Positions 1 through 64,000 of a DNA stretch of 64,000 nt are shown here, one piece after another. The notes beneath the pieces were generated by a model. It saw only the letters and a program-made list of their open reading frames with translations. It was not told where the DNA came from and searched no databases. The position numbers and the translations under genes were made by a program. Source of the stretch: Corynebacterium lubricantis DSM 45231. GTDB lineage: Bacteria; Actinomycetota; Actinomycetes; Mycobacteriales; Mycobacteriaceae. The stretch is from the NCBI RefSeq assembly GCF_000379425.1, contig NZ_KB902183.1, positions 130 to 64,129 of the forward strand, given 5' to 3'. Numbering within the stretch: position 1 is the first letter of the stretch; each line of letters opens with the position of its first letter.

Positions 1-306
1 CGGCGTCGTTGTCGGTGACGGTCAGGAGGCTCTGGTGGCGTAAGGAATCCTGTTCCGTCAGCGGTCAGTTCATCGCTGAGTCAACCGCTGGCGGATACAC
101 CACTCAAAAGGACTTGACCTACACAATTAGCCAATTCGGGAAATGGGCGCGAAATGCGCGGAATGGGCGCGAAATCCGTGTGAAATCCGCCCAACACCAC
201 CCCAACCCCAGCCAACCAACCCACCCGCGCGTAACCATGTGTTTACCTGCATGAACTTTGGCGAACGAACCAAGCGAAGGCGCCGAAAAAGCCCGACAAT
301 GCAAGT
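1..306. other. left-edge region upstream of phoD
   Basis: No complete gene is supported here. One forward frame is open from base 2 to a TAA at 41-43 and could be the last 13 codons of a gene lying off the left edge, but this is too short to identify. An imperfect inverted repeat lies at 54-95 (arms ending CAGCGGT and ACCGCTG) without a T-run. A 14-base direct repeat AATGGGCGCGAAAT occurs at 142-155 and 162-175 (20-base period). The rest is C/A-rich and presumably holds the phoD promoter. Confidence 0.4.
142..175. repeat. 14-bp direct repeat upstream of phoD
   Basis: AATGGGCGCGAAAT is present twice with a 20-bp period. It sits about 130 bp before the phoD start. Two copies on the same face of the helix would fit a regulator site, but no known consensus was matched, and a chance duplication is equally possible. 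Confidence 0.35.
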
Positions 307-1980
307 GTGCAGCGGGCAAACCGTACTGGTCCAAAGTTTTCGCGTCGTGGGGTTTTGAAATCCTCGTTGATAGTCGGCGCGGCTGCAGCCCTACCTACTT
401 CCCAAAACACCGCGCAGCTGGTGGGTGAAGTGCGAGCAAGCGACAACGCGTATGCCACCCAGTACCAATTCGCCTCCTATTCGCAAGACGAATACGGCGT
501 GTTCATGCACGGGGTGGCCTCCGGAGACCCGCTCCCAGCCAGCGTCATCTTGTGGACTCGCGTCACACCAGAACCCGGCGCGCTTCCAGGCTCTCAGCTC
601 GGAGGCCCAGTGCAGGTGGACTGGGAAGTTGCCGTGGATCCCGAGTTCACCCAAGTGGTGCGCCGCGGCTCGGAAACCACGGATGCCTCGCAGGACCACA
701 CGGTTCATGTCGATCCGTTCGGGCTGAACCCCCGAACCACCTATTTCTACCGCTTCCACGCGCTCGGCTTCACCTCCCCGGTGGGAACCACCAAGACTGC
801 TCCAGCACCGACCGAAGCCGTTGACCAGCTCAATCTCGCTGTGTGCTCGTGCGCGAACTTCGAGTCCGGCTATTTCCAGGGTTATCAGGACATCGCCGAT
901 CGAGCCGCGCTCGGAGAGATCGACCTCGTGGTGCACATGGGCGACTACCTCTACGAGTTCGCCTCGGGCGAGTACCCCGGCAAGCACGGCGTCGTGCGCA
1001 CGCACACGCCGATGCACACCATTCGCACTCTCAGCGATTACCGGCAACGCTACGGCGCTTATCGACGAGACGCGTCCCTCCAAGCAGCTCACGGCGCAGT
1101 GCCTTGGGTGGTCACCTGGGATGATCACGAAATCGCCGACGACGCATGGGAAGGCGGAGCCAAAAACCACGCCCAGACCGACGGGGATTGGTACTCGCGC
1201 AGAGATGCCGCGATGCAGGCCTACCTCGAGTGGCTGCCCGTGCGGGGCACGTCCCCGTCACGGGGAGGCAAAATCTACCGCTCGCTCAGCTTCGGCACCC
1301 TCGCAGAGATTCACATGCTTGACCTGCGTTCTTATCGCAGCGCGCCGGGGCAATTCCTCCCGGCAAGCCGCACTGACGCGAGCCGGACGATCATGGGCTC
1401 GGAGCAGTTTGCATGGCTCCATGGCCGGCTGAGTTATTCCCCGGCGACCTGGGATCTCATCGGCACCTCGGTCATGATGGCGCCACTCAACCTGAAGCCA
1501 CTGGATCGAAGTGTGGCGAAACCTCTGGCGGATATGGTGGGTATTGATCTTGGGGGAACACCGGTCAACGTGGATCAATGGGACGGTTACGTTGCAGATC
1601 GGCAAAGGCTCCTAGCCAGCTTGAAGGGCAATACGGTGTTTCTCACCGGCGATATTCACTCGGAATGGGCCAATCACATTGAGTTCAACGGCGAGGTTGT
1701 GGCGGCCGAATTCGTGTGCTCGTCGATAAGCGCACCGAACATCGACGACCTGATGGGGTTGCCGCAGGATTCGCAGCTCGCGCAACTAGCGGAAAGCGTC
1801 GTGCTGGAACACAACCCGCATATCAGCCACGTCGACCTGGACGCGCATGGCTATGCGCTAGCAACTATTACGGAAAGTAGCGTGTCGATGACGTGGATGC
1901 GGGTCAACGACGTGGAGGTCGCAGGTTCCCCAGTGAGCCCGGGCCCGACTGTATCGTTTGACGGATCGCAGTTGGGATAG
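307..1980 (+). CDS. phoD: PhoD-type alkaline phosphatase/phosphodiesterase, Tat-exported
   Basis: Secreted metallophosphoesterase of the PhoD family (557 aa), which releases phosphate from phosphodiesters such as cell-wall or phospholipid-derived compounds outside the membrane. The N-terminus has a twin-arginine signal (SRRGVLK at residues 12-18 followed by an Ala-rich hydrophobic stretch). A PhoD N-terminal beta domain (about 60-160) is followed by the metal-binding core with the motifs VVHMGDYLYEF, TWDDHEIADD and LTGDIHSEW. The start is GTG at 307; no later start keeps the twin arginines. The 3' end overlaps the convergent hydrolase gene by 77 bp. Together with the glycerophosphodiesterase and Ugp importer downstream it suggests a phosphate-scavenging set, so control by the PhoSR system is likely but not shown. 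Confidence 0.93.
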   Translation: MQRANRTGPKFSRRGVLKSSLIVGAAAALPTSQNTAQLVGEVRASDNAYATQYQFASYSQDEYGVFMHGVASGDPLPASVILWTRVTPEPGALPGSQLGGPVQVDWEVAVDPEFTQVVRRGSETTDASQDHTVHVDPFGLNPRTTYFYRFHALGFTSPVGTTKTAPAPTEAVDQLNLAVCSCANFESGYFQGYQDIADRAALGEIDLVVHMGDYLYEFASGEYPGKHGVVRTHTPMHTIRTLSDYRQRYGAYRRDASLQAAHGAVPWVVTWDDHEIADDAWEGGAKNHAQTDGDWYSRRDAAMQAYLEWLPVRGTSPSRGGKIYRSLSFGTLAEIHMLDLRSYRSAPGQFLPASRTDASRTIMGSEQFAWLHGRLSYSPATWDLIGTSVMMAPLNLKPLDRSVAKPLADMVGIDLGGTPVNVDQWDGYVADRQRLLASLKGNTVFLTGDIHSEWANHIEFNGEVVAAEFVCSSISAPNIDDLMGLPQDSQLAQLAESVVLEHNPHISHVDLDAHGYALATITESSVSMTWMRVNDVEVAGSPVSPGPTVSFDGSQLG

Positions 1981-3808
1981 GCACTTCCTCGTTGCGCACG
2001 CGCTCCATATTTTTGCGCACCCACTGCGCGACGCGGATGGCCTGCTCGTCGGTGATGTCCTTATCGAGTACGGCGGCCCAATACTTGATCACCGAATAGC
2101 GGTATACGTGTCCATGTCCGGGGAGGAAGTCGAGGGAGTTCACCTGGTCGAGTCCAACCTGCCAGCCGGTGATGAAGGGTACCCAGCGCAGGCCGTCGTA
2201 AACATCAAGGTCTTGGGCGGCAGGCGCGGAGACTCCCCTCGAGCCCGGTTCACGGAGCCAATCCGGCTGCAGGAAAAACAACTTCCAGTCCCACCAAACC
2301 ACGGGGTCGGAGGCGTGCTGGGCGAAGACCACGCGGGGAAACTCCCAGTCGTTGTCGAAATCATCGCCCCGGAAATCGTGCTCCAGGTGATTCTCCGTGG
2401 CAACAAAGCGCACGTGACGGCCACCATCGAGCACAGGGAGTCGCTGAATTGAACCTCGATCCCGGTCGTTCGTCAGCTGCGTATGGAGGCGAGTAAAGCC
2501 CGGCGCGCCGGTAAATAGCGCACCGTCGACGGTCTCTAAAAGCTCGTCGAGCGAATCAAAGGAATCCGCAACGCCGTAGGCCCCGAGGGATTCCCCGGCG
2601 ACATAAAGCTTCGGGCGACGCTCCTCCGGGATCTGATCCAGCCGCGCGCGAATGGCCGAAATCAGAACGCGCGACGAGGTCACAGGCGTCGTCCGGTCGG
2701 CGATATAGGAGACGGCCGACGGCAGGAAAGAATATTGCATAGCGACGATGGCGCTATTTCCTCGCAGGAGGAATTCAAAAGGGCTGGTCACAAAATCGTT
2801 GAGCCACCCGGTGCCCGCCGACGACATGATCGCAATTGCTTCCCGCTCGAAGGCGTTCGTGCGTTCCATCTCCTCGAGTACCAGCTTCGCCTGGTCCTCG
2901 GGAGTGCGCCCCTCAGTCAGCCCAATGTAGATGCGGATCGGTTCGTGGGCGGGTTCTTCCATCACGGAGCGAATGTCATCAATGCGGGGGCCAGCAGCAA
3001 TCACCGAGCGGCCCTGGCGCCCAAGATTTTCCCAGTTCTCAATGCTTTCTGGGGAACCGGAGCGAGTGGATTCCGTCGGCGGGGTCGCGCCGGGCATGAC
3101 TTCCTGGTTGAGCTTTTCCGCCCGGGCATAGAGCTGCGAAAGTGCACGGCGCAGGACGACTTTATCGGTAGCGAAGTACAGCGTGGCGACGACGCCGACC
3201 AAGGCGATCGGCCAGCTCGCCACGGGTGGCAGCCACCGCGCTAGTTGGCGATTCGTGGTGTCTACCCAGTTTTGTACGGCTTCACCGAGCGCGAGCAGCA
3301 CCCCATATCCGACGGTGCCCACAGCCATGCCCACGATAGAACCATTCAAACTGAACGATTCCCGCTCGGCCGCAAGCTGGACCTGCTTTTCATGCCTGGC
3401 AGGGGTACGTAGCGTCACAACCGCCGTCGTTGCCGCAAGTCCCACATGTACGGCCGTGCTGACCCTCGGCTCATTATCTAAAGGTGTGGTGAATTTAAAC
3501 TTGCGGCGGATCCTGCGCGACACGAAGCTGATCCCAGTGCCAACGGCATGCCCGAAACCTTGCACTATGGCAACGTTTGCGGCTGTAATCCACCATTTGC
3601 GCGGCAAAAGCGAGGGAGAGATCGCCCACCACGTTGCTACTTCCGCCCCGAGAACACCAGCTCCCATATTTTTCGACAGCCTGCGCGGGCCACGCATACG
3701 GATCAAGGGGGTGAGGTCGGCATAAACTTCCAGCGCGAATTGGGTAGCTTTCAGTGCGCCAGAGGCTCCCTGAAGCGCCATTCGTGCCACTTTGTTCATA
3801 GGGGCCAT
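1904..3808 (-). CDS. membrane-anchored alpha/beta hydrolase (Abhydrolase_9 family)
   Basis: A 634-residue protein matching the actinobacterial family that joins an N-terminal multi-helix membrane domain to an alpha/beta-hydrolase domain. The first ~230 residues contain several hydrophobic helices, including 50-75 and 155-215; the catalytic half follows, with the nucleophile elbow GESLG centred on Ser407. The natural substrate of this family is unknown; lipid or ester hydrolysis at the membrane is an inference. ATG at 3808 is used, but ATG at 3799 (fourth codon) is an alternative and neither has a strong ribosome binding site. Its last 25 codons lie antisense to the end of phoD. The intergenic space to the divergent pyk2 gene (3809-3909) holds both promoters. 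Confidence 0.82.
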   Translation of the reverse strand: MAPMNKVARMALQGASGALKATQFALEVYADLTPLIRMRGPRRLSKNMGAGVLGAEVATWWAISPSLLPRKWWITAANVAIVQGFGHAVGTGISFVSRRIRRKFKFTTPLDNEPRVSTAVHVGLAATTAVVTLRTPARHEKQVQLAAERESFSLNGSIVGMAVGTVGYGVLLALGEAVQNWVDTTNRQLARWLPPVASWPIALVGVVATLYFATDKVVLRRALSQLYARAEKLNQEVMPGATPPTESTRSGSPESIENWENLGRQGRSVIAAGPRIDDIRSVMEEPAHEPIRIYIGLTEGRTPEDQAKLVLEEMERTNAFEREAIAIMSSAGTGWLNDFVTSPFEFLLRGNSAIVAMQYSFLPSAVSYIADRTTPVTSSRVLISAIRARLDQIPEERRPKLYVAGESLGAYGVADSFDSLDELLETVDGALFTGAPGFTRLHTQLTNDRDRGSIQRLPVLDGGRHVRFVATENHLEHDFRGDDFDNDWEFPRVVFAQHASDPVVWWDWKLFFLQPDWLREPGSRGVSAPAAQDLDVYDGLRWVPFITGWQVGLDQVNSLDFLPGHGHVYRYSVIKYWAAVLDKDITDEQAIRVAQWVRKNMERVRNEEVPIPTAIRQTIQSGPGSLGNLRPPRR

Positions 3809-3909
3809 TCTTACAGAATTTCACTACTGACGCATTCTTATTGGGCAGTGTGCGCAGATGGGTGAGAGTCAACTCCATTGCACTGCAAAATCCTGATTGG
3901 GCAGGCACA

Positions 3910-5784
3910 ATGGATGATGTGGACCCCGAAACTCTTGTAGAAGACCTAATTGGCAAGCTCGACGTCATCATTGAGGATTTGGACGACGAAGCAAAGTCTC
4001 AAAGCGACGTCATTGACCGAGTAGCCGAAACTCACCGCAATGGTGCGAAGAACTTGGTGCATTACACCTCTCTTCGTAATCACGATGTTCGGCAGCTCCA
4101 GGCCGGCCTCGCCTCTGTGGGCGCGACCCGCCTGAGCACAACCGAGCCTGCCGTCATGGCGCGGCTGCAGGCCGCACACAATGTCCTTGACGCGCTCGCC
4201 GGCAAGGAACTGACTTACCCACAGCAAGAAATCTCCGATGCGTTCGCCGAGGCAGACGATATCTTGGAATCCAACGCGGACATCCTGCTGGGCCAAACGT
4301 CGGAAGAAACCCATTCGCGCATTATGGTCACGCTGCCTAGCGAGGCGGCAGACGATTATCAGCTGGTTAAAGGTTTCGCTGACGCTGGTATGGAGCTCGC
4401 TCGCATCAACTGTGCGCATGACGGCGAAGATTGCTGGCGCCGGATGATTGACAACGTGCACCGTGCCGCGGAAGAAGTTGGCCGCGAGATCAGGGTGTCC
4501 ATGGACCTCGCAGGACCAAAGGTGCGCACGGGCACCATCGAACCTGGCCCAGCGGTTAACCGCGCGCGGGTCACCCGTTCCGATAGCGGCGAAGTGCTTA
4601 CCCCGGCGAAGCTGTACCTCTCGGCCGAGGGCACCGAAGAAGTTGCACTTCCCGAGGAACCAGGTCGTCCTGGCCTCAATCTCAAGGTCAACGCGGAGTG
4701 GTTGTCGCAGCTTCGGGTCGGTTCAGATATTTCCTTCGACGATAATCGTGGCAAGAAGCGGTCCTTCGAGGTCACCGAAGTACGCGAAGACGGCGTGGTC
4801 ATTGCCCATGGCCAGAAGAATGCCTTCGTCTCCGACACAACGGTTCTTGAGCACGATGGCGATATCACGTCCATCACCGGTATCGAGCCGCTTGAGCGCA
4901 GGATCCGCCTCTACCCCGGAGACACCCTGATTCTGACTACCTCGCAGGAACCTGCAGTGGTCTCAGAGACTGGGCCCACCACAATCGGATGCACCGCTCC
5001 CGAGGCGGTCGGCGCACTCGAGGTCGGCCACAATGTGCTTTTCGACGATGGCGCGATCGCCGCCGAGGTCACCAAGGTACGCCAGAACGGGGAACACACC
5101 GAGGCAGTCTTGAGCATCACCCGAGCGAAGGAGACCGGCACCAACCTCGCAGCGTATAAGGGCATCAACCTGCCAGATACTGATATCCCGCTGCCGAGCC
5201 TTACCGCAGAAGACCTCGAGGCCTTCGAGTTCGTGGCGCACAACGCTGAGATCGCGGCAGTGTCGTTTATCCGCACTCCAGAAGACGTGTCCTTCGTTCT
5301 GGAACAGCTGGAGCGCTTGGCGCTGGAGTCGCCAAATGAAGCCGACCGGATACGCAACCTGGGCATTGTGCTGAAGATCGAGACCATCCCGGCATACGAG
5401 CAGTTGGCCAGCGTCCTTCTTGAAGGTATGCGCCACCCCAACCTCGGCATCATGATTGCCCGTGGTGATCTGGCTGTGGAACTAGGCTTCGAGCGCATGG
5501 CGGAAGTTCCACGACTGATTATGCAGATGGCCGAGGCCGCGCACGTTCCGGTGATCATGGCGACGCAGGTGCTGGAGAATCTGGCCAAGACCGGTCTTCC
5601 TTCGCGCGCCGAGATGACGGATGTGGGCTACGCCCTTCGCGCAGAGTGCGTCATGCTGAATAAGGGGCCGCACATCACCGACGCCATCCGGATCCTGGAG
5701 AAGATGTCGGCGAAGTTAGGCCGTTCTCAGCGGAAGAACCGTCAGCAGTTGCGCCGCATCACTAGCTGGGAGAATGCACTTTGA
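3910..5784 (+). CDS. pyk2: Pyk2-type pyruvate kinase with N-terminal extension
   Basis: Pyruvate kinase homologue (624 aa from the ATG at 3910; a TTG at 3841 is in frame but less likely). The first ~130 residues form an acidic, mostly helical extension not found in ordinary pyruvate kinases. The TIM barrel follows, with the B domain inserted around 230-420. Active-site strings are recognisable: SMDLAGPKVRTG, VSFIRTPEDV, LKIETI (Lys and metal-binding Glu), IARGDLAVELG (metal-binding Asp) and ATQVLENL. The sequence stops soon after the barrel, so the C-terminal allosteric domain is essentially missing. Length and layout agree with C. glutamicum Pyk2, a second pyruvate kinase beside Pyk1. The usual MLSGETA region reads MLNKGPHI here. 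TGA overlaps the TTG start of the next gene, implying co-transcription. Confidence 0.85.
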   Translation: MDDVDPETLVEDLIGKLDVIIEDLDDEAKSQSDVIDRVAETHRNGAKNLVHYTSLRNHDVRQLQAGLASVGATRLSTTEPAVMARLQAAHNVLDALAGKELTYPQQEISDAFAEADDILESNADILLGQTSEETHSRIMVTLPSEAADDYQLVKGFADAGMELARINCAHDGEDCWRRMIDNVHRAAEEVGREIRVSMDLAGPKVRTGTIEPGPAVNRARVTRSDSGEVLTPAKLYLSAEGTEEVALPEEPGRPGLNLKVNAEWLSQLRVGSDISFDDNRGKKRSFEVTEVREDGVVIAHGQKNAFVSDTTVLEHDGDITSITGIEPLERRIRLYPGDTLILTTSQEPAVVSETGPTTIGCTAPEAVGALEVGHNVLFDDGAIAAEVTKVRQNGEHTEAVLSITRAKETGTNLAAYKGINLPDTDIPLPSLTAEDLEAFEFVAHNAEIAAVSFIRTPEDVSFVLEQLERLALESPNEADRIRNLGIVLKIETIPAYEQLASVLLEGMRHPNLGIMIARGDLAVELGFERMAEVPRLIMQMAEAAHVPVIMATQVLENLAKTGLPSRAEMTDVGYALRAECVMLNKGPHITDAIRILEKMSAKLGRSQRKNRQQLRRITSWENAL

Positions 5785-6494
5785 AAATCGTCGCGCACCG
5801 CGGATACGCAGGCAAGTACCCGGAGCTGACGAGGAGGGCATTCGTCGAGGCGCTTGAGCTGCCCATCGCGGGCATTGAGTGCGATGTGCGCTTAACCCGC
5901 GACGGTAAGCTCGTCGTCTTCCACGACAAAACGGTTGACCGTACCTCCAACGGTTCGGGGCTGGTGGCCACGATGGATTTCGCGGATCTGCAACAACTCA
6001 ATGTTGGCACCGAAGACGAACCACAGCAGGTGATGCAGTTCAGCGAGCTCTTGGAGCTCATGCAGGATTACCCTGACAAGGAACTTTTCGTAGAAACCAA
6101 ACACCCGTCGCGCTTTGGCCCGGAGGTGGAGGAACAAACAGCCGTGCATCTGCGCTACGCGGCGATGCACGAGGACCCTCGGGTTTCGCTGATTTCCTTT
6201 TCCCACTTAGCGATTCGTCGGTTTGGTCGCCTGCTTCCTGAATTGCGCACGTATTTCTTGGTTAATCCGAAACATCGTCGCTGGAACCCGCAGCACCGGT
6301 TTGCCTCGAAACCTTTTGGTGTTGGCCCGTCGTTGATGGAAGCGAAGATTGACCAGGATCTGATTGGTTTTAAGGGTCTGCCTACCTATTTGTGGACTGT
6401 CGATGAGGCCGACGACATGGTCTGGTGCAGGGATAACGGTGTCGACGTGATGGCGACAAACCTCCCTGAACGGGCGCTTGAGACCTTGCGGTAG
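5781..6494 (+). CDS. glpQ: glycerophosphodiester phosphodiesterase
   Basis: A 237-residue GDPD-family TIM-barrel enzyme hydrolysing glycerophosphodiesters (such as glycerophosphocholine) to sn-glycerol-3-phosphate and an alcohol. The signature residues are all visible: HRG at the N-terminus, the ECD metal-binding pair, VFHDKTVDRT, and a C-terminal LWTVDEAD block. No signal peptide is present, so it should act in the cytoplasm on imported substrate. The TTG start overlaps the TGA of pyk2 by 4 bp (TTGA), a coupling arrangement. The ugpAEBC importer lies ~1.1 kb downstream, and import of glycerophosphodiesters followed by cleavage here is the simplest reading. Confidence 0.88.
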   Translation: MKIVAHRGYAGKYPELTRRAFVEALELPIAGIECDVRLTRDGKLVVFHDKTVDRTSNGSGLVATMDFADLQQLNVGTEDEPQQVMQFSELLELMQDYPDKELFVETKHPSRFGPEVEEQTAVHLRYAAMHEDPRVSLISFSHLAIRRFGRLLPELRTYFLVNPKHRRWNPQHRFASKPFGVGPSLMEAKIDQDLIGFKGLPTYLWTVDEADDMVWCRDNGVDVMATNLPERALETLR

Positions 6495-6504
6495 ATTAGT
6501 GCCT

Positions 6505-7416
6505 ATGGCGAAGAAGAACCGGAAAAAAGAAGATCTTCCTGAGGGCATGAGCCGCCGTCAGGCGAAGCTTGCGGCGCGTGCCGCAGAGCGCGAAGCCCTG
6601 CAGAAGGATCCCCGCCCATACGGTGGGCTAGCTGCTGAGACCCAGTTGATTGCGATGCAGGAGTTCGTTCCTTCCGCGGTTGCCAAGGTCGAGGTCAACG
6701 GAACCCCAGTCAGCATTGTCACCGTGTTGCCTGGTGCCGGTGCAGCGCTGGTGCGCGATGAATCGCAGGGCGGCGAGCGCCTCGTGGCACTCCAGGTCAA
6801 GTCTCATTCCCACAACCCAGGGCGCGATCTTGCCTACGCACTGAACTGGGCAGTCAACGCTGCACCAGGGGAGTCGCTGGAATCCACCGTTGCTGACGGG
6901 AGCCAGCCAAAGATCACAGAACTTCTCGACGAGAACGTGAAACTTGAAATCGTCGCTCACGATGATTTCAATTGGTGGTTCGCCGAGGGCGAAGCTGTGC
7001 CAGCGGAGATTCAGCAGGCGTTGGCACAGGCCAACGATTCAATCGTTCCTTCGCGTGAAGTTGGTACAGACCTGACCGGCGCTATTTGGTGGGTCAACCC
7101 AGGCGGTGGCAAGGCACACATCCGCTGGGTGCGCCCGGAGGAAAACGAAAACAAGTTGCTCAACGCTTTGGCACGTATCGGAGCGCGCGGCGAACTCAAT
7201 CTCGGCGAGGGCACGAAGTTCGCCGGCGCCTTCCGCGCGCATGGCTTAACGGTGCCGGTGTTCGACTTGGATCCAGAAGTCGGCATGAACAGCTACGAGG
7301 ATGCCCTTAAGGCACTCGGCGAAGAGATCGAAAAAGAATATGCGAACGCTGAGCCTCTGACTTCGGAGGAACGTCGCCAGCTCGAAAACATTAAGTCGCG
7401 TCAGGTGACTATCTAG
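6505..7416 (+). CDS. DUF5926 family protein
   Basis: Cytoplasmic protein of 303 aa resembling the actinobacterial DUF5926 family; function unknown. The first ~40 residues are strongly charged and Lys/Arg-rich (MAKKNRKKEDLPEGMSRRQ), followed by a compact soluble domain without membrane segments. Aromatic and glycine-rich stretches such as NWWFAEGE and WWVNPGGGK stand out. ATG at 6505 is chosen over an upstream in-frame start at 6478, because the latter would run into the end of glpQ and lacks the basic N-terminus typical of the family. The gene is only 10 bp past glpQ and is closed by a clear terminator, so pyk2-glpQ-DUF5926 looks like one unit. Confidence 0.75.
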   Translation: MAKKNRKKEDLPEGMSRRQAKLAARAAEREALQKDPRPYGGLAAETQLIAMQEFVPSAVAKVEVNGTPVSIVTVLPGAGAALVRDESQGGERLVALQVKSHSHNPGRDLAYALNWAVNAAPGESLESTVADGSQPKITELLDENVKLEIVAHDDFNWWFAEGEAVPAEIQQALAQANDSIVPSREVGTDLTGAIWWVNPGGGKAHIRWVRPEENENKLLNALARIGARGELNLGEGTKFAGAFRAHGLTVPVFDLDPEVGMNSYEDALKALGEEIEKEYANAEPLTSEERRQLENIKSRQVTI

Positions 7417-7431
7417 AACGCTAGTTCCCCA

Positions 7432-7466
7432 GGCACCGCCTTCCAGATGGAAGGCGGTGCCCTTTG
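7432..7466 (+). terminator. rho-independent terminator after the DUF5926 gene
   Basis: A perfect 13-bp stem (GGCACCGCCTTCC with its complement) and a 4-base loop, followed by a short T-rich tail (CTTTG). It separates the pyk2-glpQ-DUF5926 unit from ugpA. Confidence 0.8.
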
Positions 7467-7609
7467 CATAGGCAAAAACGTGGGGAACTTCTTATGTTTC
7501 AGGAAAACCCCACACATTTCCGAAGAGTTTCATACAATTCGTCCCGAGTTATTTGGTTTGGCCCCCAAAGTTCACCGAATAGTAAGATCAACGCCCTATT
7601 TTTCTAGGC

Positions 7610-8560
7610 ATGTCCAGTCAAATTCCTGCTGTGACTGATAAGCCCGTAGTTAGTGAAGAATACGCGAACTCGAAAAAGTCGCGTGGAAAAATTAACTGGG
7701 GGCAAGTTGGTCTGGGATTGCTGCTGGTGGGGCCCAACCTCATTTTGCTGGCAATCTTTACTTACCGTCCGCTCATCGACAATATTCGAATCTCCTTCTA
7801 CCACTGGAATATTTCTTCCCCGGTCATGACCTTCATCGGTCTTGACAACTACATCGAATGGTTCACCGCACCAGATACAGGGCGCGTTGTTTTTAACACC
7901 GTGGTGTTTACTATTGCTGCGGTTGCTGGCTCCATGGTGATCGGCTTGGCGCTTGCGCTGCTTTTGGACCAGAAGCTGTTCGGCCGTTCCGCCGGTCGCT
8001 CGATTGTGTTTGCCCCTTATGTGATTTCAGGTGCTGCAATCGGCGTGGCCTTCCAGTTCGTGTTCGATCCGCAGTACGGCATGATTCAGTACTTCCTTAA
8101 CTTGGTGAACATCCCGGTTCCGAACTTCTACCAGAATTCGAACTGGGCGCTGTTCATGGTCACCGTGACCTACATCTGGAAGAACGTTGGCTACGTTTTC
8201 GTGATTTACCTCGCGGCGTTGCAAGGCCGCAGGGATGACCTCGACGAAGCTGCTGAAATCGATGGCACCTCGCCGATACGTCGCTTCTTCCGCGTGCTCA
8301 TGCCACAGCTGAGGGGAACAACCTTCTTCCTGTCCATCACGGTCTTGCTGAACTCCTTCCAGGTGTTCGACATCCTCCACGCCATGACGAGGGGTGGCCC
8401 ATTCGGAAATGGCACCTCGACGATGGTGTACCAGGTCTACCAAGCAACCTTCGTTGATGGACGCGCAGGTTACGGCGCTGCCGTGGCGACCATCATGTTC
8501 CTGGTTGTCTTGGTGATTACCGCGATCCAGGTCCGCTACCAAGAGAAGGGAAATGACTAA
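7610..8560 (+). CDS. ugpA: Ugp-type ABC importer permease
   Basis: First membrane subunit of a carbohydrate ABC importer (316 aa), MalF/UgpA type, with six predicted membrane helices starting around residue 35. The cytoplasmic EAA loop that docks the ATPase is visible as DEAAEIDGTSPIRRFF. The best assignment is glycerol-3-phosphate/glycerophosphodiester uptake, based on gene order (permease, permease, binding protein, ATPase) and the nearby glycerophosphodiesterase. The upstream segment 7467-7609 holds the promoter; a single GTTCACC at 7570-7576 resembles one half of an actinobacterial PHO box, but a second clean repeat was not found. The start region has only a weak ribosome binding site. 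The stop overlaps the start of ugpE. Confidence 0.87.
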   Translation: MSSQIPAVTDKPVVSEEYANSKKSRGKINWGQVGLGLLLVGPNLILLAIFTYRPLIDNIRISFYHWNISSPVMTFIGLDNYIEWFTAPDTGRVVFNTVVFTIAAVAGSMVIGLALALLLDQKLFGRSAGRSIVFAPYVISGAAIGVAFQFVFDPQYGMIQYFLNLVNIPVPNFYQNSNWALFMVTVTYIWKNVGYVFVIYLAALQGRRDDLDEAAEIDGTSPIRRFFRVLMPQLRGTTFFLSITVLLNSFQVFDILHAMTRGGPFGNGTSTMVYQVYQATFVDGRAGYGAAVATIMFLVVLVITAIQVRYQEKGND

Positions 8561-9489
8561 TGACTACAGCTAATCCCGCCCTCCCTCCGGTACCGGGTTC
8601 TCAGGTTGACGGTGAACCAGTTGTCACCGACAAGCAGCGCAGCCGTAAAGACGGACAGGTTGGTCAGGGTTCGGTAGCCGGCAAGATCATTGGCTACATT
8701 GCACTGATCATCACCATCTTGGTGATCATGGTGCCGCTCTACTTCATCGTGATCACGTCGCTGAAAACCTACTCCGACGTGTATGCGGACCCCATCACCT
8801 GGTGGCCAAACCCGATGGAGTGGAACAACTACGTCCGAGTTCTGCAGCTCTCCGGCTTCGATCTCTACCTACGTAACTCCATCATCATCACCTCAGTACT
8901 GACCGTCATCGAGGTAACGCTCGGCGTGCTCAGTGCCTACGGCTTTGCCTTTGTGAAGTTCCCAGGACGCAACATCCTGTTCCTCCTGGTGATCGCCACC
9001 TTGATGGTGCCAAACCAGATCACCATCATTTCGAACTACTCCCTGATCGCGAACATGGGTCTGCGTAATACGTTCGCCGGTGTTATTTTGCCGCTGGCGG
9101 CCGTCGCGTTCGGTACCTACCTAATGCGAAACCACTTCATGTCGCTGCCCAAGGAAATCCTTGAAGCTGCGTCGATGGACGGAGCCGGTTTCTGGTCCAC
9201 CATGTTCCGCGTCGTCCTTCCTATGTCCTGGCCGACCTTGTCTGCCTTCATCCTGATCACCGTGGTCGGTGAATGGAACCAGTACCTCTGGCCGTTCCTG
9301 ATCACAGACACCGAAGCGACAGCTCCACTGCCAGTCGGTCTGACCCGACTGCAGGACGCGGAAGGTCTGACCAACTGGGGTCCTGTGATGGCAGGTACGG
9401 TCCTGACCACCTTGCCAATGATCATCGTGTTCTTGCTGCTGCAGAAGAACATGATCAAGGGCCTCACCGCTGGCGCCGTCAAGGGCTAG
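8560..9489 (+). CDS. ugpE: Ugp-type ABC importer permease
   Basis: Second membrane subunit (309 aa), MalG/UgpE type. The first ~45 residues are hydrophilic and cytoplasmic; six membrane helices follow. The EAA loop reads EILEAASMDGAGFW. It starts one base inside the ugpA stop (TAATG), which indicates translational coupling and a 1:1 complex with UgpA in the membrane. About 110 bp separate it from ugpB, a common place for mRNA processing so that the binding protein can be made in excess. Confidence 0.87.
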   Translation: MTTANPALPPVPGSQVDGEPVVTDKQRSRKDGQVGQGSVAGKIIGYIALIITILVIMVPLYFIVITSLKTYSDVYADPITWWPNPMEWNNYVRVLQLSGFDLYLRNSIIITSVLTVIEVTLGVLSAYGFAFVKFPGRNILFLLVIATLMVPNQITIISNYSLIANMGLRNTFAGVILPLAAVAFGTYLMRNHFMSLPKEILEAASMDGAGFWSTMFRVVLPMSWPTLSAFILITVVGEWNQYLWPFLITDTEATAPLPVGLTRLQDAEGLTNWGPVMAGTVLTTLPMIIVFLLLQKNMIKGLTAGAVKG

Positions 9490-9600
9490 ACACGTCACTC
9501 CAGGGGATCCCTTCTTCTGGCTCAACATTGCTCCACAAATCACCGGACCGGCCACATCTCACCCGGACCGTTTCCACTGAATCTCTCAAAGGAGAACATC

Positions 9601-10926
9601 ATGAACCCGTTGAATGCTCAGCTTTCTCGTCGTACCGCACTGGGCCTTGGCGCAGTTGCAGCTTCCTCCCTCGCTCTGACCGCCTGCGCAGGTGGCAGCA
9701 CCAGCGGCGGCGGCTCTGGCAGCCAGGCAGAAGACAGCGGCGCTCCATTGCAGTTCTGGACCAACCACCCAGGTTCTTCGCAGGACATGGAGAAGGAAAT
9801 CGTCGACGCGTGGAACGCTGACAACCCAGACGCTCAGGTCGAGCTGATCACCGCAGGCTCCAACTACGAGGAACTGTCCCAGCGCTTCAACGCAGCACTG
9901 TCCGGTGGCGAGCTGCCCGACATCATCGTTGCTTCTGACGTGACCTGGTTCAACTTCGCTCTCAACCAGCAGACCACCAACCTGGATGATTTCTGGACCC
10001 AGGCTGAGGTCAACCCTGAAGACTACGTGGACACCCTGCGCGAGGACTACGCCTTCAACGGCGGTCACTACGGTGTTCCTTACGCTCGCTCCACCTGCCT
10101 GATGTACTGGAACACCGACGTGCTCAAAGCTGCAGGTCTTCCTACCGATCGTGGTCCAGAGACCTGGCAGGAATTTGCTGAGTGGGCACCACAGCTGCGC
10201 GCAGCTAACGACGACAAGCCAGTCGTGGTTGTTCCAGACGGCTCGAACTACCTCGACTGGTACTTCCAGGGCATGATCTGGGCATTCGGTGGCGCTTACT
10301 CCCAGGAGTGGACCCCAACCTTCACCGAGGCTGCCTCCATCGAGGCTGGCGAGTTCCTGAAGCAGCAGGTCGCTGACGGCAACATCGAGATCTCCACCGA
10401 TCCAACCGTTGCATTCGGTAACGGTAACGCTGCTGCACTGCTGCAGTCCACCGGTTCTCTCGGTGGCCTGACTGAGACCGCAACCGTCCCATTCATCACC
10501 ACCTTCCTTCCAGGTCCTGGCCCATCGTGCGCCACCGGTGGTGCAGGCGTTGGTATCCCATCCGGCATCGCAGATGCCCGCAAGGTGAAGGCACTGAAGT
10601 TCATCGGCTTCCTGACCAACACCGAGAACACCATCAAGTTCTCCCAGTCCACCGGCTACATGCCAGTGCGCAAGGATGCACTCGAGCACCCTGACGAGGT
10701 TGCATACCTGGAGGAGAATCCAAATGCACGTACCGCAATCGATCAGCTGAACGAGAACACCCAGCCACAGGACTACGCTCGCGTGTTTGTTCCAGGCGGC
10801 GGCCAGCGCATCGGCGCAGCTCTCGACGAAATCACCCTGAACCAGGCAGACGTCACCGCAACCTTCGAGGCTCTGTCCGAGGAAACTCAGACCGCCATCG
10901 ACCGTGACGTTCAGCCACTCCTGTAA
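9601..10926 (+). CDS. ugpB: Ugp-type substrate-binding lipoprotein
   Basis: Extracytoplasmic solute-binding protein (441 aa, family 1). The N-terminus carries both a twin-arginine-like SRRTALG segment and a lipobox LTAC with Cys29 as the lipidated residue, so the mature protein is anchored to the outer face of the membrane. The fold has typical strings such as FWTNHPGS and YGVPYARSTCLMYWN. The family includes glycerol-3-phosphate binding UgpB and the mycobacterial UgpB that binds glycerophosphocholine; which ligand applies here cannot be read from sequence. An excellent ribosome binding site (AAAGGAGA) precedes ATG. Codon use is strongly biased to GCA, CTG, ACC and TTC, as in very highly expressed genes. 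Confidence 0.88.
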   Translation: MNPLNAQLSRRTALGLGAVAASSLALTACAGGSTSGGGSGSQAEDSGAPLQFWTNHPGSSQDMEKEIVDAWNADNPDAQVELITAGSNYEELSQRFNAALSGGELPDIIVASDVTWFNFALNQQTTNLDDFWTQAEVNPEDYVDTLREDYAFNGGHYGVPYARSTCLMYWNTDVLKAAGLPTDRGPETWQEFAEWAPQLRAANDDKPVVVVPDGSNYLDWYFQGMIWAFGGAYSQEWTPTFTEAASIEAGEFLKQQVADGNIEISTDPTVAFGNGNAAALLQSTGSLGGLTETATVPFITTFLPGPGPSCATGGAGVGIPSGIADARKVKALKFIGFLTNTENTIKFSQSTGYMPVRKDALEHPDEVAYLEENPNARTAIDQLNENTQPQDYARVFVPGGGQRIGAALDEITLNQADVTATFEALSEETQTAIDRDVQPLL

Positions 10927-10971
10927 TCGTCGTAAAGCCAAAAGCCTGAATTGAAAGGACGGTGAAGCACT

Positions 10972-12105
10972 ATGGCAACGGTAGAATTCCGCCAAGCTTC
11001 TCGTATTTATGATCCTGCTCGTCCGCCGGCAGTGAGCCGGATCAGCCTCGACATCACTGATGGCGAGTTCCTGGTCCTGGTTGGCCCTTCCGGTTGTGGC
11101 AAGTCCACTACCTTGCGCATGCTTGCTGGCCTTGAGCCAATCGACGAAGGTCAGATTCTGATCGACGGCAAGGACGTGACGGAAACTCGTGCCCGGGATC
11201 GTGACGTGGCCATGGTGTTTCAGTCGTACGCGCTATACCCAAACATGACTGCGCGCCAGAACATGTCGTTCGCACTCGAGAACATGAAGACCGACAAGGC
11301 AGTTATCCAGGAGCGCGTTGAGTTCGCTACGAAGATGCTGCAGCTGGAAGACCTGATTGATAAGAAGCCTTCCGCAATGTCAGGTGGACAGCGCCAGCGC
11401 GTGGCCATGGGCCGTGCGATCGTGCGCCATCCCAAGGTGTTCTTGATGGACGAGCCACTGTCCAACCTGGATGCGAAGCTGCGTGTGTCCACTCGTGCAC
11501 AGATCGCAGCTCTGCAGCGCGAGCTGGGAACCACCACTGTGTACGTGACCCACGACCAGACTGAGGCTATGACCTTGGGCGATCGTGTGTGCGTGCTCAA
11601 TTCGGGCATCATCCAGCAGGTCGATGCGCCTACCACCTTGTACAACAATCCAGGCAATACCTTCGTGGCAACCTTTATCGGTTCGCCTGCGATGAGTCTT
11701 CTGGATGGGGTGACGGTGAAGGAAGGCCGCGCTGTCATGGGCGAAGGCCACCGCGTTGACCTCGGCATGACACCTGAGCAGGCAGCGAAGGTGAAGGGCG
11801 ACAAGGTCATTCTTGGTGTGCGCCCGGAGAACTGGGAGATCATCTCGGTAAACCACGAGCCAGCCGCCGAGCAAACTGTTGTACCACTTGAAGTGGAAAT
11901 CGTCGAGCACCTGGGTTCCGAGCAGTACGCATACTGCAACCCGATGATGACTCCAGATTCTCCTGTGTCGGTGCGTGGCAACCGCGTCACCGTACGCGGT
12001 GGAAAGCAGCCGATTGAGCAGGGCGACATACTCTACGTTCGTCCGATTGTCGGAGAGTCTGTGTTCTTCGACCCGGAGACCGAGATCAACCTGAATTACC
12101 TCTAA
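10972..12105 (+). CDS. ugpC: Ugp-type ABC importer ATPase
   Basis: Cytoplasmic ATPase subunit (377 aa) of the MalK/UgpC class that powers UgpAE. Walker A GPSGCGKSTT, Q-loop MVFQSYALYPN, signature MSGGQRQRV, Walker B VFLMDEPLSNLD and the H-loop VTHDQTEA are intact. After ~235 residues comes the C-terminal TOBE/OB regulatory domain (IGSPAMSLL, LGVRPENWEI). ATPases of this class can serve several sugar importers. The gene lies 45 bp after ugpB and is followed by a strong terminator, closing the operon. Confidence 0.9.
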   Translation: MATVEFRQASRIYDPARPPAVSRISLDITDGEFLVLVGPSGCGKSTTLRMLAGLEPIDEGQILIDGKDVTETRARDRDVAMVFQSYALYPNMTARQNMSFALENMKTDKAVIQERVEFATKMLQLEDLIDKKPSAMSGGQRQRVAMGRAIVRHPKVFLMDEPLSNLDAKLRVSTRAQIAALQRELGTTTVYVTHDQTEAMTLGDRVCVLNSGIIQQVDAPTTLYNNPGNTFVATFIGSPAMSLLDGVTVKEGRAVMGEGHRVDLGMTPEQAAKVKGDKVILGVRPENWEIISVNHEPAAEQTVVPLEVEIVEHLGSEQYAYCNPMMTPDSPVSVRGNRVTVRGGKQPIEQGDILYVRPIVGESVFFDPETEINLNYL

Positions 12106-12127
12106 ACCAGTCGGCTAGAGCTAGCTG

Positions 12128-12167
12128 AAAAGGGAGTTACGGCGCGTGTTTCCGTAACTCCCTTTTT
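12128..12167 (+). terminator. rho-independent terminator after ugpC
   Basis: Stem AAAGGGAGTTACGG paired with CCGTAACTCCCTTT across a 9-base loop, ending in a T-run. It is symmetric enough to also end the leftward-transcribed 83-aa gene whose stop is at 12191. Confidence 0.85.
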
Positions 12168-12190
12168 AGTTCTGTCAGAAAATTAGGGGA

Positions 12191-12442
12191 CTACCAGTGG
12201 TAGTTTTCGGGACCGAGCGGTCCACCCTCCCACACCATTCTGCGTTGGCGCTGGTATTCCTCGTCGATGTCTTCGATGGTTTCGATGTCTTCGAGTGCTT
12301 CCTCGGGTGTCTGACTACCGTCTCTGTCATCGGAGTGGAAATTCTCCGGACCGAGCGGGCCACCCTCAGAGACCATTTGACGCTGGTCGATGTACTTGTC
12401 ATCGATGGGATCGATGACACTTCCTGCAAATGCGGTGCTCAT
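12191..12442 (-). CDS. small acidic protein with two EGGPLGPEN repeats
   Basis: An 83-residue protein that I do not recognise. The ATG at 12442 is chosen because GAAGGGAG stands 6 bases before it; an in-frame start 51 bases further up has no such site. It has no signal peptide, membrane segment or cysteine and is highly acidic. Its distinctive feature is an internal duplication: residues 14-36 and 60-82 follow the pattern D-acid-x-Y-x-x-QR-x-MV-x-EGGPLGPEN-aromatic-H, joined by an acidic linker rich in Glu, Asp and Ile. The second copy ends one residue before the stop. The repeat is also visible in the DNA. It is transcribed in the same direction as the LCP and CPBP genes upstream. A repeated short motif in a small acidic carrier could mean a peptide precursor, an adaptor with two identical docking motifs or a structural repeat; none is demonstrated. 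Confidence 0.7.
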   Translation of the reverse strand: MSTAFAGSVIDPIDDKYIDQRQMVSEGGPLGPENFHSDDRDGSQTPEEALEDIETIEDIDEEYQRQRRMVWEGGPLGPENYHW

Positions 12443-12603
12443 GAGAACTCCCTTCGCTACATTCTGCTGAGCCACGCGACTGCTCAAAAGCAATGTGCGT
12501 GTTCAAGTGGTGCTGATAAATGCGGACGGGGCGACGGGTTCATGGTCGTACACTGATTAGTCTAGCCAAACAATATGAACTGCGGAAGAGCCGTCGATTG
12601 AGG
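12443..12603 (-). other. gap before the two-repeat protein gene
   Basis: This 161-bp gap probably contains the promoter of the 83-aa gene. Read on the minus strand it has a TAGACT element that could serve as a -10 box, but this is weak. No terminator hairpin for the LCP gene is visible, so read-through from that gene is possible. Confidence 0.3.
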
Positions 12604-13899
12604 TCAGCGCATAGAACTGAAAAGCTCCTCAGCCGCGACTTCGTCCCACAGCAAGACGGCACCAACGTAGGAATCCATATTGCCGCCGATTGGCACGGTT
12701 TCGGACTTCACCCCACCGACCATTGCTAGCGCCAACCGGGCGAGGTGCCACAGATGGTCCCCTTCTCCAATCACGAGGAGCTTCGTGCCGGTAAACGCCA
12801 ACGAGGTCATACGGATCGGGTTCAGGAAGGTGCCCGGGCTAGACACCTTGGACATCAACGCGCTGAAGAATTCTCGTTGACGCTCGACTCGGTCGAGGTC
12901 GCCCTGGGCCGTGGCGCGGGTCCGCACGTAGCCCAGTGCTGTCACACCGTCCATTTCCTGACACCCTGCTTGCACGTCGAGGTTGGCCAGTGGATCCTGG
13001 ATCGCTTCGGCGGGGCAGAGCTCGAGGCCGCCGATGGCGTCGACGATTCCGGCGAGTCCGCCCATGCCAATTTCGGCATAGTGGTCGATCCGCAGTCCGG
13101 TCTCTTGTTCGATGGTCTCGGAAAGCAGCTTCGGACCGCCGAACGCGAAGGCGGCGTTAATCTTGTTCTCCCCGTAACCCGGGATGGTGACCAAGGAGTC
13201 ACGCGGCACCGAGATCAGGGACGACTCTCCAAATGTTGGGATGTGCAAGATCATGATCGTGTCGGTGCGCCCGTTGCCGAGATCACCGCCCGTGCCGAGG
13301 CGCTGCGCCTCTTCCTCGGACAATCCCTCGCGGGAATCAGATCCGACGAGAAGCCAGTTCGTGCCGGCCGTATTACCAATTGGGGCATCGGGGAATGCAT
13401 CAACGCGCGTAAATCGCGCGTCCATCCAGAAGCCAAAGAGCAGCACTGCGACGAGCAAAACGGCGATGATGCCACCGCAGCCTAAACGTCCGCCTCGCCT
13501 GCGCCGCGGATTTCGCGGTTGATTTCTTTGCTGACCACCCCGTCGACGAGGAGGCTCAGAGACATGCATGGGCACCTGCTGCTCGCGACGGCGCTCCTCG
13601 TAGGGAGCGCGCCGTGGCTGGTAGCGCTGTCGGGGCCGCTCAGGTGGAAATTGTTGACGTGGCCTTCCCGCGCTGCGGCCTTCGCTACGGCCCTCGATCC
13701 GGGTCTGGTCGCTTTGCTGGGCAGGGGGGTGCGGGTCGCGGGAGACGTGTCGGTGGGATGATTCCGACGCAGGCTTTTGGGCTTGACGACGACGCACTGG
13801 CCGACCATACCGGTCTACCAGCGGTTTTCCGTCACGTCCGAGGACGTAATCGTCGTTATCGCGTGGGTCGTTTGATCCAGGTCCCCTTGACATGCTCAA
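12604..13899 (-). CDS. lcpB: LytR-CpsA-Psr (LCP) family cell-wall glycopolymer ligase
   Basis: LCP-family phosphotransferase (431 aa), the class that attaches arabinogalactan and other glycopolymers to peptidoglycan in Corynebacteriales. The first ~135 residues are cytoplasmic, disordered and very rich in Arg, Pro and Gln; one membrane helix follows (about 140-160), then the extracellular LCP domain with WLLVGSDSREG, GRTDTIMILHI, SVPRDSLV, NAAFAFGG and VRTRATAQGDLDRVERQ, which include the conserved Arg and Asp residues. It lacks the extra C-terminal LytR_C domain seen in the larger LcpA type, so the short LcpB type fits better; position next to pheA also agrees with C. glutamicum lcpB as I remember it. 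Symbol by analogy only. Confidence 0.85.
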   Translation of the reverse strand: MSMSRGPGSNDPRDNDDYVLGRDGKPLVDRYGRPVRRRQAQKPASESSHRHVSRDPHPPAQQSDQTRIEGRSEGRSAGRPRQQFPPERPRQRYQPRRAPYEERRREQQVPMHVSEPPRRRGGQQRNQPRNPRRRRGGRLGCGGIIAVLLVAVLLFGFWMDARFTRVDAFPDAPIGNTAGTNWLLVGSDSREGLSEEEAQRLGTGGDLGNGRTDTIMILHIPTFGESSLISVPRDSLVTIPGYGENKINAAFAFGGPKLLSETIEQETGLRIDHYAEIGMGGLAGIVDAIGGLELCPAEAIQDPLANLDVQAGCQEMDGVTALGYVRTRATAQGDLDRVERQREFFSALMSKVSSPGTFLNPIRMTSLAFTGTKLLVIGEGDHLWHLARLALAMVGGVKSETVPIGGNMDSYVGAVLLWDEVAAEELFSSMR

Positions 13900-13967
13900 T
13901 ATGGTAGCCCTTCATGGTTAAGAGATGTGGCTCAAGTGACAGGTGTGGGCAAAGTTCATTATCCGGT

Positions 13968-14666
13968 TTATAAACCAAGCCAGCTTAAATCGAGTGCAAG
14001 GTAGCCGACAAATGCGACGGCATCAATGATGAAGTGCGCGATAACTAAGGGCCAGATTTTTCCTGTCTTGTAGTAGAAGAAGCCAAAAACAATGCCCATG
14101 ATGATATTTCCGAAACCTGCGGATATACCTTGATAGAGATGATAAGAGCCTCGCAAAATACTCGAGGCCCCGATCGCAGCCCACGCAGGCCACTTCAATT
14201 GCTTGAGCCTGGTCATGAACCACATGACAACGACGACTTCTTCACCGAATGCATTGGCCGCCGACCATAAAAGCAGGACCGGGATTTCCACTGCGTCGGT
14301 TGTTGGGATGACTTCCTTGGACAGGCCCAGCTGAAGCGCCACTAGATAGAGGCCGAGGCCGGGAATGCCAATGAGGGCAGCAAGAAGTGCGCCCCAGCCC
14401 CAATCGCTCCAGCGCATCTTCGGCATGGACGTGCCTAGCAAAAACAATGCAAGAAGACCCCAGGCGAATAAGGTAGCTGCACTGGTGACTTGCAGGGCAA
14501 GGTCGAGCCAACCGATCTGGCTGGCCTCGTCGTAAATCGTCTCTTGTTGTTCGTTGAGCGGGGTAGTGGACAGCAGATCGTCGATAAGCCCAAGCAGTGA
14601 ACGTACACCACTCATGCCGAAAGTAATGGTGAGAACCAGGAGGATCTCTTTTGAAATACGACTCAC
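13968..14666 (-). CDS. CPBP-family intramembrane metalloprotease-like protein
   Basis: Integral membrane protein of 232 aa from a GTG at 14666. An ATG further upstream would place the start inside the divergent pheA gene, so the GTG is preferred. About six to eight hydrophobic segments are present. The CPBP (CAAX protease / bacteriocin-processing) motifs are recognisable in the form typical of actinobacterial members: a Glu-Glu pair in FGEEVVVV, the LRGSYHLYQG block with its His, and a C-terminal VIAHFIIDA with the third-motif His and Asp. The Arg of the classical EExxxR motif is replaced. Substrates of this subgroup are unknown. The gene reads toward the LCP gene and is only 23 bp from divergent pheA. 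Confidence 0.78.
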   Translation of the reverse strand: MSRISKEILLVLTITFGMSGVRSLLGLIDDLLSTTPLNEQQETIYDEASQIGWLDLALQVTSAATLFAWGLLALFLLGTSMPKMRWSDWGWGALLAALIGIPGLGLYLVALQLGLSKEVIPTTDAVEIPVLLLWSAANAFGEEVVVVMWFMTRLKQLKWPAWAAIGASSILRGSYHLYQGISAGFGNIIMGIVFGFFYYKTGKIWPLVIAHFIIDAVAFVGYLALDLSWLGL

Positions 14667-14689
14667 CGTGCCCACTGTAAGGTAAAGGC

Positions 14690-15619
14690 ATGACAACCGT
14701 GGCATACCTGGGCCCAGCAGGGACATTCACCGAAGAAGCACTCTGGAAATTTCACGAGCGCGGGTGCTTCGGCGACGGTGAGATTGATACATTGCCGGTA
14801 GATTCGCCGTCGGCGGCACTCAATGCGGTGCGCGAGGGGCGCGCCGCGTGGGCGGTGGTCGCCATCGAAAACTCCGTCGACGGCGGGGTGACAGCAACTA
14901 CTGACGCATTGATCGAAGCGCCAGGTGTGCAGATCTTTCATGAACTTGAGCTCCCCATTAGCTTCGCGATGATGACGCGACGGGGAACGAGCTTGTCAGA
15001 CGTAAAGCGGTTTTCTACCCACCCTGTGGCCGAGCGCCAGGTACGGAACTGGGTCAAGGACAACATGCCGCAGGTCTCGTTTACCAGCGCGAGTTCCAAT
15101 GCGGCGGCCGCGCAAGCGGTAGCTGAGGGGACGGCCGACGTGGCGGCCGCGCCGGTTCGAGCGGCGGAACTCTTTGACCTTGAGGTACACGCCTCTGGCA
15201 TCGCTGATCTGGCTACTGCGCAGACTCGTTTTGTGGTGGTGGGCCCGGCGGGTCAACCGACGGAGCGTACCGGTCACGACCGAACTTTTGTCGTGTTTGA
15301 CCTGCCGAATGAGCCGGGCACCCTCGTTCAAGCGCTCCAGGAATTCGCCTACCGCGGGGTCAGCATGTCTCGGATCGAATCGCGCCCAACAAGAAAAGTC
15401 GCAAGAACGTATAATTTCTATGTGGATTTGGAAGGTCATATCGATGACGTTCCGGTGGCAGAAGCGCTGAGGAATCTCTGGCTGCGTGCCAATTCCATTA
15501 CGTTTTTGGGTTCGTGGCCCTCAAGTACTACGGATTCTCGTGAAGACGCACTTGCACGAGACATGGAGCGCCTCGAAGCCGCTACAGAATGGGTGAGGAA
15601 AGCCCGGGAAGGACGCTAA
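14690..15619 (+). CDS. pheA: prephenate dehydratase
   Basis: Monofunctional prephenate dehydratase (309 aa) that turns prephenate into phenylpyruvate in phenylalanine synthesis. The catalytic domain spans about 1-180: AYLGPAGTFTEEAL, the AVVAIENSVDGGV loop, STHPVAERQ, and AQTRFVVVGP with the catalytic Thr-Arg-Phe. An ACT domain follows (about 195-275) with the phenylalanine-sensing GTLVQAL and SRIESRPTR signatures, so feedback inhibition is expected. The start ATG has a modest GGTAAAGG site. The TAA overlaps the ATG of the next gene by one base. Confidence 0.95.
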   Translation: MTTVAYLGPAGTFTEEALWKFHERGCFGDGEIDTLPVDSPSAALNAVREGRAAWAVVAIENSVDGGVTATTDALIEAPGVQIFHELELPISFAMMTRRGTSLSDVKRFSTHPVAERQVRNWVKDNMPQVSFTSASSNAAAAQAVAEGTADVAAAPVRAAELFDLEVHASGIADLATAQTRFVVVGPAGQPTERTGHDRTFVVFDLPNEPGTLVQALQEFAYRGVSMSRIESRPTRKVARTYNFYVDLEGHIDDVPVAEALRNLWLRANSITFLGSWPSSTTDSREDALARDMERLEAATEWVRKAREGR

Positions 15620-16212
15620 TGCTGATCTTGCTGCGTCATGGCCAGACCACTTCAAACGTGCAGCAAGCCCTAGATACGCAACTGCCTGGTGCTGCGTTGA
15701 CCACTCTTGGCGAGAAGCAGGCACGCGAGGTTGGACCGGAAATCATGGATCAATATGGTCCGTCCTCGGTTGTGACCTCGGAAGCTCTGCGCGCTCGTCA
15801 GACGGGTTCGCTCGCGTTTAGTACGTACTTCAATGAGATCCCAGCTGTCGCGGGACTACAAGAAATCGCGGCAGGTCACCACGAGATGCAAAGCAGCGAG
15901 GAAGCACATATCGCGTACCACACGGTGGTGCACAAGTTCTTCGCTGGCGATACGAAGGCGAGTATTCCCGGCGGCGAGAACCTCCCCCAATTCCTTGCGC
16001 GCTACCAAAGCGGAGTCTCTGAGCTGCTAGAACGCGACTCCGTGGTGGTTACGCACGGTTCTGCCATTCGGACTTTTGCCGCGCGAGCAGCGTCCATCGA
16101 CCCAGCATTTGCCTTGATGAACCCGCTGCAGAACTGCCGCTTTGTGGTGCTTGATCCGCAGGATGATTTTGGCAAGTGGAAACTGGTGCGGTGGGGCGAG
16201 AAAAAGTACTAG
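15619..16212 (+). CDS. histidine phosphatase family protein (phosphoglycerate-mutase-like)
   Basis: A 197-aa histidine-phosphatase-superfamily enzyme. The phospho-accepting motif LLRHGQTTSN sits at the very N-terminus when the ATG at 15619 is used, and a second catalytic His is in VVVTHGSAIR. The family contains cofactor-dependent phosphoglycerate mutases and many broad phosphatases; the short length and weak similarity to dimeric mutases favour a phosphatase. It is translationally coupled to pheA (TAATG) and preceded by GGAAGGACG. Substrate not determinable from sequence. Convergent with the zincin gene with 9 bp between them. Confidence 0.85.
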   Translation: MLILLRHGQTTSNVQQALDTQLPGAALTTLGEKQAREVGPEIMDQYGPSSVVTSEALRARQTGSLAFSTYFNEIPAVAGLQEIAAGHHEMQSSEEAHIAYHTVVHKFFAGDTKASIPGGENLPQFLARYQSGVSELLERDSVVVTHGSAIRTFAARAASIDPAFALMNPLQNCRFVVLDPQDDFGKWKLVRWGEKKY

Positions 16213-16221
16213 CCCCGGAAA

Positions 16222-16569
16222 TTATCCCCAGCCGAGCCGGTGAAGGTCATGTTCTTCTAATCCGAAGTAGTGCCCAACCTCGTGGAACACGGTGGTTTTG
16301 ACCTGCTGGCGCAGTTCTTCTTCGTCCCGACACATCGACTCGAGTGAGTCCTTATAGATAAAGATGGCATCGGGCAAAAACCCGCTGTGGTTGGAGTGCT
16401 GCTCGGTAATCGGCACGCCTTCGAAGAGCCCGAGCAGACTCGGGTTGTCCTCGTTATAGGGGCGCGCGAGGACAACCACGTTCTTCATGTTCCGGAGGAA
16501 ATTTTCGGGCAGTTCGTCGAGTGCATCGTCGATAAGCGACTCGAAAAACTCGTCGCTTACTGGCGTCAT
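16222..16569 (-). CDS. small zincin-like metallopeptidase
   Basis: A 115-residue member of the minimal zincin family (formerly DUF1025). The zinc motif is HEVGHYFG, matching HExxHxxG, followed by GLEEHDLHRLG. N-terminal residues are acidic and no signal peptide is present, so it is cytoplasmic. Physiological substrates of the family are unknown. Its ATG overlaps the TGA of the preceding septum-formation-type gene by 4 bp, so both are on one transcript. Confidence 0.85.
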   Translation of the reverse strand: MTPVSDEFFESLIDDALDELPENFLRNMKNVVVLARPYNEDNPSLLGLFEGVPITEQHSNHSGFLPDAIFIYKDSLESMCRDEEELRQQVKTTVFHEVGHYFGLEEHDLHRLGWG

Positions 16570-17639
16570 TGCGCTGGAGCCTCCGGGGTTACCGCGGCAC
16601 CGGATTGCTCCTGCCCGGCGGGGGCTTCGGCGGATGGTCCACGACGAATCGGTTCGCGATCGGGCTGCTCGGCTGGAGGTTCACCGTCGATGGTGAATCC
16701 CTCGCGGCCGTCGCGGGCGGAGCCCTTCAACGTCGCGAAACTGTCCTCCTCATTGCCGAAGACCAGGCCACAGTTCACAGTGCGGGAGCCGCCGTCCCAG
16801 CTTTCGGTGGGCAGAGAACCCCAGTAGGGCTGCAGGGTGGACTGGTAGAGCTGTTCTTCTCCACCGAGGTAGTCCATGGCCGCCTGGGTACACACTTCGC
16901 GGAGGTGATCGTCTTGCTGGCGCGTGCTTGGGGTGCTGTCCGGGAAGACGGGGGCGAGGTCTTCTTTAAGAGTGACCTCGATGTGGTGGTCGTCTTTGCA
17001 CGGAACGGTGTGGAGCACGCTGGAACTATCGACGCGCATGCATTGACCGGGCTCGGCGACGCGGGCCTGATCCTGGTCTGCCGCGCGGCCGGTGGTGGGC
17101 TGCGGAACACCCTTTTCGTCCGTGACCTGTAGGCCACACAGCATGGTGCGGTCGCCGCCCGCCCACGACTCGGCAGAAGGCAGGATCGGGGCGATCGAAT
17201 ACTTACCGTACGGATCATATTGTCCGTCGAGGTAGCGCACTGTCGGCGACTGGCAGAGTTCCTCGCGCAGCTGCGCCTGGCGCGTTTGATTTGGCAGCTC
17301 GGCGTCAGCGCCGAACTCGCTGGTTGGGTAGGTGGCAAGGTTCTCGCGCGCGGAAATCTCGAAACGGTGCTCAGAGTTACAGTCCGTTTGCTCGAAGGAG
17401 GTGACGCCTCCTTGGTCATCGACCTGCCACGTCAGGCACGCGCCCTGGTCGGCGGTGGTGAAGGGGGCAACAGGTTCACTGCTTACCGACGATTCCGTGC
17501 CGGATTCCGCCGTGGTGCCGGAACCTACACCGCCCTCGGCGACGAGGGTGTAGGAGCCAATTGCCACGGTTCCTGAGAGCGCAGCAAGGAGCAAGGTGCG
17601 TACACCCGTTCCCGTTCGCCAAGTTGATCGTGAAGCCAT
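16566..17639 (-). CDS. exported septum-formation-family protein
   Basis: Protein of 357 aa with an N-terminal signal/anchor helix (about 14-35) followed by a Ser/Thr/Glu-rich linker and two related extracellular halves. Each half has conserved cysteines with the spacing seen in septum-formation domains (GACLTWQ, DCNSEHRFEI; then GQCMRVD, PCKDDHHIEVTL), and each ends in a MLCGL or VNCGL element. The C-terminal ~50 residues are Pro/Glu/Ala-rich and disordered. The family is named for a Mycobacterium septum protein, but the biochemical role is unknown. GGAGAAATT precedes ATG. It forms an operon with the zincin gene. Confidence 0.78.
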   Translation of the reverse strand: MASRSTWRTGTGVRTLLLAALSGTVAIGSYTLVAEGGVGSGTTAESGTESSVSSEPVAPFTTADQGACLTWQVDDQGGVTSFEQTDCNSEHRFEISARENLATYPTSEFGADAELPNQTRQAQLREELCQSPTVRYLDGQYDPYGKYSIAPILPSAESWAGGDRTMLCGLQVTDEKGVPQPTTGRAADQDQARVAEPGQCMRVDSSSVLHTVPCKDDHHIEVTLKEDLAPVFPDSTPSTRQQDDHLREVCTQAAMDYLGGEEQLYQSTLQPYWGSLPTESWDGGSRTVNCGLVFGNEEDSFATLKGSARDGREGFTIDGEPPAEQPDREPIRRGPSAEAPAGQEQSGAAVTPEAPAQ

Positions 17640-17703
17640 AATTTCTCCATTGTGCCTGCGACAGGGTGACTAAGTCCAACTTTAAACAGAAAAAGAGCCG
17701 AAG

Positions 17704-18465
17704 CTAGGCAGACTCGCGACCAACCCGCGTCGTGAGCCGATATCTATCCGTGCGATATACGGACGAGCATAGCTCCACGGGCTTGTCCCCCGATTGCGCG
17801 AGGCGCACGATGTGCAAGAGGGGTGTACCTGGGGAAACGTCAAGCAACGCAGCCTGCTGCTCGTCGGCGGACACGGCGCTGACGGTTTGATCCGCTTCGG
17901 TGATCGGTATCTGATATTGGTTTTCTAGCAATGTGTACACCGAGTTATACACGTCGTTTTCAAGTAGGTCGGGCGCCAAGGTGCCGTTGTACCAGGCGTC
18001 GTCGATGGAATAAGGCTGTCCATCTCCCAAGCGGAGCCTGCGGAGATGGACGTGTTGGATGCTCGGATCCGTACCAAAGTATTCAGCAACAATCGTGGGC
18101 GGGACGGCACGGGCGGAGAGCAGGATTTTCGACGAGGACTTCACGTTTTGGGCCTTCATCTCGTCGGAAAACGAGGCGAGATGAAGCCTACTGACCAGCG
18201 GGTTCGGAGCCACGAACGTTCCTTTTCCGCGGACTCGTCGGAGCCGTCCCGCGGATACGAGGTCGCCGATGGCGCGACGGACTGTGATGCGTGAAACCCC
18301 GTAGGTTTCTTCGAGAACTCGTTCCCCTGGAAGCAGGTCACCCGGTGTGAGGGTAGTGCTGATGAGCTCTTCCAGGATCTCCCGCAGCTGAGCATGTTTA
18401 GGTGCGGGCCCTTCTGTAATAGGCCGTTTGGGTAAAGCCTGAGGTGAGTGATCCATATATGCCAT
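17704..18465 (-). CDS. farR: GntR/HutC-family transcriptional regulator FarR
   Basis: DNA-binding repressor/activator of 253 aa. The winged helix-turn-helix lies at about 25-90 (PGERVLEETYGVSRITVRRA, then VRGKGTFVAP), followed by a UTRA effector-binding domain (about 110-245) of the HutC/FarR class. Its position just upstream of and divergent from serS matches, from memory, C. glutamicum FarR, which was linked to amino-acid biosynthesis genes. The effector is unknown. The start has no clear ribosome binding site (ATG 18465 or 18456). The 106-bp gap to serS is likely to contain both promoters and possibly an autoregulatory site. Confidence 0.82.
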   Translation of the reverse strand: MAYMDHSPQALPKRPITEGPAPKHAQLREILEELISTTLTPGDLLPGERVLEETYGVSRITVRRAIGDLVSAGRLRRVRGKGTFVAPNPLVSRLHLASFSDEMKAQNVKSSSKILLSARAVPPTIVAEYFGTDPSIQHVHLRRLRLGDGQPYSIDDAWYNGTLAPDLLENDVYNSVYTLLENQYQIPITEADQTVSAVSADEQQAALLDVSPGTPLLHIVRLAQSGDKPVELCSSVYRTDRYRLTTRVGRESA

Positions 18466-18592
18466 TCTAGCGCACTGGTTATGACCAGGTAGGGTGACGG
18501 CGTGTACTCAACATCACGGAACGGGGTGAAAAGCCGTAAATTGCTGGGGTGCAGAAGAAACTTCAGGCTCAATGGCGGTAGTGTATGAAACT

Positions 18593-19852
18593 GTGATTGA
18601 TCTGAAGATGCTCCGTGAGAATCCCGATGTTGTTCGCGCTTCCCAGCGCAACCGTGGCGAAGACCCAGCGCTGGTCGACCAGTTGCTTGAGGCCGACGAG
18701 TCGCGTCGCGCTGCCATCCAAGCTGCCGACGAGCTGCGCAGCGAGCAAAAGGCCTTTGGCAAGAAGATCGGCCAGGCCGCCCCGGAGGATCGCCCGGCGC
18801 TGCTGGAGGGCTCCAACGAGCTAAAGTCCAAGGTCAAGGACGCGGAGGCAGAGCAGAAGGTCGCCGAAGACCGCGTCACCGAGCTGCAGTACAAGATTTC
18901 TAACATCGTCGAAGGTGCCCCTGCCGGTGGCGAAGATGACTTCGTCGTTCTCGAGCACGTCGGCGAAACTCCCACATTTGACTTTGAGCCCAAGGACCAC
19001 CTTGAGCTCGGTGAATCCCTCGGCATGATCGACATGGCCCGCGGCACGAAGGTGGGCGGCGCACGCTTTTACTATCTCACCGGTGATGGTGCCTGGATGC
19101 AGCTGGCCATGCTGCAGCTGGCAGCGCAAAAGGCCCGTGCCGCCGGATTCAAGCTGATGATCCCGCCAGTGCTGGTCCGCCCCGAAATTATGCAGGGCAC
19201 GGGCTTCTTAGGCGAGCACTCGGACGAGATCTACTACCTCGAGCGCGATGACCTCTACCTCGTGGGTACCTCTGAGGTGGCACTTGCTGGCTACCACAAG
19301 GACGAAATCATCGATTTGTCCGACGGCCCAGTTCTCTACGCTGGCTGGTCCAGCTGTTTTCGTCGCGAAGCGGGCTCTTATGGCAAGGACACCCGCGGCA
19401 TCCTGCGCGTCCACCAGTTCGACAAGCTGGAAATGTTTGTCTACTGCAAGCCGGAAGACGCCACCGAGATGCACCAGAAGCTCCTCCAGCTCGAGCGCGA
19501 TATGCTCGCCAGCGTCGAGGTCCCGTACCGCGTCATCGACGTGGCCGGCGGCGACCTGGGCTCCTCGGCGGCGCGCAAATTCGACACCGAGGCATGGGTA
19601 CCAACGCAGGAAACCTACCGTGAGCTCACCTCGACCTCGAACTGCACGACCTTCCAGGGCCGTCGCTTGAACACTCGTTACCGCGATGAGAACGGCAAGA
19701 CGCAGACAGTGGCAACGCTCAACGGCACCCTTGCCACCACGCGTTGGCTCGTGGCCATCTTGGAAAACAACCAGCAGGCCGACGGTTCCGTTGTTGTACC
19801 AGAAGCACTGCGCCCACTCATGGGTAAAGACGTGATTACCCCGGTCAAATAG
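18593..19852 (+). CDS. serS: seryl-tRNA synthetase
   Basis: Class II seryl-tRNA synthetase (419 aa) charging tRNA-Ser. The N-terminal ~110 residues form the long antiparallel coiled-coil arm (Glu/Lys/Ala-rich), followed by the catalytic core with motif 2 ([22 protein letters not shown]) and motif 3 ([16 protein letters not shown]). I place the start at the GTG at 18593, because the family normally begins M-IDLK-x-LRENPD; an ATG 21 bases upstream (18572) gives a 426-aa version and cannot be excluded. It begins a probable four-gene unit with plsC, a HAD phosphatase and glpK. Confidence 0.95.
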
Positions 19853-19853
19853 C

Positions 19854-20732
19854 ATGGACTATCGCATCGCAGGCGGGCAATTCGAAGTACCCGCAGACCT
19901 CCCGGAAGTTCCAGGCCACCCGGTCGAGGCGCACGAGCGCTTCTACCAATTCGTCATTAGGCGTTTGAAGGCGCTGCTGCGGTTCCAAAAAATCCCCGTC
20001 ACCGTCTACGGCGCGGAGCACCTGCCCACCGATGGTGGCGCGATTGTCGCCATGAATCACACCGGCTATTACGACTTCATCTTCGGCGAGGTCGGCCCGC
20101 ACGTCCGCGGACAGCGGCTGTTGCGTTTCATGGCGAAGAAGGAAGTCTTCGATACCCCGCTCGTGGGAACGGCGATGCGCTACATGGACCACGTGCCCGT
20201 GGATCGCTCCGCGGGCGGCGGCAGCGTCGGTCTTGCGGTCGAGCGTGTCAAGGCGGGCCAGCTGGTAGGAATATTCCCCGAGGCAACGATTTCTCGTTCC
20301 TTCGAGCTCGCTACGTTCAAAAACGGTGCGGCGCGCATTGCGCAGCAGGCAGATGCCCCATTGGTGCCCATGGTCACGTGGGGGTCGCAGCGCTTTTGGA
20401 CAAAAGGCCGGAAGAAAGAACTCGGCCGTAACGGTTATCCGGCAATCATCCGCTACGGCGCACCAGTTGACACCAGCGGCGACCCCGAAGAGGTCATCGT
20501 TCGCCTGAAGGCAGCGATGCAAAAGCTTCTCGACGAATCCCGCGCGGAATACGCCGAGCGCTTCGGCCCTTTCGAAGACGGCCTGGATTGGCTGCCAGCC
20601 TCCATGGGAGGATCTGCGCCAACACCGGAAGAAGCCGACGAGATTAATGCCCGGGTCAAGGCCGAGCGGGCCGCAAAGAAAGAGGCAAAAAAGTCACGTA
20701 AACTGGGGAGACGCGCGAAAAAGCGCAATTAG
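19854..20732 (+). CDS. plsC: 1-acyl-sn-glycerol-3-phosphate acyltransferase family protein
   Basis: Membrane-associated acyltransferase (292 aa) of the PlsC family, which transfers an acyl chain to lysophosphatidate or related lipids. The catalytic NHTGYYD (HX4D) is at about residues 62-68 and the second substrate-binding motif appears as GIFPEATISRS. The C-terminal ~40 residues are Lys/Arg-rich. ATG lies one base past the serS stop and has no evident ribosome binding site, suggesting coupling to serS translation. Glycerol kinase downstream gives the neighbourhood a glycerolipid flavour. Confidence 0.87.
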   Translation: MDYRIAGGQFEVPADLPEVPGHPVEAHERFYQFVIRRLKALLRFQKIPVTVYGAEHLPTDGGAIVAMNHTGYYDFIFGEVGPHVRGQRLLRFMAKKEVFDTPLVGTAMRYMDHVPVDRSAGGGSVGLAVERVKAGQLVGIFPEATISRSFELATFKNGAARIAQQADAPLVPMVTWGSQRFWTKGRKKELGRNGYPAIIRYGAPVDTSGDPEEVIVRLKAAMQKLLDESRAEYAERFGPFEDGLDWLPASMGGSAPTPEEADEINARVKAERAAKKEAKKSRKLGRRAKKRN

Positions 20733-20761
20733 AACCCCTGCTAAGGACGTGACGAAAGCTT

Positions 20762-21604
20762 ATGACTCCCCGCCTGATCGCCAGCGACATTGATGGGACG
20801 TTTCTGAACTCGAAGGATCGTGTCACACCGCGCTTGCGTGACGCAGTCATGAACGCCATCAACTCAGGCGCAAAGTTTGCTCTTGCCACGGGTCGCCCGC
20901 ACCGCTGGATTTTCCCGGTGCTTGACCAGTTGCCTATTCGCCCGATGTGCGTGTGTTCGAACGGCGCGGTGATCTATGACTCCGCGGATGACAAAATCAT
21001 CACCGCGCACAACCTTCCACCTGAGACACTTGCGGATATTGCAGAGACGGCCCAGGAGGTATTCGAGCCTTTCGGGGGAGTGGCCTTCGGCGTGGAGCGC
21101 GCCGGTCAATCGGCATTCGATGCGGAGGAAGAATCCTTCCTCACAAGTCCGGGGTACCGTACCGATCTGTGGACCGAGGATCACGGCGTGGTCCCAGTTC
21201 ACGAGCTGGTATCGCAACCAGCCGTCAAGCTAATCTTGCGTAACTCCAATATGGTCGCGCAGGAGATGTTCGATGCCATCGCCCCAAAGATCGACCCAGA
21301 TGATGCACACGTGACTTTTTCCATGTCCGCTGGATTGCTGGAGGTGTCAGCACCGGGGGTCACCAAGGCCACTGGTGTTTCTACCCTGGCTGCGATGTAC
21401 GGCATTGAGCAAAAAGATGTTGCTGCGTTCGGTGATATGCCCAACGATATTGAGATGTTGGCGTGGGCCGGAACTGGTGTCGCCATGGGCAATGCCGCCC
21501 CTCAAGTACGCGACGGGGCAGACACCGTGACAGCAACCAACGATGAATACGGCGTGGCGGTGATGGTGGAGGGCTGGTTTAATTCGGTCAACATGCAAGA
21601 ATAG
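20762..21604 (+). CDS. Cof-type HAD-IIB phosphatase
   Basis: HAD-superfamily hydrolase (280 aa). Motif I is [11 protein letters not shown], motif II ATGRPH, motif III lies in the region of VTKATGV, and motif IV is [11 protein letters not shown]; a class IIB cap occupies the middle third. The family dephosphorylates small phosphometabolites and is usually promiscuous. It lies 29 bp after plsC and 4 bp before glpK, so probably one transcript; a link to glycerol phosphate metabolism is possible but unproven. Confidence 0.88.
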
Positions 21605-21608
21605 TTGC

Positions 21609-23096
21609 ATGACGCTGATCGCTGCCATCGACCAAGGCACCACCTCGACTAGGTGCATCATCATGAACCCGGAAGGGGACGTGCTTGCGCAGGCGCAATA
21701 CGAGCACGAGCAGATCATGCAGCGCGAGGGGTGGGTGGAGCACGATCCCATTGAGATCTGGCGCAATGTTCGCCGGGTGGTCTCCGATGTCATGGTTGAC
21801 CTGGATGTTTCTGCGGGCGAGATCAGCGCGCTCGGCGTGACCAACCAGCGTGAAACCGCTGTGATCTGGGAAAAGGCCACCGGCCGACCCATCTATAATG
21901 CGATCGTGTGGCAGGACACGCGTACTGCGGACCAGGACGAAACCCATGACTCGACACGCTACATGTCGCGCACCGGTTTGCTTGCCAATTCTTATCCAGC
22001 GGGCCCGAAGTGGGCGTGGATTCTCAATCATGTTGAGGGTGCTCGGGCAAAGGCCGAGCGCGGAGAGTTGCTCGCGGGAACGATTGATACGTGGCTGATT
22101 TGGCAGCTCACCGGAGGTGCATTCGGCGACGACGGGCAGGAAGCGATCCATGCCACCGATGTGACCAACGCGTCCCGCACGATGCTCATGGACATTAGTA
22201 CCTGCCAGTGGGACCCAGAGATTTGCGCGGATTATGGCATCCCGCTGAGCATGCTCCCCGAGATCAAACCCAGCATTGGCAATTTTGGCCAGGTCCGCCA
22301 GCGAGGAACTCTGGCGGGAGTGCCAATTACGGGAGTCCTGGGCGATCAACAGGCAGCACTCTTCGGCCAGAATTGCCTTGAAGAGGGCGAAGCCAAAATG
22401 ACGTACGGCACTGGGCTATTCATGCTGTTAAATACCGGTGACACCCCGCATTTTTCCAAGCATGGGCTGCTCACCACGGTGGCCTACCAGCAGGAAGGCC
22501 ACGCCCCGATCTATGCCACCGAGGGATCAGTCGCGGTCGGCGGGTCGTTAGTGCAGTGGCTGCGAGATCAGCTGGGCATTATTTCTAGCGCAAGCGAGAT
22601 CGAGGTGCTGGCCCGACAGGTCACAGACACTGCCGGAGTAACCATCGTCCCGGCTTTCTCGGGGCTCTTCGCGCCACGGTGGCGCGCTGATGCCCGAGGG
22701 GTCATCACCGGGCTGACACGCTTCGTCGATAAGCGACACATCGCCCGCGCCGCACTCGAGGCGACCTGCCTGCAAACCTTAGAGGTCACTCGCGCGATGG
22801 AGGCGGACACGGGAATTAAGCTCACCGAGTTGCGCGTCGACGGGGGAATGACCGCCAACGAACTGCTCATGCAGATGCAAGCCGATGTCCTCGACGCACG
22901 TGTGGTGCGTCCAAGCAACATCGAAACCACCGTCATGGGCGCGGCATCGGCGGCCGCGGTGGGGGCAGGGTTGATCAGTGAGCCAATATCGCTTGGCGAC
23001 GAATCAACCTGGGCAAGCGAAATGGCCGGCCCTGAACGGGACCGGCTGATTTCGCGGTGGGAAGACGCGGTGACGCGCTCCTACGGACTTGCCTAG
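21609..23096 (+). CDS. glpK: glycerol kinase
   Basis: FGGY-family kinase (495 aa) converting glycerol and ATP into sn-glycerol-3-phosphate. Both actin-like domains are intact: [13 protein letters not shown] at the start, [35 protein letters not shown] and [19 protein letters not shown]. Together with glpQ and ugp genes elsewhere in the window it supports use of glycerol and glycerophosphodiesters. The stop overlaps by 4 bp the stop of the convergent amidase gene, leaving no room for a separate terminator. Confidence 0.95.
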
Positions 23097-25207
23097 TTAA
23101 CGTTGATGTCCACGGTGTTGGTCTCAGCGTTGTAGCTGATCGAACCGCCCTGGAAGTCCACACGCATGTCGCCGTTGTTCGCGGCATACTGATCCGCGAC
23201 CGGAAGTCCGAGTGGTCCCAAATCTAGGCCTTGCTGCAGCCAGGCGTCAGCGATTGGTCCCAAGAGCGCGACCGCGGTGCCCGCCTCAGGGTTGTACACG
23301 CCGAGGCCTTCCTCGTAGAAGGAGTACTGCGCACCACCGACACCAGTGGTAGTGCCGAGGCTTGCGCCCAAGGCAGGTTCGATGCCCGCCCAGAGATCGG
23401 CGTACTCATCGTTACCGGTCACCGAGAGGATCGTGCCAATATACGGGGCGACAGTGGCCACGGTCAGGCCCGGAACCAATTCCACATCGGCAACTGTGGT
23501 GGCTTCCCCTGGAAGCGATCCGTTCGACGCTGCGAGCAAGATCAGTGTCCCCGCGACGGTGCCCGCTGCGGTAGCAATTGCGGCAGGATCGCCTGCCAGC
23601 AAACCGGAGACGGTGTCCGCGGAGCTCGCTGCGTTGCTGCCGTTATTGGTCACATTGGTCGTGGTGCCATCGGGGTTGTTGACGGTGCCTTCGTTGTCTC
23701 CAGGTGCGGAGTCTCCTGGCGTGGTGCCCGGAGCAGGGGTTTCATCGCTGTCAACAGGTGGCTGTTCCGGTGTTCCTGGATCAGTGGTTCCTGGATCCGG
23801 TGTGACGGCTGTGCCATTTTGGATGGAGTTGTACTTCGCCGTGGCGATGCTGCGGATGGTGCCCATCTGAGCGTAGAGGTTGCCACCGGGGCAGGCATTG
23901 AAGTGGAAATCTCGGTGAGCGTTGATATTCGGGAAATTCGCGCCCTGTCCAGTGCTGTACTTGGAACCGCTGAAGTTAAAGTCCGCAGACAGGTAGGACT
24001 GACCATTTGGATCCTGACCAACCTGTGCCAGGCGCCAGCCCGCCATGTCGCCGACGGCCTGGAGGGATGCCTGTGTTGGGGCTGCTGTCTCGTAGTTACC
24101 GAGGACCGAAATGCCCCAGGTGTTCTTGTTGAAGCCACCCACGTGGGCACCCTGGACTGCGCGGTCGAGGCCACCATAGCGGCCTTCGTAGATATTGCCG
24201 TACTTATCGACCATCGCGTTATAGCCCACGTCGCACCAGCCGAGCTGGCGCGCATGGTAGTCGTAGATGCCACGTACCTGGCCTGCGGCCTGGGCTTCCG
24301 TGTAGTTATTTGAACCTGCCGTGTGGTGCACGGTCACGGCCTTGACCGGATCGGTGTAGGTGGGGTTGCTGCAGCGGATGCCTTCGTTGGCACCCCAGCC
24401 CGAGCGGGAGATGACCTGAGGCATTCCGTCGGTGCTGGTAGGGGCAATCTCGCCGGTAGTTCCGCTACCACCATCGATGAACACTGCATCAATGTTTGCT
24501 GCGGTAGTTGCTCCTGCTGGGGCCGCATTTTCTGCTGGTGCCTCAGCGGGTGCATCTACTGTTTCGACGACGGGCTGGATGTCACCGTGATTAGTCGGCA
24601 GTGGCGTGGCAGCAGGCGACTCTTCCACCGGAGCTTGCTCCGCGGGAGCCTGCTCTGCTGGTGCGTCCTCGACCGGTGCTTCCTCCGCTGGGATCTCCAC
24701 TGCAGCCTCAGCAGCAGGGGCTGCAGAGCCGGGAGTGACCAAGTCGACGTTGCTCACGTTGACCTGAACTCGGTCAGTAGGTTCGATGTAGATCAGCTCG
24801 GTGCCGTTAACAGCAGTGTTTTCTTGCTCAATGGGGTCGAGGACGTACCACTCACTCCACTGACCGTTGTCGCGCTGAGCACGGACGAATGCCGCAAAGT
24901 CGGCGTCGCCCTGCCAGGTCAAAGCAAATTGAGAAAACTTTTCGTCGCGGGTGAATTCCTTGACGGTGCGGGCGGCGTCGCCTTCGCCCTGGGTGGCTAC
25001 GGCTGCATCGTCAATAACGACGTTTTCGCCATCTGCCAAGGATGCGCTCGAGCTCTGCACCTCAATGCTGCCACCGCCGAGCGACTGTGTATTCATAACT
25101 GCGTTTCCGCCGAAAACTGCGGTGACTCCCAGCGCCGCAGTCATCAGCACAGCCACCACGGGGTTGGCTGGGGACGATGGCTTTATCAGCCTGCGTCGTT
25201 GATTCAC
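23093..25207 (-). CDS. secreted PGRP-type N-acetylmuramoyl-L-alanine amidase with C-terminal LGFP-like region
   Basis: Large exported cell-wall hydrolase (704 aa) from GTG at 25207, preceded by AGGAG at good spacing; the upstream ATG at 25255 has no such site. A signal peptide covers about 1-35. Next come a beta-rich domain and a low-complexity Ala/Pro/Glu region (about 170-230, with repeated EEAPVE/EQAPAE units). The amidase_2/PGRP domain lies at about 265-440, with zinc-ligand regions [26 protein letters not shown] and a Tyr-containing [20 protein letters not shown] Thr/Pro linker leads to an LGFP-like C-terminal region ([14 protein letters not shown]) of the kind thought to bind the mycolyl-arabinogalactan surface. 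It should cut the lactyl-Ala bond of peptidoglycan. Confidence 0.88.
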
Positions 25208-25336
25208 GGTTAGTCTCCTGAAAAAATTGATACTGGTGTTATAAAAATAGGCCAAAGTGTATCTTATGGGACTTGTGTGAAAATTGATAGATTTGTGGCG
25301 TGTTTTTCGTCAAGATTTATCCATTGTTCACTAGTT

Positions 25337-25361
25337 TTGTCGGAAACTATTGTCGGGAACT
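25337..25361. promoter_or_regulatory. tandem TTGTCGG elements upstream of glf
   Basis: TTGTCGG occurs at 25337-25343 and 25350-25356, each followed by a GAAAC or GGAAC extension, in the 213-bp divergent region between the amidase and glf. The 13-bp period and position about 70-85 bp before the glf start suggest a regulator site. The element was not matched to a known consensus. Confidence 0.3.
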
Positions 25362-25381
25362 CCGGTGCCACGCCAGTGTAA

Positions 25382-26599
<1,218 letters not shown>

Positions 26600-26653
26600 A
26601 GAAATCTAGAGGTTCATTGAGAAGCTCGTTTCGAAGCTCTGCTGTACAGACTG

Positions 26654-26685
26654 AAACCCCACTGACCACTTGGTCAGTGGGGTTT
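26654..26685. terminator. bidirectional terminator between glf and a small membrane protein gene
   Basis: A perfect 15-bp inverted repeat (AAACCCCACTGACCA and its complement) with a 2-base spacer. It gives an A-run/T-run on both strands, so it can end glf on the plus strand and the 48-aa gene on the minus strand, whose TAA overlaps the last two bases of the stem. Confidence 0.85.
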
Positions 26686-26830
26686 AGCGATTCGCCAAGA
26701 TGGCCAGCACGATTGCTACGCCGACAAAGATGAGGCCGACGATATTCGCCCACGTCCCACCAATGAAGAAGAAGACAACACCGATGAGGGCAAGGGCTGC
26801 AACGGACATCATGACCTTATTTGTCTGCAT
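26684..26830 (-). CDS. 48-residue two-helix membrane protein
   Basis: A small protein of 48 aa, not recognised. It begins MQTNKVMMSV and has two hydrophobic segments (about residues 8-25 and 28-46) separated by GGTWAN, with the ends LAILANR. The short, repetitive I/V/G/A helices fit a two-pass membrane protein. ATG at 26830 is the only sensible start; the ribosome binding site is weak (GAAAGAA). Support for its being real: the frame is clean to a TAA that coincides with a symmetric terminator, the composition is membrane-like, and it fills an otherwise empty gap. It reads antisense to an unconvincing plus-strand frame rich in Met, Thr and Pro. Function unknown. Confidence 0.6.
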   Translation of the reverse strand: MQTNKVMMSVAALALIGVVFFFIGGTWANIVGLIFVGVAIVLAILANR

Positions 26831-26914
26831 GCAGAGATTCTTTCATGGATTGTCGGGCGACACGGCGAGTGTGTGGAATAGATTAAGCAAAAACGACGCT
26901 TAAATGACTATAAG

Positions 26915-27080
26915 GTTAACTTAAAGTGAACGATGGGGATTGTCCCATTATTGGCATAAACCCGCTGGATACGGCGTTTTTCAAACAAAGATGCAGGTCA
27001 AGACTTGACGACAAGTTAAACAGGGGCTAAAGTTAACACTAGGTTAACAAATGAACGGTTGGTTAACTTAAAGGTAAACC
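26915..27080. promoter_or_regulatory. cluster of GTTAAC sites upstream of the 52-aa gene
   Basis: The hexamer GTTAAC occurs at 26915-26920, 27032-27037, 27043-27048 and 27062-27067, with related AGTTAAAC at about 27013 and GGTAAACC at 27073-27080. The central two have an 11-bp period, the spacing typical of tandem half-sites for OmpR/PhoB-class response regulators such as MtrA or PhoR in this genus. It is AT-rich compared with the surroundings. The regulator cannot be named from sequence. Confidence 0.5.
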
Positions 27081-27096
27081 GAAAGGAGGATCTGCA

Positions 27097-27255
27097 ATGA
27101 GCGTCAAATCTTTTGTACAACGAGTCACCGGAAACACCGGCACACAGCTTTCAGACAAGGGCTTGAACTCGCGAGAAATTCGTGAGGAACAGCGTCGCGA
27201 TGCGGAGCGCCTCAACGCTTGGATCGCTGCGGCTGCACAAATGCACCGCAACTGA
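27097..27255 (+). CDS. 52-residue basic helical protein
   Basis: Small unrecognised protein of 52 aa. Translation support is unusually strong: GAAAGGAGG ends 7 bases before the ATG. The N-terminal half (MSVKSFVQRVTGNTGTQ) is basic and the rest looks like one long helix with many Arg and Glu (SREIREEQRRDAERLNAW) ending AAAAQMHRN. There is no signal peptide, membrane segment or cysteine. It lies directly after the GTTAAC array and 172 bp before the ArsC-like gene on the same strand, so co-expression is likely. It could be a small adaptor or nucleic-acid-binding protein, but that is only a guess. Confidence 0.65.
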   Translation: MSVKSFVQRVTGNTGTQLSDKGLNSREIREEQRRDAERLNAWIAAAAQMHRN

Positions 27256-27306
27256 GACCAATTTCTAAGACCGATTTCTGAGTCTGTACCTAATTCAACC
27301 GAATCA

Positions 27307-27444
27307 ATGTCAAAGTCACCAGCCCCAATGGCAAAAGTGACACCCACCGCCGGAAACAAAAGTACGGCAACAACTTCATACACCCCACCAATTCATGGCA
27401 ATGAAAACTCAATGAAAGGAGGCTGCCATGACCGCTCTAAATAA
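27307..27444 (+). CDS. possible 45-residue ORF overlapping the ArsC-like gene start
   Basis: An open frame of 45 codons starts at ATG 27307 and ends 17 bases inside the next gene, so its translation would cross that gene's AAGGAGG site. The product would be polar, Thr/Pro/Lys-rich and without recognisable features. It lacks a convincing ribosome binding site of its own. It is listed because the end overlap resembles a coupling or leader arrangement, but it may well be a chance frame. Confidence 0.2.
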   Translation: MSKSPAPMAKVTPTAGNKSTATTSYTPPIHGNENSMKGGCHDRSK

Positions 27445-28030
27445 TATCCGCAAGGACCTGTACGCACGATTTGCGTACGCACTTCCAACTACCACCATCG
27501 ATCAAGTGCTCGATAACGCAGTGGAAACTCACTCGAAGACGGCAAAGGTACAGGATTTCGTTCCCGTACTGGCTGGTCGCGATGCATATGCAGAGCTGAC
27601 GGCTTATGCAGCACCTGCACTGCGCATTGAGTTCGTCTCCCGTGAAAACCAGACCATGGCTCGCGCCGCAGCAGCAATCGCACGTCAGCTCACTGACCGC
27701 CGTGTTGTCGCATCCGTAGCCCCAGCACACCCAGAAAACTCCACCGACGAAATGCTCGAGTGGGTAATGGATGAGCGTGGACTGGTTGCACCTGCAGACA
27801 TGCCTGCCGAAGGTCGCACTGTTCAAGCAGCAGACTTGGTCATCTACATCGGCGAAAACGAGGACCGCGACCGTCGCGGCCGTCGCTTCAAGGTGTGGGA
27901 TGTTGAACGCACCGACGGCATGACCATGGACGAGGTTCGTGAGCTTGTCGACGATCTCACCGCACGCGTTTACGCTGGTGCAGCATCCCTCGGGATCGAA
28001 GTATCTCAGCCAGCTGTGGCCGCTAAGTAA
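27428..28030 (+). CDS. cysteine-free LMW-PTP/arsenate-reductase-like protein with N-terminal helical domain
   Basis: A 200-aa protein. Residues ~1-60 resemble the three-helix-bundle dimerisation domain that precedes some actinobacterial arsenate reductases (RKDLYARFAYALPTTTIDQVLDNAVE). Residues ~65-190 look like the LMW-PTP/ArsC fold: a strand then a P-loop position (RIEFVSRENQTMARAAAAIAR), then AADLVIYIGENEDRDR, KVWDVERTDGMTMDEVRELVDDL. The protein has no cysteine at all: Ser71 occupies the catalytic Cys place and Met77 the place of the P-loop Arg, and the C-terminal acid motif (DP) is missing. It should therefore be catalytically dead as a phosphatase or reductase. AAGGAGG precedes ATG, and codon use (GCA, CTC, CGC, CCA) is that of a highly expressed gene. 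Fold assignment is from pattern memory. Confidence 0.65.
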   Translation: MTALNNIRKDLYARFAYALPTTTIDQVLDNAVETHSKTAKVQDFVPVLAGRDAYAELTAYAAPALRIEFVSRENQTMARAAAAIARQLTDRRVVASVAPAHPENSTDEMLEWVMDERGLVAPADMPAEGRTVQAADLVIYIGENEDRDRRGRRFKVWDVERTDGMTMDEVRELVDDLTARVYAGAASLGIEVSQPAVAAK

Positions 28031-28058
28031 GGCCGGTTGCTAACACAAGCTGAAAACT

Positions 28059-28103
28059 AAAAGAGCCGGGCCAGAACATTCAAAGTTCTGGCCCGGCTCT
28101 TTT
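28059..28103 (+). terminator. strong terminator after the ArsC-like gene
   Basis: A perfect 19-bp stem (AAAAGAGCCGGGCCAGAAC and its complement) with a 7-base loop; flanking A and T runs make it bidirectional. It isolates the small-gene cluster from glfT2. Confidence 0.9.
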
Positions 28104-28227
28104 GTGCGTGCAAGTGCCAAAAGTGTCTCCCGAAAGTGGCCGGTGGCGCGTGCCGTCACATCACTTGAGGGTAGGGAAGCACTACTCTAGAAGTTTGAAG
28201 AGTGTCCCCACACCGAAAGTGAGAAAC

Positions 28228-30192
28228 GTGAACACAGTGCAAGCTGTCGATGTGCTCCAGCGCGTCCTCCTCCCCCGCAAGGGTGAACCGCACGACGTGC
28301 GGATGCTTTACCTCATCGAGGCCGAGCACAACAAAGAGCGCCTCACCTGGCCCGATCGCACCCAAGTCACGGTGCCGGCCGGGGCAGAGGTGTCTTTCCA
28401 AACGTATTTCAATGCCTTCCCGGCATCGTATTGGCGCCGGTGGTCGCAACTCGACCAGGTCATTTTGGCCATGGACCTTAAAGGCTCCGCGACCATCTCG
28501 GTCTACCGCTCGAAGCAAGACGGCACACGTATCTCCGTGACCAATCAGGTCGTTGAGGCAGATGCAGCGGGAAGTGCCCAGCGCGTGGAAATCCCACTGG
28601 CGCTGAAGAACTTCGAAGACGGCGGCTGGCTCTGGTTCGATGTCACCGCAGAAACTGACACAGTCATCTCTAATGCCGGCTGGTACTCCTCGCAGGAACC
28701 CGAAGCGCAGACCATGCCAGACGGCACAAAGGTCGGCCCGTTCGCAAAGGAAGTCGCCGTCGGCATTCCTACCTTCAACCGCCCCGCAGACGCTGTCAAC
28801 GCCCTGCACACGCTTGCGGAAGATCCTGAGGTCCTTGCCGCCATCTCCGACGTGTTGATGCCTGACCAGGGCAATCAGCACCCGGCCGATGAACCGACAT
28901 TTGAACAGGCAAAATCCGATCTCGGCGATCGCCTGCAGATCTTCCCGCAGGGCAACCTGGGCGGTTCCGGCGGTTACTCCCGCATCATGTACGAGGCACT
29001 CGGCCAGACCGATGCACCATACATTCTGTACATGGATGACGATATCGCGATTGAACCGGACTCCATCCTGCGCGCTGTCCAAGCTGCCCGCTACGCGGCA
29101 AGCCCGATCCTGGTCGGCGGCCAAATGCTCAACCTGCAGGATCGCTCCCAGTTGCGCACCTCCGGAGAGGCAGTGAACCCGCATGACTTTATGTGGGGCG
29201 CGGCACCTCACGCGGTCTACGACCACGACTTCGCGAAATACCCACTGGGATTCCTGGGTCGCCCCGAAGACGAGAAAAACCCAGACTCCATAAACTCCCG
29301 CGCGCTGCACCGCCGCGTCGACGTGGACTACAACGGCTGGTGGATGAACCTCTTCCCACGTGTTGTCGCAGAAAAGATGGGCCTGCCGCTGCCACTGTTT
29401 ATTAAGTGGGACGACACCGAGTATGCGCTGCGCGCCAAGCAGGCAGGTTTCCCAACGGTGACCTGGCCCGGTGCCGCGATCTGGCACATGGCGTGGGCAG
29501 ATAAAGATGACGCGATTGATTGGCAGGCATATTTCCACCTGCGCAACCGTCTCATCGTGGCATCGATGTACCACGAGGGCGATGTCGAGGGCATTTTGAA
29601 GTCCATGCTGAAGTCCACCTATAAGCACATCATGTGCATGGAATACTCCACGCTGGCCATCCAAATCGAGGCCATGAAGGACTTCCTCAAGGGCCCAGAT
29701 CAGCTCTTCGACATCCTGGAGACCGCACTGCCACGCGTGAACAAACTGCGCCAGAACTACTCCGATGCAGTCATCATTGAGTCCGCCGCCGAACTTCCAC
29801 CGGCCACGGGCGCGCCGGGCGTACCCACCCGCAACATCGGTGGACGTCTCGCCAAAATCAAGAAGATCCCATGGGCTGTCAAGGGATTGAAGCATCTCGT
29901 GCAGAAAGAGGACCGCGCCCACTGGGAAGCACCTCAGCTCAACCTCACACCAGACGAGGCACGCTGGTTCACGCTCTCGCGCGTCGATTCGGCAACCGTG
30001 TCCACCGCCGGTGGCACCGGTGTGGCCTTCCGCAAGCGCGACCGCGACCTCGCGAAAGAGCTTCTCGACGAGACCAAGTCGCTGCACAAGCAGATCAGCG
30101 AGAACTGGGACGACCTCAAGTCCAGCTACCGCGCCGCAAAACCACAATTGACTGCCCGCGAGAGCTGGAAGAAGGTATTTGATGAGCAGTAA
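28228..30192 (+). CDS. glfT2: galactofuranosyltransferase GlfT2
   Basis: Processive UDP-galactofuranose transferase (654 aa from GTG 28228) that builds the alternating beta-1,5/1,6 galactan on the lipid-linked primer at the cytoplasmic membrane face. An N-terminal beta-sandwich of ~165 residues precedes the GT-A catalytic domain. The metal-binding triad DDD is at residues 270-272 within YMDDDIAIEPDS; NLGGSGGYSR and WHMAWADKDDAIDW are further family landmarks. The C-terminal part is helical. The longer frame back to 28102 starts inside the terminator, so it is rejected. It overlaps the PAP2 gene by 11 bp and starts an envelope operon glfT2-PAP2-ubiA, probably running on to aftB. Confidence 0.96.
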   Translation: MNTVQAVDVLQRVLLPRKGEPHDVRMLYLIEAEHNKERLTWPDRTQVTVPAGAEVSFQTYFNAFPASYWRRWSQLDQVILAMDLKGSATISVYRSKQDGTRISVTNQVVEADAAGSAQRVEIPLALKNFEDGGWLWFDVTAETDTVISNAGWYSSQEPEAQTMPDGTKVGPFAKEVAVGIPTFNRPADAVNALHTLAEDPEVLAAISDVLMPDQGNQHPADEPTFEQAKSDLGDRLQIFPQGNLGGSGGYSRIMYEALGQTDAPYILYMDDDIAIEPDSILRAVQAARYAASPILVGGQMLNLQDRSQLRTSGEAVNPHDFMWGAAPHAVYDHDFAKYPLGFLGRPEDEKNPDSINSRALHRRVDVDYNGWWMNLFPRVVAEKMGLPLPLFIKWDDTEYALRAKQAGFPTVTWPGAAIWHMAWADKDDAIDWQAYFHLRNRLIVASMYHEGDVEGILKSMLKSTYKHIMCMEYSTLAIQIEAMKDFLKGPDQLFDILETALPRVNKLRQNYSDAVIIESAAELPPATGAPGVPTRNIGGRLAKIKKIPWAVKGLKHLVQKEDRAHWEAPQLNLTPDEARWFTLSRVDSATVSTAGGTGVAFRKRDRDLAKELLDETKSLHKQISENWDDLKSSYRAAKPQLTARESWKKVFDEQ

Positions 30193-30688
30193 AGAAGTTG
30201 ACCTGCTGGTCAAAATTCAAGACGCGCTCTACGACGTTCCCGGTGTCGTGCCTGGCGCACGCACGCTGTCCCACTTCGGCGAGCACTCCCTGGGCTGGAT
30301 GGGACTATCCGCGGCGGGGGCAATCGTCGATAAGCCTCGACAGCGCAAGTGGATCGCACTCGGTGCCGGTGCCTTTACGGCGCATGCCGCCTCCGTGGTG
30401 CTCAAGCGCATCGTGCGCCGCAAGCGCCCCAGCGATCCGCGCATCAAAATTGGAGTGGGAACGCCATCGAAGCTGTCATTCCCTTCATCACATGCGACGA
30501 GCACCACAGCCGCAATGGTGAGTTTGGCTGACATCACGGGCTCGAAGGTGCCGTATATTGGAATTCCTATTATGATGACCTCCCGCATGATTTTGGGAGT
30601 GCACTACCCGACGGACACCCTTGCTGGTGCTGTCCTGGGCGCGGCGTGCGCGCGTGCTGCGATTGAAATCGAGAGGAAAACGGCGTGA
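30182..30688 (+). CDS. PAP2-family membrane phosphatase (Rv3807c-like)
   Basis: Membrane phosphatase (168 aa). The three PAP2 motifs are present: KRIVRRKRPSDPR, SFPSSHATS and SRMILGVHYPTDTLAG. Its fixed position between GlfT2 and the UbiA-type transferase matches M. tuberculosis Rv3807c, proposed to dephosphorylate decaprenyl-phosphoryl-5-phosphoribose on the way to decaprenyl-phosphoryl-arabinose. The ATG at 30182 is preferred over the TTG immediately before it. The end overlaps ubiA by 4 bp (GTGA), so the product is coupled to both neighbours. Confidence 0.9.
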   Translation: MSSKEVDLLVKIQDALYDVPGVVPGARTLSHFGEHSLGWMGLSAAGAIVDKPRQRKWIALGAGAFTAHAASVVLKRIVRRKRPSDPRIKIGVGTPSKLSFPSSHATSTTAAMVSLADITGSKVPYIGIPIMMTSRMILGVHYPTDTLAGAVLGAACARAAIEIERKTA

Positions 30689-31677
30689 GCGAGCCACAAA
30701 ACGAGCAAGTAGACGAGCCATTTTTGAAGTCGGAGCCTCACACCGAGGGCGTCGACTATAACCGTAAGAAGAAACCACCGAAGAACCTCCTTGATGCAAT
30801 GATCAAGGGTCTGCGTCCGAAGCAGTGGGTCAAGAATGTCCTCGTTGTTGCGGCGCCATTGGCCGCCGGCGCGGAGGCTTTCAACTCCCGCACCCTGCTC
30901 GACGTGGCTCTTGCCTTCGTTGTGTTCTGTCTGGCGGCCTCCTCGATCTACCTGGTCAACGATGCACGCGACGTTGACTCTGACCGTGAGCACCCCACCA
31001 AGCGTTTCCGCCCGATCGCTTCGGGCATGCTGCCGATCAACCTGGCCTACGCCATGGCGGTCGTGCTAATTATCCTGGCGATCGGCCTGTCCTTCCTGGC
31101 CACCTCGGGAGCTGCGCTGGCCACAGTCGTCGGTGTCTACATCGCGCTGCAGCTGGGGTACTGCTTCGGCTGGAAGCACATCCCAGTCATTGACATCGCC
31201 CTAGTGTCCTCCGGCTTCATGCTGCGCGCAATGGCCGGTGGTGTGGCCGCCGGCATCGAGCTGTCGCAGTGGTTCTTGCTGGTCGCAGCTTTTGGTTCGC
31301 TGTTCATGGCCTCCGGTAAGCGCTACGCGGAGCTGTTGCTCTCGGAGCGCACGGGTGCCAAGATCCGCAAGGCGCTGCAGGGCTACACACCGACCTACCT
31401 GCGCTTTGTGTGGACTTTGGCTGCTACGGCCGTGGTGATGAGCTACGCGCTGTGGGCCTTCGAACTCGCCAGCGTGCCAGGTCCGGGTTCGCTCTGGTAC
31501 CAGATTTCGCTGGTTCCATTCGTGATCGCGATCCTGCGCTACGCCGCGGACGTCGACCGTGGACACGGTGGCGCCCCCGACGAGATCGCCCTGAACGACC
31601 GCGTGTTGCAGCTTCTCGCCCTTGCTTGGCTCGCCTGCATTGTGATGGCGGTCTACGTCATCCCCGCAGTGGCATAA
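30685..31677 (+). CDS. ubiA: decaprenyl-phosphate phosphoribosyltransferase (DPPR synthase, UbiA family)
   Basis: Polytopic UbiA-superfamily transferase (330 aa) joining phosphoribosyl pyrophosphate to decaprenyl phosphate, the first committed step toward decaprenyl-phosphoryl-arabinose. About 45 hydrophilic residues precede nine predicted membrane helices. The first Asp-rich motif is in VNDARDVDSDREHPTKRFRP; a second acidic motif occurs in YAADVDRGHGGAPDE. GTG start overlaps the PAP2 stop (GTGA), after GAGAGGA. Homologue of Rv3806c, whose product is essential for arabinan synthesis. Confidence 0.94.
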   Translation: MSEPQNEQVDEPFLKSEPHTEGVDYNRKKKPPKNLLDAMIKGLRPKQWVKNVLVVAAPLAAGAEAFNSRTLLDVALAFVVFCLAASSIYLVNDARDVDSDREHPTKRFRPIASGMLPINLAYAMAVVLIILAIGLSFLATSGAALATVVGVYIALQLGYCFGWKHIPVIDIALVSSGFMLRAMAGGVAAGIELSQWFLLVAAFGSLFMASGKRYAELLLSERTGAKIRKALQGYTPTYLRFVWTLAATAVVMSYALWAFELASVPGPGSLWYQISLVPFVIAILRYAADVDRGHGGAPDEIALNDRVLQLLALAWLACIVMAVYVIPAVA

Positions 31678-31714
31678 TGCTTGATACGTAACCCGCTGAT
31701 GTAGCATCACTTCC

Positions 31715-33517
31715 ATGACGAAAAACGCCCGCATTTCCCTGATTGTCTCCGCAATCATCGCGGGCTTTTTTGCATTTTATGGCGGCTGGCAGCGCCGCTG
31801 GATGAGCGACGACGGACTCATCGTCCTGCGCACCGTGCGCAATCTTCTCGCCGGAAACGGCCCCGTCTTTAACGCCGGCGAGCGCGTCGAAGCCAATACC
31901 TCCACGTTGTGGCAGTACATGATCGCAGCCGTCGCGTGGGTCACTGATGGCCGGCTCGAGACGATTGCCATGTGGCTCGCATTAGGCTTGACGACGATTG
32001 CAGCTGTGGTTGCCGTGCTGGCCAGCGGGAAGTACTACGGCGGAATCGTCGCACCGTTTGGAATTTTGATCTACTTCGCGCTGCCACCAGCCCGCGATTT
32101 CTCGACTTCTGGTTTGGAGTGGGGCCTGTCGCTGGCGTGGATCGCCGTGTGGTGGGCCTTGCTGGTGAGCTGGGCGAAACCAGGGGGCAAGCGGGCCCAA
32201 CTGCCAGTGGGATACTGGTTAGCTTTCTGGTCCGGTCTGTCGTGGTTGGTCCGTCCGGAGTTGGCGCTCTACGGTGGCCTGACCGGCATCGTGTTGCTGG
32301 CGGCGACGCGTGGGAATTGGAAGCAGATCCTCGGGATCCTGGCTGCCGCGCTGCCACTGCCCGCCGCATACCAAATTTTCCGCATGGGCTATTACGGTCT
32401 ACTCACACCACATACGGCGGTAGCAAAGTCGGCGTCCGATTCGGAATGGGGCGCAGGCTTTGGCTACGCCTGGGACCTCCTTGCTCCCTATGCGCTCTAC
32501 CTGCCACTGATTGCAGCAGTGGGCCTGGCGATCTGGCTGGGGAAGTCCACCCACGGCCGCGAGCGCACCATCGTGGCTCTGGTCTACGTTGTCGCGGCGT
32601 TGCACGTCCTTTATATCCTGCGCGTCGGCGGCGACTTCATGCACGGCAGGATGTGGCTGCTTCCGCTGTTCGCATTCTTGCTGCCGCTGATGGTGGTCCC
32701 GCTTAATAAAGTCACCGGTGCGATTATCGCGGCGGTGGCCGTCTGGGCCAGCGTGATTGTTGTCCGCGCTCACCCCATCGATTGGGAAGAATTCGAGACA
32801 GAAGAACTCACTATTGTCGACGAGCGCGAATTCTGGTCGAACGCCACGTTGTCCGAGCCTGGTCACCCACCGCAGTATGCGGAAGATTTCCTCCCGGCCA
32901 AGGTGCTCAGCCCGGACTGGCATACACGTCTTGATCAGGCGCGTGAGCAGAACTCCGCGCAGATGATTTTGATTAGCTTGCAGCAGGAACCCGAGGAGCG
33001 CTACTCCTGGGCGCTACTGCCACGCACGACTGCGGAGACCGACCTGAAGGCGCAACCCACCACGCTGTATCTGATCAACCTGGGAATGACCAGTATGAAT
33101 GCTGATCTCGACGTGCGGGTGCTCGACACCGTCGGGCTCTCCACCCCACTTGCCGCCAGGATGCCGCGCAATCCCGACGGTCGCATCGGACACGATAAGC
33201 ATCTGCCACTGGAATGGCAGGTTGCCGATACCGCGGTGGACCTCGATCAGCTGCCGTCGTGGATCGATGAGACTGAAGCGAAGCAGGCTCGTGCTGCCTT
33301 GCGCTCTCCGGAGATTGCAGAGCTGCTTGCAACCTCACGGGAACCTATGAGTTTTGAGCGTTTCTGGAAAAATATTAAATTTTCTTTAACTGATGGTCGA
33401 ACCTTGGAGATTTCTGACAACGCACTAAACTACCTGGATATGGAAACAAAAGAAAAAATTAATGCGGGAGAAGACCCCGGATTAGCGGGAAATCAAATTG
33501 CCTGGTTGGACCGATAG
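31715..33517 (+). CDS. aftB: terminal arabinofuranosyltransferase AftB
   Basis: GT-C membrane glycosyltransferase (600 aa) that adds the terminal beta-1,2-arabinofuranose residues of arabinan, using decaprenyl-phosphoryl-arabinose outside the membrane. A signal-anchor helix (about 8-24) precedes the conserved acidic RWMSDDGL motif (Asp32-Asp33) in the first periplasmic loop; around nine to ten membrane helices reach to ~365, followed by a soluble C-terminal domain of ~240 residues. Homologue of Rv3805c. It begins 37 bp after ubiA with no terminator between. The last ~50 codons are AT-rich compared with the rest. Confidence 0.93.
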   Translation: MTKNARISLIVSAIIAGFFAFYGGWQRRWMSDDGLIVLRTVRNLLAGNGPVFNAGERVEANTSTLWQYMIAAVAWVTDGRLETIAMWLALGLTTIAAVVAVLASGKYYGGIVAPFGILIYFALPPARDFSTSGLEWGLSLAWIAVWWALLVSWAKPGGKRAQLPVGYWLAFWSGLSWLVRPELALYGGLTGIVLLAATRGNWKQILGILAAALPLPAAYQIFRMGYYGLLTPHTAVAKSASDSEWGAGFGYAWDLLAPYALYLPLIAAVGLAIWLGKSTHGRERTIVALVYVVAALHVLYILRVGGDFMHGRMWLLPLFAFLLPLMVVPLNKVTGAIIAAVAVWASVIVVRAHPIDWEEFETEELTIVDEREFWSNATLSEPGHPPQYAEDFLPAKVLSPDWHTRLDQAREQNSAQMILISLQQEPEERYSWALLPRTTAETDLKAQPTTLYLINLGMTSMNADLDVRVLDTVGLSTPLAARMPRNPDGRIGHDKHLPLEWQVADTAVDLDQLPSWIDETEAKQARAALRSPEIAELLATSREPMSFERFWKNIKFSLTDGRTLEISDNALNYLDMETKEKINAGEDPGLAGNQIAWLDR

Positions 33518-33527
33518 ATAATAAATT

Positions 33528-33544
33528 GGTAACGTGCAGGTAAC
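33528..33544 (+). promoter_or_regulatory. GGTAAC direct repeat upstream of the mycolyltransferase gene
   Basis: GGTAAC-GTGCA-GGTAAC: two identical hexamers with a 5-bp spacer (11-bp period), located 56-72 bp before the cmt2 start. The layout fits an OmpR-class response-regulator site; MtrA, which controls envelope genes in this order, is a reasonable candidate but is not proven. Confidence 0.4.
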
Positions 33545-33599
33545 AATCGGCGATATTTCAACGAAAGCCAAAGAATTCCGAAGCATTTCGAGGAGAAAC

Positions 33600-34622
33600 A
33601 TGTCCGTAATTACTGTCGCGCGGCGCCGCATCGTTGCACTTATTGCAGCTATCGCGACTGCTGTTTCGCTCATGGTAGTCGGCGCTGCATCCGCAGACGC
33701 TGCCAACCGTGACGGGCTTCGCGCAGACGCAACCGGAACCTGTGAATGGGACCCAGTAAAATACTGGGTCCAGCGCTGTGACGTATGGTCACAGGCAACT
33801 GGTAGCAATATTACCGTGCAGATCCAGCCAGCAAAGAACGGCGGCAACGCTGGTCTTTACCTGCTTGACGGCCTGCGCGCTACCGATCGCACCAACGCTT
33901 GGCTTTACGATGTCAATGCGGCAAAGACCTACGTCAACGACAACATCACCTTGGTCATGCCAATCGGTGGTGCAGGCTCCTTCTACGCTGACTGGGATGC
34001 TCCTGCAACCTATGACGTGAACAACCCTGTGAACTACCAGTGGGAAACCTTCCTCACCTCGGAGCTTCCTGCATACCTGCAGCGCAACTTTGGCGTCAGC
34101 CCAACCAATAACTCCATCGCGGGTCTGTCTATGGGCGGCACCGCCGCACTGAACCTGGCTGCGAAGCACCCAGCACAGTTCCGTCAGGCACTGTCATACT
34201 CTGGTTACCTCACCACCACATTGCCAGGTGCCCAGACCATCCTGCGCTTCGCGCTGCTGGATGCCGGCGGGTTCAACCTCAACGCTATGTACGGTTCGCT
34301 GATCTCTCCTCGTCGCTTCGAAAACGATCCGTTCCTGAACATGGGCGGTCTGCGTGGCAAGGATGTCTACGTCTCCGCAGGTACCGGTAGTCCATCTCGC
34401 GCCGATGCAAACGTCAAGCCTGAGCACCAGGCATCCGGCGCTGCGCTCGAGGTCTTGGCTAACGCTTCCACTCGCCTGTGGGCTCTGAAGGCACACGCTG
34501 AAGGCGTCGGCCCAACCGAGAACTACCCACCGTTCGGTCTACACAACTGGAACCAGTTCGGTTACCAGCTGGAGCAAACCCGTCCACGCGTTCTGAACAC
34601 CATGAACGCCTGGGGCTGGTAA
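33600..34622 (+). CDS. cmt2: trehalose corynomycolyltransferase (Ag85-like)
   Basis: Secreted mycolyltransferase (340 aa) moving corynomycolate from trehalose monocorynomycolate to arabinogalactan or a second trehalose. The ATG at 33600 has GAGGAGAAAC before it. The signal peptide ends near ASADAAN (about residue 36). It has an alpha/beta-hydrolase fold with nucleophile elbow AGLSMGG (Ser177), an acidic stretch SRADANVKPE and the C-terminal HNWNQFGYQL His. It lacks the LGFP C-terminal repeats of the adjacent Cop1. The symbol follows the C. glutamicum paralogue in the same position. A terminator follows. Confidence 0.92.
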   Translation: MSVITVARRRIVALIAAIATAVSLMVVGAASADAANRDGLRADATGTCEWDPVKYWVQRCDVWSQATGSNITVQIQPAKNGGNAGLYLLDGLRATDRTNAWLYDVNAAKTYVNDNITLVMPIGGAGSFYADWDAPATYDVNNPVNYQWETFLTSELPAYLQRNFGVSPTNNSIAGLSMGGTAALNLAAKHPAQFRQALSYSGYLTTTLPGAQTILRFALLDAGGFNLNAMYGSLISPRRFENDPFLNMGGLRGKDVYVSAGTGSPSRADANVKPEHQASGAALEVLANASTRLWALKAHAEGVGPTENYPPFGLHNWNQFGYQLEQTRPRVLNTMNAWGW

Positions 34623-34648
34623 TCCCTAGCTCGGAATAGCTGCAAATT

Positions 34649-34683
34649 CTCGCCGTGCACGAAAGTGCACGGCGAGTTTTGTT
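34649..34683 (+). terminator. terminator after cmt2
   Basis: A 12-bp perfect stem CTCGCCGTGCAC / GTGCACGGCGAG with loop GAAA, followed by TTTTGTTGTTTTT. Confidence 0.88.
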
Positions 34684-34739
34684 GTTTTTGGGAAAAGCGA
34701 GTATGAAGAACTTCAAGAAGGTTACGACGATTCGGAGTG

Positions 34740-34780
34740 TCGCCTCACAAAGTCTAAAGTTGAACTTAAACTTGAGGCGA
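34740..34780. promoter_or_regulatory. nested inverted repeat upstream of cop1
   Basis: Arms TCGCCTCA (34740-34747) and TGAGGCGA (34773-34780) enclose a smaller palindrome AAGTTGAACTT (34757-34767). It has no T-run, so an operator is more likely than a terminator. Confidence 0.35.
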
Positions 34781-34819
34781 TACTTACCGACTAGTACCGC
34801 TAACGCAAAAACCAATGCA

Positions 34820-34875
34820 CTATCGCGGACAAGGCGTCTGCCTGGGGGAGGGGAACCCTCAGGAAACGCCGATAG
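34820..34875 (+). other. structured 5' leader element before cop1
   Basis: Three consecutive pairings form one long imperfect hairpin: CTATCG with CGATAG, GGCGT with ACGCC, then CCTG-GGG with CCC-CAGG around the loop AGGGGAA. It ends ~48 bases before the cop1 ATG, so it would be in the leader of the mRNA if transcription starts upstream of it. I could not match it to a known riboswitch class. Confidence 0.4.
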
Positions 34876-34923
34876 AGCAGTGGTTTGCTTGTGTCCATTC
34901 GACGTATTCAAGGACAGGAATTC

Positions 34924-36852
34924 ATGCGCAAAATTCGTTTCCCCCGCCTAGCTCGCCGACGCACTCTAGCAGCGGCAGTTGCGATTCCAACGGCGCTGGC
35001 AATGGGTATTTCCATTATGCCTGCCAACGCCCAGTCGAGCTCCGGCTCTAGCCTCTCGGATCACATCCGACCTTCGGATCCGCCACAGCGCACTCCGATC
35101 GAAACTGATTACAAGCCCATCATTGAAGGACTCCCCGAGGGAGTCTCTGTCGATCGCATCGAATGGCTGACCAACCGTCGCGTCGCGGTGTTCATTCAGT
35201 CCGCAGCGATGCCGGATGAACTGATCCAGGTCCAAATCCTCTTGGCGCGTGACTGGCACTCCAACCCCGAGAAGGACTTCCCAGAAGTCTGGGCACTCGA
35301 CGGTTTGCGCGCGCGTGAGGACGAGAGCGGCTGGACCATTGAGACCAACATCGAGCAGTTCTACGCCGACAAGAACGTCAACGTGATCATGCCAGTTGGT
35401 GGCGAGTCCTCCTTCTACTCGGATTGGCAGCAGCCAGACAATGGCAAGCACTACATGTGGGAGACCTTCCTGACTCAGGAACTCGTCCCAATCTTGGATA
35501 ACGAGTTCCGCTCGAGCCAGCGTCGCGCTGTGGTGGGCCTGTCCATGGGTGGCACCGCCGCAATGAACCTAGCAGAGCGTAACCCAGGAATGTTCGACTT
35601 CGTCGGCTCCTTCTCCGGCTACTTGGACACCACTACTCCGGGCATGCCGGAGGCGATTTCTGCCGCTCAGATGGATGCTGGTGGTTACAACTCGCGCGCA
35701 ATGTGGGGCGAGTACAACTCTCAGGATTGGATCGACCACGATCCGAAGCTTGGCGTTGACGCACTCAAGGACACCGTGGTTTACGTCTCCGCGGGTAACG
35801 GGCGCGAGGACCTAGCAGACACCGGCCCGACAATGGACTGGGCAAACAACCCAGCAGGCGTCGGCCTCGAGGTCATCTCACGCATGTCCACCAATACCTT
35901 CGAGAAATACGCACGGGACGCTGGCATCGATATCATCACGCGCTACCGACCATCCGGTGTGCACTCTTGGGGCTACTGGCAGTTCGAGATGGCGCAGGCC
36001 TGGCCGGAAATCGCGAACGCACTGGAGCTTCCTGAGGAAGACCGCGGTGCTGAATGTGCACCAACTGGTGACATCGCTAAGGCCACGGAAAGTGGCATTA
36101 TCGGCGAGTGCCTGAACAATGAGTACGACGTGGCCGATGGCGCGGGCAAGGCACAGGACTTCCGTAACGGTACCGCGTTCTGGTCGCCGGAGACCGGTGC
36201 TCAACCACTCTTCGGCTCGATCTTGGCCCGCTACAATGAGCTCGGCGGACCTTCCGGCTGGCTGGGCTTCCCGCAGACCGGTGAGACCAAGACACCTGAC
36301 GGGAAGGGCCGCTACGTTCACTTCGAAAACGGCTCCATCTACTGGACCGCATCCACGGGCGCATGGGCCATCCCGGGCGACATGTTCAAGGCGTGGGGCG
36401 AGAACGAGTACGAGCGCGGCGATCTGCGCTACCCAACCGGCGAAGCCGTGAAGATCGGCGATGGTTACGTCCAGCCTTTCCAAGGCGGCTTCCTCACCCG
36501 CAACCCGGATAACTCACACAATGTTGTCCACGGCGCGATTGCCACGAAGTATGGCGAAATCAATACCGCGCGCTCGGATCTGGGCTACCCAACCTCGAAC
36601 GAGATCTCCATCCAGGGCGGCGCATTCCAGCAGTTTGAGAACGGCAATATCTACTGGTCGGACAAGACTGGTGCGCACGTCATTTACTACGGTGGCATCT
36701 TCGACAAGTGGGGTGAATCTCGCTGGGAGCAGGGCCCATACGGATTCCCAACGTCCGATATGGAAAACATCCCAGCAGGTGGCCTGAAGATCGATTTCGA
36801 GAATGGCTCCATGACCGAGACCAACGGGCAGGTTAGGGAGAATAGGAACTAG
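34924..36852 (+). CDS. cop1: PS1/Cop1-type corynomycolyltransferase with LGFP repeats
   Basis: Major secreted mycolyltransferase (642 aa) of the PS1 (Csp1/Cop1) type. ATG 34924 follows AGGACAGGAA. The basic signal peptide with RRR ends near MPANAQS (about residue 37). The esterase domain covers ~50-380 with VVGLSMGG (Ser207) and a C-terminal GVHSWGYWQFE His. The C-terminal ~250 residues hold about four LGFP-type repeats (for example GWLGFPQTGE, RGDLRYPTGE, RSDLGYPTSNE, GPYGFPTSDME), thought to hold the enzyme to the cell wall. In C. glutamicum such repeats occur in Cop1 only among the mycolyltransferases. Strong codon bias suggests high expression. Confidence 0.95.
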   Translation: MRKIRFPRLARRRTLAAAVAIPTALAMGISIMPANAQSSSGSSLSDHIRPSDPPQRTPIETDYKPIIEGLPEGVSVDRIEWLTNRRVAVFIQSAAMPDELIQVQILLARDWHSNPEKDFPEVWALDGLRAREDESGWTIETNIEQFYADKNVNVIMPVGGESSFYSDWQQPDNGKHYMWETFLTQELVPILDNEFRSSQRRAVVGLSMGGTAAMNLAERNPGMFDFVGSFSGYLDTTTPGMPEAISAAQMDAGGYNSRAMWGEYNSQDWIDHDPKLGVDALKDTVVYVSAGNGREDLADTGPTMDWANNPAGVGLEVISRMSTNTFEKYARDAGIDIITRYRPSGVHSWGYWQFEMAQAWPEIANALELPEEDRGAECAPTGDIAKATESGIIGECLNNEYDVADGAGKAQDFRNGTAFWSPETGAQPLFGSILARYNELGGPSGWLGFPQTGETKTPDGKGRYVHFENGSIYWTASTGAWAIPGDMFKAWGENEYERGDLRYPTGEAVKIGDGYVQPFQGGFLTRNPDNSHNVVHGAIATKYGEINTARSDLGYPTSNEISIQGGAFQQFENGNIYWSDKTGAHVIYYGGIFDKWGESRWEQGPYGFPTSDMENIPAGGLKIDFENGSMTETNGQVRENRN

Positions 36853-36855
36853 ACC

Positions 36856-37353
36856 GTGCGAAAACTACTACTTGGAGCTCTTGCCGTAGCAACCAGCGTG
36901 TCGCTGGCGGCGTGCGGTGGAGCAACTGTCGATAGCGAGGATGTGACCACGCCGGTCGCGCCCCCGACATCGTCTTCCGCAGAATCCTCCACAGAGACGT
37001 CTGCATCTTCATCGGAGACCACCACTTCTCAAAGTTCCACCACTGCTAAGCCCCCGGCACCCGCCTCGGACCAACCGGAGGACATCGGTGCACGAGAGGT
37101 GGAGGAAGTGCCAGAACAATCGGTGCAATATTCACCGGAAGAACAGGCATTTCTCGACGAAGTCACAGCCAGTGACGTTAATGTCGACTCCGTTCAAGAC
37201 CAATTGATTGGTACCGCCCAGACTATTTGTGGGGGCGATACCGTCACGCGTGATGCGGTAGCGGGTCAACTCATCGAGCAAGGTCGCACCGACCTGACTC
37301 ATGCGGAGCTTACAAAGCTTCTCGACGATTCCGCGCACGCGAACCTGTGTTAA
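36856..37353 (+). CDS. DUF732 lipoprotein
   Basis: Exported lipoprotein (165 aa) with the signal MRKLLLGALAVATSVSLAAC and lipidated Cys20. A Ser/Thr/Pro/Glu-rich linker (about 25-80) leads to a C-terminal DUF732 domain (about 92-165: EEQAFLDEVTASDVNVDS, AQTICGG, ending in NLC) whose two Cys may form a disulfide. GTG start 3 bp after cop1 indicates one transcript with cop1, and the next gene, a cutinase-like lipase, follows after 15 bp. Function unknown; position suggests an accessory envelope role. Confidence 0.82.
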   Translation: MRKLLLGALAVATSVSLAACGGATVDSEDVTTPVAPPTSSSAESSTETSASSSETTTSQSSTTAKPPAPASDQPEDIGAREVEEVPEQSVQYSPEEQAFLDEVTASDVNVDSVQDQLIGTAQTICGGDTVTRDAVAGQLIEQGRTDLTHAELTKLLDDSAHANLC

Positions 37354-37368
37354 AGGAGCACGCACCTT

Positions 37369-38301
37369 ATGCGCCGTAAACCCGTGCGTAAATCCATTAT
37401 CGTCACTGCAGTCATTGTGATTATTGCCCTCATTGGTTTGAGTACATACCAGTACTTCACCACCAATGAGCGCACTCCACGCAGCCCCGATGGGGGAGGA
37501 CAGGCGGCACCTCCACCGGAGCAACCGGACTGGTGTCCTGCCGTGGAATTCATCTCGGCACCTGGCACGTGGGAATCGTCGCAAAGCGATGATCCGATCA
37601 ACCCGCAAGCAAACAAGCGCAGCTTCATGTTGTCGATCACGCAGCCACTGCAGCAGGAGTACACGCCGGATCACGTCAAGGTGTGGACGCTGCCGTACAC
37701 GGCGCAATTCCAGTCCATTCAGTCGCGCGAAGAGATGACCTACGACGATTCTCGTAACGAGGGCACGGCAACGCTCAACGCTGAGCTGAGTTACATGAAT
37801 GAGACGTGCCCGAACACGCAATTTATCCTTTCCGGTTTCTCCCAAGGTGCTGTCATTGTCGGCGACATTGCTTCGGAGATCGGGCAGGGCAGAGGCGTGA
37901 TCCCGGCGGACAAGGTGATCGGTGCGGCGATGATCGCGGATGGTCGGCGCGAAAACGGGGTAGGAATCAATCCTGGAAACGATCTCGGCGGAGTCGGTGC
38001 CGAGATTGCTCTTGCACCTGTTGAGGGATTGGTGCAACCGATCGTGCCGGGGGCGTCCATGCGCGGTGCGCGCGATGGTGGATTCGGTGCGCTGCAAGAC
38101 CGCGCCTATCAAATCTGTGCGCCTAACGACTCGATCTGTGACGCACCGTATGATGTGGGCAACGCACTCGGACGTGCACAGGAATTGGTCGAGGCGAACG
38201 GGTTGCATGCCCGGTACGCATCAAACCCGAACGTGATTCCGGATACGACCGCTAACCAGTGGGTTGTTGACTGGGCGCGCCAAGCGATTAACAATATTTA
38301 A
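37369..38301 (+). CDS. cutinase-family lipase/thioesterase (Rv3802c-like)
   Basis: Exported serine hydrolase (310 aa) of the cutinase family. A single N-terminal membrane helix (about 10-28) is followed by a Pro-rich linker and the catalytic domain. Nucleophile motif LSGFSQGA gives Ser158; the Asp lies in the CDAPYDVGN region and the His in GLHARYAS. Orthologue by position of M. tuberculosis Rv3802c (Culp6), an essential phospholipase/thioesterase next to fadD32 and tied to mycolate metabolism. The AAAGGAGC site precedes ATG. Probably the last gene of the cop1 transcript. Confidence 0.9.
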   Translation: MRRKPVRKSIIVTAVIVIIALIGLSTYQYFTTNERTPRSPDGGGQAAPPPEQPDWCPAVEFISAPGTWESSQSDDPINPQANKRSFMLSITQPLQQEYTPDHVKVWTLPYTAQFQSIQSREEMTYDDSRNEGTATLNAELSYMNETCPNTQFILSGFSQGAVIVGDIASEIGQGRGVIPADKVIGAAMIADGRRENGVGINPGNDLGGVGAEIALAPVEGLVQPIVPGASMRGARDGGFGALQDRAYQICAPNDSICDAPYDVGNALGRAQELVEANGLHARYASNPNVIPDTTANQWVVDWARQAINNI

Positions 38302-38401
38302 TCTTTGCTTACTGCTGTAACATTTCTGTTACTTAGTTTGGATAATGTAAGAAGTATTGTTTTCTGTAAAAAAGAAGTCGTTAATTACGAAAAGGAACCA
38401 C

Positions 38402-40237
38402 ATGGATCTTTCCAAGCTCATTGCCAATTTCTTCGATGAGAACGGCAACATCAAACTTGCCCCACAGCTCACCCTGGCCGGCATGGCAGAAATGATGTAC
38501 ATGGGTGACCTGCAGCTCGGCGGTGGCGAGCGTCATTGCCTGCGTTTCTGGGATTACTCGGAGAACCGTGACGGTACTCCGGTGGACTTCAACCGTACGG
38601 AGATCAATACCCGCATTAAGGCAGTTGCGGCTCGCCTGCAGCAGGTAGGCAAGATGGGCGATCGTGTAGCTATCTTGGCAGGCAACTCCCCTGAGTACAT
38701 CTTCGCTTTCGTTGGCGCACTGTACGCGGGCCAGGTGCCGGTGCCACTGTACGATCCGGAAGAACCAGGCCACGGCGATCACTTAAAGTCGGTGTTGGCA
38801 GATGCAACCGTGAAGACTGTTTTGACGAACACGACCTCTGCGGGCACCGTGCGCGAATACTTCTCGGAACTGCCATCGCGTGAGCGTCCCCGCGTCGTCG
38901 CGGTGGACTCCCTGCCAGACACACTGGCACAGTCCTACGTCAATCCTTCGGCTACGCCAGAAGGCCAGATGGCTGCGATGATGCAGACCAGCATGCCGAT
39001 TGATTCTTCCGCATTCTTGCAGTACACCTCGGGTTCCACCCGCAACCCAGCGGGTGTGGAGCTGACCAACCGCTCCATCTTGACCAACGTGCTGCAGATC
39101 TACACCGGCGCTCAGCTGAAAATGCCATTGCGCCTGTCCACCTGGCTGCCACTGCACCACGACATGGGCATCATCTTGACCCTGTTCGTCGTGATCCTAG
39201 GCCTTGAGTTTGAACTGATGGCTCCGCGCGACTTCGTGCAGCAGCCAAAGCGCTGGATTGACCAGCTGAACAAGCGCGAGGACGACGACGAGAAGAACAT
39301 CTACGCCGTGGTACCAAACTTCGCCCTCGAGCTGGCGTCTCGTTACGGCAAGCCGGCCGACGGCGAAACCCTGGACCTCTCCCGCGTGGACGGCATCATC
39401 ATCGGTTCCGAGCCAGTTATGGAATCGGCAGTCGAGTCCTTTGCCGCCGTCTTCGAGCCTTATGGCCTTGACCGCAAGGTCCTGCGTCCTTCCTACGGCC
39501 TGGCCGAGGCATCGCTGCTCCTTTCCACCCCGCAAACCGAAGAGCGCCCAGTCTTCGCCAAGTTCGACCGCGAACAGTTGGCAGCAGGTAAGGCAGTCAA
39601 GTCCGAGGACGGCGTTTCCTTCGCCTCCAACGGCCAACCTGTGTCCAACCTCTTCTTCACCATCGTTGACCCAGAGACCAAGGCGGAGCTCGCCGACGGC
39701 GAGATCGGTGAGCTGTGGGCACACGGTGAGAACATGGCTGTGGGCTACCTTGGTCGCGAGGAAGAATCGAAGGAGACCTTCGAGAACAGCATCGGCGAGC
39801 TGCTGAGCGAGACCCGTGTTCCTGATGCCCCTACCGATGGCTGGTTGGCCACCGGTGACTTGGGCACCATCCTCGACGGTCAGCTCTACATCACCGGTCG
39901 TCTCAAGGATCTCGTGGTCATCGCTGGCCGCAACCACTACCCGCAGGACATCGAGGCCACTGTCACCGAGGCTTCCGAGCACGTCCGCCCAGACTCCGTG
40001 GCAGCGTTCGCTGTCGCCGGTGACGATGTGGAGAAGCTGGTTCTGTTCGTTGAGCGTGCCGACGATGTCAGCGCCGACGGCGACGCAGCAGCCGATGAAG
40101 AAATTCGCGCTGCCGTGACCAAGGTGCATGGCATTTCCCCCGATGTAGTGCGCTTCTGCGCCCCTGGCGAGATTGCTCGCTCTTCTTCCGGCAAGATCGC
40201 GCGTCGCGTCAACCAGAAAAACTACTTGGCCGAGTAA
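38402..40237 (+). CDS. fadD32: long-chain fatty-acyl-AMP ligase FadD32
   Basis: Acyl-AMP ligase (611 aa) that activates the meromycolate-type fatty acid and hands it to the N-terminal carrier domain of Pks13. The ATP-binding P-loop is YTSGSTRNPAGVELT; STWLPLHHDMGI, PSYGLAEASLLLS, DGWLATGDLG and TGRLKDLVVIAGRNHYPQDIE are the other adenylation-family blocks. The family-specific insertion that favours acyl-AMP over CoA release is expected after the SSH region. ATG 38402 follows AAAAGGAACC; an in-frame upstream start at 38357 lacks a site. The stop lies inside an 11-bp tandem duplication. Confidence 0.95.
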   Translation: MDLSKLIANFFDENGNIKLAPQLTLAGMAEMMYMGDLQLGGGERHCLRFWDYSENRDGTPVDFNRTEINTRIKAVAARLQQVGKMGDRVAILAGNSPEYIFAFVGALYAGQVPVPLYDPEEPGHGDHLKSVLADATVKTVLTNTTSAGTVREYFSELPSRERPRVVAVDSLPDTLAQSYVNPSATPEGQMAAMMQTSMPIDSSAFLQYTSGSTRNPAGVELTNRSILTNVLQIYTGAQLKMPLRLSTWLPLHHDMGIILTLFVVILGLEFELMAPRDFVQQPKRWIDQLNKREDDDEKNIYAVVPNFALELASRYGKPADGETLDLSRVDGIIIGSEPVMESAVESFAAVFEPYGLDRKVLRPSYGLAEASLLLSTPQTEERPVFAKFDREQLAAGKAVKSEDGVSFASNGQPVSNLFFTIVDPETKAELADGEIGELWAHGENMAVGYLGREEESKETFENSIGELLSETRVPDAPTDGWLATGDLGTILDGQLYITGRLKDLVVIAGRNHYPQDIEATVTEASEHVRPDSVAAFAVAGDDVEKLVLFVERADDVSADGDAAADEEIRAAVTKVHGISPDVVRFCAPGEIARSSSGKIARRVNQKNYLAE

Positions 40238-40255
40238 GTAGTCAGTAAGTAGTCA
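40234..40255 (+). repeat. 11-bp tandem duplication at the fadD32 stop codon
   Basis: GTAAGTAGTCA is present twice head to tail, starting with the last base before the TAA. It does not change the protein. Confidence 0.7.
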
Positions 40256-40271
40256 GTGAATGAGGGGGGAT

Positions 40272-40302
40272 CCGAGCTTGTGAGCTCGGGTTTCCTCTTT
40301 TT
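40272..40302 (+). terminator. probable terminator after fadD32
   Basis: A 7-bp stem CCGAGCT/AGCTCGG with loop TGTG followed by GTTTCCTCTTTTT. It is short, so partial read-through into pks13 is possible. The remaining gap up to 40484 contains a TTTCACC / GGTGAAA inverted pair (40344-40350 and 40378-40384) but no gene. Confidence 0.6.
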
Positions 40303-40484
40303 ACGTGCCCTTCTGCGTGCAGCGGTGGATAACTTTTTGCATTTCACCTGTTAAGTGTGTGGCAAAACTTCCTCATGGTGAAACAAAGTGCAACAATGAA
40401 ACGATATGCTGGTAGGCTTCATTGACTTTGTTGGCGAATTAGGCTGACAGCATGGCCGCAGACGGAAGGATCGGGTAAGCGTAA

Positions 40485-43400
40485 ATGACTGAAAGCGCAA
40501 GCACTCACAATATGACTGAGGAAGAACTTTCCCAGTGGATGTTGAACTGGGTGTCACAGGCAACTGAAGTGCCCCTAGAAGAGCTTGATACAGATAAGCC
40601 TTTAGAATCTTTCGGCCTTGCCTCGCGCGATGCAGTAGTCCTGTCTGGCGAGCTAGAGAACCTGCTCGGCCGCCAGCTGGACCCGACAATTGCGTATGAG
40701 TACCCAACCATCGCCGGTTTGGCGAAGCACCTGATCCAGGGAGAAACCAAGGTTTCAGGTGAGCGCAAGCGCACCTACTCTGCGCCTCAGTCCAGCACCC
40801 CGGGCACCCATGACGTGGCCATCGTTGGCCGAGCGGGCCGTTTCCCACAGGCGGACAATGTCGATGAGTTTTGGAGCATGCTCGTCGAAGGCCGCGGTGC
40901 TACCGGTCCGCTGCCCGAAGGTCGCTGGGCGGAATACTCCAGCGACCCAGTCATGGCCGCGAAGATGAAGCAGCAAAACACCACTGGTGGTTACTTCGAC
41001 GACATTTCTACGTTCGACAACGAGTTTTTCGGGTTGTCTCCTCTGGAGGCCACCAATATGGATCCGCAGCAGCGCATCATGCTGGAGCTGACCTGGGAGG
41101 CATTGGAAGACGCACACCTGCCTGCGAACCAGCTGCGTGGCGAGTCCGTCGGCGTGTTCGTGGGTTCCTCGAATAATGACTACGGCATGTTGGTCACCTC
41201 GGATTCTTCCGAGGCGCACCCCTACGCCCTGACCGGCACCGCCAGCTCGATTATCCCGAACCGTATTTCCTATGCGTTCGACTTCCGTGGCCCCTCCATG
41301 AATGTGGACACGGCATGTTCTTCTTCGCTCGTGGCGGTGCACCACGCTGTGCGCGCGTTGCGTGACGGCGAGGCCGAAGTGGCTGTCGCCGGTGGCGTCA
41401 ACGTGCTGGCCAACCCCTTCGTGTCCACCGCCTTCGGTGAACTCGGCGTGATCAGCCCAACGGGCGCAATCCACGCCTTTTCCGACGACGCCGACGGTTT
41501 CGTCCGCGCGGACGCGGCAGGTGTGGTGATTTTGAAGCGTGTCGACGACGCACTGCGCGACGGCGACAACATTCTTGCTGTGATCAAGGGCTCGGCGACG
41601 AACTCGGACGGTCACTCCAACGGCCTGACCGCCCCGAACCCGGACGCCCAGGTGGACGTATTGCGCCGCGCGTATGCGGATGCCGGCGTGGATCCATCTG
41701 AGGTCGACTACGTTGAGGCGCACGGTACGGGCACCATCTTGGGTGACCCCATCGAGGCATCGGCATTGGGAGAGGTCCTCGGCGAGGGACGCGAACCCAA
41801 GCACCCCACGCTTCTGGGGTCGGCGAAGTCCAACATTGGACACTCGGAGTCCGCTGCAGGTGTTGTTGCCCTGATCAAGGTGCTTGAATCCTTCGAGCAC
41901 GACACCCTGCCGCCAAGCATCAACTTCTCCGAGCCGAATCACTTCATTGACTTCGACAAGGAACGCCTCGAGATTGTCGAGGATGCCCGCGAGTGGCCGA
42001 AGTACTCGGGTCGTCGCATCGCGGGTGTGTCCGGCTTCGGTTTCGGTGGCACGAACGCCCACCTGGTTGTCGCAGACTTCGATTCCGCAGAATACGACGT
42101 GGACGCCACCCACGCTCCGGCGCAGCTTTTCGACGATGAAAACCCCAACGCCGTAGCTTTGCCAGTCAGTGGCCTGCTGCCTTCTCGTCGTAAAGCGGCC
42201 GCCGCAACCTTGGCTGACTTCCTTGAGCCGCTTGCCGACGAGGAGCTTGTCCCTGTCGCGCGCTCGCTGGCGAAGCACAACCATGGTCGCTCCCGTGCGG
42301 TCGTGCAGACTAATTCCGTCGAAGACGCGGTCAAGCGCCTGCGCCAGATCGCCGACGGCAAGGTGTCGGTGGGTATCACCGCGGCGGACTCGCCAAATAC
42401 CGCCGGTCCTGTCTTTGTGTACTCGGGCTTCGGCTCGCAGCACCGCAAGATGGCGAAGAAGCTGGTACAGGTCTCGCCATTCTTCAAATCGCGTATCGAA
42501 GAGCTCGACCAGGTCGTTGACTTTGAGGCTGGTTGGTCGATGATGGAACTCATCCTCGACGACGAGCAGACCTATGATACGAACACGGCACAGGTCACCA
42601 TCACCGCGATCCAGATCGCGCTGACCGACCTGCTCGCAGAGATTGGCGTGAAGCCGGCTGCAGTCTCCGCGATGTCCATGGGTGAGATCGCTGCTGGATA
42701 CGCATCCGGCGGTATCTCTGACCGCGACGCCATGCTGATTGCGTGCCACCGCGCGCGCCTGATGGGCGAGGGCGAAGCGATGGTCACAGGCACCGATCAG
42801 GAAGGTGCGATGGCGGTCGTGGAATTCGGCCGCGACGCGCTGGCTGAGTTCGTCGACGCTCATGAAGAAGCCGCGGGCATCGAACCCGCCGTGTACGCAG
42901 GTCCAGGCATGACCACCGTGGGTGGCCCGGCTGCATCCGTGGACTTCCTCGTGGAAACCCTCGAAGCAGAGGGCAAGTTCGCCCGAAAGATGAAGGTCAA
43001 GGGCGCCGGTCATACCTCGGCGCTGGACCCGATCATGGGCGATCTCGCCTTCGAGATCTCCGGTATTGAGGCGAAGCCGCTGCAAATTCCGCTGTTCTCC
43101 TCCGTGGATCGCGGCGTGACCCACTTGCCTGGCGAGGTTGTCCACACCGACGATTACTTCCTGCGCATGACGCGCCAGCCGGTGTACTTCCAGGACGCCA
43201 CCGAGCAGGCATTCGCCGCAGGCCACACGATTTTGGTGGAGGTCTGCCCGAACCCTGTTGCCATGATGGGCATGATGAACACCGCGTTCTCTGTGGGCAA
43301 GCCTGACGCGCAGCTGCTGTTCACGCTCAAGCGCAAGGTCGATGAGGTGGAATCCCTGCGTGATCTGGCTGTCAAGATGTATGTTGCAGGCCAGGACGTG

Positions 43401-45284
43401 GATTTCACCGCGTTCTACGGCGATGGTCCCCTCCTTGCTACGCCACACACGACTTTCGAGGACACCAAGTATTGGACGGCCGCTCGCCCAAGCGCGGGTG
43501 GAACAGGCGAGCTTCCTGGCGCGCGCGTGAACCTGCCAGACGGCAAGACCGCCTTCGGCGCACAAGCCGACCAGGTCTTTAGCCCGCATCAATTGATCGA
43601 GGCGGCGGCCGAGATCGTCGCCCCAGGCTCGAAGATCATCGCTACGGAGGAGCGCGGATCGCTGCCATCCAACGGTGAGGTGACCACGCTCGTCGAATCC
43701 TCCTTGGGTGGTTTGACCATCAAGGTGTGGGCAGCTGACCAACTGGTCGCAGAAGGCTTTGCGACGACGCTTGCGCTCGACACGCCTTCCACAGTCCCAG
43801 GAGTGTCTGAATACACCCAGGTAGAGGCCTCTTCTGAGTCGAAGGCGCCATCCTTTACCGATATCGACGTCGAGCAGGTCCGCTGGGATCCCACAAGCGG
43901 AGAATCGGTGGAGGACCGTCTGCGTTCGATCGTCGGCGAATCCATGGGCTACGACGTGGATGACCTTCCGCTGGAGCTGCCCCTGATTGATCTGGGCTTG
44001 GATTCGCTCATGGGCATGCGCATCAAGAACCGTGTGGAGAACGATTTCCAGATCCCACCGCTCAACGTCCAGGTCCTGCGTGATGCTTCCGTTGCGGATG
44101 TGATCACCATGGTCGAAGATGCCGTCGCAGGTGTTGCAGCCGAGCCTGCTGAACCAGCTGAAACTGTTGAAGCCGCAGGATCGGACGCTGACTCAGACGC
44201 ACCCGTCCAGGGTGTTGGTGTTGCCCCACGCGATGCTTCCGAGCGCATGGTCTTCGGCGCCTGGGCAAAGTACACCGGCGCAGCGGCCGCAGGCGTGACC
44301 TCGGCGCTGCCTGAGATCACCGAGGAGCAGGCGTGTAATATCGCTGCGCACCTCACGGAGCGCTCCGGGATTTCCATCACCGGCACTGAAGTCAGCGACG
44401 CCGAGACGCTGGAGCCGCTGGCCAACCGCGTCCGTGAAGGCCTCGAGACCGAGGTCGAGGGCAACATCCGCGTGCTGCGCGAGCGCACCTCGGACGAGGC
44501 TCCGAGCGTGTTTATGTTCCACCCGGCAGGCGGCACCACCGTCGTGTACGAGCCGTTGACTCGTCGTCTAGCGGACAACGTGCCCGTCTACGGCGTCGAA
44601 CGCCTCGAGGGCTCGCTGGAGGACCGCGCCGCGGCCTACATCGACGACATTGTGCGTCTCTCGGCCGGCAAGCCGGTCGTGCTCGGCGGTTGGTCCTTCG
44701 GCGGCGCGCTCGCCTACGAGGTTGCGCACCAGCTCCAGGACACGGACGTCGAGGTTGCGTTCATTTCGCTGTTGGACACAACCCAACCTGCCGAGCCGAT
44801 CCCGGACACCATGGAGGAGACGAAGGCTCGCTGGCAGCGCTACGCTGACTTCGCGGCCGACACCTACGGTCTCGAGTTCGACGTGCCTTTCGAGCTGCTG
44901 GAAACCGCTGGCGAGGAAGCCCTGATGGGCATGCTGGAGCATGTCTTGGCTACAACCGATGCGTCCGCGCACGGCCTGTCCGCAGGTGTGCTCGAGCACC
45001 AGCGCGCGAGCTTCGTGGACAACCAGATTCTGGGCAAGATCGACTTCGCACGCTGGGCTGGCGTGGATGTTCCCGTCCTGCTGTTCCGCTCCGAGCGGAT
45101 GCACGACGGCGCGATTACCCTAGAACCGCGTTACGCCCACGTCGCCGAGGACGGCAACTGGGGCCAGATCGTTTCGGATTTGACCATCGTGCAGTGCCCG
45201 GGCGATCACTTGGCCATGCCGGATGAACCGGTGATCGGCATCGTCGGCAAGCATATGAATGAGTGGATTGAGAGGTACAGCTAA
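40485..45284 (+). CDS. pks13: polyketide synthase Pks13 (mycolic acid condensase)
   Basis: Type I polyketide synthase (1599 aa) that performs the Claisen condensation joining two fatty acids into a 2-alkyl-3-keto ester, the corynomycolate precursor. Domain order and active residues: N-terminal acyl carrier (Ser47 in FGLASRDA), ketosynthase (DTACSSS, Cys278; EAHGTGT; NIGHSESAAG), acyltransferase (AMSMGEIAAG, Ser731), second acyl carrier (LGLDSLMGMR, Ser1174), and thioesterase/acyl-trehalose-forming domain (GGWSFGGALAYE, Ser1404). There is no reducing domain, as expected. FadD32 loads the first carrier; the AccD3-containing carboxylase supplies the carboxyacyl-CoA for the acyltransferase. The accD3 gene starts at once after the stop. 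Confidence 0.98.
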   Translation: MTESASTHNMTEEELSQWMLNWVSQATEVPLEELDTDKPLESFGLASRDAVVLSGELENLLGRQLDPTIAYEYPTIAGLAKHLIQGETKVSGERKRTYSAPQSSTPGTHDVAIVGRAGRFPQADNVDEFWSMLVEGRGATGPLPEGRWAEYSSDPVMAAKMKQQNTTGGYFDDISTFDNEFFGLSPLEATNMDPQQRIMLELTWEALEDAHLPANQLRGESVGVFVGSSNNDYGMLVTSDSSEAHPYALTGTASSIIPNRISYAFDFRGPSMNVDTACSSSLVAVHHAVRALRDGEAEVAVAGGVNVLANPFVSTAFGELGVISPTGAIHAFSDDADGFVRADAAGVVILKRVDDALRDGDNILAVIKGSATNSDGHSNGLTAPNPDAQVDVLRRAYADAGVDPSEVDYVEAHGTGTILGDPIEASALGEVLGEGREPKHPTLLGSAKSNIGHSESAAGVVALIKVLESFEHDTLPPSINFSEPNHFIDFDKERLEIVEDAREWPKYSGRRIAGVSGFGFGGTNAHLVVADFDSAEYDVDATHAPAQLFDDENPNAVALPVSGLLPSRRKAAAATLADFLEPLADEELVPVARSLAKHNHGRSRAVVQTNSVEDAVKRLRQIADGKVSVGITAADSPNTAGPVFVYSGFGSQHRKMAKKLVQVSPFFKSRIEELDQVVDFEAGWSMMELILDDEQTYDTNTAQVTITAIQIALTDLLAEIGVKPAAVSAMSMGEIAAGYASGGISDRDAMLIACHRARLMGEGEAMVTGTDQEGAMAVVEFGRDALAEFVDAHEEAAGIEPAVYAGPGMTTVGGPAASVDFLVETLEAEGKFARKMKVKGAGHTSALDPIMGDLAFEISGIEAKPLQIPLFSSVDRGVTHLPGEVVHTDDYFLRMTRQPVYFQDATEQAFAAGHTILVEVCPNPVAMMGMMNTAFSVGKPDAQLLFTLKRKVDEVESLRDLAVKMYVAGQDVDFTAFYGDGPLLATPHTTFEDTKYWTAARPSAGGTGELPGARVNLPDGKTAFGAQADQVFSPHQLIEAAAEIVAPGSKIIATEERGSLPSNGEVTTLVESSLGGLTIKVWAADQLVAEGFATTLALDTPSTVPGVSEYTQVEASSESKAPSFTDIDVEQVRWDPTSGESVEDRLRSIVGESMGYDVDDLPLELPLIDLGLDSLMGMRIKNRVENDFQIPPLNVQVLRDASVADVITMVEDAVAGVAAEPAEPAETVEAAGSDADSDAPVQGVGVAPRDASERMVFGAWAKYTGAAAAGVTSALPEITEEQACNIAAHLTERSGISITGTEVSDAETLEPLANRVREGLETEVEGNIRVLRERTSDEAPSVFMFHPAGGTTVVYEPLTRRLADNVPVYGVERLEGSLEDRAAAYIDDIVRLSAGKPVVLGGWSFGGALAYEVAHQLQDTDVEVAFISLLDTTQPAEPIPDTMEETKARWQRYADFAADTYGLEFDVPFELLETAGEEALMGMLEHVLATTDASAHGLSAGVLEHQRASFVDNQILGKIDFARWAGVDVPVLLFRSERMHDGAITLEPRYAHVAEDGNWGQIVSDLTIVQCPGDHLAMPDEPVIGIVGKHMNEWIERYS

Positions 45285-45285
45285 G

Positions 45286-46827
45286 TTGAATACCGCTGAG
45301 AAGCTCGCTGACCTGCGAGCTCGCCTGGAAACGGCGAAGGACCCGGGCTCCGAGCGCTCCCGCAAGAGGCGCGACGACGCCGGGCAGACCACCCCGCGCG
45401 AGCGCATCAACGCATTGCTTGACGACGATTCCTTTGTGGAAATCGGCGCCCTGGGCAAAACCCCCGGCGACAAAGACGCCGTGTATTCCGATGGTGTGGT
45501 GACCGGTTATGGTCGTATCGACGGCCGTCCCGTGGTGGTCTACGCGCACGACAAGACCGTGTACGGCGGTTCCGTTGGCGTGACCTTTGGCAAGAAGGTC
45601 GTCGAGGTCATGGAGCTGGGCATTAAGGTCGGTTGCCCGATCATTGGTATCCAGGATTCCGGTGGTGCGCGTATTCAGGACGCCGTGACTTCGCTGGCGA
45701 TGTACTCCGAGATTGCGCGTCGTCAGCTGCCGCAGTCCGGTCGCGCGCCTCAGATCTCCATCATGTTGGGTAAGTCCGCCGGTGGCGCTGTGTATGCGCC
45801 GGTGACCACCGACTTCGTGGTTGCCGTGGAAGACCAGTCGGAAATGTATGTCACCGGCCCTGCCGTGATCCGCGAGGTCACCGGCGAGGACGTCACCTCC
45901 GAAGAGCTCGGCGGCGCCCGCCAGCAGGAGCTCAACGGCAACGTCCAGGCCGTGGTCGGCTCCGAGGACGAGGCCTTTGAGTTCGTGCGTGACCTGCTGG
46001 GCTACCTGCCTACCTCGACGTTTGATGAGGGCCCAGAAGTGTGGGCGCCTAGCGATGAAGACTTAGACGATGCGGCTCTCGACGAGTTCATGCCCGACGA
46101 TACGAACGCCGGCTACGACATGATGGACCTGCTGGTCCAACTCGGCGACGACGAGGATCTTGTCGAGATCCAGGAAAACTACGCGCCCAACCTGATCTGT
46201 GCGTTCGGCCGGATCGACGGGAAGTCCGTCGGCTTCGTAGCGAATAACCCGATGCATTTCGCCGGCTGTATCGACGCGGATGCCGCCGACAAGGGTGCAC
46301 GTTTCATTCGCACCTGCGACGCGTACAACATCCCGATTGTTTTCGTCGTGGATACGCCGGGCTACCTGCCAGGTGTTGATCAAGAAAAAGTCGGTTTGAT
46401 CCACCGCGGTGCGAAACTCGCTTTCGCGCTCGTGGAGGCCACCGTGCCGAAGGTGACGCTTATCGTGCGTAAGGCATACGGTGGCGCCTATGCGGTGATG
46501 GGTTCGAAGAACCTGACCGGAGACATCAACCTGGCGTGGCCGACCGGCCAGATTGCCGTGATGGGCTCCGCGGCCGCCGTTGTGATGATCCAGGGCAAGC
46601 AGCTGGCCCAGATCGAGGATCCGGATCAGCGAGCGTATATGAAGAAGGTGTTCATGGATTTCTACGAAGAAAACATGACAAGCCCGTACGTCGCCGCCGA
46701 GCGGGGGTATATCGATGCGATGATCGAACCCTCGCAGACGCGAATTGCCCTGCGTAAGGCGTTGCGGCAGTTGGAGACGAAGGACGAGAAGGACCTTCCG
46801 AAGAAGCACACCATCTCCCCGCTGTAA
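45286..46827 (+). CDS. accD3: acyl-CoA carboxylase carboxyltransferase subunit AccD3
   Basis: Beta subunit (513 aa from TTG 45286) of the acyl-CoA carboxylase that makes 2-carboxyacyl-CoA for Pks13. The crotonase-fold carboxyltransferase halves are both complete; conserved blocks include QDSGGARIQDAV, LGKSAGGAVYAP, FVVDTPGYLPG and RKAYGGAYAVMG. An ATG at 45259 (overlapping pks13 by 26 bp) gives a 522-aa form; I favour TTG because GAGAGG precedes it and the ATG has no site. It works with a shared biotinylated AccBC alpha subunit encoded elsewhere. Confidence 0.95.
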   Translation: MNTAEKLADLRARLETAKDPGSERSRKRRDDAGQTTPRERINALLDDDSFVEIGALGKTPGDKDAVYSDGVVTGYGRIDGRPVVVYAHDKTVYGGSVGVTFGKKVVEVMELGIKVGCPIIGIQDSGGARIQDAVTSLAMYSEIARRQLPQSGRAPQISIMLGKSAGGAVYAPVTTDFVVAVEDQSEMYVTGPAVIREVTGEDVTSEELGGARQQELNGNVQAVVGSEDEAFEFVRDLLGYLPTSTFDEGPEVWAPSDEDLDDAALDEFMPDDTNAGYDMMDLLVQLGDDEDLVEIQENYAPNLICAFGRIDGKSVGFVANNPMHFAGCIDADAADKGARFIRTCDAYNIPIVFVVDTPGYLPGVDQEKVGLIHRGAKLAFALVEATVPKVTLIVRKAYGGAYAVMGSKNLTGDINLAWPTGQIAVMGSAAAVVMIQGKQLAQIEDPDQRAYMKKVFMDFYEENMTSPYVAAERGYIDAMIEPSQTRIALRKALRQLETKDEKDLPKKHTISPL

Positions 46828-46890
46828 CAACTGTAAGATGGCCACCGATAATAATTTTGACATTAATCGACTTGTAAGGAGCATGCTTTT

Positions 46891-46995
46891 ATGCTGAGCA
46901 GCATCATGGACATCGTTGTTGAGATCGCAAACTACCTCGTCTGGCTCGGGGTCTCCCTGGGTGCCTCCAACCCACTGGAGTACATGGGCTCCTAA
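46891..46995 (+). CDS. 34-residue amphipathic small protein downstream of accD3
   Basis: A 34-aa protein starting MLSSIMDIVVEIANYLVW and ending NPLEYMGS. AAGGAG (46876-46881) stands 9 bases before ATG, and an AT-rich GATAATAATT element at about 46848 could be its own -10 box. The chain is a hydrophobic/amphipathic helix with acidic residues at i, i+4 (Asp7, Glu11), then LGVSLGAS and a polar tail; no cysteine or cleavable signal. This is the size and style of the signal-less, O-mycoloylated PorA/PorH/ProtX proteins of Corynebacterium outer membranes, but I see no clear sequence identity with them. Location in the mycolate locus makes a cell-envelope role plausible. An untranslated start alternative at 46884 is too close to the ribosome site. 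Confidence 0.7.
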   Translation: MLSSIMDIVVEIANYLVWLGVSLGASNPLEYMGS

Positions 46996-47016
46996 GTGGG
47001 CACTAGAATTTTCTCG

Positions 47017-47577
47017 CTAGACTAGCGGCACGAAACGGAACTGCCCGTGGGTAGACACCGTCGCGTGTCCGTAGACGTCTAGGCACAAGCGATGCATGGT
47101 CCCGGCGACGGGAATGACCATGGTTCCTCCCGGTGCGAGCTGTTTGACCAGCTCCGCCGGGATTTCTTTTGCCTCGGCCGAGACCAAAATACGATCGAAG
47201 GGGCTTTCCTCAGCAAGCCCGAGCTTTCTCCTGTGCGCCTGACGGATCTCGGCAGATTTCGCCCCGGATGCCTTGAGGTTGTTTTGCCCCATGCGCACCA
47301 AGTCGGGGACGAGCTCGACTCCCCACACATAGCCCTTCTCGCCGACCAATTCGGACAGCAGGGCCGTGGTCCAACCAGAGCCAGAGCCGACATCGAGGAC
47401 CTTATTTCCTGGGCGAGGGCCCAGGAGCATCAACATGATTTCAACCGTCGTGGGTTGGGAGTTGGTTTGGTCGTGTCCGATTGCGAGCGGGGCATCGATG
47501 TGTGCGTGCTCTGCGTATTCGGGAGGGAGGAAATCTGCCCGCGGTACGGCGAGCATGGCTTGTTCGATGCGCTCCAT
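47017..47577 (-). CDS. pcm: protein-L-isoaspartate O-methyltransferase family protein
   Basis: SAM-dependent methyltransferase (186 aa) of the PCMT family, which methylates isoaspartyl residues in damaged proteins. Recognisable pieces are VPRADFLPPEYAEHAH, the IGHDQTNSQPTTV substrate loop, the SAM-binding KVLDVGSGSGWTTALL, and FDRILVSAEAKEIP. It is a little shorter than typical (about 210). Convergent with the 34-aa gene, 21 bp apart. Whether it repairs proteins or acts on another substrate cannot be told from sequence. Confidence 0.82.
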   Translation of the reverse strand: MERIEQAMLAVPRADFLPPEYAEHAHIDAPLAIGHDQTNSQPTTVEIMLMLLGPRPGNKVLDVGSGSGWTTALLSELVGEKGYVWGVELVPDLVRMGQNNLKASGAKSAEIRQAHRRKLGLAEESPFDRILVSAEAKEIPAELVKQLAPGGTMVIPVAGTMHRLCLDVYGHATVSTHGQFRFVPLV

Positions 47578-47616
47578 ATCCCGATGCTACAGAGTTTCAC
47601 CACAGGAAAGTAGCCC

Positions 47617-47973
47617 CTAAGCGTTCGCCTTTGTATTCTTGCGCTGGGTTAATGCGTAGATGCCGCGCCAGCCCAGCATCAAAAGGGCAGACATGATGGT
47701 GGCCACCAGAATGAATGACCAGTGCGGAATTGCCGCGTTGCGGATGCCCCAGATAGCCAGGCCGACGACAACAGTAATCAACCAAATCCACACGCCACGA
47801 CCACCGCGGGTGACTAACCAACCAATTACCAAGCCCAGGGCAAACGGCCACAGCGTGGACAGGACTCCGCCGAAGTTGAAGGGCATGTCCGCGGATTGGT
47901 GGGCCATGCGAGCGAGGACCGCAAAGACGATGATTGCAATGAGGTCGGCGACAAAAGCGGTGGTTTTATTCAC
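47617..47973 (-). CDS. DUF3054 membrane protein
   Basis: A 118-aa membrane protein with four hydrophobic helices and the family-type start NKTTAFVADLIAIIVFAVLAR, then the GWLVTRGGRG loop. GTG at 47973 is preferred: it has GGGTAGGG before it and avoids overlap with the gene upstream; a longer frame (48030) would overlap that gene and begin with a non-membrane stretch. Function unknown. It lies 10 bp after the flippase-like gene in the same direction. Confidence 0.78.
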   Translation of the reverse strand: MNKTTAFVADLIAIIVFAVLARMAHQSADMPFNFGGVLSTLWPFALGLVIGWLVTRGGRGVWIWLITVVVGLAIWGIRNAAIPHWSFILVATIMSALLMLGWRGIYALTQRKNTKANA

Positions 47974-47983
47974 GTCAGTTACC

Positions 47984-49021
47984 CTACCCCTCTTCTTCTT
48001 CTTCGGTGTGTGCGGCGCGCCCTCTCCCAAGCATGTAGCCCTTGCCGGAGTACTTCACCAGGAAAATAATCCAGCCGATGATCGTGATCAGGCCGAAGGA
48101 GATGATGCGGTAGATAACGGTGGCGGCGGTAGCGTCGACAAGCGTCATGCCTGAAGCTACGAGCGCGCCTGCCGTGAGTGCCTCGACGGTGCCCACACCG
48201 CCTGGCGTGACTTGCGCGATGCCTGCAAGCTTCGCCATGACATAGGCAAGCGCGATGCCCATGATGGTGGTGTGGTTGTGGCTCGCCGAGATACCGGGAG
48301 GGCTGCCAAGGACCGCCCACACCGTGAAGAACAACGTCAACGCGTCGAGGAGACGGTTGAGCAATGAGGCCACGGAGGCGCCGAAAAACGCCTGCGGAGT
48401 CATGTGCACCGTGGCGAGCTGATCAATGATTTGCATGGACTTGCCGCGAATTTTCTGCGGCAGCCTTGCGGCCCACCTCTTCAAGATCGCGGGGTGCGTG
48501 GTGGCCCAGTAGACCGCCCAGATCACCAAGACGGTGAGCACGAGCGTAACAATGAGCGAGGTCAGCGACAGATCAGCTCCGAGGAAAAGCACTGCTCCGA
48601 TACCAATGAGGACGAGCCACATGGTCGAAATCACCGAGGACACCACGAAGAACCAACCACACAGCGCCACGGAGGCACCCCAGGATCGCTGCACCCGGAA
48701 GGTCAACCAGCCGGAAAACGCGGCCCCGCCGGGCAGGGAAGTGGACCACGCATTGGAAGCCAAGGTGATGTCCGTGGTTTCCTTCAACGAGACCTGCAGA
48801 TCGTCGTCCGAGTTAATCAGCAGGCGCATCACTTCAGACATCGCCACCAGGGCCAACACCGCCGAGATGACGGCGAATACGAGTGGGACTGGGTGTGCCT
48901 CGAGCAGGGTGAAGAAAGCTTCGCCAAGAAATGGCAGCTCATCGCGGAATGCCACGAGCAGCACGATCAGTACTACTAGTGGTGCGAGCCAGTTGATCCA
49001 TTTCTTGAGCGTTGGGTTCAC
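47984..49021 (-). CDS. lysylphosphatidylglycerol-synthase-TM/flippase-like membrane protein
   Basis: Polytopic protein (345 aa) of the LPG_synthase_TM (UPF0104) family, with about eight membrane helices and the family's hallmark strings NAWSTSLPGGAAFSGWLTF, LLNRLLDALTLFF and QVTPGGVGTVEALTAGAL. It has only the membrane half seen in MprF, without the aminoacyl-transferase domain; such proteins are suspected lipid or glycolipid transporters. Its ATG overlaps the stop of cmpL1 by 4 bp, and the mycolate exporter and this protein are thus made from one message. The C-terminus ends in a run of Glu. Confidence 0.83.
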   Translation of the reverse strand: MNPTLKKWINWLAPLVVLIVLLVAFRDELPFLGEAFFTLLEAHPVPLVFAVISAVLALVAMSEVMRLLINSDDDLQVSLKETTDITLASNAWSTSLPGGAAFSGWLTFRVQRSWGASVALCGWFFVVSSVISTMWLVLIGIGAVLFLGADLSLTSLIVTLVLTVLVIWAVYWATTHPAILKRWAARLPQKIRGKSMQIIDQLATVHMTPQAFFGASVASLLNRLLDALTLFFTVWAVLGSPPGISASHNHTTIMGIALAYVMAKLAGIAQVTPGGVGTVEALTAGALVASGMTLVDATAATVIYRIISFGLITIIGWIIFLVKYSGKGYMLGRGRAAHTEEEEEG

Positions 49022-51297
49022 TGTTGCTGCTCGAGACGCTTCTTCAGCTCGCTAAACGGAATCAGTTGACTATCTTCCGAGGTAGTCACACCCGAACGTG
49101 CGTGCGCCGGGGCGAGCACGGTGTCGTCGATACGCGTTTCGCTTAACGACGACCCACTGGTCTGTGGCTGGGACTCGCCCTCGCCGATGCGGTAGTAGAT
49201 CTTCTTGACCCACTGCGGTGCCCACCAATTGTCCTCGCGGAGCTCGTGCATGACGGCGGGGACAAGCAAGAGGCGAATCAGGGTGGCGTCGAGCGCGAGA
49301 GAGAAGATCATGCCGAAGGCGATGTACTTCATCATCACGATTTCCGAGAGCGCGAAGGCCGCGGCCACCACGATCATGATCAACGCGGCAGCTGTAATGA
49401 TGCCGCCGGTGTGGGCCGTGCCGTACTTGATGGCCTGATCCGTGGTGGCGCCCTTGTCGCGCGCCTCCACGATGCGGGAGACGAGGAAGACCTCGTAGTC
49501 CGTGGAGAGACCGTAGAGAATCGCGATGATGAGAACGAGAACGGGGCTCATCAACGGGCCGGGAGTGAAGTTGAACAAACCTGCACCCACACCGTCGACG
49601 AAGACGAGGGTGAGGAAGCCCAGCGTCGCACCGATGCCCAACACGTTCATGATGACGGCCTTGATCGGCAAGATGAGGGAGCCGAAGAGGAAGGACATCA
49701 AAATGAACGTGGCCAACACCATGTAGAGGGCCATCCATGGCAACTTCTCGAGGAGCGCTTCGATGGATTCGACCTCCATCGCCGGTGTGCCCGAGATGTA
49801 GAGGTTCACACCCTCTGGGGCCTCGATCTCACGGAGTTGGTCGATGACGTACTGGCCGTTGTTTCGGTCAGCCAGACCCGCGGACAACACGGTGGTGCCA
49901 TCGACTGTGGAGGTAGCCGGCGCGAGCGGGCTGGCCAGACCATCAATTTCACGGGTCTGCATCACAACGTCTACGAGCTGATCGTTTGTGGCGTCGGTGA
50001 CCACAAGCTTGATGGGGTCGGTGCGGAATTGCGGAAAGACCTCGTTGAACTCGTCTTGAGTCTGGCGAGTTTCGTTCGACGGTGGCAGATAGCTCTCGTT
50101 AATGCCGCCGAATTGAATACCAGCGACCGGGACGGTCAGCAGGATCAAGCCACCTGCGACGACCACGATGGTCTTTTTGGAATGCTTCATGGCCCACGCC
50201 GGGATCTTGTACCAGATCGTGTCTTCGATCTTGCGGCCCTTGCGGGAGGTGCGCCTCACCGACCACTTATCAATGTTGGGCCCCAACATGCCGAACACAG
50301 CGGGGAGCACGGTGACCGAAATGATCGCGGCAAGCAGGACCGCACTGATGGCACCGTAGGCGACAGACTTCAAGAAGGCCTGCGGGAACATGATCAGGCC
50401 AGAAAGCGCCACGCCCACCATCAAGGCGGAAAAGAACACCGTTTTGCCGGCCGTGGCGGTGGTGACTGCCACGGCTTCTTCCACACCGGTGCCTTTGTCC
50501 ATCTCCTCGCGGAATCTGGAGACCATAAAGAGGCCGTAGTCGATGGCAAGGCCGAGACCCAGCAGCGTGATCACCGACTGGGAGAAGATATTGACCTGCA
50601 GGTAGTTCGCCAGGATGGCGAGGATCGACAGGGATCCAATGATCGACAAAATACCCACGATCAGTGGCATCGCAGCAGCTACCACGCCACCAAACACGAA
50701 CAGCAAGATGATGGCGACAAGAATGACACCTAAGACTTCGGCGCGGGCGATGTCGTTGGCCATGCCATCATCGAGTGCGTCGGCGATGGCGGTGGCGCCT
50801 GCGACCTCCAAGGTGGCGCCGGCGGGCAACTCGATGGACTTCGCGGCATCTTCAAGCGTGCGGAAATCCTTGAGCGTTTGCTCCCCGTCGCCGGCGAGAC
50901 CGATAGCGGCGAAGGCGTACTGACCATCGTCGGAAATCTGCTGCTGATTCGGGGACGCGAAATAGCTGGTGACAGAATCTATCTGCTCGCTATAGTCACG
51001 CTCGAGGCCCTGAATGGCCGAGTTTGCTGCATTGAAGACTTCCGGGTCGGTGACCTGCTGGCCGTCTGCGGCCTTCACCACCAAAATCACATCGCCGGAG
51101 TTATCGCGGCCAAAGGTTTCCTGTTCGATCACCGCGGCGGCGGTCGACTCGGCCCCGGGATCTTCCCAGCCTTCCTGGCTCATGCGTTCGCCCAATTTGG
51201 TGCCGAACAAGAAATGCATCGCCAGGATAATGATGACGACTACCAGCGGGATGATCCGTCGGTGACGGTAGGCAAAATGTCCCCACCTGTAAAACAT
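49018..51297 (-). CDS. cmpL1: MmpL-family trehalose monocorynomycolate exporter (MmpL3/CmpL1 type)
   Basis: RND-family transporter (759 aa from ATG 51297, which follows AGGAGG). Twelve membrane helices are arranged as two MMPL halves, each with an extracytoplasmic loop domain after its first helix. The two Asp-Tyr proton-relay pairs are present: Asp253-Tyr254 (GLAIDYGLF) and Asp600-Tyr601 (LSTDYEVF), matching those of MmpL3. A short basic N-terminus (MFYRWGHFAYRHRR) and a ~75-residue cytoplasmic tail follow the usual plan. Placement beside an NYN gene, trmB and pckG mirrors M. tuberculosis mmpL3 (Rv0206c) and supports the role of moving trehalose monomycolate across the membrane. Confidence 0.92.
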   Translation of the reverse strand: MFYRWGHFAYRHRRIIPLVVVIIILAMHFLFGTKLGERMSQEGWEDPGAESTAAAVIEQETFGRDNSGDVILVVKAADGQQVTDPEVFNAANSAIQGLERDYSEQIDSVTSYFASPNQQQISDDGQYAFAAIGLAGDGEQTLKDFRTLEDAAKSIELPAGATLEVAGATAIADALDDGMANDIARAEVLGVILVAIILLFVFGGVVAAAMPLIVGILSIIGSLSILAILANYLQVNIFSQSVITLLGLGLAIDYGLFMVSRFREEMDKGTGVEEAVAVTTATAGKTVFFSALMVGVALSGLIMFPQAFLKSVAYGAISAVLLAAIISVTVLPAVFGMLGPNIDKWSVRRTSRKGRKIEDTIWYKIPAWAMKHSKKTIVVVAGGLILLTVPVAGIQFGGINESYLPPSNETRQTQDEFNEVFPQFRTDPIKLVVTDATNDQLVDVVMQTREIDGLASPLAPATSTVDGTTVLSAGLADRNNGQYVIDQLREIEAPEGVNLYISGTPAMEVESIEALLEKLPWMALYMVLATFILMSFLFGSLILPIKAVIMNVLGIGATLGFLTLVFVDGVGAGLFNFTPGPLMSPVLVLIIAILYGLSTDYEVFLVSRIVEARDKGATTDQAIKYGTAHTGGIITAAALIMIVVAAAFALSEIVMMKYIAFGMIFSLALDATLIRLLLVPAVMHELREDNWWAPQWVKKIYYRIGEGESQPQTSGSSLSETRIDDTVLAPAHARSGVTTSEDSQLIPFSELKKRLEQQQ

Positions 51298-51314
51298 ACG
51301 GGTCCTCCTGCCCT

Positions 51315-51995
51315 CTAGTGCTGTCGCGTGTTGTGTAGCAAGGCGGTCAGCGGGCGGAAAGGCTGCAACCACGCGCCTTCCTCAGGCAGCTGATCCAGGC
51401 TGATACGTGGCAGCGGCTCGCGGAATACCCCAGGGATATCCTCAAGATCAACGAAATCAATGGTCTCATGCGCGACGGCCCACGAAGCGTGCTCGTGGAA
51501 ACCAAGCACGGTAACAGGCAATCCCTCTGCCGCGAGTTCTTCTAGAGAGTCCTGGAAGTTTTGGCCATCGGCACTGGCGACGACGATCCCACGCAGCACA
51601 CCTTCCGCGCGGCGGCGCTGAATGTGCGCGAGCATGTCCGGATCGACATCAGAATCTTCGTCCGTTTTGGGTTTGGCAAACACCGCGAAGCCGACATTCC
51701 GAAGCGCCTCCACCCACGGCCGAATAACATCGGCGCCACCGGGTGTGACATTGGTGAACACGGTTGCCTCGGGCTCGATGCGGGTGTCTGTGTCGGCGGA
51801 GAGATCCTGGGCACGCTGAATAAGCCAACGGCCCACGGCATCAAACCGTGGGCGGTATGCAGCAGTTGGACGACCACCAAGAATGGCACCGAGACCCATG
51901 TCTAGATTTGGGGCGTCCCAGACCAGGAGCAGGGATTCAGGGCCATGTTCTGCGCCCGGGGTATAGGGGTGGGTGATTTCGTGTAAATCGGTCAT
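51315..51995 (-). CDS. NYN-domain protein
   Basis: Cytoplasmic protein (226 aa) of the NYN family, a PIN-like fold that often has ribonuclease activity. Acidic positions expected for metal binding are visible in LLVWDAPNLDMGLG, DEDSDVDPDM and VVASADGQNF. It corresponds by context to Rv0207c. ATG overlaps the trmB TAA by one base and the stop is 17 bp before cmpL1, so trmB-NYN-cmpL1-flippase form one leftward transcript. RNA target unknown. Confidence 0.83.
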   Translation of the reverse strand: MTDLHEITHPYTPGAEHGPESLLLVWDAPNLDMGLGAILGGRPTAAYRPRFDAVGRWLIQRAQDLSADTDTRIEPEATVFTNVTPGGADVIRPWVEALRNVGFAVFAKPKTDEDSDVDPDMLAHIQRRRAEGVLRGIVVASADGQNFQDSLEELAAEGLPVTVLGFHEHASWAVAHETIDFVDLEDIPGVFREPLPRISLDQLPEEGAWLQPFRPLTALLHNTRQH

Positions 51996-52780
51996 TATGA
52001 ATTATCTCTTTTCCGCCACAGGTATTCCTTGATGACGTGATCTTTGTGAAGGCCCTTGCCTTCGAATTTAGTAATGACCTGGCGATCGGTCAGGATCGGG
52101 CAGTCTTCCCAGGGCCAGCCCATAAATTCCAATTGCGGTTCGACGTGAATAAGCTCGTCGATCCATTCAGCATAGTCGGCGTGATCAGTAGCAACATGGA
52201 GAATGCCACCTGTTTTGAGGCGTGAGGCGATGAGATTGAGCGGTCCGGATTGGATAATGCGGCGTTTGTTGTGCCGAGCCTTCGGCCACGGGTCGGGGAA
52301 GAAAATGCGGACACCGTCAAGAGATTCGGGGGCGATCATGCGGGAGAGTACTTCAATGCCGTCTCCCCGGACCATCCGAATGTTGTCAATGTTTTCGCGC
52401 ACCACGGTGCCCAGGAGCTTGGCAAGGCCCGGTTTGTAGAGTTCGACTGCGATGATGTTGGTGTCTGCTTCCAGTGGTGCCATAGCAGCAGTGGAGGTGC
52501 CCGTGCCAGAGCCAATTTCGACGATGGTGGGGTGGCCACTGCGACCGAACCAGGAGTCAACGTCTAGTGGGGCGTCTTCGAGGAGGGTTCCGAGGTGAGG
52601 CCAGTGCTCGTCGAAAAGCGCTTCTTGATTGTCCGTGAGCGTGCCACGCCGGAAACTGACGGAGCCGAGACGTGGGTAGTCGAGCCCGTCGTTGAATTCG
52701 GTTTGAAGTGGCCTGCCAGCAGGTAATTCACCGGTTCCCAGGCGCGGTTGCGAGGGGGAGGAAAAATCAGAATTATTCAT
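51995..52780 (-). CDS. trmB: tRNA (guanine-N7-)-methyltransferase
   Basis: TrmB-type SAM methyltransferase (about 261 aa) forming m7G46 in tRNA. The N-terminal ~60 residues are variable; the SAM pocket is [15 protein letters not shown], and the characteristic [15 protein letters not shown] tRNA-contact motif is intact. ATG at 52780 is used; a GTG 18 bases upstream is also possible, and neither has a clear ribosome binding site. First gene of the leftward cmpL1 unit. Confidence 0.93.
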
Positions 52781-52896
52781 CACTTCACTATTGTCCACGT
52801 GACATGCGAAAATGTAAAACCTTTCTCTATCAATTTCGGCACAATTTTAACTTGTCAGGTCTGATGCGGGTGGCTCAAACCGGCCGATTTTTCGCC

Positions 52897-52913
52897 CGAC
52901 GAGTGACTCGTCG
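52897..52913. promoter_or_regulatory. 17-bp palindrome CGACGAGTGACTCGTCG
   Basis: Perfect 8-bp arms around one base, with no T-run; a dimeric regulator operator is the natural reading. It lies ~120 bp before trmB and ~440 bp before pckG. It is not a GlxR (TGTGA-N6-TCACA) site. Confidence 0.4.
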
Positions 52914-53244
52914 AAAAGCATTCTCCCCCGTTCGGGTGTGACAATCGGAAATTTCGGCGGTGGGAAATGGCTTGACGCGAAGGACATTCGTTTTCTGGAT
53001 TTGAAGAAGATTGTGCTATTGGTTGCAAAAAGACTAGTTCTTATTGCAGCGTGCTGGCCATTTTCGGGGCGGTTTTTCCGGTGTGGATAGGCAGGGAAAA
53101 CGGGTCAATGACCGGCAGTAACAGACGTGTTAAAAACCTTATTAGCAATCTTTGCAATACCTAATTTCGGGTGTGATTGGGCGGGCGGTTTTGGGGGCAA
53201 ACGCCACTGCAGGGCACGCGAAATAGTGGTTTGTCTCACTGGTA

Positions 53245-53266
53245 ATGACCTGACGGTAAAGGTCAT
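53245..53266. promoter_or_regulatory. inverted repeat ATGACCT-N8-AGGTCAT upstream of pckG
   Basis: Identical 7-bp arms separated by 8 bp, located 88-109 bp before the pckG start. The size fits a GntR- or TetR-type operator. No specific regulator can be named. Confidence 0.4.
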
Positions 53267-53353
53267 ACGTAAAAGGGGCGGGCTTATAGCTCTTTCCTTA
53301 GTTAATCTTAGAGGTACGAAACGCCGAATGTAGGAAATCAGTCAGGAGATTAG

Positions 53354-55183
53354 ATGACCACCGCTATTAAGGGTCTTATTGGTAAGGCCCCTACGGAAAA
53401 CCAACAGTTGATTGATTGGATCAACGACGCTGTTGATCTCTTTCAGCCGAAAGATGTGGTCTTCGTCGACGGATCACAAGAAGAGTGGGACCGCATGGCG
53501 GCCGAACTCGTCGAAAATGGCACGCTGATTAAGCTCAACGAAGAAAAGCGCCCCAATAGCTACCTTGCACGTTCCAACCCATCGGACGTGGCTCGCGTTG
53601 AGTCCCGTACCTACATCTCTACCGAAAAAGAAGAAGACGCAGGCCCAACCAACAACTGGATGGCACCTGACGCTCTGAAGGCAGAAATGCGTGAGCATTT
53701 CAATGGTTCCATGAAGGGTCGCACCATGTACGTGGTGCCTTTCGCCATGGGCCCAATCAACGATCCTGACCCAAAGCTTGGCGTGCAGCTGACGGACTCG
53801 GCTTATGTTGTCATGTCCATGCGCATCATGACCCGTATGGGCCAGCAGGCACTGGACAAGATCGGTACCGACGGTTCCTTCGTGCCTTGCCTCCACTCCG
53901 TGGGCGCTCCACTGGAAGAGGGCCAGGAAGACGTTGCGTGGCCATGCAATGACACCAAGTACATCTCCCAGTTCCCTGAAACCAAGGAAATCTGGTCCTA
54001 CGGCTCCGGTTACGGCGGCAACGCAATCCTGGCGAAGAAGTGCTACGCGCTGCGCATCGCTTCCGTCATGGCGAAGGAAGAGGGCTGGATGGCTGAGCAC
54101 ATGCTCATCCTGAAGCTGACCAGCCCAGAAGGCAAGACCTACTACGTTGCCGGCGCTTTCCCATCCGCTTGTGGCAAGACCAACCTCGCAATGATCACTC
54201 CTACCATCGAGGGCTGGACCGCAGAGGTCGTTGGCGACGACATTGCATGGCTGCACCTGCGCGAAGACGGCCTCTACGCAGTGAACCCAGAAAACGGCTT
54301 CTTCGGCGTGGCACCAGGCACCAACTACGCATCCAACCCAATCGCAATGCGCACCATGGAGCCAGGCAACACCCTGTTCACCAACGTCGCACTGACCGAC
54401 GACGGTGACATCTGGTGGGAAGGCATGGACGGCGACGCTCCATCCCACCTCATCGATTGGCAGGGCAACGACTGGACCCCAGAGTCTGCAGAGAAGGCAG
54501 CACACCCGAACTCCCGCTACTGCGTGGCTATCGAGCAGTGCCCAACCGCAGCACCAGAGTTCGACGACTGGAAGGGTGTCAAGCTTGACGCCATTCTCTT
54601 CGGCGGCCGTCGCCCAGACACCGTGCCACTGGTAACCCAGTCCCACAACTGGGAGCACGGCACCTTGATGGGCGCAATGCTTGCGTCCGGTCAGACCGCT
54701 GCTTCCGCAGAGGCAAAGGTCGGCGCACTGCGCCACGACCCAATGGCGATGCTTCCATTCATGGGCTACAACGTCGGTGACTACATGCAGCACTGGATCG
54801 ACATGGGAGAAAAGGGCGGCGACCGCATGCCTTCGATCTTCCTGGTGAACTGGTTCCGTCGCGGCGAAGATGGTCGCTTCCTGTGGCCAGGCTTCGGCGA
54901 GAACTCCCGCGTACTCAAGTGGATCACCGATCGTCTCGAGGGCAACGTTGGCGCCGACGAGACCGTCGTGGGCTACACCGCTCGCGCTGAGGATCTGGAC
55001 ATGACCGGCCTGGACACCCCAATTGAGGATGTCAAGGAAGCGCTCTACCCAGACCCAGAGCTGTGGGCAAAGGATGCAGCAGAGTCCAAGCTGTACCTGG
55101 AATCCCTGGGCAACCGCATTCCAGCAGAGGTCTTCTCCCAGCTGGAGGCGCTGACCAAGCGCGCTGAGGAAGCTGCGAAGTAG
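53354..55183 (+). CDS. pckG: phosphoenolpyruvate carboxykinase (GTP)
   Basis: GTP-dependent PEP carboxykinase (609 aa) converting oxaloacetate to phosphoenolpyruvate, the first gluconeogenic step. The P-loop/kinase motif [12 protein letters not shown], the hypervariable Cys being present, plus [21 protein letters not shown] and [26 protein letters not shown] are typical of the GTP class. AGGAGATTAG precedes ATG. Codon use is strongly biased, as expected for high expression on organic acids. Flanked by a long upstream region and a strong downstream terminator, so a single-gene unit. Confidence 0.97.
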
Positions 55184-55196
55184 GCTCTAAAAGCTT

Positions 55197-55246
55197 CGAA
55201 AAGGTGGCCCGTCCTAGTTATAGAACTAGGACGGGCCACCTTTTCG
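55197..55246. terminator. bidirectional terminator between pckG and a methyltransferase gene
   Basis: A perfect 23-bp stem (55197-55219 with 55224-55246) and loop ATAG; CGAAAAGG and CCTTTTCG at the ends supply T-runs on both strands. Confidence 0.9.
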
Positions 55247-55345
55247 ACCATCTGGGCACCTGAGGGCGGACCTAACGTCGGGCGAAAAATAAAACCCCAG
55301 GTCAGATAATGGTGATATCTGGCAAAGTGCACCTTTTCGGCGTGT

Positions 55346-56125
55346 TTAATCCTTTTTCAGCACGACAACCAGGTTGGAGGCGAGGAATTCCCGCAGAATG
55401 GGCACGCGCACCATCCACCAGGCCCACCACGGGTGGTAGCGCGGGAAGGCAGCGACAAGAGATGCGCCCTCGACTGATCGTGCCCACTCTAAACCGGCAG
55501 CGCAGGACACATTGAAGAGGGATTCTCCGAAGACATTCTTCGGGGGATGTCCGTGGGTACGCGTGTAGCGGTCGCGGGCGAATTCCCCGCCCACGTAGTG
55601 CTGCCACAGCCCGGTCTCGTGCCCACCGAAGGGGCCCAACCACACGGTATAGCTGATCACAATGAGCCCGCCGGGGCGGACTACGCGAATCATGTCGGCA
55701 CCCATGCCCCAGGGATCAGGGGTGTGTTCGACAACGTTAGAGGAATACGCGATGTCGAAGCTATCGGAGCGAAAGGGCAAGTCAGAGCCGTCACCGCGGA
55801 CGGATCCGAAACCGGACAGACCGGCTGCAGCCATCTCTCCAGCGTTGGGTTCCACACCGACATACCAGGCGCCGCGGCTCTCAAATTCGCTGGCAAAATA
55901 ACCCGGCCCGCCACCGACATCCAACACACGCGCGCCTTGTAGTGCGGGGCCGTCAAGGTCGGAGGTGAGCTCGTCGATAAGCGATGCGGTATCTCGTGCC
56001 AGCCCGCCGTAGAAGATGGCGGGATTGGTCTGCTCGAAGCGGAAGGAGCGCAGCAGCGACCACGAACGCGAGAGGGTGGCAAAGCGGCGGGTGCGGGGAA
56101 GTCTCACGCTTGTCCACGGTAGCAT
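55346..56125 (-). CDS. class I SAM-dependent methyltransferase (Rv0224c-like)
   Basis: Soluble methyltransferase (259 aa). The SAM-binding motif I is VLDVGGGPGYFA, followed by VGVEPN, the DLPFRSDSFDIAYSSNVVEH block (methyltransferase 11 type) and RVVRPGGLIVIS. The C-terminus is aromatic and basic. Context (divergent GT4 glycosyltransferase, then Rv0226c/Rv0227c homologues) matches the M. tuberculosis Rv0224c-Rv0228 group, so a lipid or glycan substrate of the envelope is a fair guess. Only 11 bp separate its ATG from the divergent glycosyltransferase start; GTG at 56107 is an alternative start. Confidence 0.83.
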   Translation of the reverse strand: MLPWTSVRLPRTRRFATLSRSWSLLRSFRFEQTNPAIFYGGLARDTASLIDELTSDLDGPALQGARVLDVGGGPGYFASEFESRGAWYVGVEPNAGEMAAAGLSGFGSVRGDGSDLPFRSDSFDIAYSSNVVEHTPDPWGMGADMIRVVRPGGLIVISYTVWLGPFGGHETGLWQHYVGGEFARDRYTRTHGHPPKNVFGESLFNVSCAAGLEWARSVEGASLVAAFPRYHPWWAWWMVRVPILREFLASNLVVVLKKD

Positions 56126-56136
56126 TGCCTGTAATT

Positions 56137-57210
56137 ATGAAGATTCTTCTATTGTGCTGGCGTGATTCTACGCACCCGCAAGGTGGCGGATCCGAGCGTT
56201 ACCTCGAGCGCGTCGGCGAATATTTGGCTGCTCAAGGCCACGAGGTGATCTATCGGACGGCGGGGCACACCGATGCGCGCCACCACAGCACCCGCGACGG
56301 CATCCGCTTTGAGCGCGCCGGCGGTAAATACACCGTCTATCTGGCGGGGTTGCTTGGAGTGCTCAAGCATCGGCCGGATGTGGTGGTGGATACCCAAAAC
56401 GGCATCCCATTTTTTGCCAAGTTGGTTACTCGCAAGCCGGTCATCTTGCTCACACACCATTGCCACCGCGAGCAGTGGCCGGTAGCGGGACCGGTGCTGT
56501 CGAAGGTGGGCTGGTTCTTGGAGTCCAAGCTCGCACCACGGGTGTATCGCGGCTCGCCGTACGTGACGGTCTCGGAGGCCAGCGCCGCCGATCTTATCGA
56601 TCTGGGTGTGCGCGCTGACGACATTACGATCATCGAAAATGGCGTGGATCCCGTACCTGAGCACGTTCCGGCGCTGAGCAACGACGGACTCACGCACGTG
56701 GTCACGCTTTCGCGCCTTGTGCCGCATAAGCACATCGAGGACGCCATGGACACCGTCGCGCGTTTAGACGGCGTGGTCCTGGACGTCATCGGCTCCGGCT
56801 GGTGGGAGGACCGTCTCCGCGAATACGCCAAACCACTGGGATCCAAAGTGATTTTCCACGGACAGGTCACCGAAGACTATAAGCACGCGCTGCTCGCCCG
56901 CGCCGCAGTGCACCTGATGCCGAGCGCGAAGGAAGGCTGGGGCCTCGCCGTGATCGAGGCGGCGCAGCACGGTGTGCCTTCGATCGGGTATCGCTCGGCG
57001 GGCGGGCTGCGCGATTCCATCCGCGACGGCGAGACCGGTGTGCTGGTGGAATCGCGTGAGCAGATGATTGAGGCCACTAAATCGCTTATCGACGACGCAC
57101 CTCGCCGCGCCCGGATGGGGTCGAATGCGAAGAAATGGTCCAGTCAGTTCTCGTGGGAAAAGACCGGGGCGCGGTTTGCGCAGCTGATTGAGAAAGTCAC
57201 CGGCGCTTAA
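56137..57210 (+). CDS. GT4-family glycosyltransferase (Rv0225-like)
   Basis: GT-B-fold glycosyltransferase (357 aa from ATG 56137). N-terminal LLCWRDSTHPQGGGSERYLERV binds acceptor; the C-terminal donor site has ALSNDGLTHVVTLSRLVPHKHIEDAM and the E-x7-E motif within SAKEGWGLAVIEAAQHG. No signal or membrane helix. The long frame upstream to 55984 is antisense to the methyltransferase and rejected. No ribosome binding site is visible, which fits a leaderless or short-leader mRNA given the tiny divergent gap. Donor and acceptor are unknown. Confidence 0.86.
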   Translation: MKILLLCWRDSTHPQGGGSERYLERVGEYLAAQGHEVIYRTAGHTDARHHSTRDGIRFERAGGKYTVYLAGLLGVLKHRPDVVVDTQNGIPFFAKLVTRKPVILLTHHCHREQWPVAGPVLSKVGWFLESKLAPRVYRGSPYVTVSEASAADLIDLGVRADDITIIENGVDPVPEHVPALSNDGLTHVVTLSRLVPHKHIEDAMDTVARLDGVVLDVIGSGWWEDRLREYAKPLGSKVIFHGQVTEDYKHALLARAAVHLMPSAKEGWGLAVIEAAQHGVPSIGYRSAGGLRDSIRDGETGVLVESREQMIEATKSLIDDAPRRARMGSNAKKWSSQFSWEKTGARFAQLIEKVTGA

Positions 57211-58633
57211 AGCGCACCGCTAACAACGGAGTAAGAAACCACACCGCGAGCAGTGCCAATCCCAGGGGCTCGCGAGGTTGCGCTGGGGCCCCGGTGTCCT
57301 CGACGTGGCCGTCCGGGGAGACGATCAGGCCGATGCCGTGGGCCTGTGGGTCGGAAAGTCCGTCCAGGTAGCGGGGCGAATCCTGGTCGACGACCTGGCC
57401 GTCAACGGTGAGCCCGCCGGACTCGACCACGTTCATGGCCTTGGTCGCGGGGTCCACAACGGGAATGCCGTCGGAGCGCTCAATGAGGCTTGGGCGGTCG
57501 ATAAAGTAGACGTCGCGGCCTTGGTGGTCGACCTCGGGAACCGCGATGTGGACGGGGCGCAGTTCTTCAAGCGCCACGGGCGCATCGGGTGTTTGCAGCA
57601 GGCTCAGTGCCAGCGCGAGTGCTGCGAGGATCGGTTTGAGCGCACCGGCCGCGGAAACATACGCCGGGATGGCCAGGATCAGCCACTTCTGCCCGTCGCG
57701 CAAAAGTCCCGCGCCGGGGACGTGTTCGATGAGTTGGCCCATCACTCCCGGCGCGAGCCAGGAAACACAGGCGATGGCGAACCCGACAGCGGCCAACAGG
57801 AGCAGGGGGCGGGGGATTCGTCGATAAGCGATCGCTAGGACCGCGAACAGCGCGACGCCGAAAAGGGCGAAACCCGCCTCGCGGGAGGCCGGCACCGCGT
57901 CGCCGTTCCAGATCCCGCCAAGCCCGAGCAGCGCGCCAAGGGTACCCACGTAGCCCTCGGCGCGCGGGGCGAAGACCTCGGCGCCCACGGCCGCGGAGCG
58001 CCCCGCGCTGGAATGCATCAGTCCCGTGACTATCCACGGGGCAGAAGAAAACGCCCCGGCGAGCAGCAGGATCGGCTTGCGATTGGTGCAGAATGCGGTG
58101 GCGGTAGCGACGATCGCACCCGTCGGGGTCAACGACGCGATCCAAAGCAAAACGATTTGCAGACCTGTGCGGCCACGGAGCCCGGCGGCCGCGATCAGTG
58201 GGAGCAGCCACGCGGCAATGACCAGGGACCACTGGCCCTGGAGGAGACGCTCGATGACATAGGGGTTGGCCACCGCGATCGCCATGGCAGCGGCCTTCGC
58301 CCACGCCCCGGGCCCGGCCAGCTTGGCGGCGCCGAGCGCTGACAGGGCCGCGGAGGCGACCATGAGCAGACGCACGACCCAGGTCGCCGGGATGATCGTG
58401 GCAAAAAGAGCCAGCACCCCGTCTTGCGGGACGTTGCGGCCGGGGACGTCACCGAAACCCAGGCTCGCGTGTGTCAGATAGGGACGCTCAAGGATCACCA
58501 TGTCGCGTAATGCGAATTCGCCGGGCCCGAAAAGCGGCCAGGTCACCGCCCCGACCAGCAACGTCGCCCACGCGATGAGCACGACAGTGACAGCGTCGAT
58601 GCTGGGGAGACGCGGGGAACGGAGGGAGGTCAC
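57197..58633 (-). CDS. polytopic membrane protein (Rv0226c-like)
   Basis: Integral membrane protein (478 aa) with about ten or eleven helices, a large extracytoplasmic region near the C-terminus (about 375-450) and a final helix plus RFKRR tail. The plan resembles a GT-C-type glycosyltransferase: an acidic RDMVILERPYL segment follows the first helix, and YVIERLLQGQWSLVIAAWLLPL resembles lipid-linked sugar transferases. No activity is established for the family. GTG start lies 4 bp after the DUF3068 stop; the two are one transcript. The 3' end overlaps the glycosyltransferase end by 14 bp. Confidence 0.78.
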   Translation of the reverse strand: MTSLRSPRLPSIDAVTVVLIAWATLLVGAVTWPLFGPGEFALRDMVILERPYLTHASLGFGDVPGRNVPQDGVLALFATIIPATWVVRLLMVASAALSALGAAKLAGPGAWAKAAAMAIAVANPYVIERLLQGQWSLVIAAWLLPLIAAAGLRGRTGLQIVLLWIASLTPTGAIVATATAFCTNRKPILLLAGAFSSAPWIVTGLMHSSAGRSAAVGAEVFAPRAEGYVGTLGALLGLGGIWNGDAVPASREAGFALFGVALFAVLAIAYRRIPRPLLLLAAVGFAIACVSWLAPGVMGQLIEHVPGAGLLRDGQKWLILAIPAYVSAAGALKPILAALALALSLLQTPDAPVALEELRPVHIAVPEVDHQGRDVYFIDRPSLIERSDGIPVVDPATKAMNVVESGGLTVDGQVVDQDSPRYLDGLSDPQAHGIGLIVSPDGHVEDTGAPAQPREPLGLALLAVWFLTPLLAVRFKRR

Positions 58634-58637
58634 GGCA

Positions 58638-59780
58638 CTACTGTTCGTCGGTTAGGGCACGGCTGCGAGCTATACGACGACGCACGATCTGGTAGATCAG
58701 CGCCGCAAGCGCGAGGAACGTGATCACATTGGCGAACAGCGACACGACTTGGAGGGCACGCAGCTGGTTAACAATCGGACGGGCACGATCGAGTTGTGCC
58801 TCTTGGGAGGCCTGATCAAGCGCGAAGTCCCCCGAGAAGACCGTCCGTGTGGGGTTGAAGAGACCTTGCTCGGCCATCTCGCGGGCCTGGGGATTGTTCG
58901 CGGCCAGGTAGATATGTACGGCGTTGTATTCGTCGAGCACGATGCCCGATTTCGGCTCGATGAAAAAGATCCGCTCGGCCGTGTAATAGGGAGCCATGGT
59001 GACCAATTGGTTCTCGGTGTAGCTGAATTGCTCCATTTCCTCAGGCGAGAAAAACTCCTGGGCGGGCCCGGTGAGGTAGTCGTCAAAGGTGGTGGCTTCA
59101 GCGGCGCTGAGGCCGAACTGTTGCGCCACCGCCTCGCCCGTGCTCAGCGACTCCTCCTGGAACAGTTGGGTGGTGGGGAGCTGCGTGTGAAACTTATAGG
59201 TGCGCAGGCCGTGGCGCTCGACGGGATCCACATAGTCAAGAGGAACCGTCTCCGGCACGATTTCGTCGGAGAATTGGTAGGAGCGGCGCTCGGTGGCGAA
59301 AGGGAAGAAGTACCGCAGCCCCTCTCGGGTATGCGGGGGAGTGTCTACCGTGGCATCTCCCAAGGCGGGGACGGTGAGCGACTGGTGAGCGACGGGTTCG
59401 ACCACGGGGAACGCGGAGTCACGGTTGAGACGCTGATAATCGACGAGCTCAGTGACTACGTCGCCGTTGATGCTCACCGAGAGATCGGAATCAACGTTGG
59501 TCTCCATGAACTTGTCGGTCTTGGAGGTCGCAGAAGTGCGCTCGATGGTGGCGGGACCGTCGATGAGGCGCGCCTCGTCGTCGTCAAGCAATGCCCTTAT
59601 ATCCAATACGGAGGCGCTCTCGGAAGTCATGGTGTAGTCGACCTGCACATCGTTGGGCAGGAGTTTCAAGAACAAAACGACGAGCGGAGGTGCCGCGCTT
59701 CCGACGAGGATGGCCACCACGGCGATCACGGCAGTAATAATGATCCCGCGCTTCGTCGGCGCCTGATCGCGTAGGGCCAT
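58638..59780 (-). CDS. DUF3068 membrane-anchored protein (Rv0227c-like)
   Basis: Protein of 380 aa from the ATG at 59780: an N-terminal helix (about 15-35), a large extracytoplasmic domain and a C-terminal helix (about 350-370) ending in RRRIARSRALTDEQ. This is the DUF3068 (sometimes called PorA-family) plan; the name is not evidence of a pore. GGAAGG lies 13 bases before the ATG, somewhat far; starts at 59828 or 59816 are alternatives. The M. tuberculosis homologue lies in the same position. It is divergent from tmaT with 54 bp between. Function unknown. Confidence 0.8.
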   Translation of the reverse strand: MALRDQAPTKRGIIITAVIAVVAILVGSAAPPLVVLFLKLLPNDVQVDYTMTSESASVLDIRALLDDDEARLIDGPATIERTSATSKTDKFMETNVDSDLSVSINGDVVTELVDYQRLNRDSAFPVVEPVAHQSLTVPALGDATVDTPPHTREGLRYFFPFATERRSYQFSDEIVPETVPLDYVDPVERHGLRTYKFHTQLPTTQLFQEESLSTGEAVAQQFGLSAAEATTFDDYLTGPAQEFFSPEEMEQFSYTENQLVTMAPYYTAERIFFIEPKSGIVLDEYNAVHIYLAANNPQAREMAEQGLFNPTRTVFSGDFALDQASQEAQLDRARPIVNQLRALQVVSLFANVITFLALAALIYQIVRRRIARSRALTDEQ

Positions 59781-59834
59781 GGGCCAGTCTGTTCCTTCCA
59801 CTATGATCGCTACCATGCGACCAATCACTTCATT

Positions 59835-60926
59835 ATGACAGGTGGAACTGAAGTTTACCGGAGTACTTTCCTCCCAGAACTGGAGGGTTTGCGCGCGGTG
59901 GCGGCCCTAGGCATTGTGGTCACCCACGTTGCTTTTCAAACCGGCACGGAGTCGGTGCTCTTCGAGCGCTTCGACTACTTCGTCGCGGTCTTTTTCGCGC
60001 TGTCCGCATTCTTGTTGGCGCGTGGCTCCCATTCCAAAAATTACTACCGCAAGCGCTTCTCACGCATCGCGCCCGCCTATCTTGTGTGCGTCGCGGTCGT
60101 CCTGATCGCGCTGCCCGATGCCGGTGGAGTCTCTGTCGGCCAGGCGCTGGCGAACCTGTTCATGGTGCAGATTTATGTCCCCGACGGGCTGATTCCGGGG
60201 CTGACGCAGCTCTGGTCCCTGTGCGTCGAAGTGGCGTTTTACCTGGTCCTGCCGGCGTACCTGGTGCTGGGGCGCCGCGACCGGCTGGTGGTGCTTGTCG
60301 GGTTTAGCGTGTTGGCCTTTGTGTGGCCGTGGCTGCCTTTTGTCACCGGTTCGATTGAGGTGTGGAACGTGAACCTGCAGATCTGGCCGCTGTCCTATGC
60401 GCCCTGGTTTGCGGTGGGGTTGATCTGCGCTGAGCTGGAAGGGCGTGTGCCACCTCGGGTGCAGCGGGTGCTGCACCATCGCTGGGTGTATTGGGCGCCC
60501 GCACTGGTGGTGGCCTGGATCTCGGGGCTGGTGGGACCTGCGGGGCTGACGCACCCCACTCCAGTGGAGTTCAATGTGCGCGTGGGGCTCGGTACCGTGT
60601 TCTGCGCCCTGGTGGTCGCACCCTATGCGCTCGCGCCGGGCACGAGTGTGCTGTCTGGACCTGTGATGCAGGCGCTGGGGAAGTGGTCCTATTCCATCTT
60701 CCTGTGGCACGTGGCAGTGCTCGCGGTGGTCTTCCCGCTCCTGGGGGTACCCCTGTTCAGCGGGTATTTCTGGCCGGTGCTGGCGCTGACCACCCTGATC
60801 AGTATCGTCGTGGCGTATTTGTCTTATGAGTTTGTTGAGCGCCCGGCCTTGCGCTGGTTCCGTACGACTAAGCAGGCCAATACGGCACAGCCCGCTATGG
60901 TGACCGCTGGTGAATCTCCCGCGTAG
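59835..60926 (+). CDS. tmaT: acyltransferase-3 family membrane protein, TmaT type
   Basis: Membrane acetyltransferase (363 aa) with ten helices and the acyltransferase-3 signatures: LPELEGLRAVAALGIVVTHV with catalytic His, FFALSAFLLARG, YYRKRFSRIAPAYL, and QLWSLCVEVAFYLVLP. By position (between the DUF3068 gene and aftD, 8.5 kb from cmpL1) it corresponds to Rv0228 and C. glutamicum TmaT, which acetylates trehalose monocorynomycolate before CmpL export. The gene is alone on this strand. Its last 103 bp are antisense to the end of aftD. Confidence 0.87.
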   Translation: MTGGTEVYRSTFLPELEGLRAVAALGIVVTHVAFQTGTESVLFERFDYFVAVFFALSAFLLARGSHSKNYYRKRFSRIAPAYLVCVAVVLIALPDAGGVSVGQALANLFMVQIYVPDGLIPGLTQLWSLCVEVAFYLVLPAYLVLGRRDRLVVLVGFSVLAFVWPWLPFVTGSIEVWNVNLQIWPLSYAPWFAVGLICAELEGRVPPRVQRVLHHRWVYWAPALVVAWISGLVGPAGLTHPTPVEFNVRVGLGTVFCALVVAPYALAPGTSVLSGPVMQALGKWSYSIFLWHVAVLAVVFPLLGVPLFSGYFWPVLALTTLISIVVAYLSYEFVERPALRWFRTTKQANTAQPAMVTAGESPA

Positions 60927-63880
60927 CCGGCCTCCGGCCACGGTGCGCGTGCCAGCCACAGGCCCATGAACGCAACGAGGCCACCGGCGAGCCCCCAGGC
61001 GGGGATGAGGGTGAATCGGCGCACCACCCAGGTCAGCGCCACACCGGCCACACCGGCAAGTCCCCACGGGCCGCCGACGAGCACCGCCGTGAGAATTGGG
61101 GCAATGAGCGAGGAATTATTGGTGGGCACGTAGGGCTCTGGGCTGCCTGCGCGGCGCGCATTTTGCCAGGTACGCAGGCCCACACCGATGCAGGCCAGCA
61201 GCGCAAGGACGCCGACGGCCCCGCCGATATAGAGGCTGAGCCGGTAGGGTTCGGTGCCCACAAAACTGAACTGGACTGGGCCGGACACGCCGGCCGGCAC
61301 GGTAAATGCGGTCTGTCCGGCGTCGATCTTGTGCGGGCTTAACTGCGTGTCTCCCACGGTCATACGCAGGCCAGAGTTAAAAGCGCGGGTGGTGACGATG
61401 GTGCGGTCCTGGTCGGAGGCGGCCATCGCACCTGCGTCCGCGTCAAACGGCTCCCACGCAGCCTCGGGTTGGGCGCGTTCCAGGGTGATTACCCGCGCAT
61501 CGGTTTCTAAGACGTGGTCGCCTGCAGGCAGGTCGACGGGGCCTGCCTCGAACGCGTTTCCGTCGATGGAAGCAGGCGCAGAAAGCTCCCAGGTCTCGTC
61601 GCTATGCGTGGTGAACCCGCGCTGCAGCACCGTGGTCTCCGGCATGAGCCGCTGGAACAAAAAGACCTGCGCGTTCGGCGAGGTATCAGGCACGGTAACC
61701 AGGCGTGAGACCCCGGTGTCTAACTCTGCGATGCCCACCGGCTCGGTCAGTTCGATGCGGACGGTGTCGGCGGGAACCCGAATGGTGCGCGGGGAGTAGC
61801 TCGACAGCGAGACTTCCTGGTCGAAGGCGCCACTGATCACGCGCACCCGCGTCGACTGGGTCGCAGTGATGGTGACGGATCCATCGACCACGCTGGACTC
61901 GATCCAGCCCGTATCTCCAGGTTGTGGCCACCAGGCAGTGTCGGTGCGCCCGTCGAAGGCGGAGGTCAGCGAGCGCGCAGGCTGCGCCCCACCGAAGGAG
62001 GAGGCATCCGCCGCGGAGCTCGAGGCGCGCGTCGTGCCGCCTGTCTCGGTGACTCCGACGCGCTCACCAGCGGATTCATAGTCAGGCACCCGGTTGTACA
62101 CGTCTGTGCCCTCGCTGAGGTCGCGCAGTTGCGCGGAGACGGCCCCGTCGAGCGTGCCGTAATTGCGCACGGCCAGCGCCGGGGTATCGGTGACAATCTG
62201 CGCGTTCTCCGTGACCAGCTCGCGCGGGGAATAACCGTAGAGGGAATTAAGTAGACCGAGCGATTCGCCGCCACCGGCCACGGTGACCGGAGCCTGCGAG
62301 GTGATCATCATGTCGCGGGCGGGGTCGATGAGGTAGACATCAATTTCGCCGAAGGTGTGCTTCTCGCCGGGCAGGTTCAGCTCTTGGTCGGCGTCCTCGG
62401 TGGCACCAGAGGCGCTCTCAAGATCGTGGCGCACGAGTACCGTGCCCACACCGATCTGGCGCAGCGCCTCGCTCGCAGCCTCAGAATCAGTGCCTGATTC
62501 CACCGCGGCGAGCACCCCGTCGAGCCCACGAATGGCCTCCGGATCGACCAGCGGGATGGCATCGCGCACAGCGAAAGGCACGTCAGCGAGCGCCTGAATC
62601 GGCTCATCGCGCGTCCACCCCCAGTCCTGGCGCGCAAAGGAAGCCTCCGGCAGCACCAAAGTGCGGGTATCCGCAGCATGCTTATCGACGAATGCTGCCG
62701 CCTCATACCAATAAGAGGGCACCTCCTCCCAGGTACCCTCTGGTGCCAACCGCAGCGACCAGGCCGGGGACGTCGCCGTGAACGCGATCAGCACCACCGC
62801 GGTGAGTACCGGCACGCGTTTCCACTGCACCTGAGAGATCACATGTCCCACACCAAGCACGATCGGAAGGCGGACGAGCGGGTCGAGTTTGTGCAGGTTG
62901 CGGAAGGGGGCGAGGGAATCGTCGAGAAGCGAAATCCAACCTTGAGCGAAGGGGCCGTGCGCCATACCCATGAGCGCCACACCGACGCAGAGCACAAGCA
63001 CGAGGTAGCCGCGCCACGGCATCGATTTGGAGGCGAGGCCGGCCAGCCCGATCGCTGCGATTGCCATGGTGGCCAGCACGAAGACGGGCTCGGTGACCAG
63101 GAGGTGGCCGGCGATGCGCTCGGTTTCCACGTACGGGGTCCAACTCGTGGTGCCGCGGAAGATTTCGGCGAGGTTGAGCCAATAGGTAGTGGTAAACGAC
63201 GACTCGATGTAGTCGGTAAATGGCGGCGAATAGCGGCCGAGAACTAGCAGCGGGCCGATCCACCAGGCGGAAACGGCGGCGCAGCCCGCCAGCCAGATCG
63301 CAAGGGCCGTGAATTTTCTGCGCCACAGCAGCACAAGGCCGGCGGGGATGCATGCCATGAGGGTGGCGGTAGCGTTGACGGCGCCCAAGAGCGCGACGGG
63401 GATGACGGCGATCAAGGCGTGCTTCCACGTGATGCGCTTGCCCACGAGTGGAATGAGTGTCCAAGGCACCAACGCGACGGGCCAGGCTTCCGAGGAAATG
63501 GCGGTGAGCGTGGTCAAGATGCGTGGGCTCAGCGCATAGAGCACCGCCGGGATGAGGGCATGGGTGATGCCCATCTTGCGGGCCAGGATCAGCGTGCCGG
63601 AAAACGCGATGCCCATCAGTAGTGCCCACCACAGGCGCTGCGCGACCCAATCGGGAAGGGGCTCAGTGAGCAGGAAAAACAGGCCCTGCGGGAAAAGGTA
63701 CCCGTAGGCCTGGTTTTGGATCTGGCCGAGCGTGAAGTCGTCGGTATAGGCGCTGGTGGCCTGGCTTAAAAACCCCGCCGGGTCGAGCGCGAGGTCGAGT
63801 TTAGTATCGGCGGCGGTGCGACCGGGATCCTGCAGAAATGCGAGGAGGGTCAGCAGGACCCAGCCGACAAGATGCGCCAC
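60824..63880 (-). CDS. aftD: alpha-(1->3)-arabinofuranosyltransferase AftD
   Basis: Very large membrane glycosyltransferase (1018 aa from GTG 63880) of the AftD (DUF3367) family, which adds branching alpha-1,3-arabinofuranose to arabinan. The N-terminal GT-C membrane region (about 1-400) has the TAADTKLDLALDPAGFL acidic loop and LYALSPRILTTLTAISSEAWP. An extracytoplasmic region of ~500 residues with carbohydrate-binding-like beta modules follows (including RSLTSAFDGRTDTAWWPQPG), then a last set of helices near the C-terminus (about 900-1005). It is shorter than the ~1400-aa M. tuberculosis enzyme but similar to corynebacterial forms. The 3' end overlaps tmaT by 103 bp. Confidence 0.92.
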   Translation of the reverse strand: MAHLVGWVLLTLLAFLQDPGRTAADTKLDLALDPAGFLSQATSAYTDDFTLGQIQNQAYGYLFPQGLFFLLTEPLPDWVAQRLWWALLMGIAFSGTLILARKMGITHALIPAVLYALSPRILTTLTAISSEAWPVALVPWTLIPLVGKRITWKHALIAVIPVALLGAVNATATLMACIPAGLVLLWRRKFTALAIWLAGCAAVSAWWIGPLLVLGRYSPPFTDYIESSFTTTYWLNLAEIFRGTTSWTPYVETERIAGHLLVTEPVFVLATMAIAAIGLAGLASKSMPWRGYLVLVLCVGVALMGMAHGPFAQGWISLLDDSLAPFRNLHKLDPLVRLPIVLGVGHVISQVQWKRVPVLTAVVLIAFTATSPAWSLRLAPEGTWEEVPSYWYEAAAFVDKHAADTRTLVLPEASFARQDWGWTRDEPIQALADVPFAVRDAIPLVDPEAIRGLDGVLAAVESGTDSEAASEALRQIGVGTVLVRHDLESASGATEDADQELNLPGEKHTFGEIDVYLIDPARDMMITSQAPVTVAGGGESLGLLNSLYGYSPRELVTENAQIVTDTPALAVRNYGTLDGAVSAQLRDLSEGTDVYNRVPDYESAGERVGVTETGGTTRASSSAADASSFGGAQPARSLTSAFDGRTDTAWWPQPGDTGWIESSVVDGSVTITATQSTRVRVISGAFDQEVSLSSYSPRTIRVPADTVRIELTEPVGIAELDTGVSRLVTVPDTSPNAQVFLFQRLMPETTVLQRGFTTHSDETWELSAPASIDGNAFEAGPVDLPAGDHVLETDARVITLERAQPEAAWEPFDADAGAMAASDQDRTIVTTRAFNSGLRMTVGDTQLSPHKIDAGQTAFTVPAGVSGPVQFSFVGTEPYRLSLYIGGAVGVLALLACIGVGLRTWQNARRAGSPEPYVPTNNSSLIAPILTAVLVGGPWGLAGVAGVALTWVVRRFTLIPAWGLAGGLVAFMGLWLARAPWPEAGYAGDSPAVTIAGCAVLACLVVRNQRKAGRSTNS

Positions 63881-63920
63881 GGGTGCCCAGCCTTAGTTGT
63901 GCTCTGCCTGAAGGCTGGCT

Positions 63921-64000
63921 TTAGGTGCGCGAACCGTACTCCGGGCCGCCGAGCACTGCTTGATCGGCGGGAACGGCGTTGCCCTGTGGGACGGTGGATT
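63921..64000 (-). CDS. DUF2613-type small exported protein, N-terminus beyond the window
   Basis: Only the last 26 codons are in the window, ending VLGGPEYGSRT and a TAA at 63921-63923. This ending matches what I recall of the DUF2613 family (small secreted proteins such as Rv0236A, about 57 aa) that sit directly upstream of aftD in related genomes. It would be transcribed with aftD, 40 bp downstream. Confidence 0.6.
   Translation of the reverse strand, partial: STVPQGNAVPADQAVLGGPEYGSRT

Follow-up and report, generated by a model that had tools for sequence, protein, structure and literature searches.

Few small proteins of the mycomembrane have been described, and most of them come from Corynebacterium glutamicum (PMC12632848). 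The genes for PorA and PorH sit between groEL2 and ppk2 (PMC3792995, PMC5944148), and the pore that the two proteins build is predicted to be roughly 34 angstrom (PMC12632848). A third small protein, ProtX, is O-mycoloylated at its penultimate residue, Ser37, and its function is given as unknown (PMC5310785). Cgl2215, another small envelope-related protein, promotes the activity of the mycoloyltransferase MytA in C. glutamicum (PMC10441969). PorH and ProtX have been linked to the envelope-stress sigma factor sigma-D. In C. glutamicum, sigma-D raises fadD2, pks, cmt1-3 and porH (PMC5508688, PMC11175481), the last of these upon overexpression of sigD (PMC5508688), and ProtX has been named a member of the regulon (PMC11175481). 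The promoter consensus is GTAAC(A/G), a spacer of N17-18 and GAT (PMC6338062, PMC11588781), and the fadD2 promoter was found to depend on sigma-D (PMC6338062). In the same study, cmt1, cmt2 and rsdA were the only genes whose sigma-D promoters were found to be shared by different species of Corynebacterium.

Our results indicate that a frame of 34 codons lying directly after accD3 in Corynebacterium lubricantis DSM 45231 is almost certainly a real gene, judged by comparison of sequences. It was studied in a stretch of 64,000 nucleotides (the window; contig NZ_KB902183.1, positions 130 to 64,129), whose relevant features are collected in Table 1. The frame translates as MLSSIMDIVVEIANYLVWLGVSLGASNPLEYMGS, and its start lies 63 nt behind the accD3 stop. 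It is the final plus-strand gene of the fadD-pks13-accD3 run; the PCMT-type gene that follows is convergent and ends at 47017. On balance we think that its product belongs to a new family of mycomembrane proteins in Corynebacterium, 26-39 residues long, leaderless and part of the sigma-D envelope-stress regulon; it would then probably be an overlooked tiny protein of the unusual outer membrane of this bacterium. This reading follows from a conserved gene combined with a promoter that resembles those induced by damage to the outer envelope. Among PMC titles and abstract openings searched with a limited set of terms, no paper was found that tells of a small gene behind accD3.

Table 1. Features of the window around the small gene and its candidate promoter elements (positions count from the first letter of the window).
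Feature	Position	Strand	Remarks
Only other strict sigma-D type site in the window	33529..33554	+	Shortly precedes an esterase gene of mycoloyltransferase type (ATG 33600; PF00756, E 1e-38)
GTAAC-N19-GAT before the fadD2-type gene	38317..38343	+	Sequence read; outside all statistics
fadD2-type acyl-AMP ligase, first of the fadD-pks13-accD3 run	38402..40237	+	PF00501, E 1.3e-49; the name fadD2 is given from position
pks13, mycolate condensing polyketide synthase	40485..45284	+	Two PP-binding, KS, AT and TE domains
accD3, carboxyltransferase, mycolate synthesis	45259..46827	+	Directly upstream of the small gene; PF01039, E 5e-149
Candidate sigma-D type -35 element, GTAACA	46824..46829	+	Overlaps the accD3 stop TAA, 46825-46827
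Candidate -10 element, CGAT	46846..46849	+	41 nt to the small-gene ATG
Shine-Dalgarno sequence, AAGGAG	46876..46881	+	9 nt before the small-gene ATG
Small protein gene, 34 aa (predicted)	46891..46995	+	ATG to TAA; conserved family; pN/pS 0.31
PCMT-type methyltransferase, convergent	47017..47577	-	PF01135, E 8.7e-46

An earlier note on this DNA had seen here a clean 34-codon frame, preceded by AAGGAG near its ATG, and had taken it for an unrecognised gene. The ribosome-binding sequence and its spacing are as described. Numerous mechanical frames of 25-60 codons surround 46891-46995, so that an open frame of this size is no evidence by itself and conservation must decide. In a first search with the single sequence, matches, mostly weak, appeared in 48 of the 201 genomes of the genus at E <= 10, and an accD3 homologue (82-100 % identical) adjoined the match in 29 of 30 fetched loci. 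An iterated profile run over 191 flanks then placed the family behind accD3 in 103 of the 164 distinct flanks from Corynebacterium and in none of the 27 from other genera, with a wide gap between the lowest accepted score (31.0 bits) and the highest rejected one (4.4). These flanks (98 fetched 3' regions, 80 named loci, the other-genus loci and loci fetched earlier) were made distinct on their first 120 nt only, so that sister strains may count twice. Among the 164, of which 78 are named loci, are one metagenome bin titled Mycobacteriaceae and another titled Actinomycetales. The roughly 37 genomes whose accD3 matches were weakest fall outside the flank set and inside the profile search of 201 genomes discussed below. 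Where enough DNA was present to tell, pks13 lay upstream in 92 of 93 Corynebacterium flanks and 24 of 27 flanks from other genera.

The homologues are 26-39 residues long with a single exception of 69 aa, a copy that lacks the usual stop codon and whose tail reads on, owing either to a lost stop or to a sequencing error. Among 97 distinct sequences, D7 and an acid at position 11 (D or E) are invariant (97/97 each), and S3 (94/97), S/T4 (88/97) and N/G/S14 (93/97) are nearly so; the tail is variable. Over 34 non-overlapping pairs of equal length, chosen greedily and thus incompletely independent, pN/pS was 0.31 (bootstrap 0.25-0.39), with 123, 61 and 203 substitutions at codon positions 1, 2 and 3. 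A Shine-Dalgarno-like sequence, defined by a broad pattern, precedes 108 of 111 copies. Conservation across relatives thus marks the frame as more than chance. The checks proposed in the earlier note, conservation downstream of accD3 and selection on the alignment, both gave a positive answer, the frame being conserved in 103 distinct flanks and under purifying selection, and the contrary outcome named there, a frame unconserved or broken, did not appear. It is hardly credible that the frame is a chance one lying across a terminator of accD3 or some other conserved regulatory element at its 3' end. The DNA around it is itself fairly alike in close pairs, with nucleotide identities of 0.70 in the spacers and 0.76 in the 60 nt that follow the stop codon, compared with 0.88 for the frame itself; however, the low pN/pS, the excess of third-position changes, the residues kept in diverged copies and the Shine-Dalgarno-like sequences all argue for a protein, and no terminator-like site was found in 46600-47200.

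The helix followed by a tail, which the earlier note had read from the translation, is also what the AlphaFold2 model predicts: a helix over residues 2-24, with a mean pLDDT of 93 for residues 1-20, which then falls to 78 and 65 in a looser tail. The helical moment of residues 3-22 is 0.373, against 0.166 (sd 0.009) in shuffled sequences, and positions 3, 4, 7, 11, 14, 18, 21 and 22 lie within one 100-degree sector of the helix. Position 18 is usually Trp or Met and the other positions of the sector are mostly polar, so that a conserved stripe of Ser, Asp, Asp (or Glu) and Asn runs along one face of the predicted helix. In the 96 sequences used for composition, from which the 69-aa copy was left out, Lys and Arg are absent from residues 1-20 and Cys from the whole chain, without exception, and the net charge is 0 to -4; it is from the missing Lys and Arg that the peptides are judged leaderless. 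The best 19-residue Kyte-Doolittle window has a mean of 1.52. Serines that are candidates for O-mycoloylation are present, as S[ST] within the first seven residues in 87 of the 96 and as SS within the last six residues in 41, the window copy not being among the latter. Pfam and NCBIfam contain no curated family that matches, only stray hits at E 0.03-1, and solved structures gave no match at E <= 10. One match in a plasmid collection, at E 7, was put down to chance.

The earlier note had compared the peptide with PorA, PorH and ProtX, and the comparison is a fitting one: the family shares their physical type, that of a short, acidic, amphipathic helix. PorA and PorH, as represented by the copies of this genome, are small, leaderless, acidic amphipathic helices like the family, which differs from them in being shorter. 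By simple arithmetic, 23-25 residues that are helical throughout would span about 34-37 angstrom, close to the size predicted for the PorA-PorH pore. Homology to the PorH and PorA of this genome was not detectable (hhalign 1.4 % and 0.2 %; HMM bits 0.2 and -3.0), in a comparison that used single PorH and PorA sequences and leaves room for a remote relationship. Nor does the position agree, the small gene lying after accD3 and not in the groEL2-ppk2 stretch. There the window genome has porH- and porA-like genes of its own, coding for 64 aa and 48 aa, so the small gene is not a missing main porin. ProtX (cg2875), with its 38 aa, is also similar in kind: it lacks a signal sequence and any Lys or Arg, contains six serines and has an N-terminal S-x-[FL]-D-[IL]. 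However, the acids of ProtX stand at 6 and 13 and those of the family at 7 and 11, and cg2875 is in a different place from accD3, which in C. glutamicum is cg3177 (PMC7775120). Profile comparison of the family with C. glutamicum ProtX gave a weak signal (hhalign P 0.004, probability 8 %), and 130 of 2000 shuffled ProtX sequences scored as well. Cgl2215, whose number places its gene elsewhere, is a precedent only, likened by description.

With regard to O-mycoloylation, PorH and ProtX carry SS at their mycoloylated ends, and it counts against the mycomembrane reading that only 41 of the 96 family members have such a pair near the C-terminus. Small residues and serines are slightly enriched around mapped mycoloylation sites (PMC11066868), and serine-serine signatures in a mycoloylation motif are mentioned in PMC11175481; PMC5310785 reports no consensus among three sites. 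These reports allow the idea that the peptide is O-mycoloylated, and do not prove it. The same size, leaderless start and amphipathic helix would also suit a secreted surfactant or antimicrobial peptide acting in the manner of phenol-soluble modulins. We regard this as quite improbable, given the neutral to negative charge of all 96 sequences, the lack of Lys and Arg in residues 1-20 and a single copy fixed to the mycolate locus. Moreover, none of 46 members matched a modulin or delta-lysin model of Pfam, which we take to contain both, at E <= 1.

The promoter-like, AT-rich stretch that the earlier note had assigned to the gene is real, and is better described as of sigma-D type: the candidate site, GTAAC-N18-GAT at 46824-46849, matches the published consensus. 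The same DNA, read as a sigma-70-like promoter, scores 9/12. Judged by this predicted promoter, the small gene is very probably under sigma-D type regulation. The element was first noticed in stand-alone copies of the gene and was then tested over all 111 upstream regions, 103 adjacent to accD3 and 8 stand-alone. GTAAC-N15-19-CGAT was found upstream of 60 of the 111, against a mean of 0.20 in dinucleotide shuffles; the reverse strand gave 1 site and an internal stretch of accD3 0/72. Only the spacers of 16, 17 and 18 are enriched (3, 23 and 34 copies), all remaining spacers from 5 to 40 totalling 7, and in every one of the 60 sites GTAAC is followed by a purine, neither feature having been built into the search pattern. 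A sigma-A type -10 box (TANANT), on the other hand, is hardly enriched (29 against 21 in shuffled sequences, sd 4.3).

The presence of the site depends on the room available for it. All the strict sites belong to the 90 copies that stand alone or have a gap of at least 45 nt, and none to the 21 with a shorter gap; the latter, 12-34 nt behind accD3, look operonic and would be transcribed as part of the accD3 operon, in which fadD2 has the sigma-D dependent promoter known from C. glutamicum (PMC6338062). If one mismatch is tolerated, a site is present in 76 of the 90 copies with room, compared with 2.2 in mononucleotide shuffles, and in 14 none was found within that limit. Close to accD3, the strict site occurs in 55 of 103 flanks with the small gene, in none of the 27 from other genera and in none of the 61 Corynebacterium flanks without an adjacent copy. 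Five of the eight stand-alone copies have a strict site and two more a site with one mismatch. In the window as a whole, GTAACR-N15-17-CGAT occurs twice, with 0.43 expected by shuffling, and for the esterase gene behind the second site the ATG start is the likelier one, because the longer frame from a GTG at 33534 would overlap the promoter. The window genome has 20 sigma-D type sites and 12 matches to a reversed control pattern, so chance may account for about half of the 20. Among the sites followed by a plausible gene are those before the mycoloyltransferase-type gene, an rsdA-like gene (PF16751, E 0.0027, under its cut-off), accBC and a frame of 60 aa. The site near accBC (contig C22, 8610-8635) is 127 nt before the biotin carboxylase gene and may be a chance occurrence. 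The small gene would add a further conserved sigma-D promoter to those of cmt1, cmt2 and rsdA.

The profile search of the 201 genomes detected the family in 104, with one copy each. At E <= 0.1 there had been 107, and three whose sole matches were chance hits of 15-18 bits inside long frames (G023, G033, G109) were dropped, as were second matches of the same kind in four others (G021, G051, G059, G171). An accD3 gene is present in 187 of the 201 and pks13 in 188; 13 genomes lack both, and one other is without accD3, its pks13-like match being weaker (2.7e-46). Of the 187 genomes with accD3, 104 have the small gene, against 0 of the 14 sampled without it; the comparison is confounded by phylogeny, and the 14 include two assemblies that are incomplete (77 % and 53 %). 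About 44 % of the sampled accD3-bearing genomes are without the family. When the same profile was run against 151 genomes from 31 genera of the taxonomic family, strong matches were confined to Corynebacterium, and three weak ones in other genera (15-18 bits), lying inside frames of 110-330 aa, were rejected. On the AccD3 tree, in which three rows marked as lacking the gene are duplicates that do carry it, the presence of the family needs nine changes. The losses are real: in the closest sampled relative by AccD3 the small gene is absent both after accD3 and elsewhere in the genome, and the accD3 flank of C. silvaticum contains no copy. In that closest relative accD3 is followed by what we take, by eye, to be a hairpin and by a presumably macrodomain-like gene.

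In nine genomes the small gene has the same orientation as accD3 but lies about 1.3-19 kb further downstream. In the eight of these that were read the Shine-Dalgarno sequence is kept, and the intervening DNA differs among several. The persistence of these copies indicates that selection keeps the gene itself and not merely the end of accD3. In four genomes accD3 and the small gene are separated by 14-19 kb with clusters of long frames, a similar early gene being common to all four.

Many short bacterial stress membrane proteins tune envelope proteins from the plasma membrane, and a single helix in or on that membrane might in the same way tune Pks13/AccD3, the CmpL transporter or the proteases of the sigma-D pathway. 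The location beside mycolate synthesis genes, the apparent cotranscription of 21 of the 111 copies with accD3 and the hydrophobicity of the helix speak for such an inner-membrane microprotein. However, a stretch of twenty residues free of Lys and Arg in 96 of 96 sequences would be unusual for a protein oriented by the positive-inside rule, one face of the helix bears two invariant acids, and the nine genomes with a distant copy mean that tight coupling to AccD3 is not needed. We consider an inner-membrane regulator the less likely course, though a live rival. The same evidence bears on the two possibilities left by the earlier note, a mycomembrane peptide or a partner of Pks13/AccD3. The former gains support from the sigma-D type promoter, the absence of the gene from the 14 genomes without accD3 and the lack of Lys and Arg in residues 1-20; the latter loses ground through the nine genomes in which 1.3-19 kb separate the gene from accD3.

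In C. glutamicum, a different peptide occupies the position behind accD3. The genome taken for this species (G269), on the grounds of an exact match to a primer from PMC5310785 and of the ProtX serine positions, has a 27-residue frame, MATIFAVLSGIDFLSVSLSYLQGFLSY, 57 nt after accD3 and with its own Shine-Dalgarno sequence. A GTAAC-N17-GAT overlaps the accD3 stop, and the DNA behind the peptide resembles, by eye, a strong terminator. Such peptides of 25-27 aa, which we call class II, were found directly after accD3, each with its own Shine-Dalgarno sequence, in this genome and six relatives, C. gallinarum among the carriers; their consensus is MTIIAILLGIDIFSTxLPYIQGFLSY. They share with the family the place after accD3 and the Shine-Dalgarno sequence and differ from it in sequence, and profile comparison did not join the two (4 %). 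Class II peptides may be far-diverged relatives or replacements. The sigma-D consensus is present at the accD3 stop in two of the seven class II loci read (G269 and L109), and a looser sigma-D pattern was found once among the 61 flanks that have no adjacent copy, with 0.56 expected, which is chance level.

It has been reported for C. glutamicum that surface exposure of PorH needs sigma-D beyond its effect on Cmt1 or on mature PorH levels, and further members of the regulon have been predicted to act in the assembly of the mycomembrane proteins known as MOMPs (PMC11175481). The peptide might accordingly be induced by sigma-D to help in escorting or inserting proteins of the PorA/PorH type without being a pore itself, an idea that agrees with its sigma-D type promoter and with the absence of a matching curated Pfam or NCBIfam family. 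Nevertheless, nothing links the family directly to PorA/PorH, and in C. glutamicum, the species of that observation, this place is taken by the class II peptide alone. We see an assembly factor as a live rival too, and an improbable one.

We return to a peptide of the mycomembrane itself, whose location there, O-mycoloylation and function we infer from the features set out above. When mycolate or arabinogalactan assembly is disturbed, sigma-D would raise both the mycolate synthesis genes and the peptide. Export of the peptide may follow the route that PorA, PorH and ProtX take, and it would probably be O-mycoloylated on a serine, with Ser3/Ser4 or the tail as candidates. Its polar stripe could pack it into a homo-oligomer, or against other small mycomembrane proteins, and the oligomer could form a pore or a scaffold that helps to restore the mycomembrane. 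A second small mycomembrane protein may be encoded by the leaderless 60-aa frame of the window genome mentioned above, which begins MSSINDLFISIGG (contig C24, 179598-179777). A strict sigma-D type site lies 38 nt before its start, and a homologue in another genome, 40 % identical, has a sigma-D type site at the same place; two of 101 genomes carry the frame.

Taken together, these results describe a new conserved family after accD3 with its own predicted sigma-D type promoter. Tentatively, the family and class II could be the first signs of a hidden set of mycomembrane micro-proteins under sigma-D control, either structural peptides or MOMP assembly factors. If so, a scan for a sigma-D promoter followed by a leaderless frame of < 65 codons would find the rest, the 60-aa frame being the second candidate. 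With a conserved Ser/Asp/Asp/Asn stripe, point-mutation tests are simple, and thanks to the counterpart of C. glutamicum at the same place the idea is easily testable in a standard laboratory strain. The family is also a concrete candidate for the sigma-D regulon members whose part in mycomembrane protein assembly was predicted (PMC11175481). Present in more than half of the sampled accD3-bearing Corynebacterium genomes (104/187), it may offer a new handle on the export and assembly of small mycomembrane proteins.
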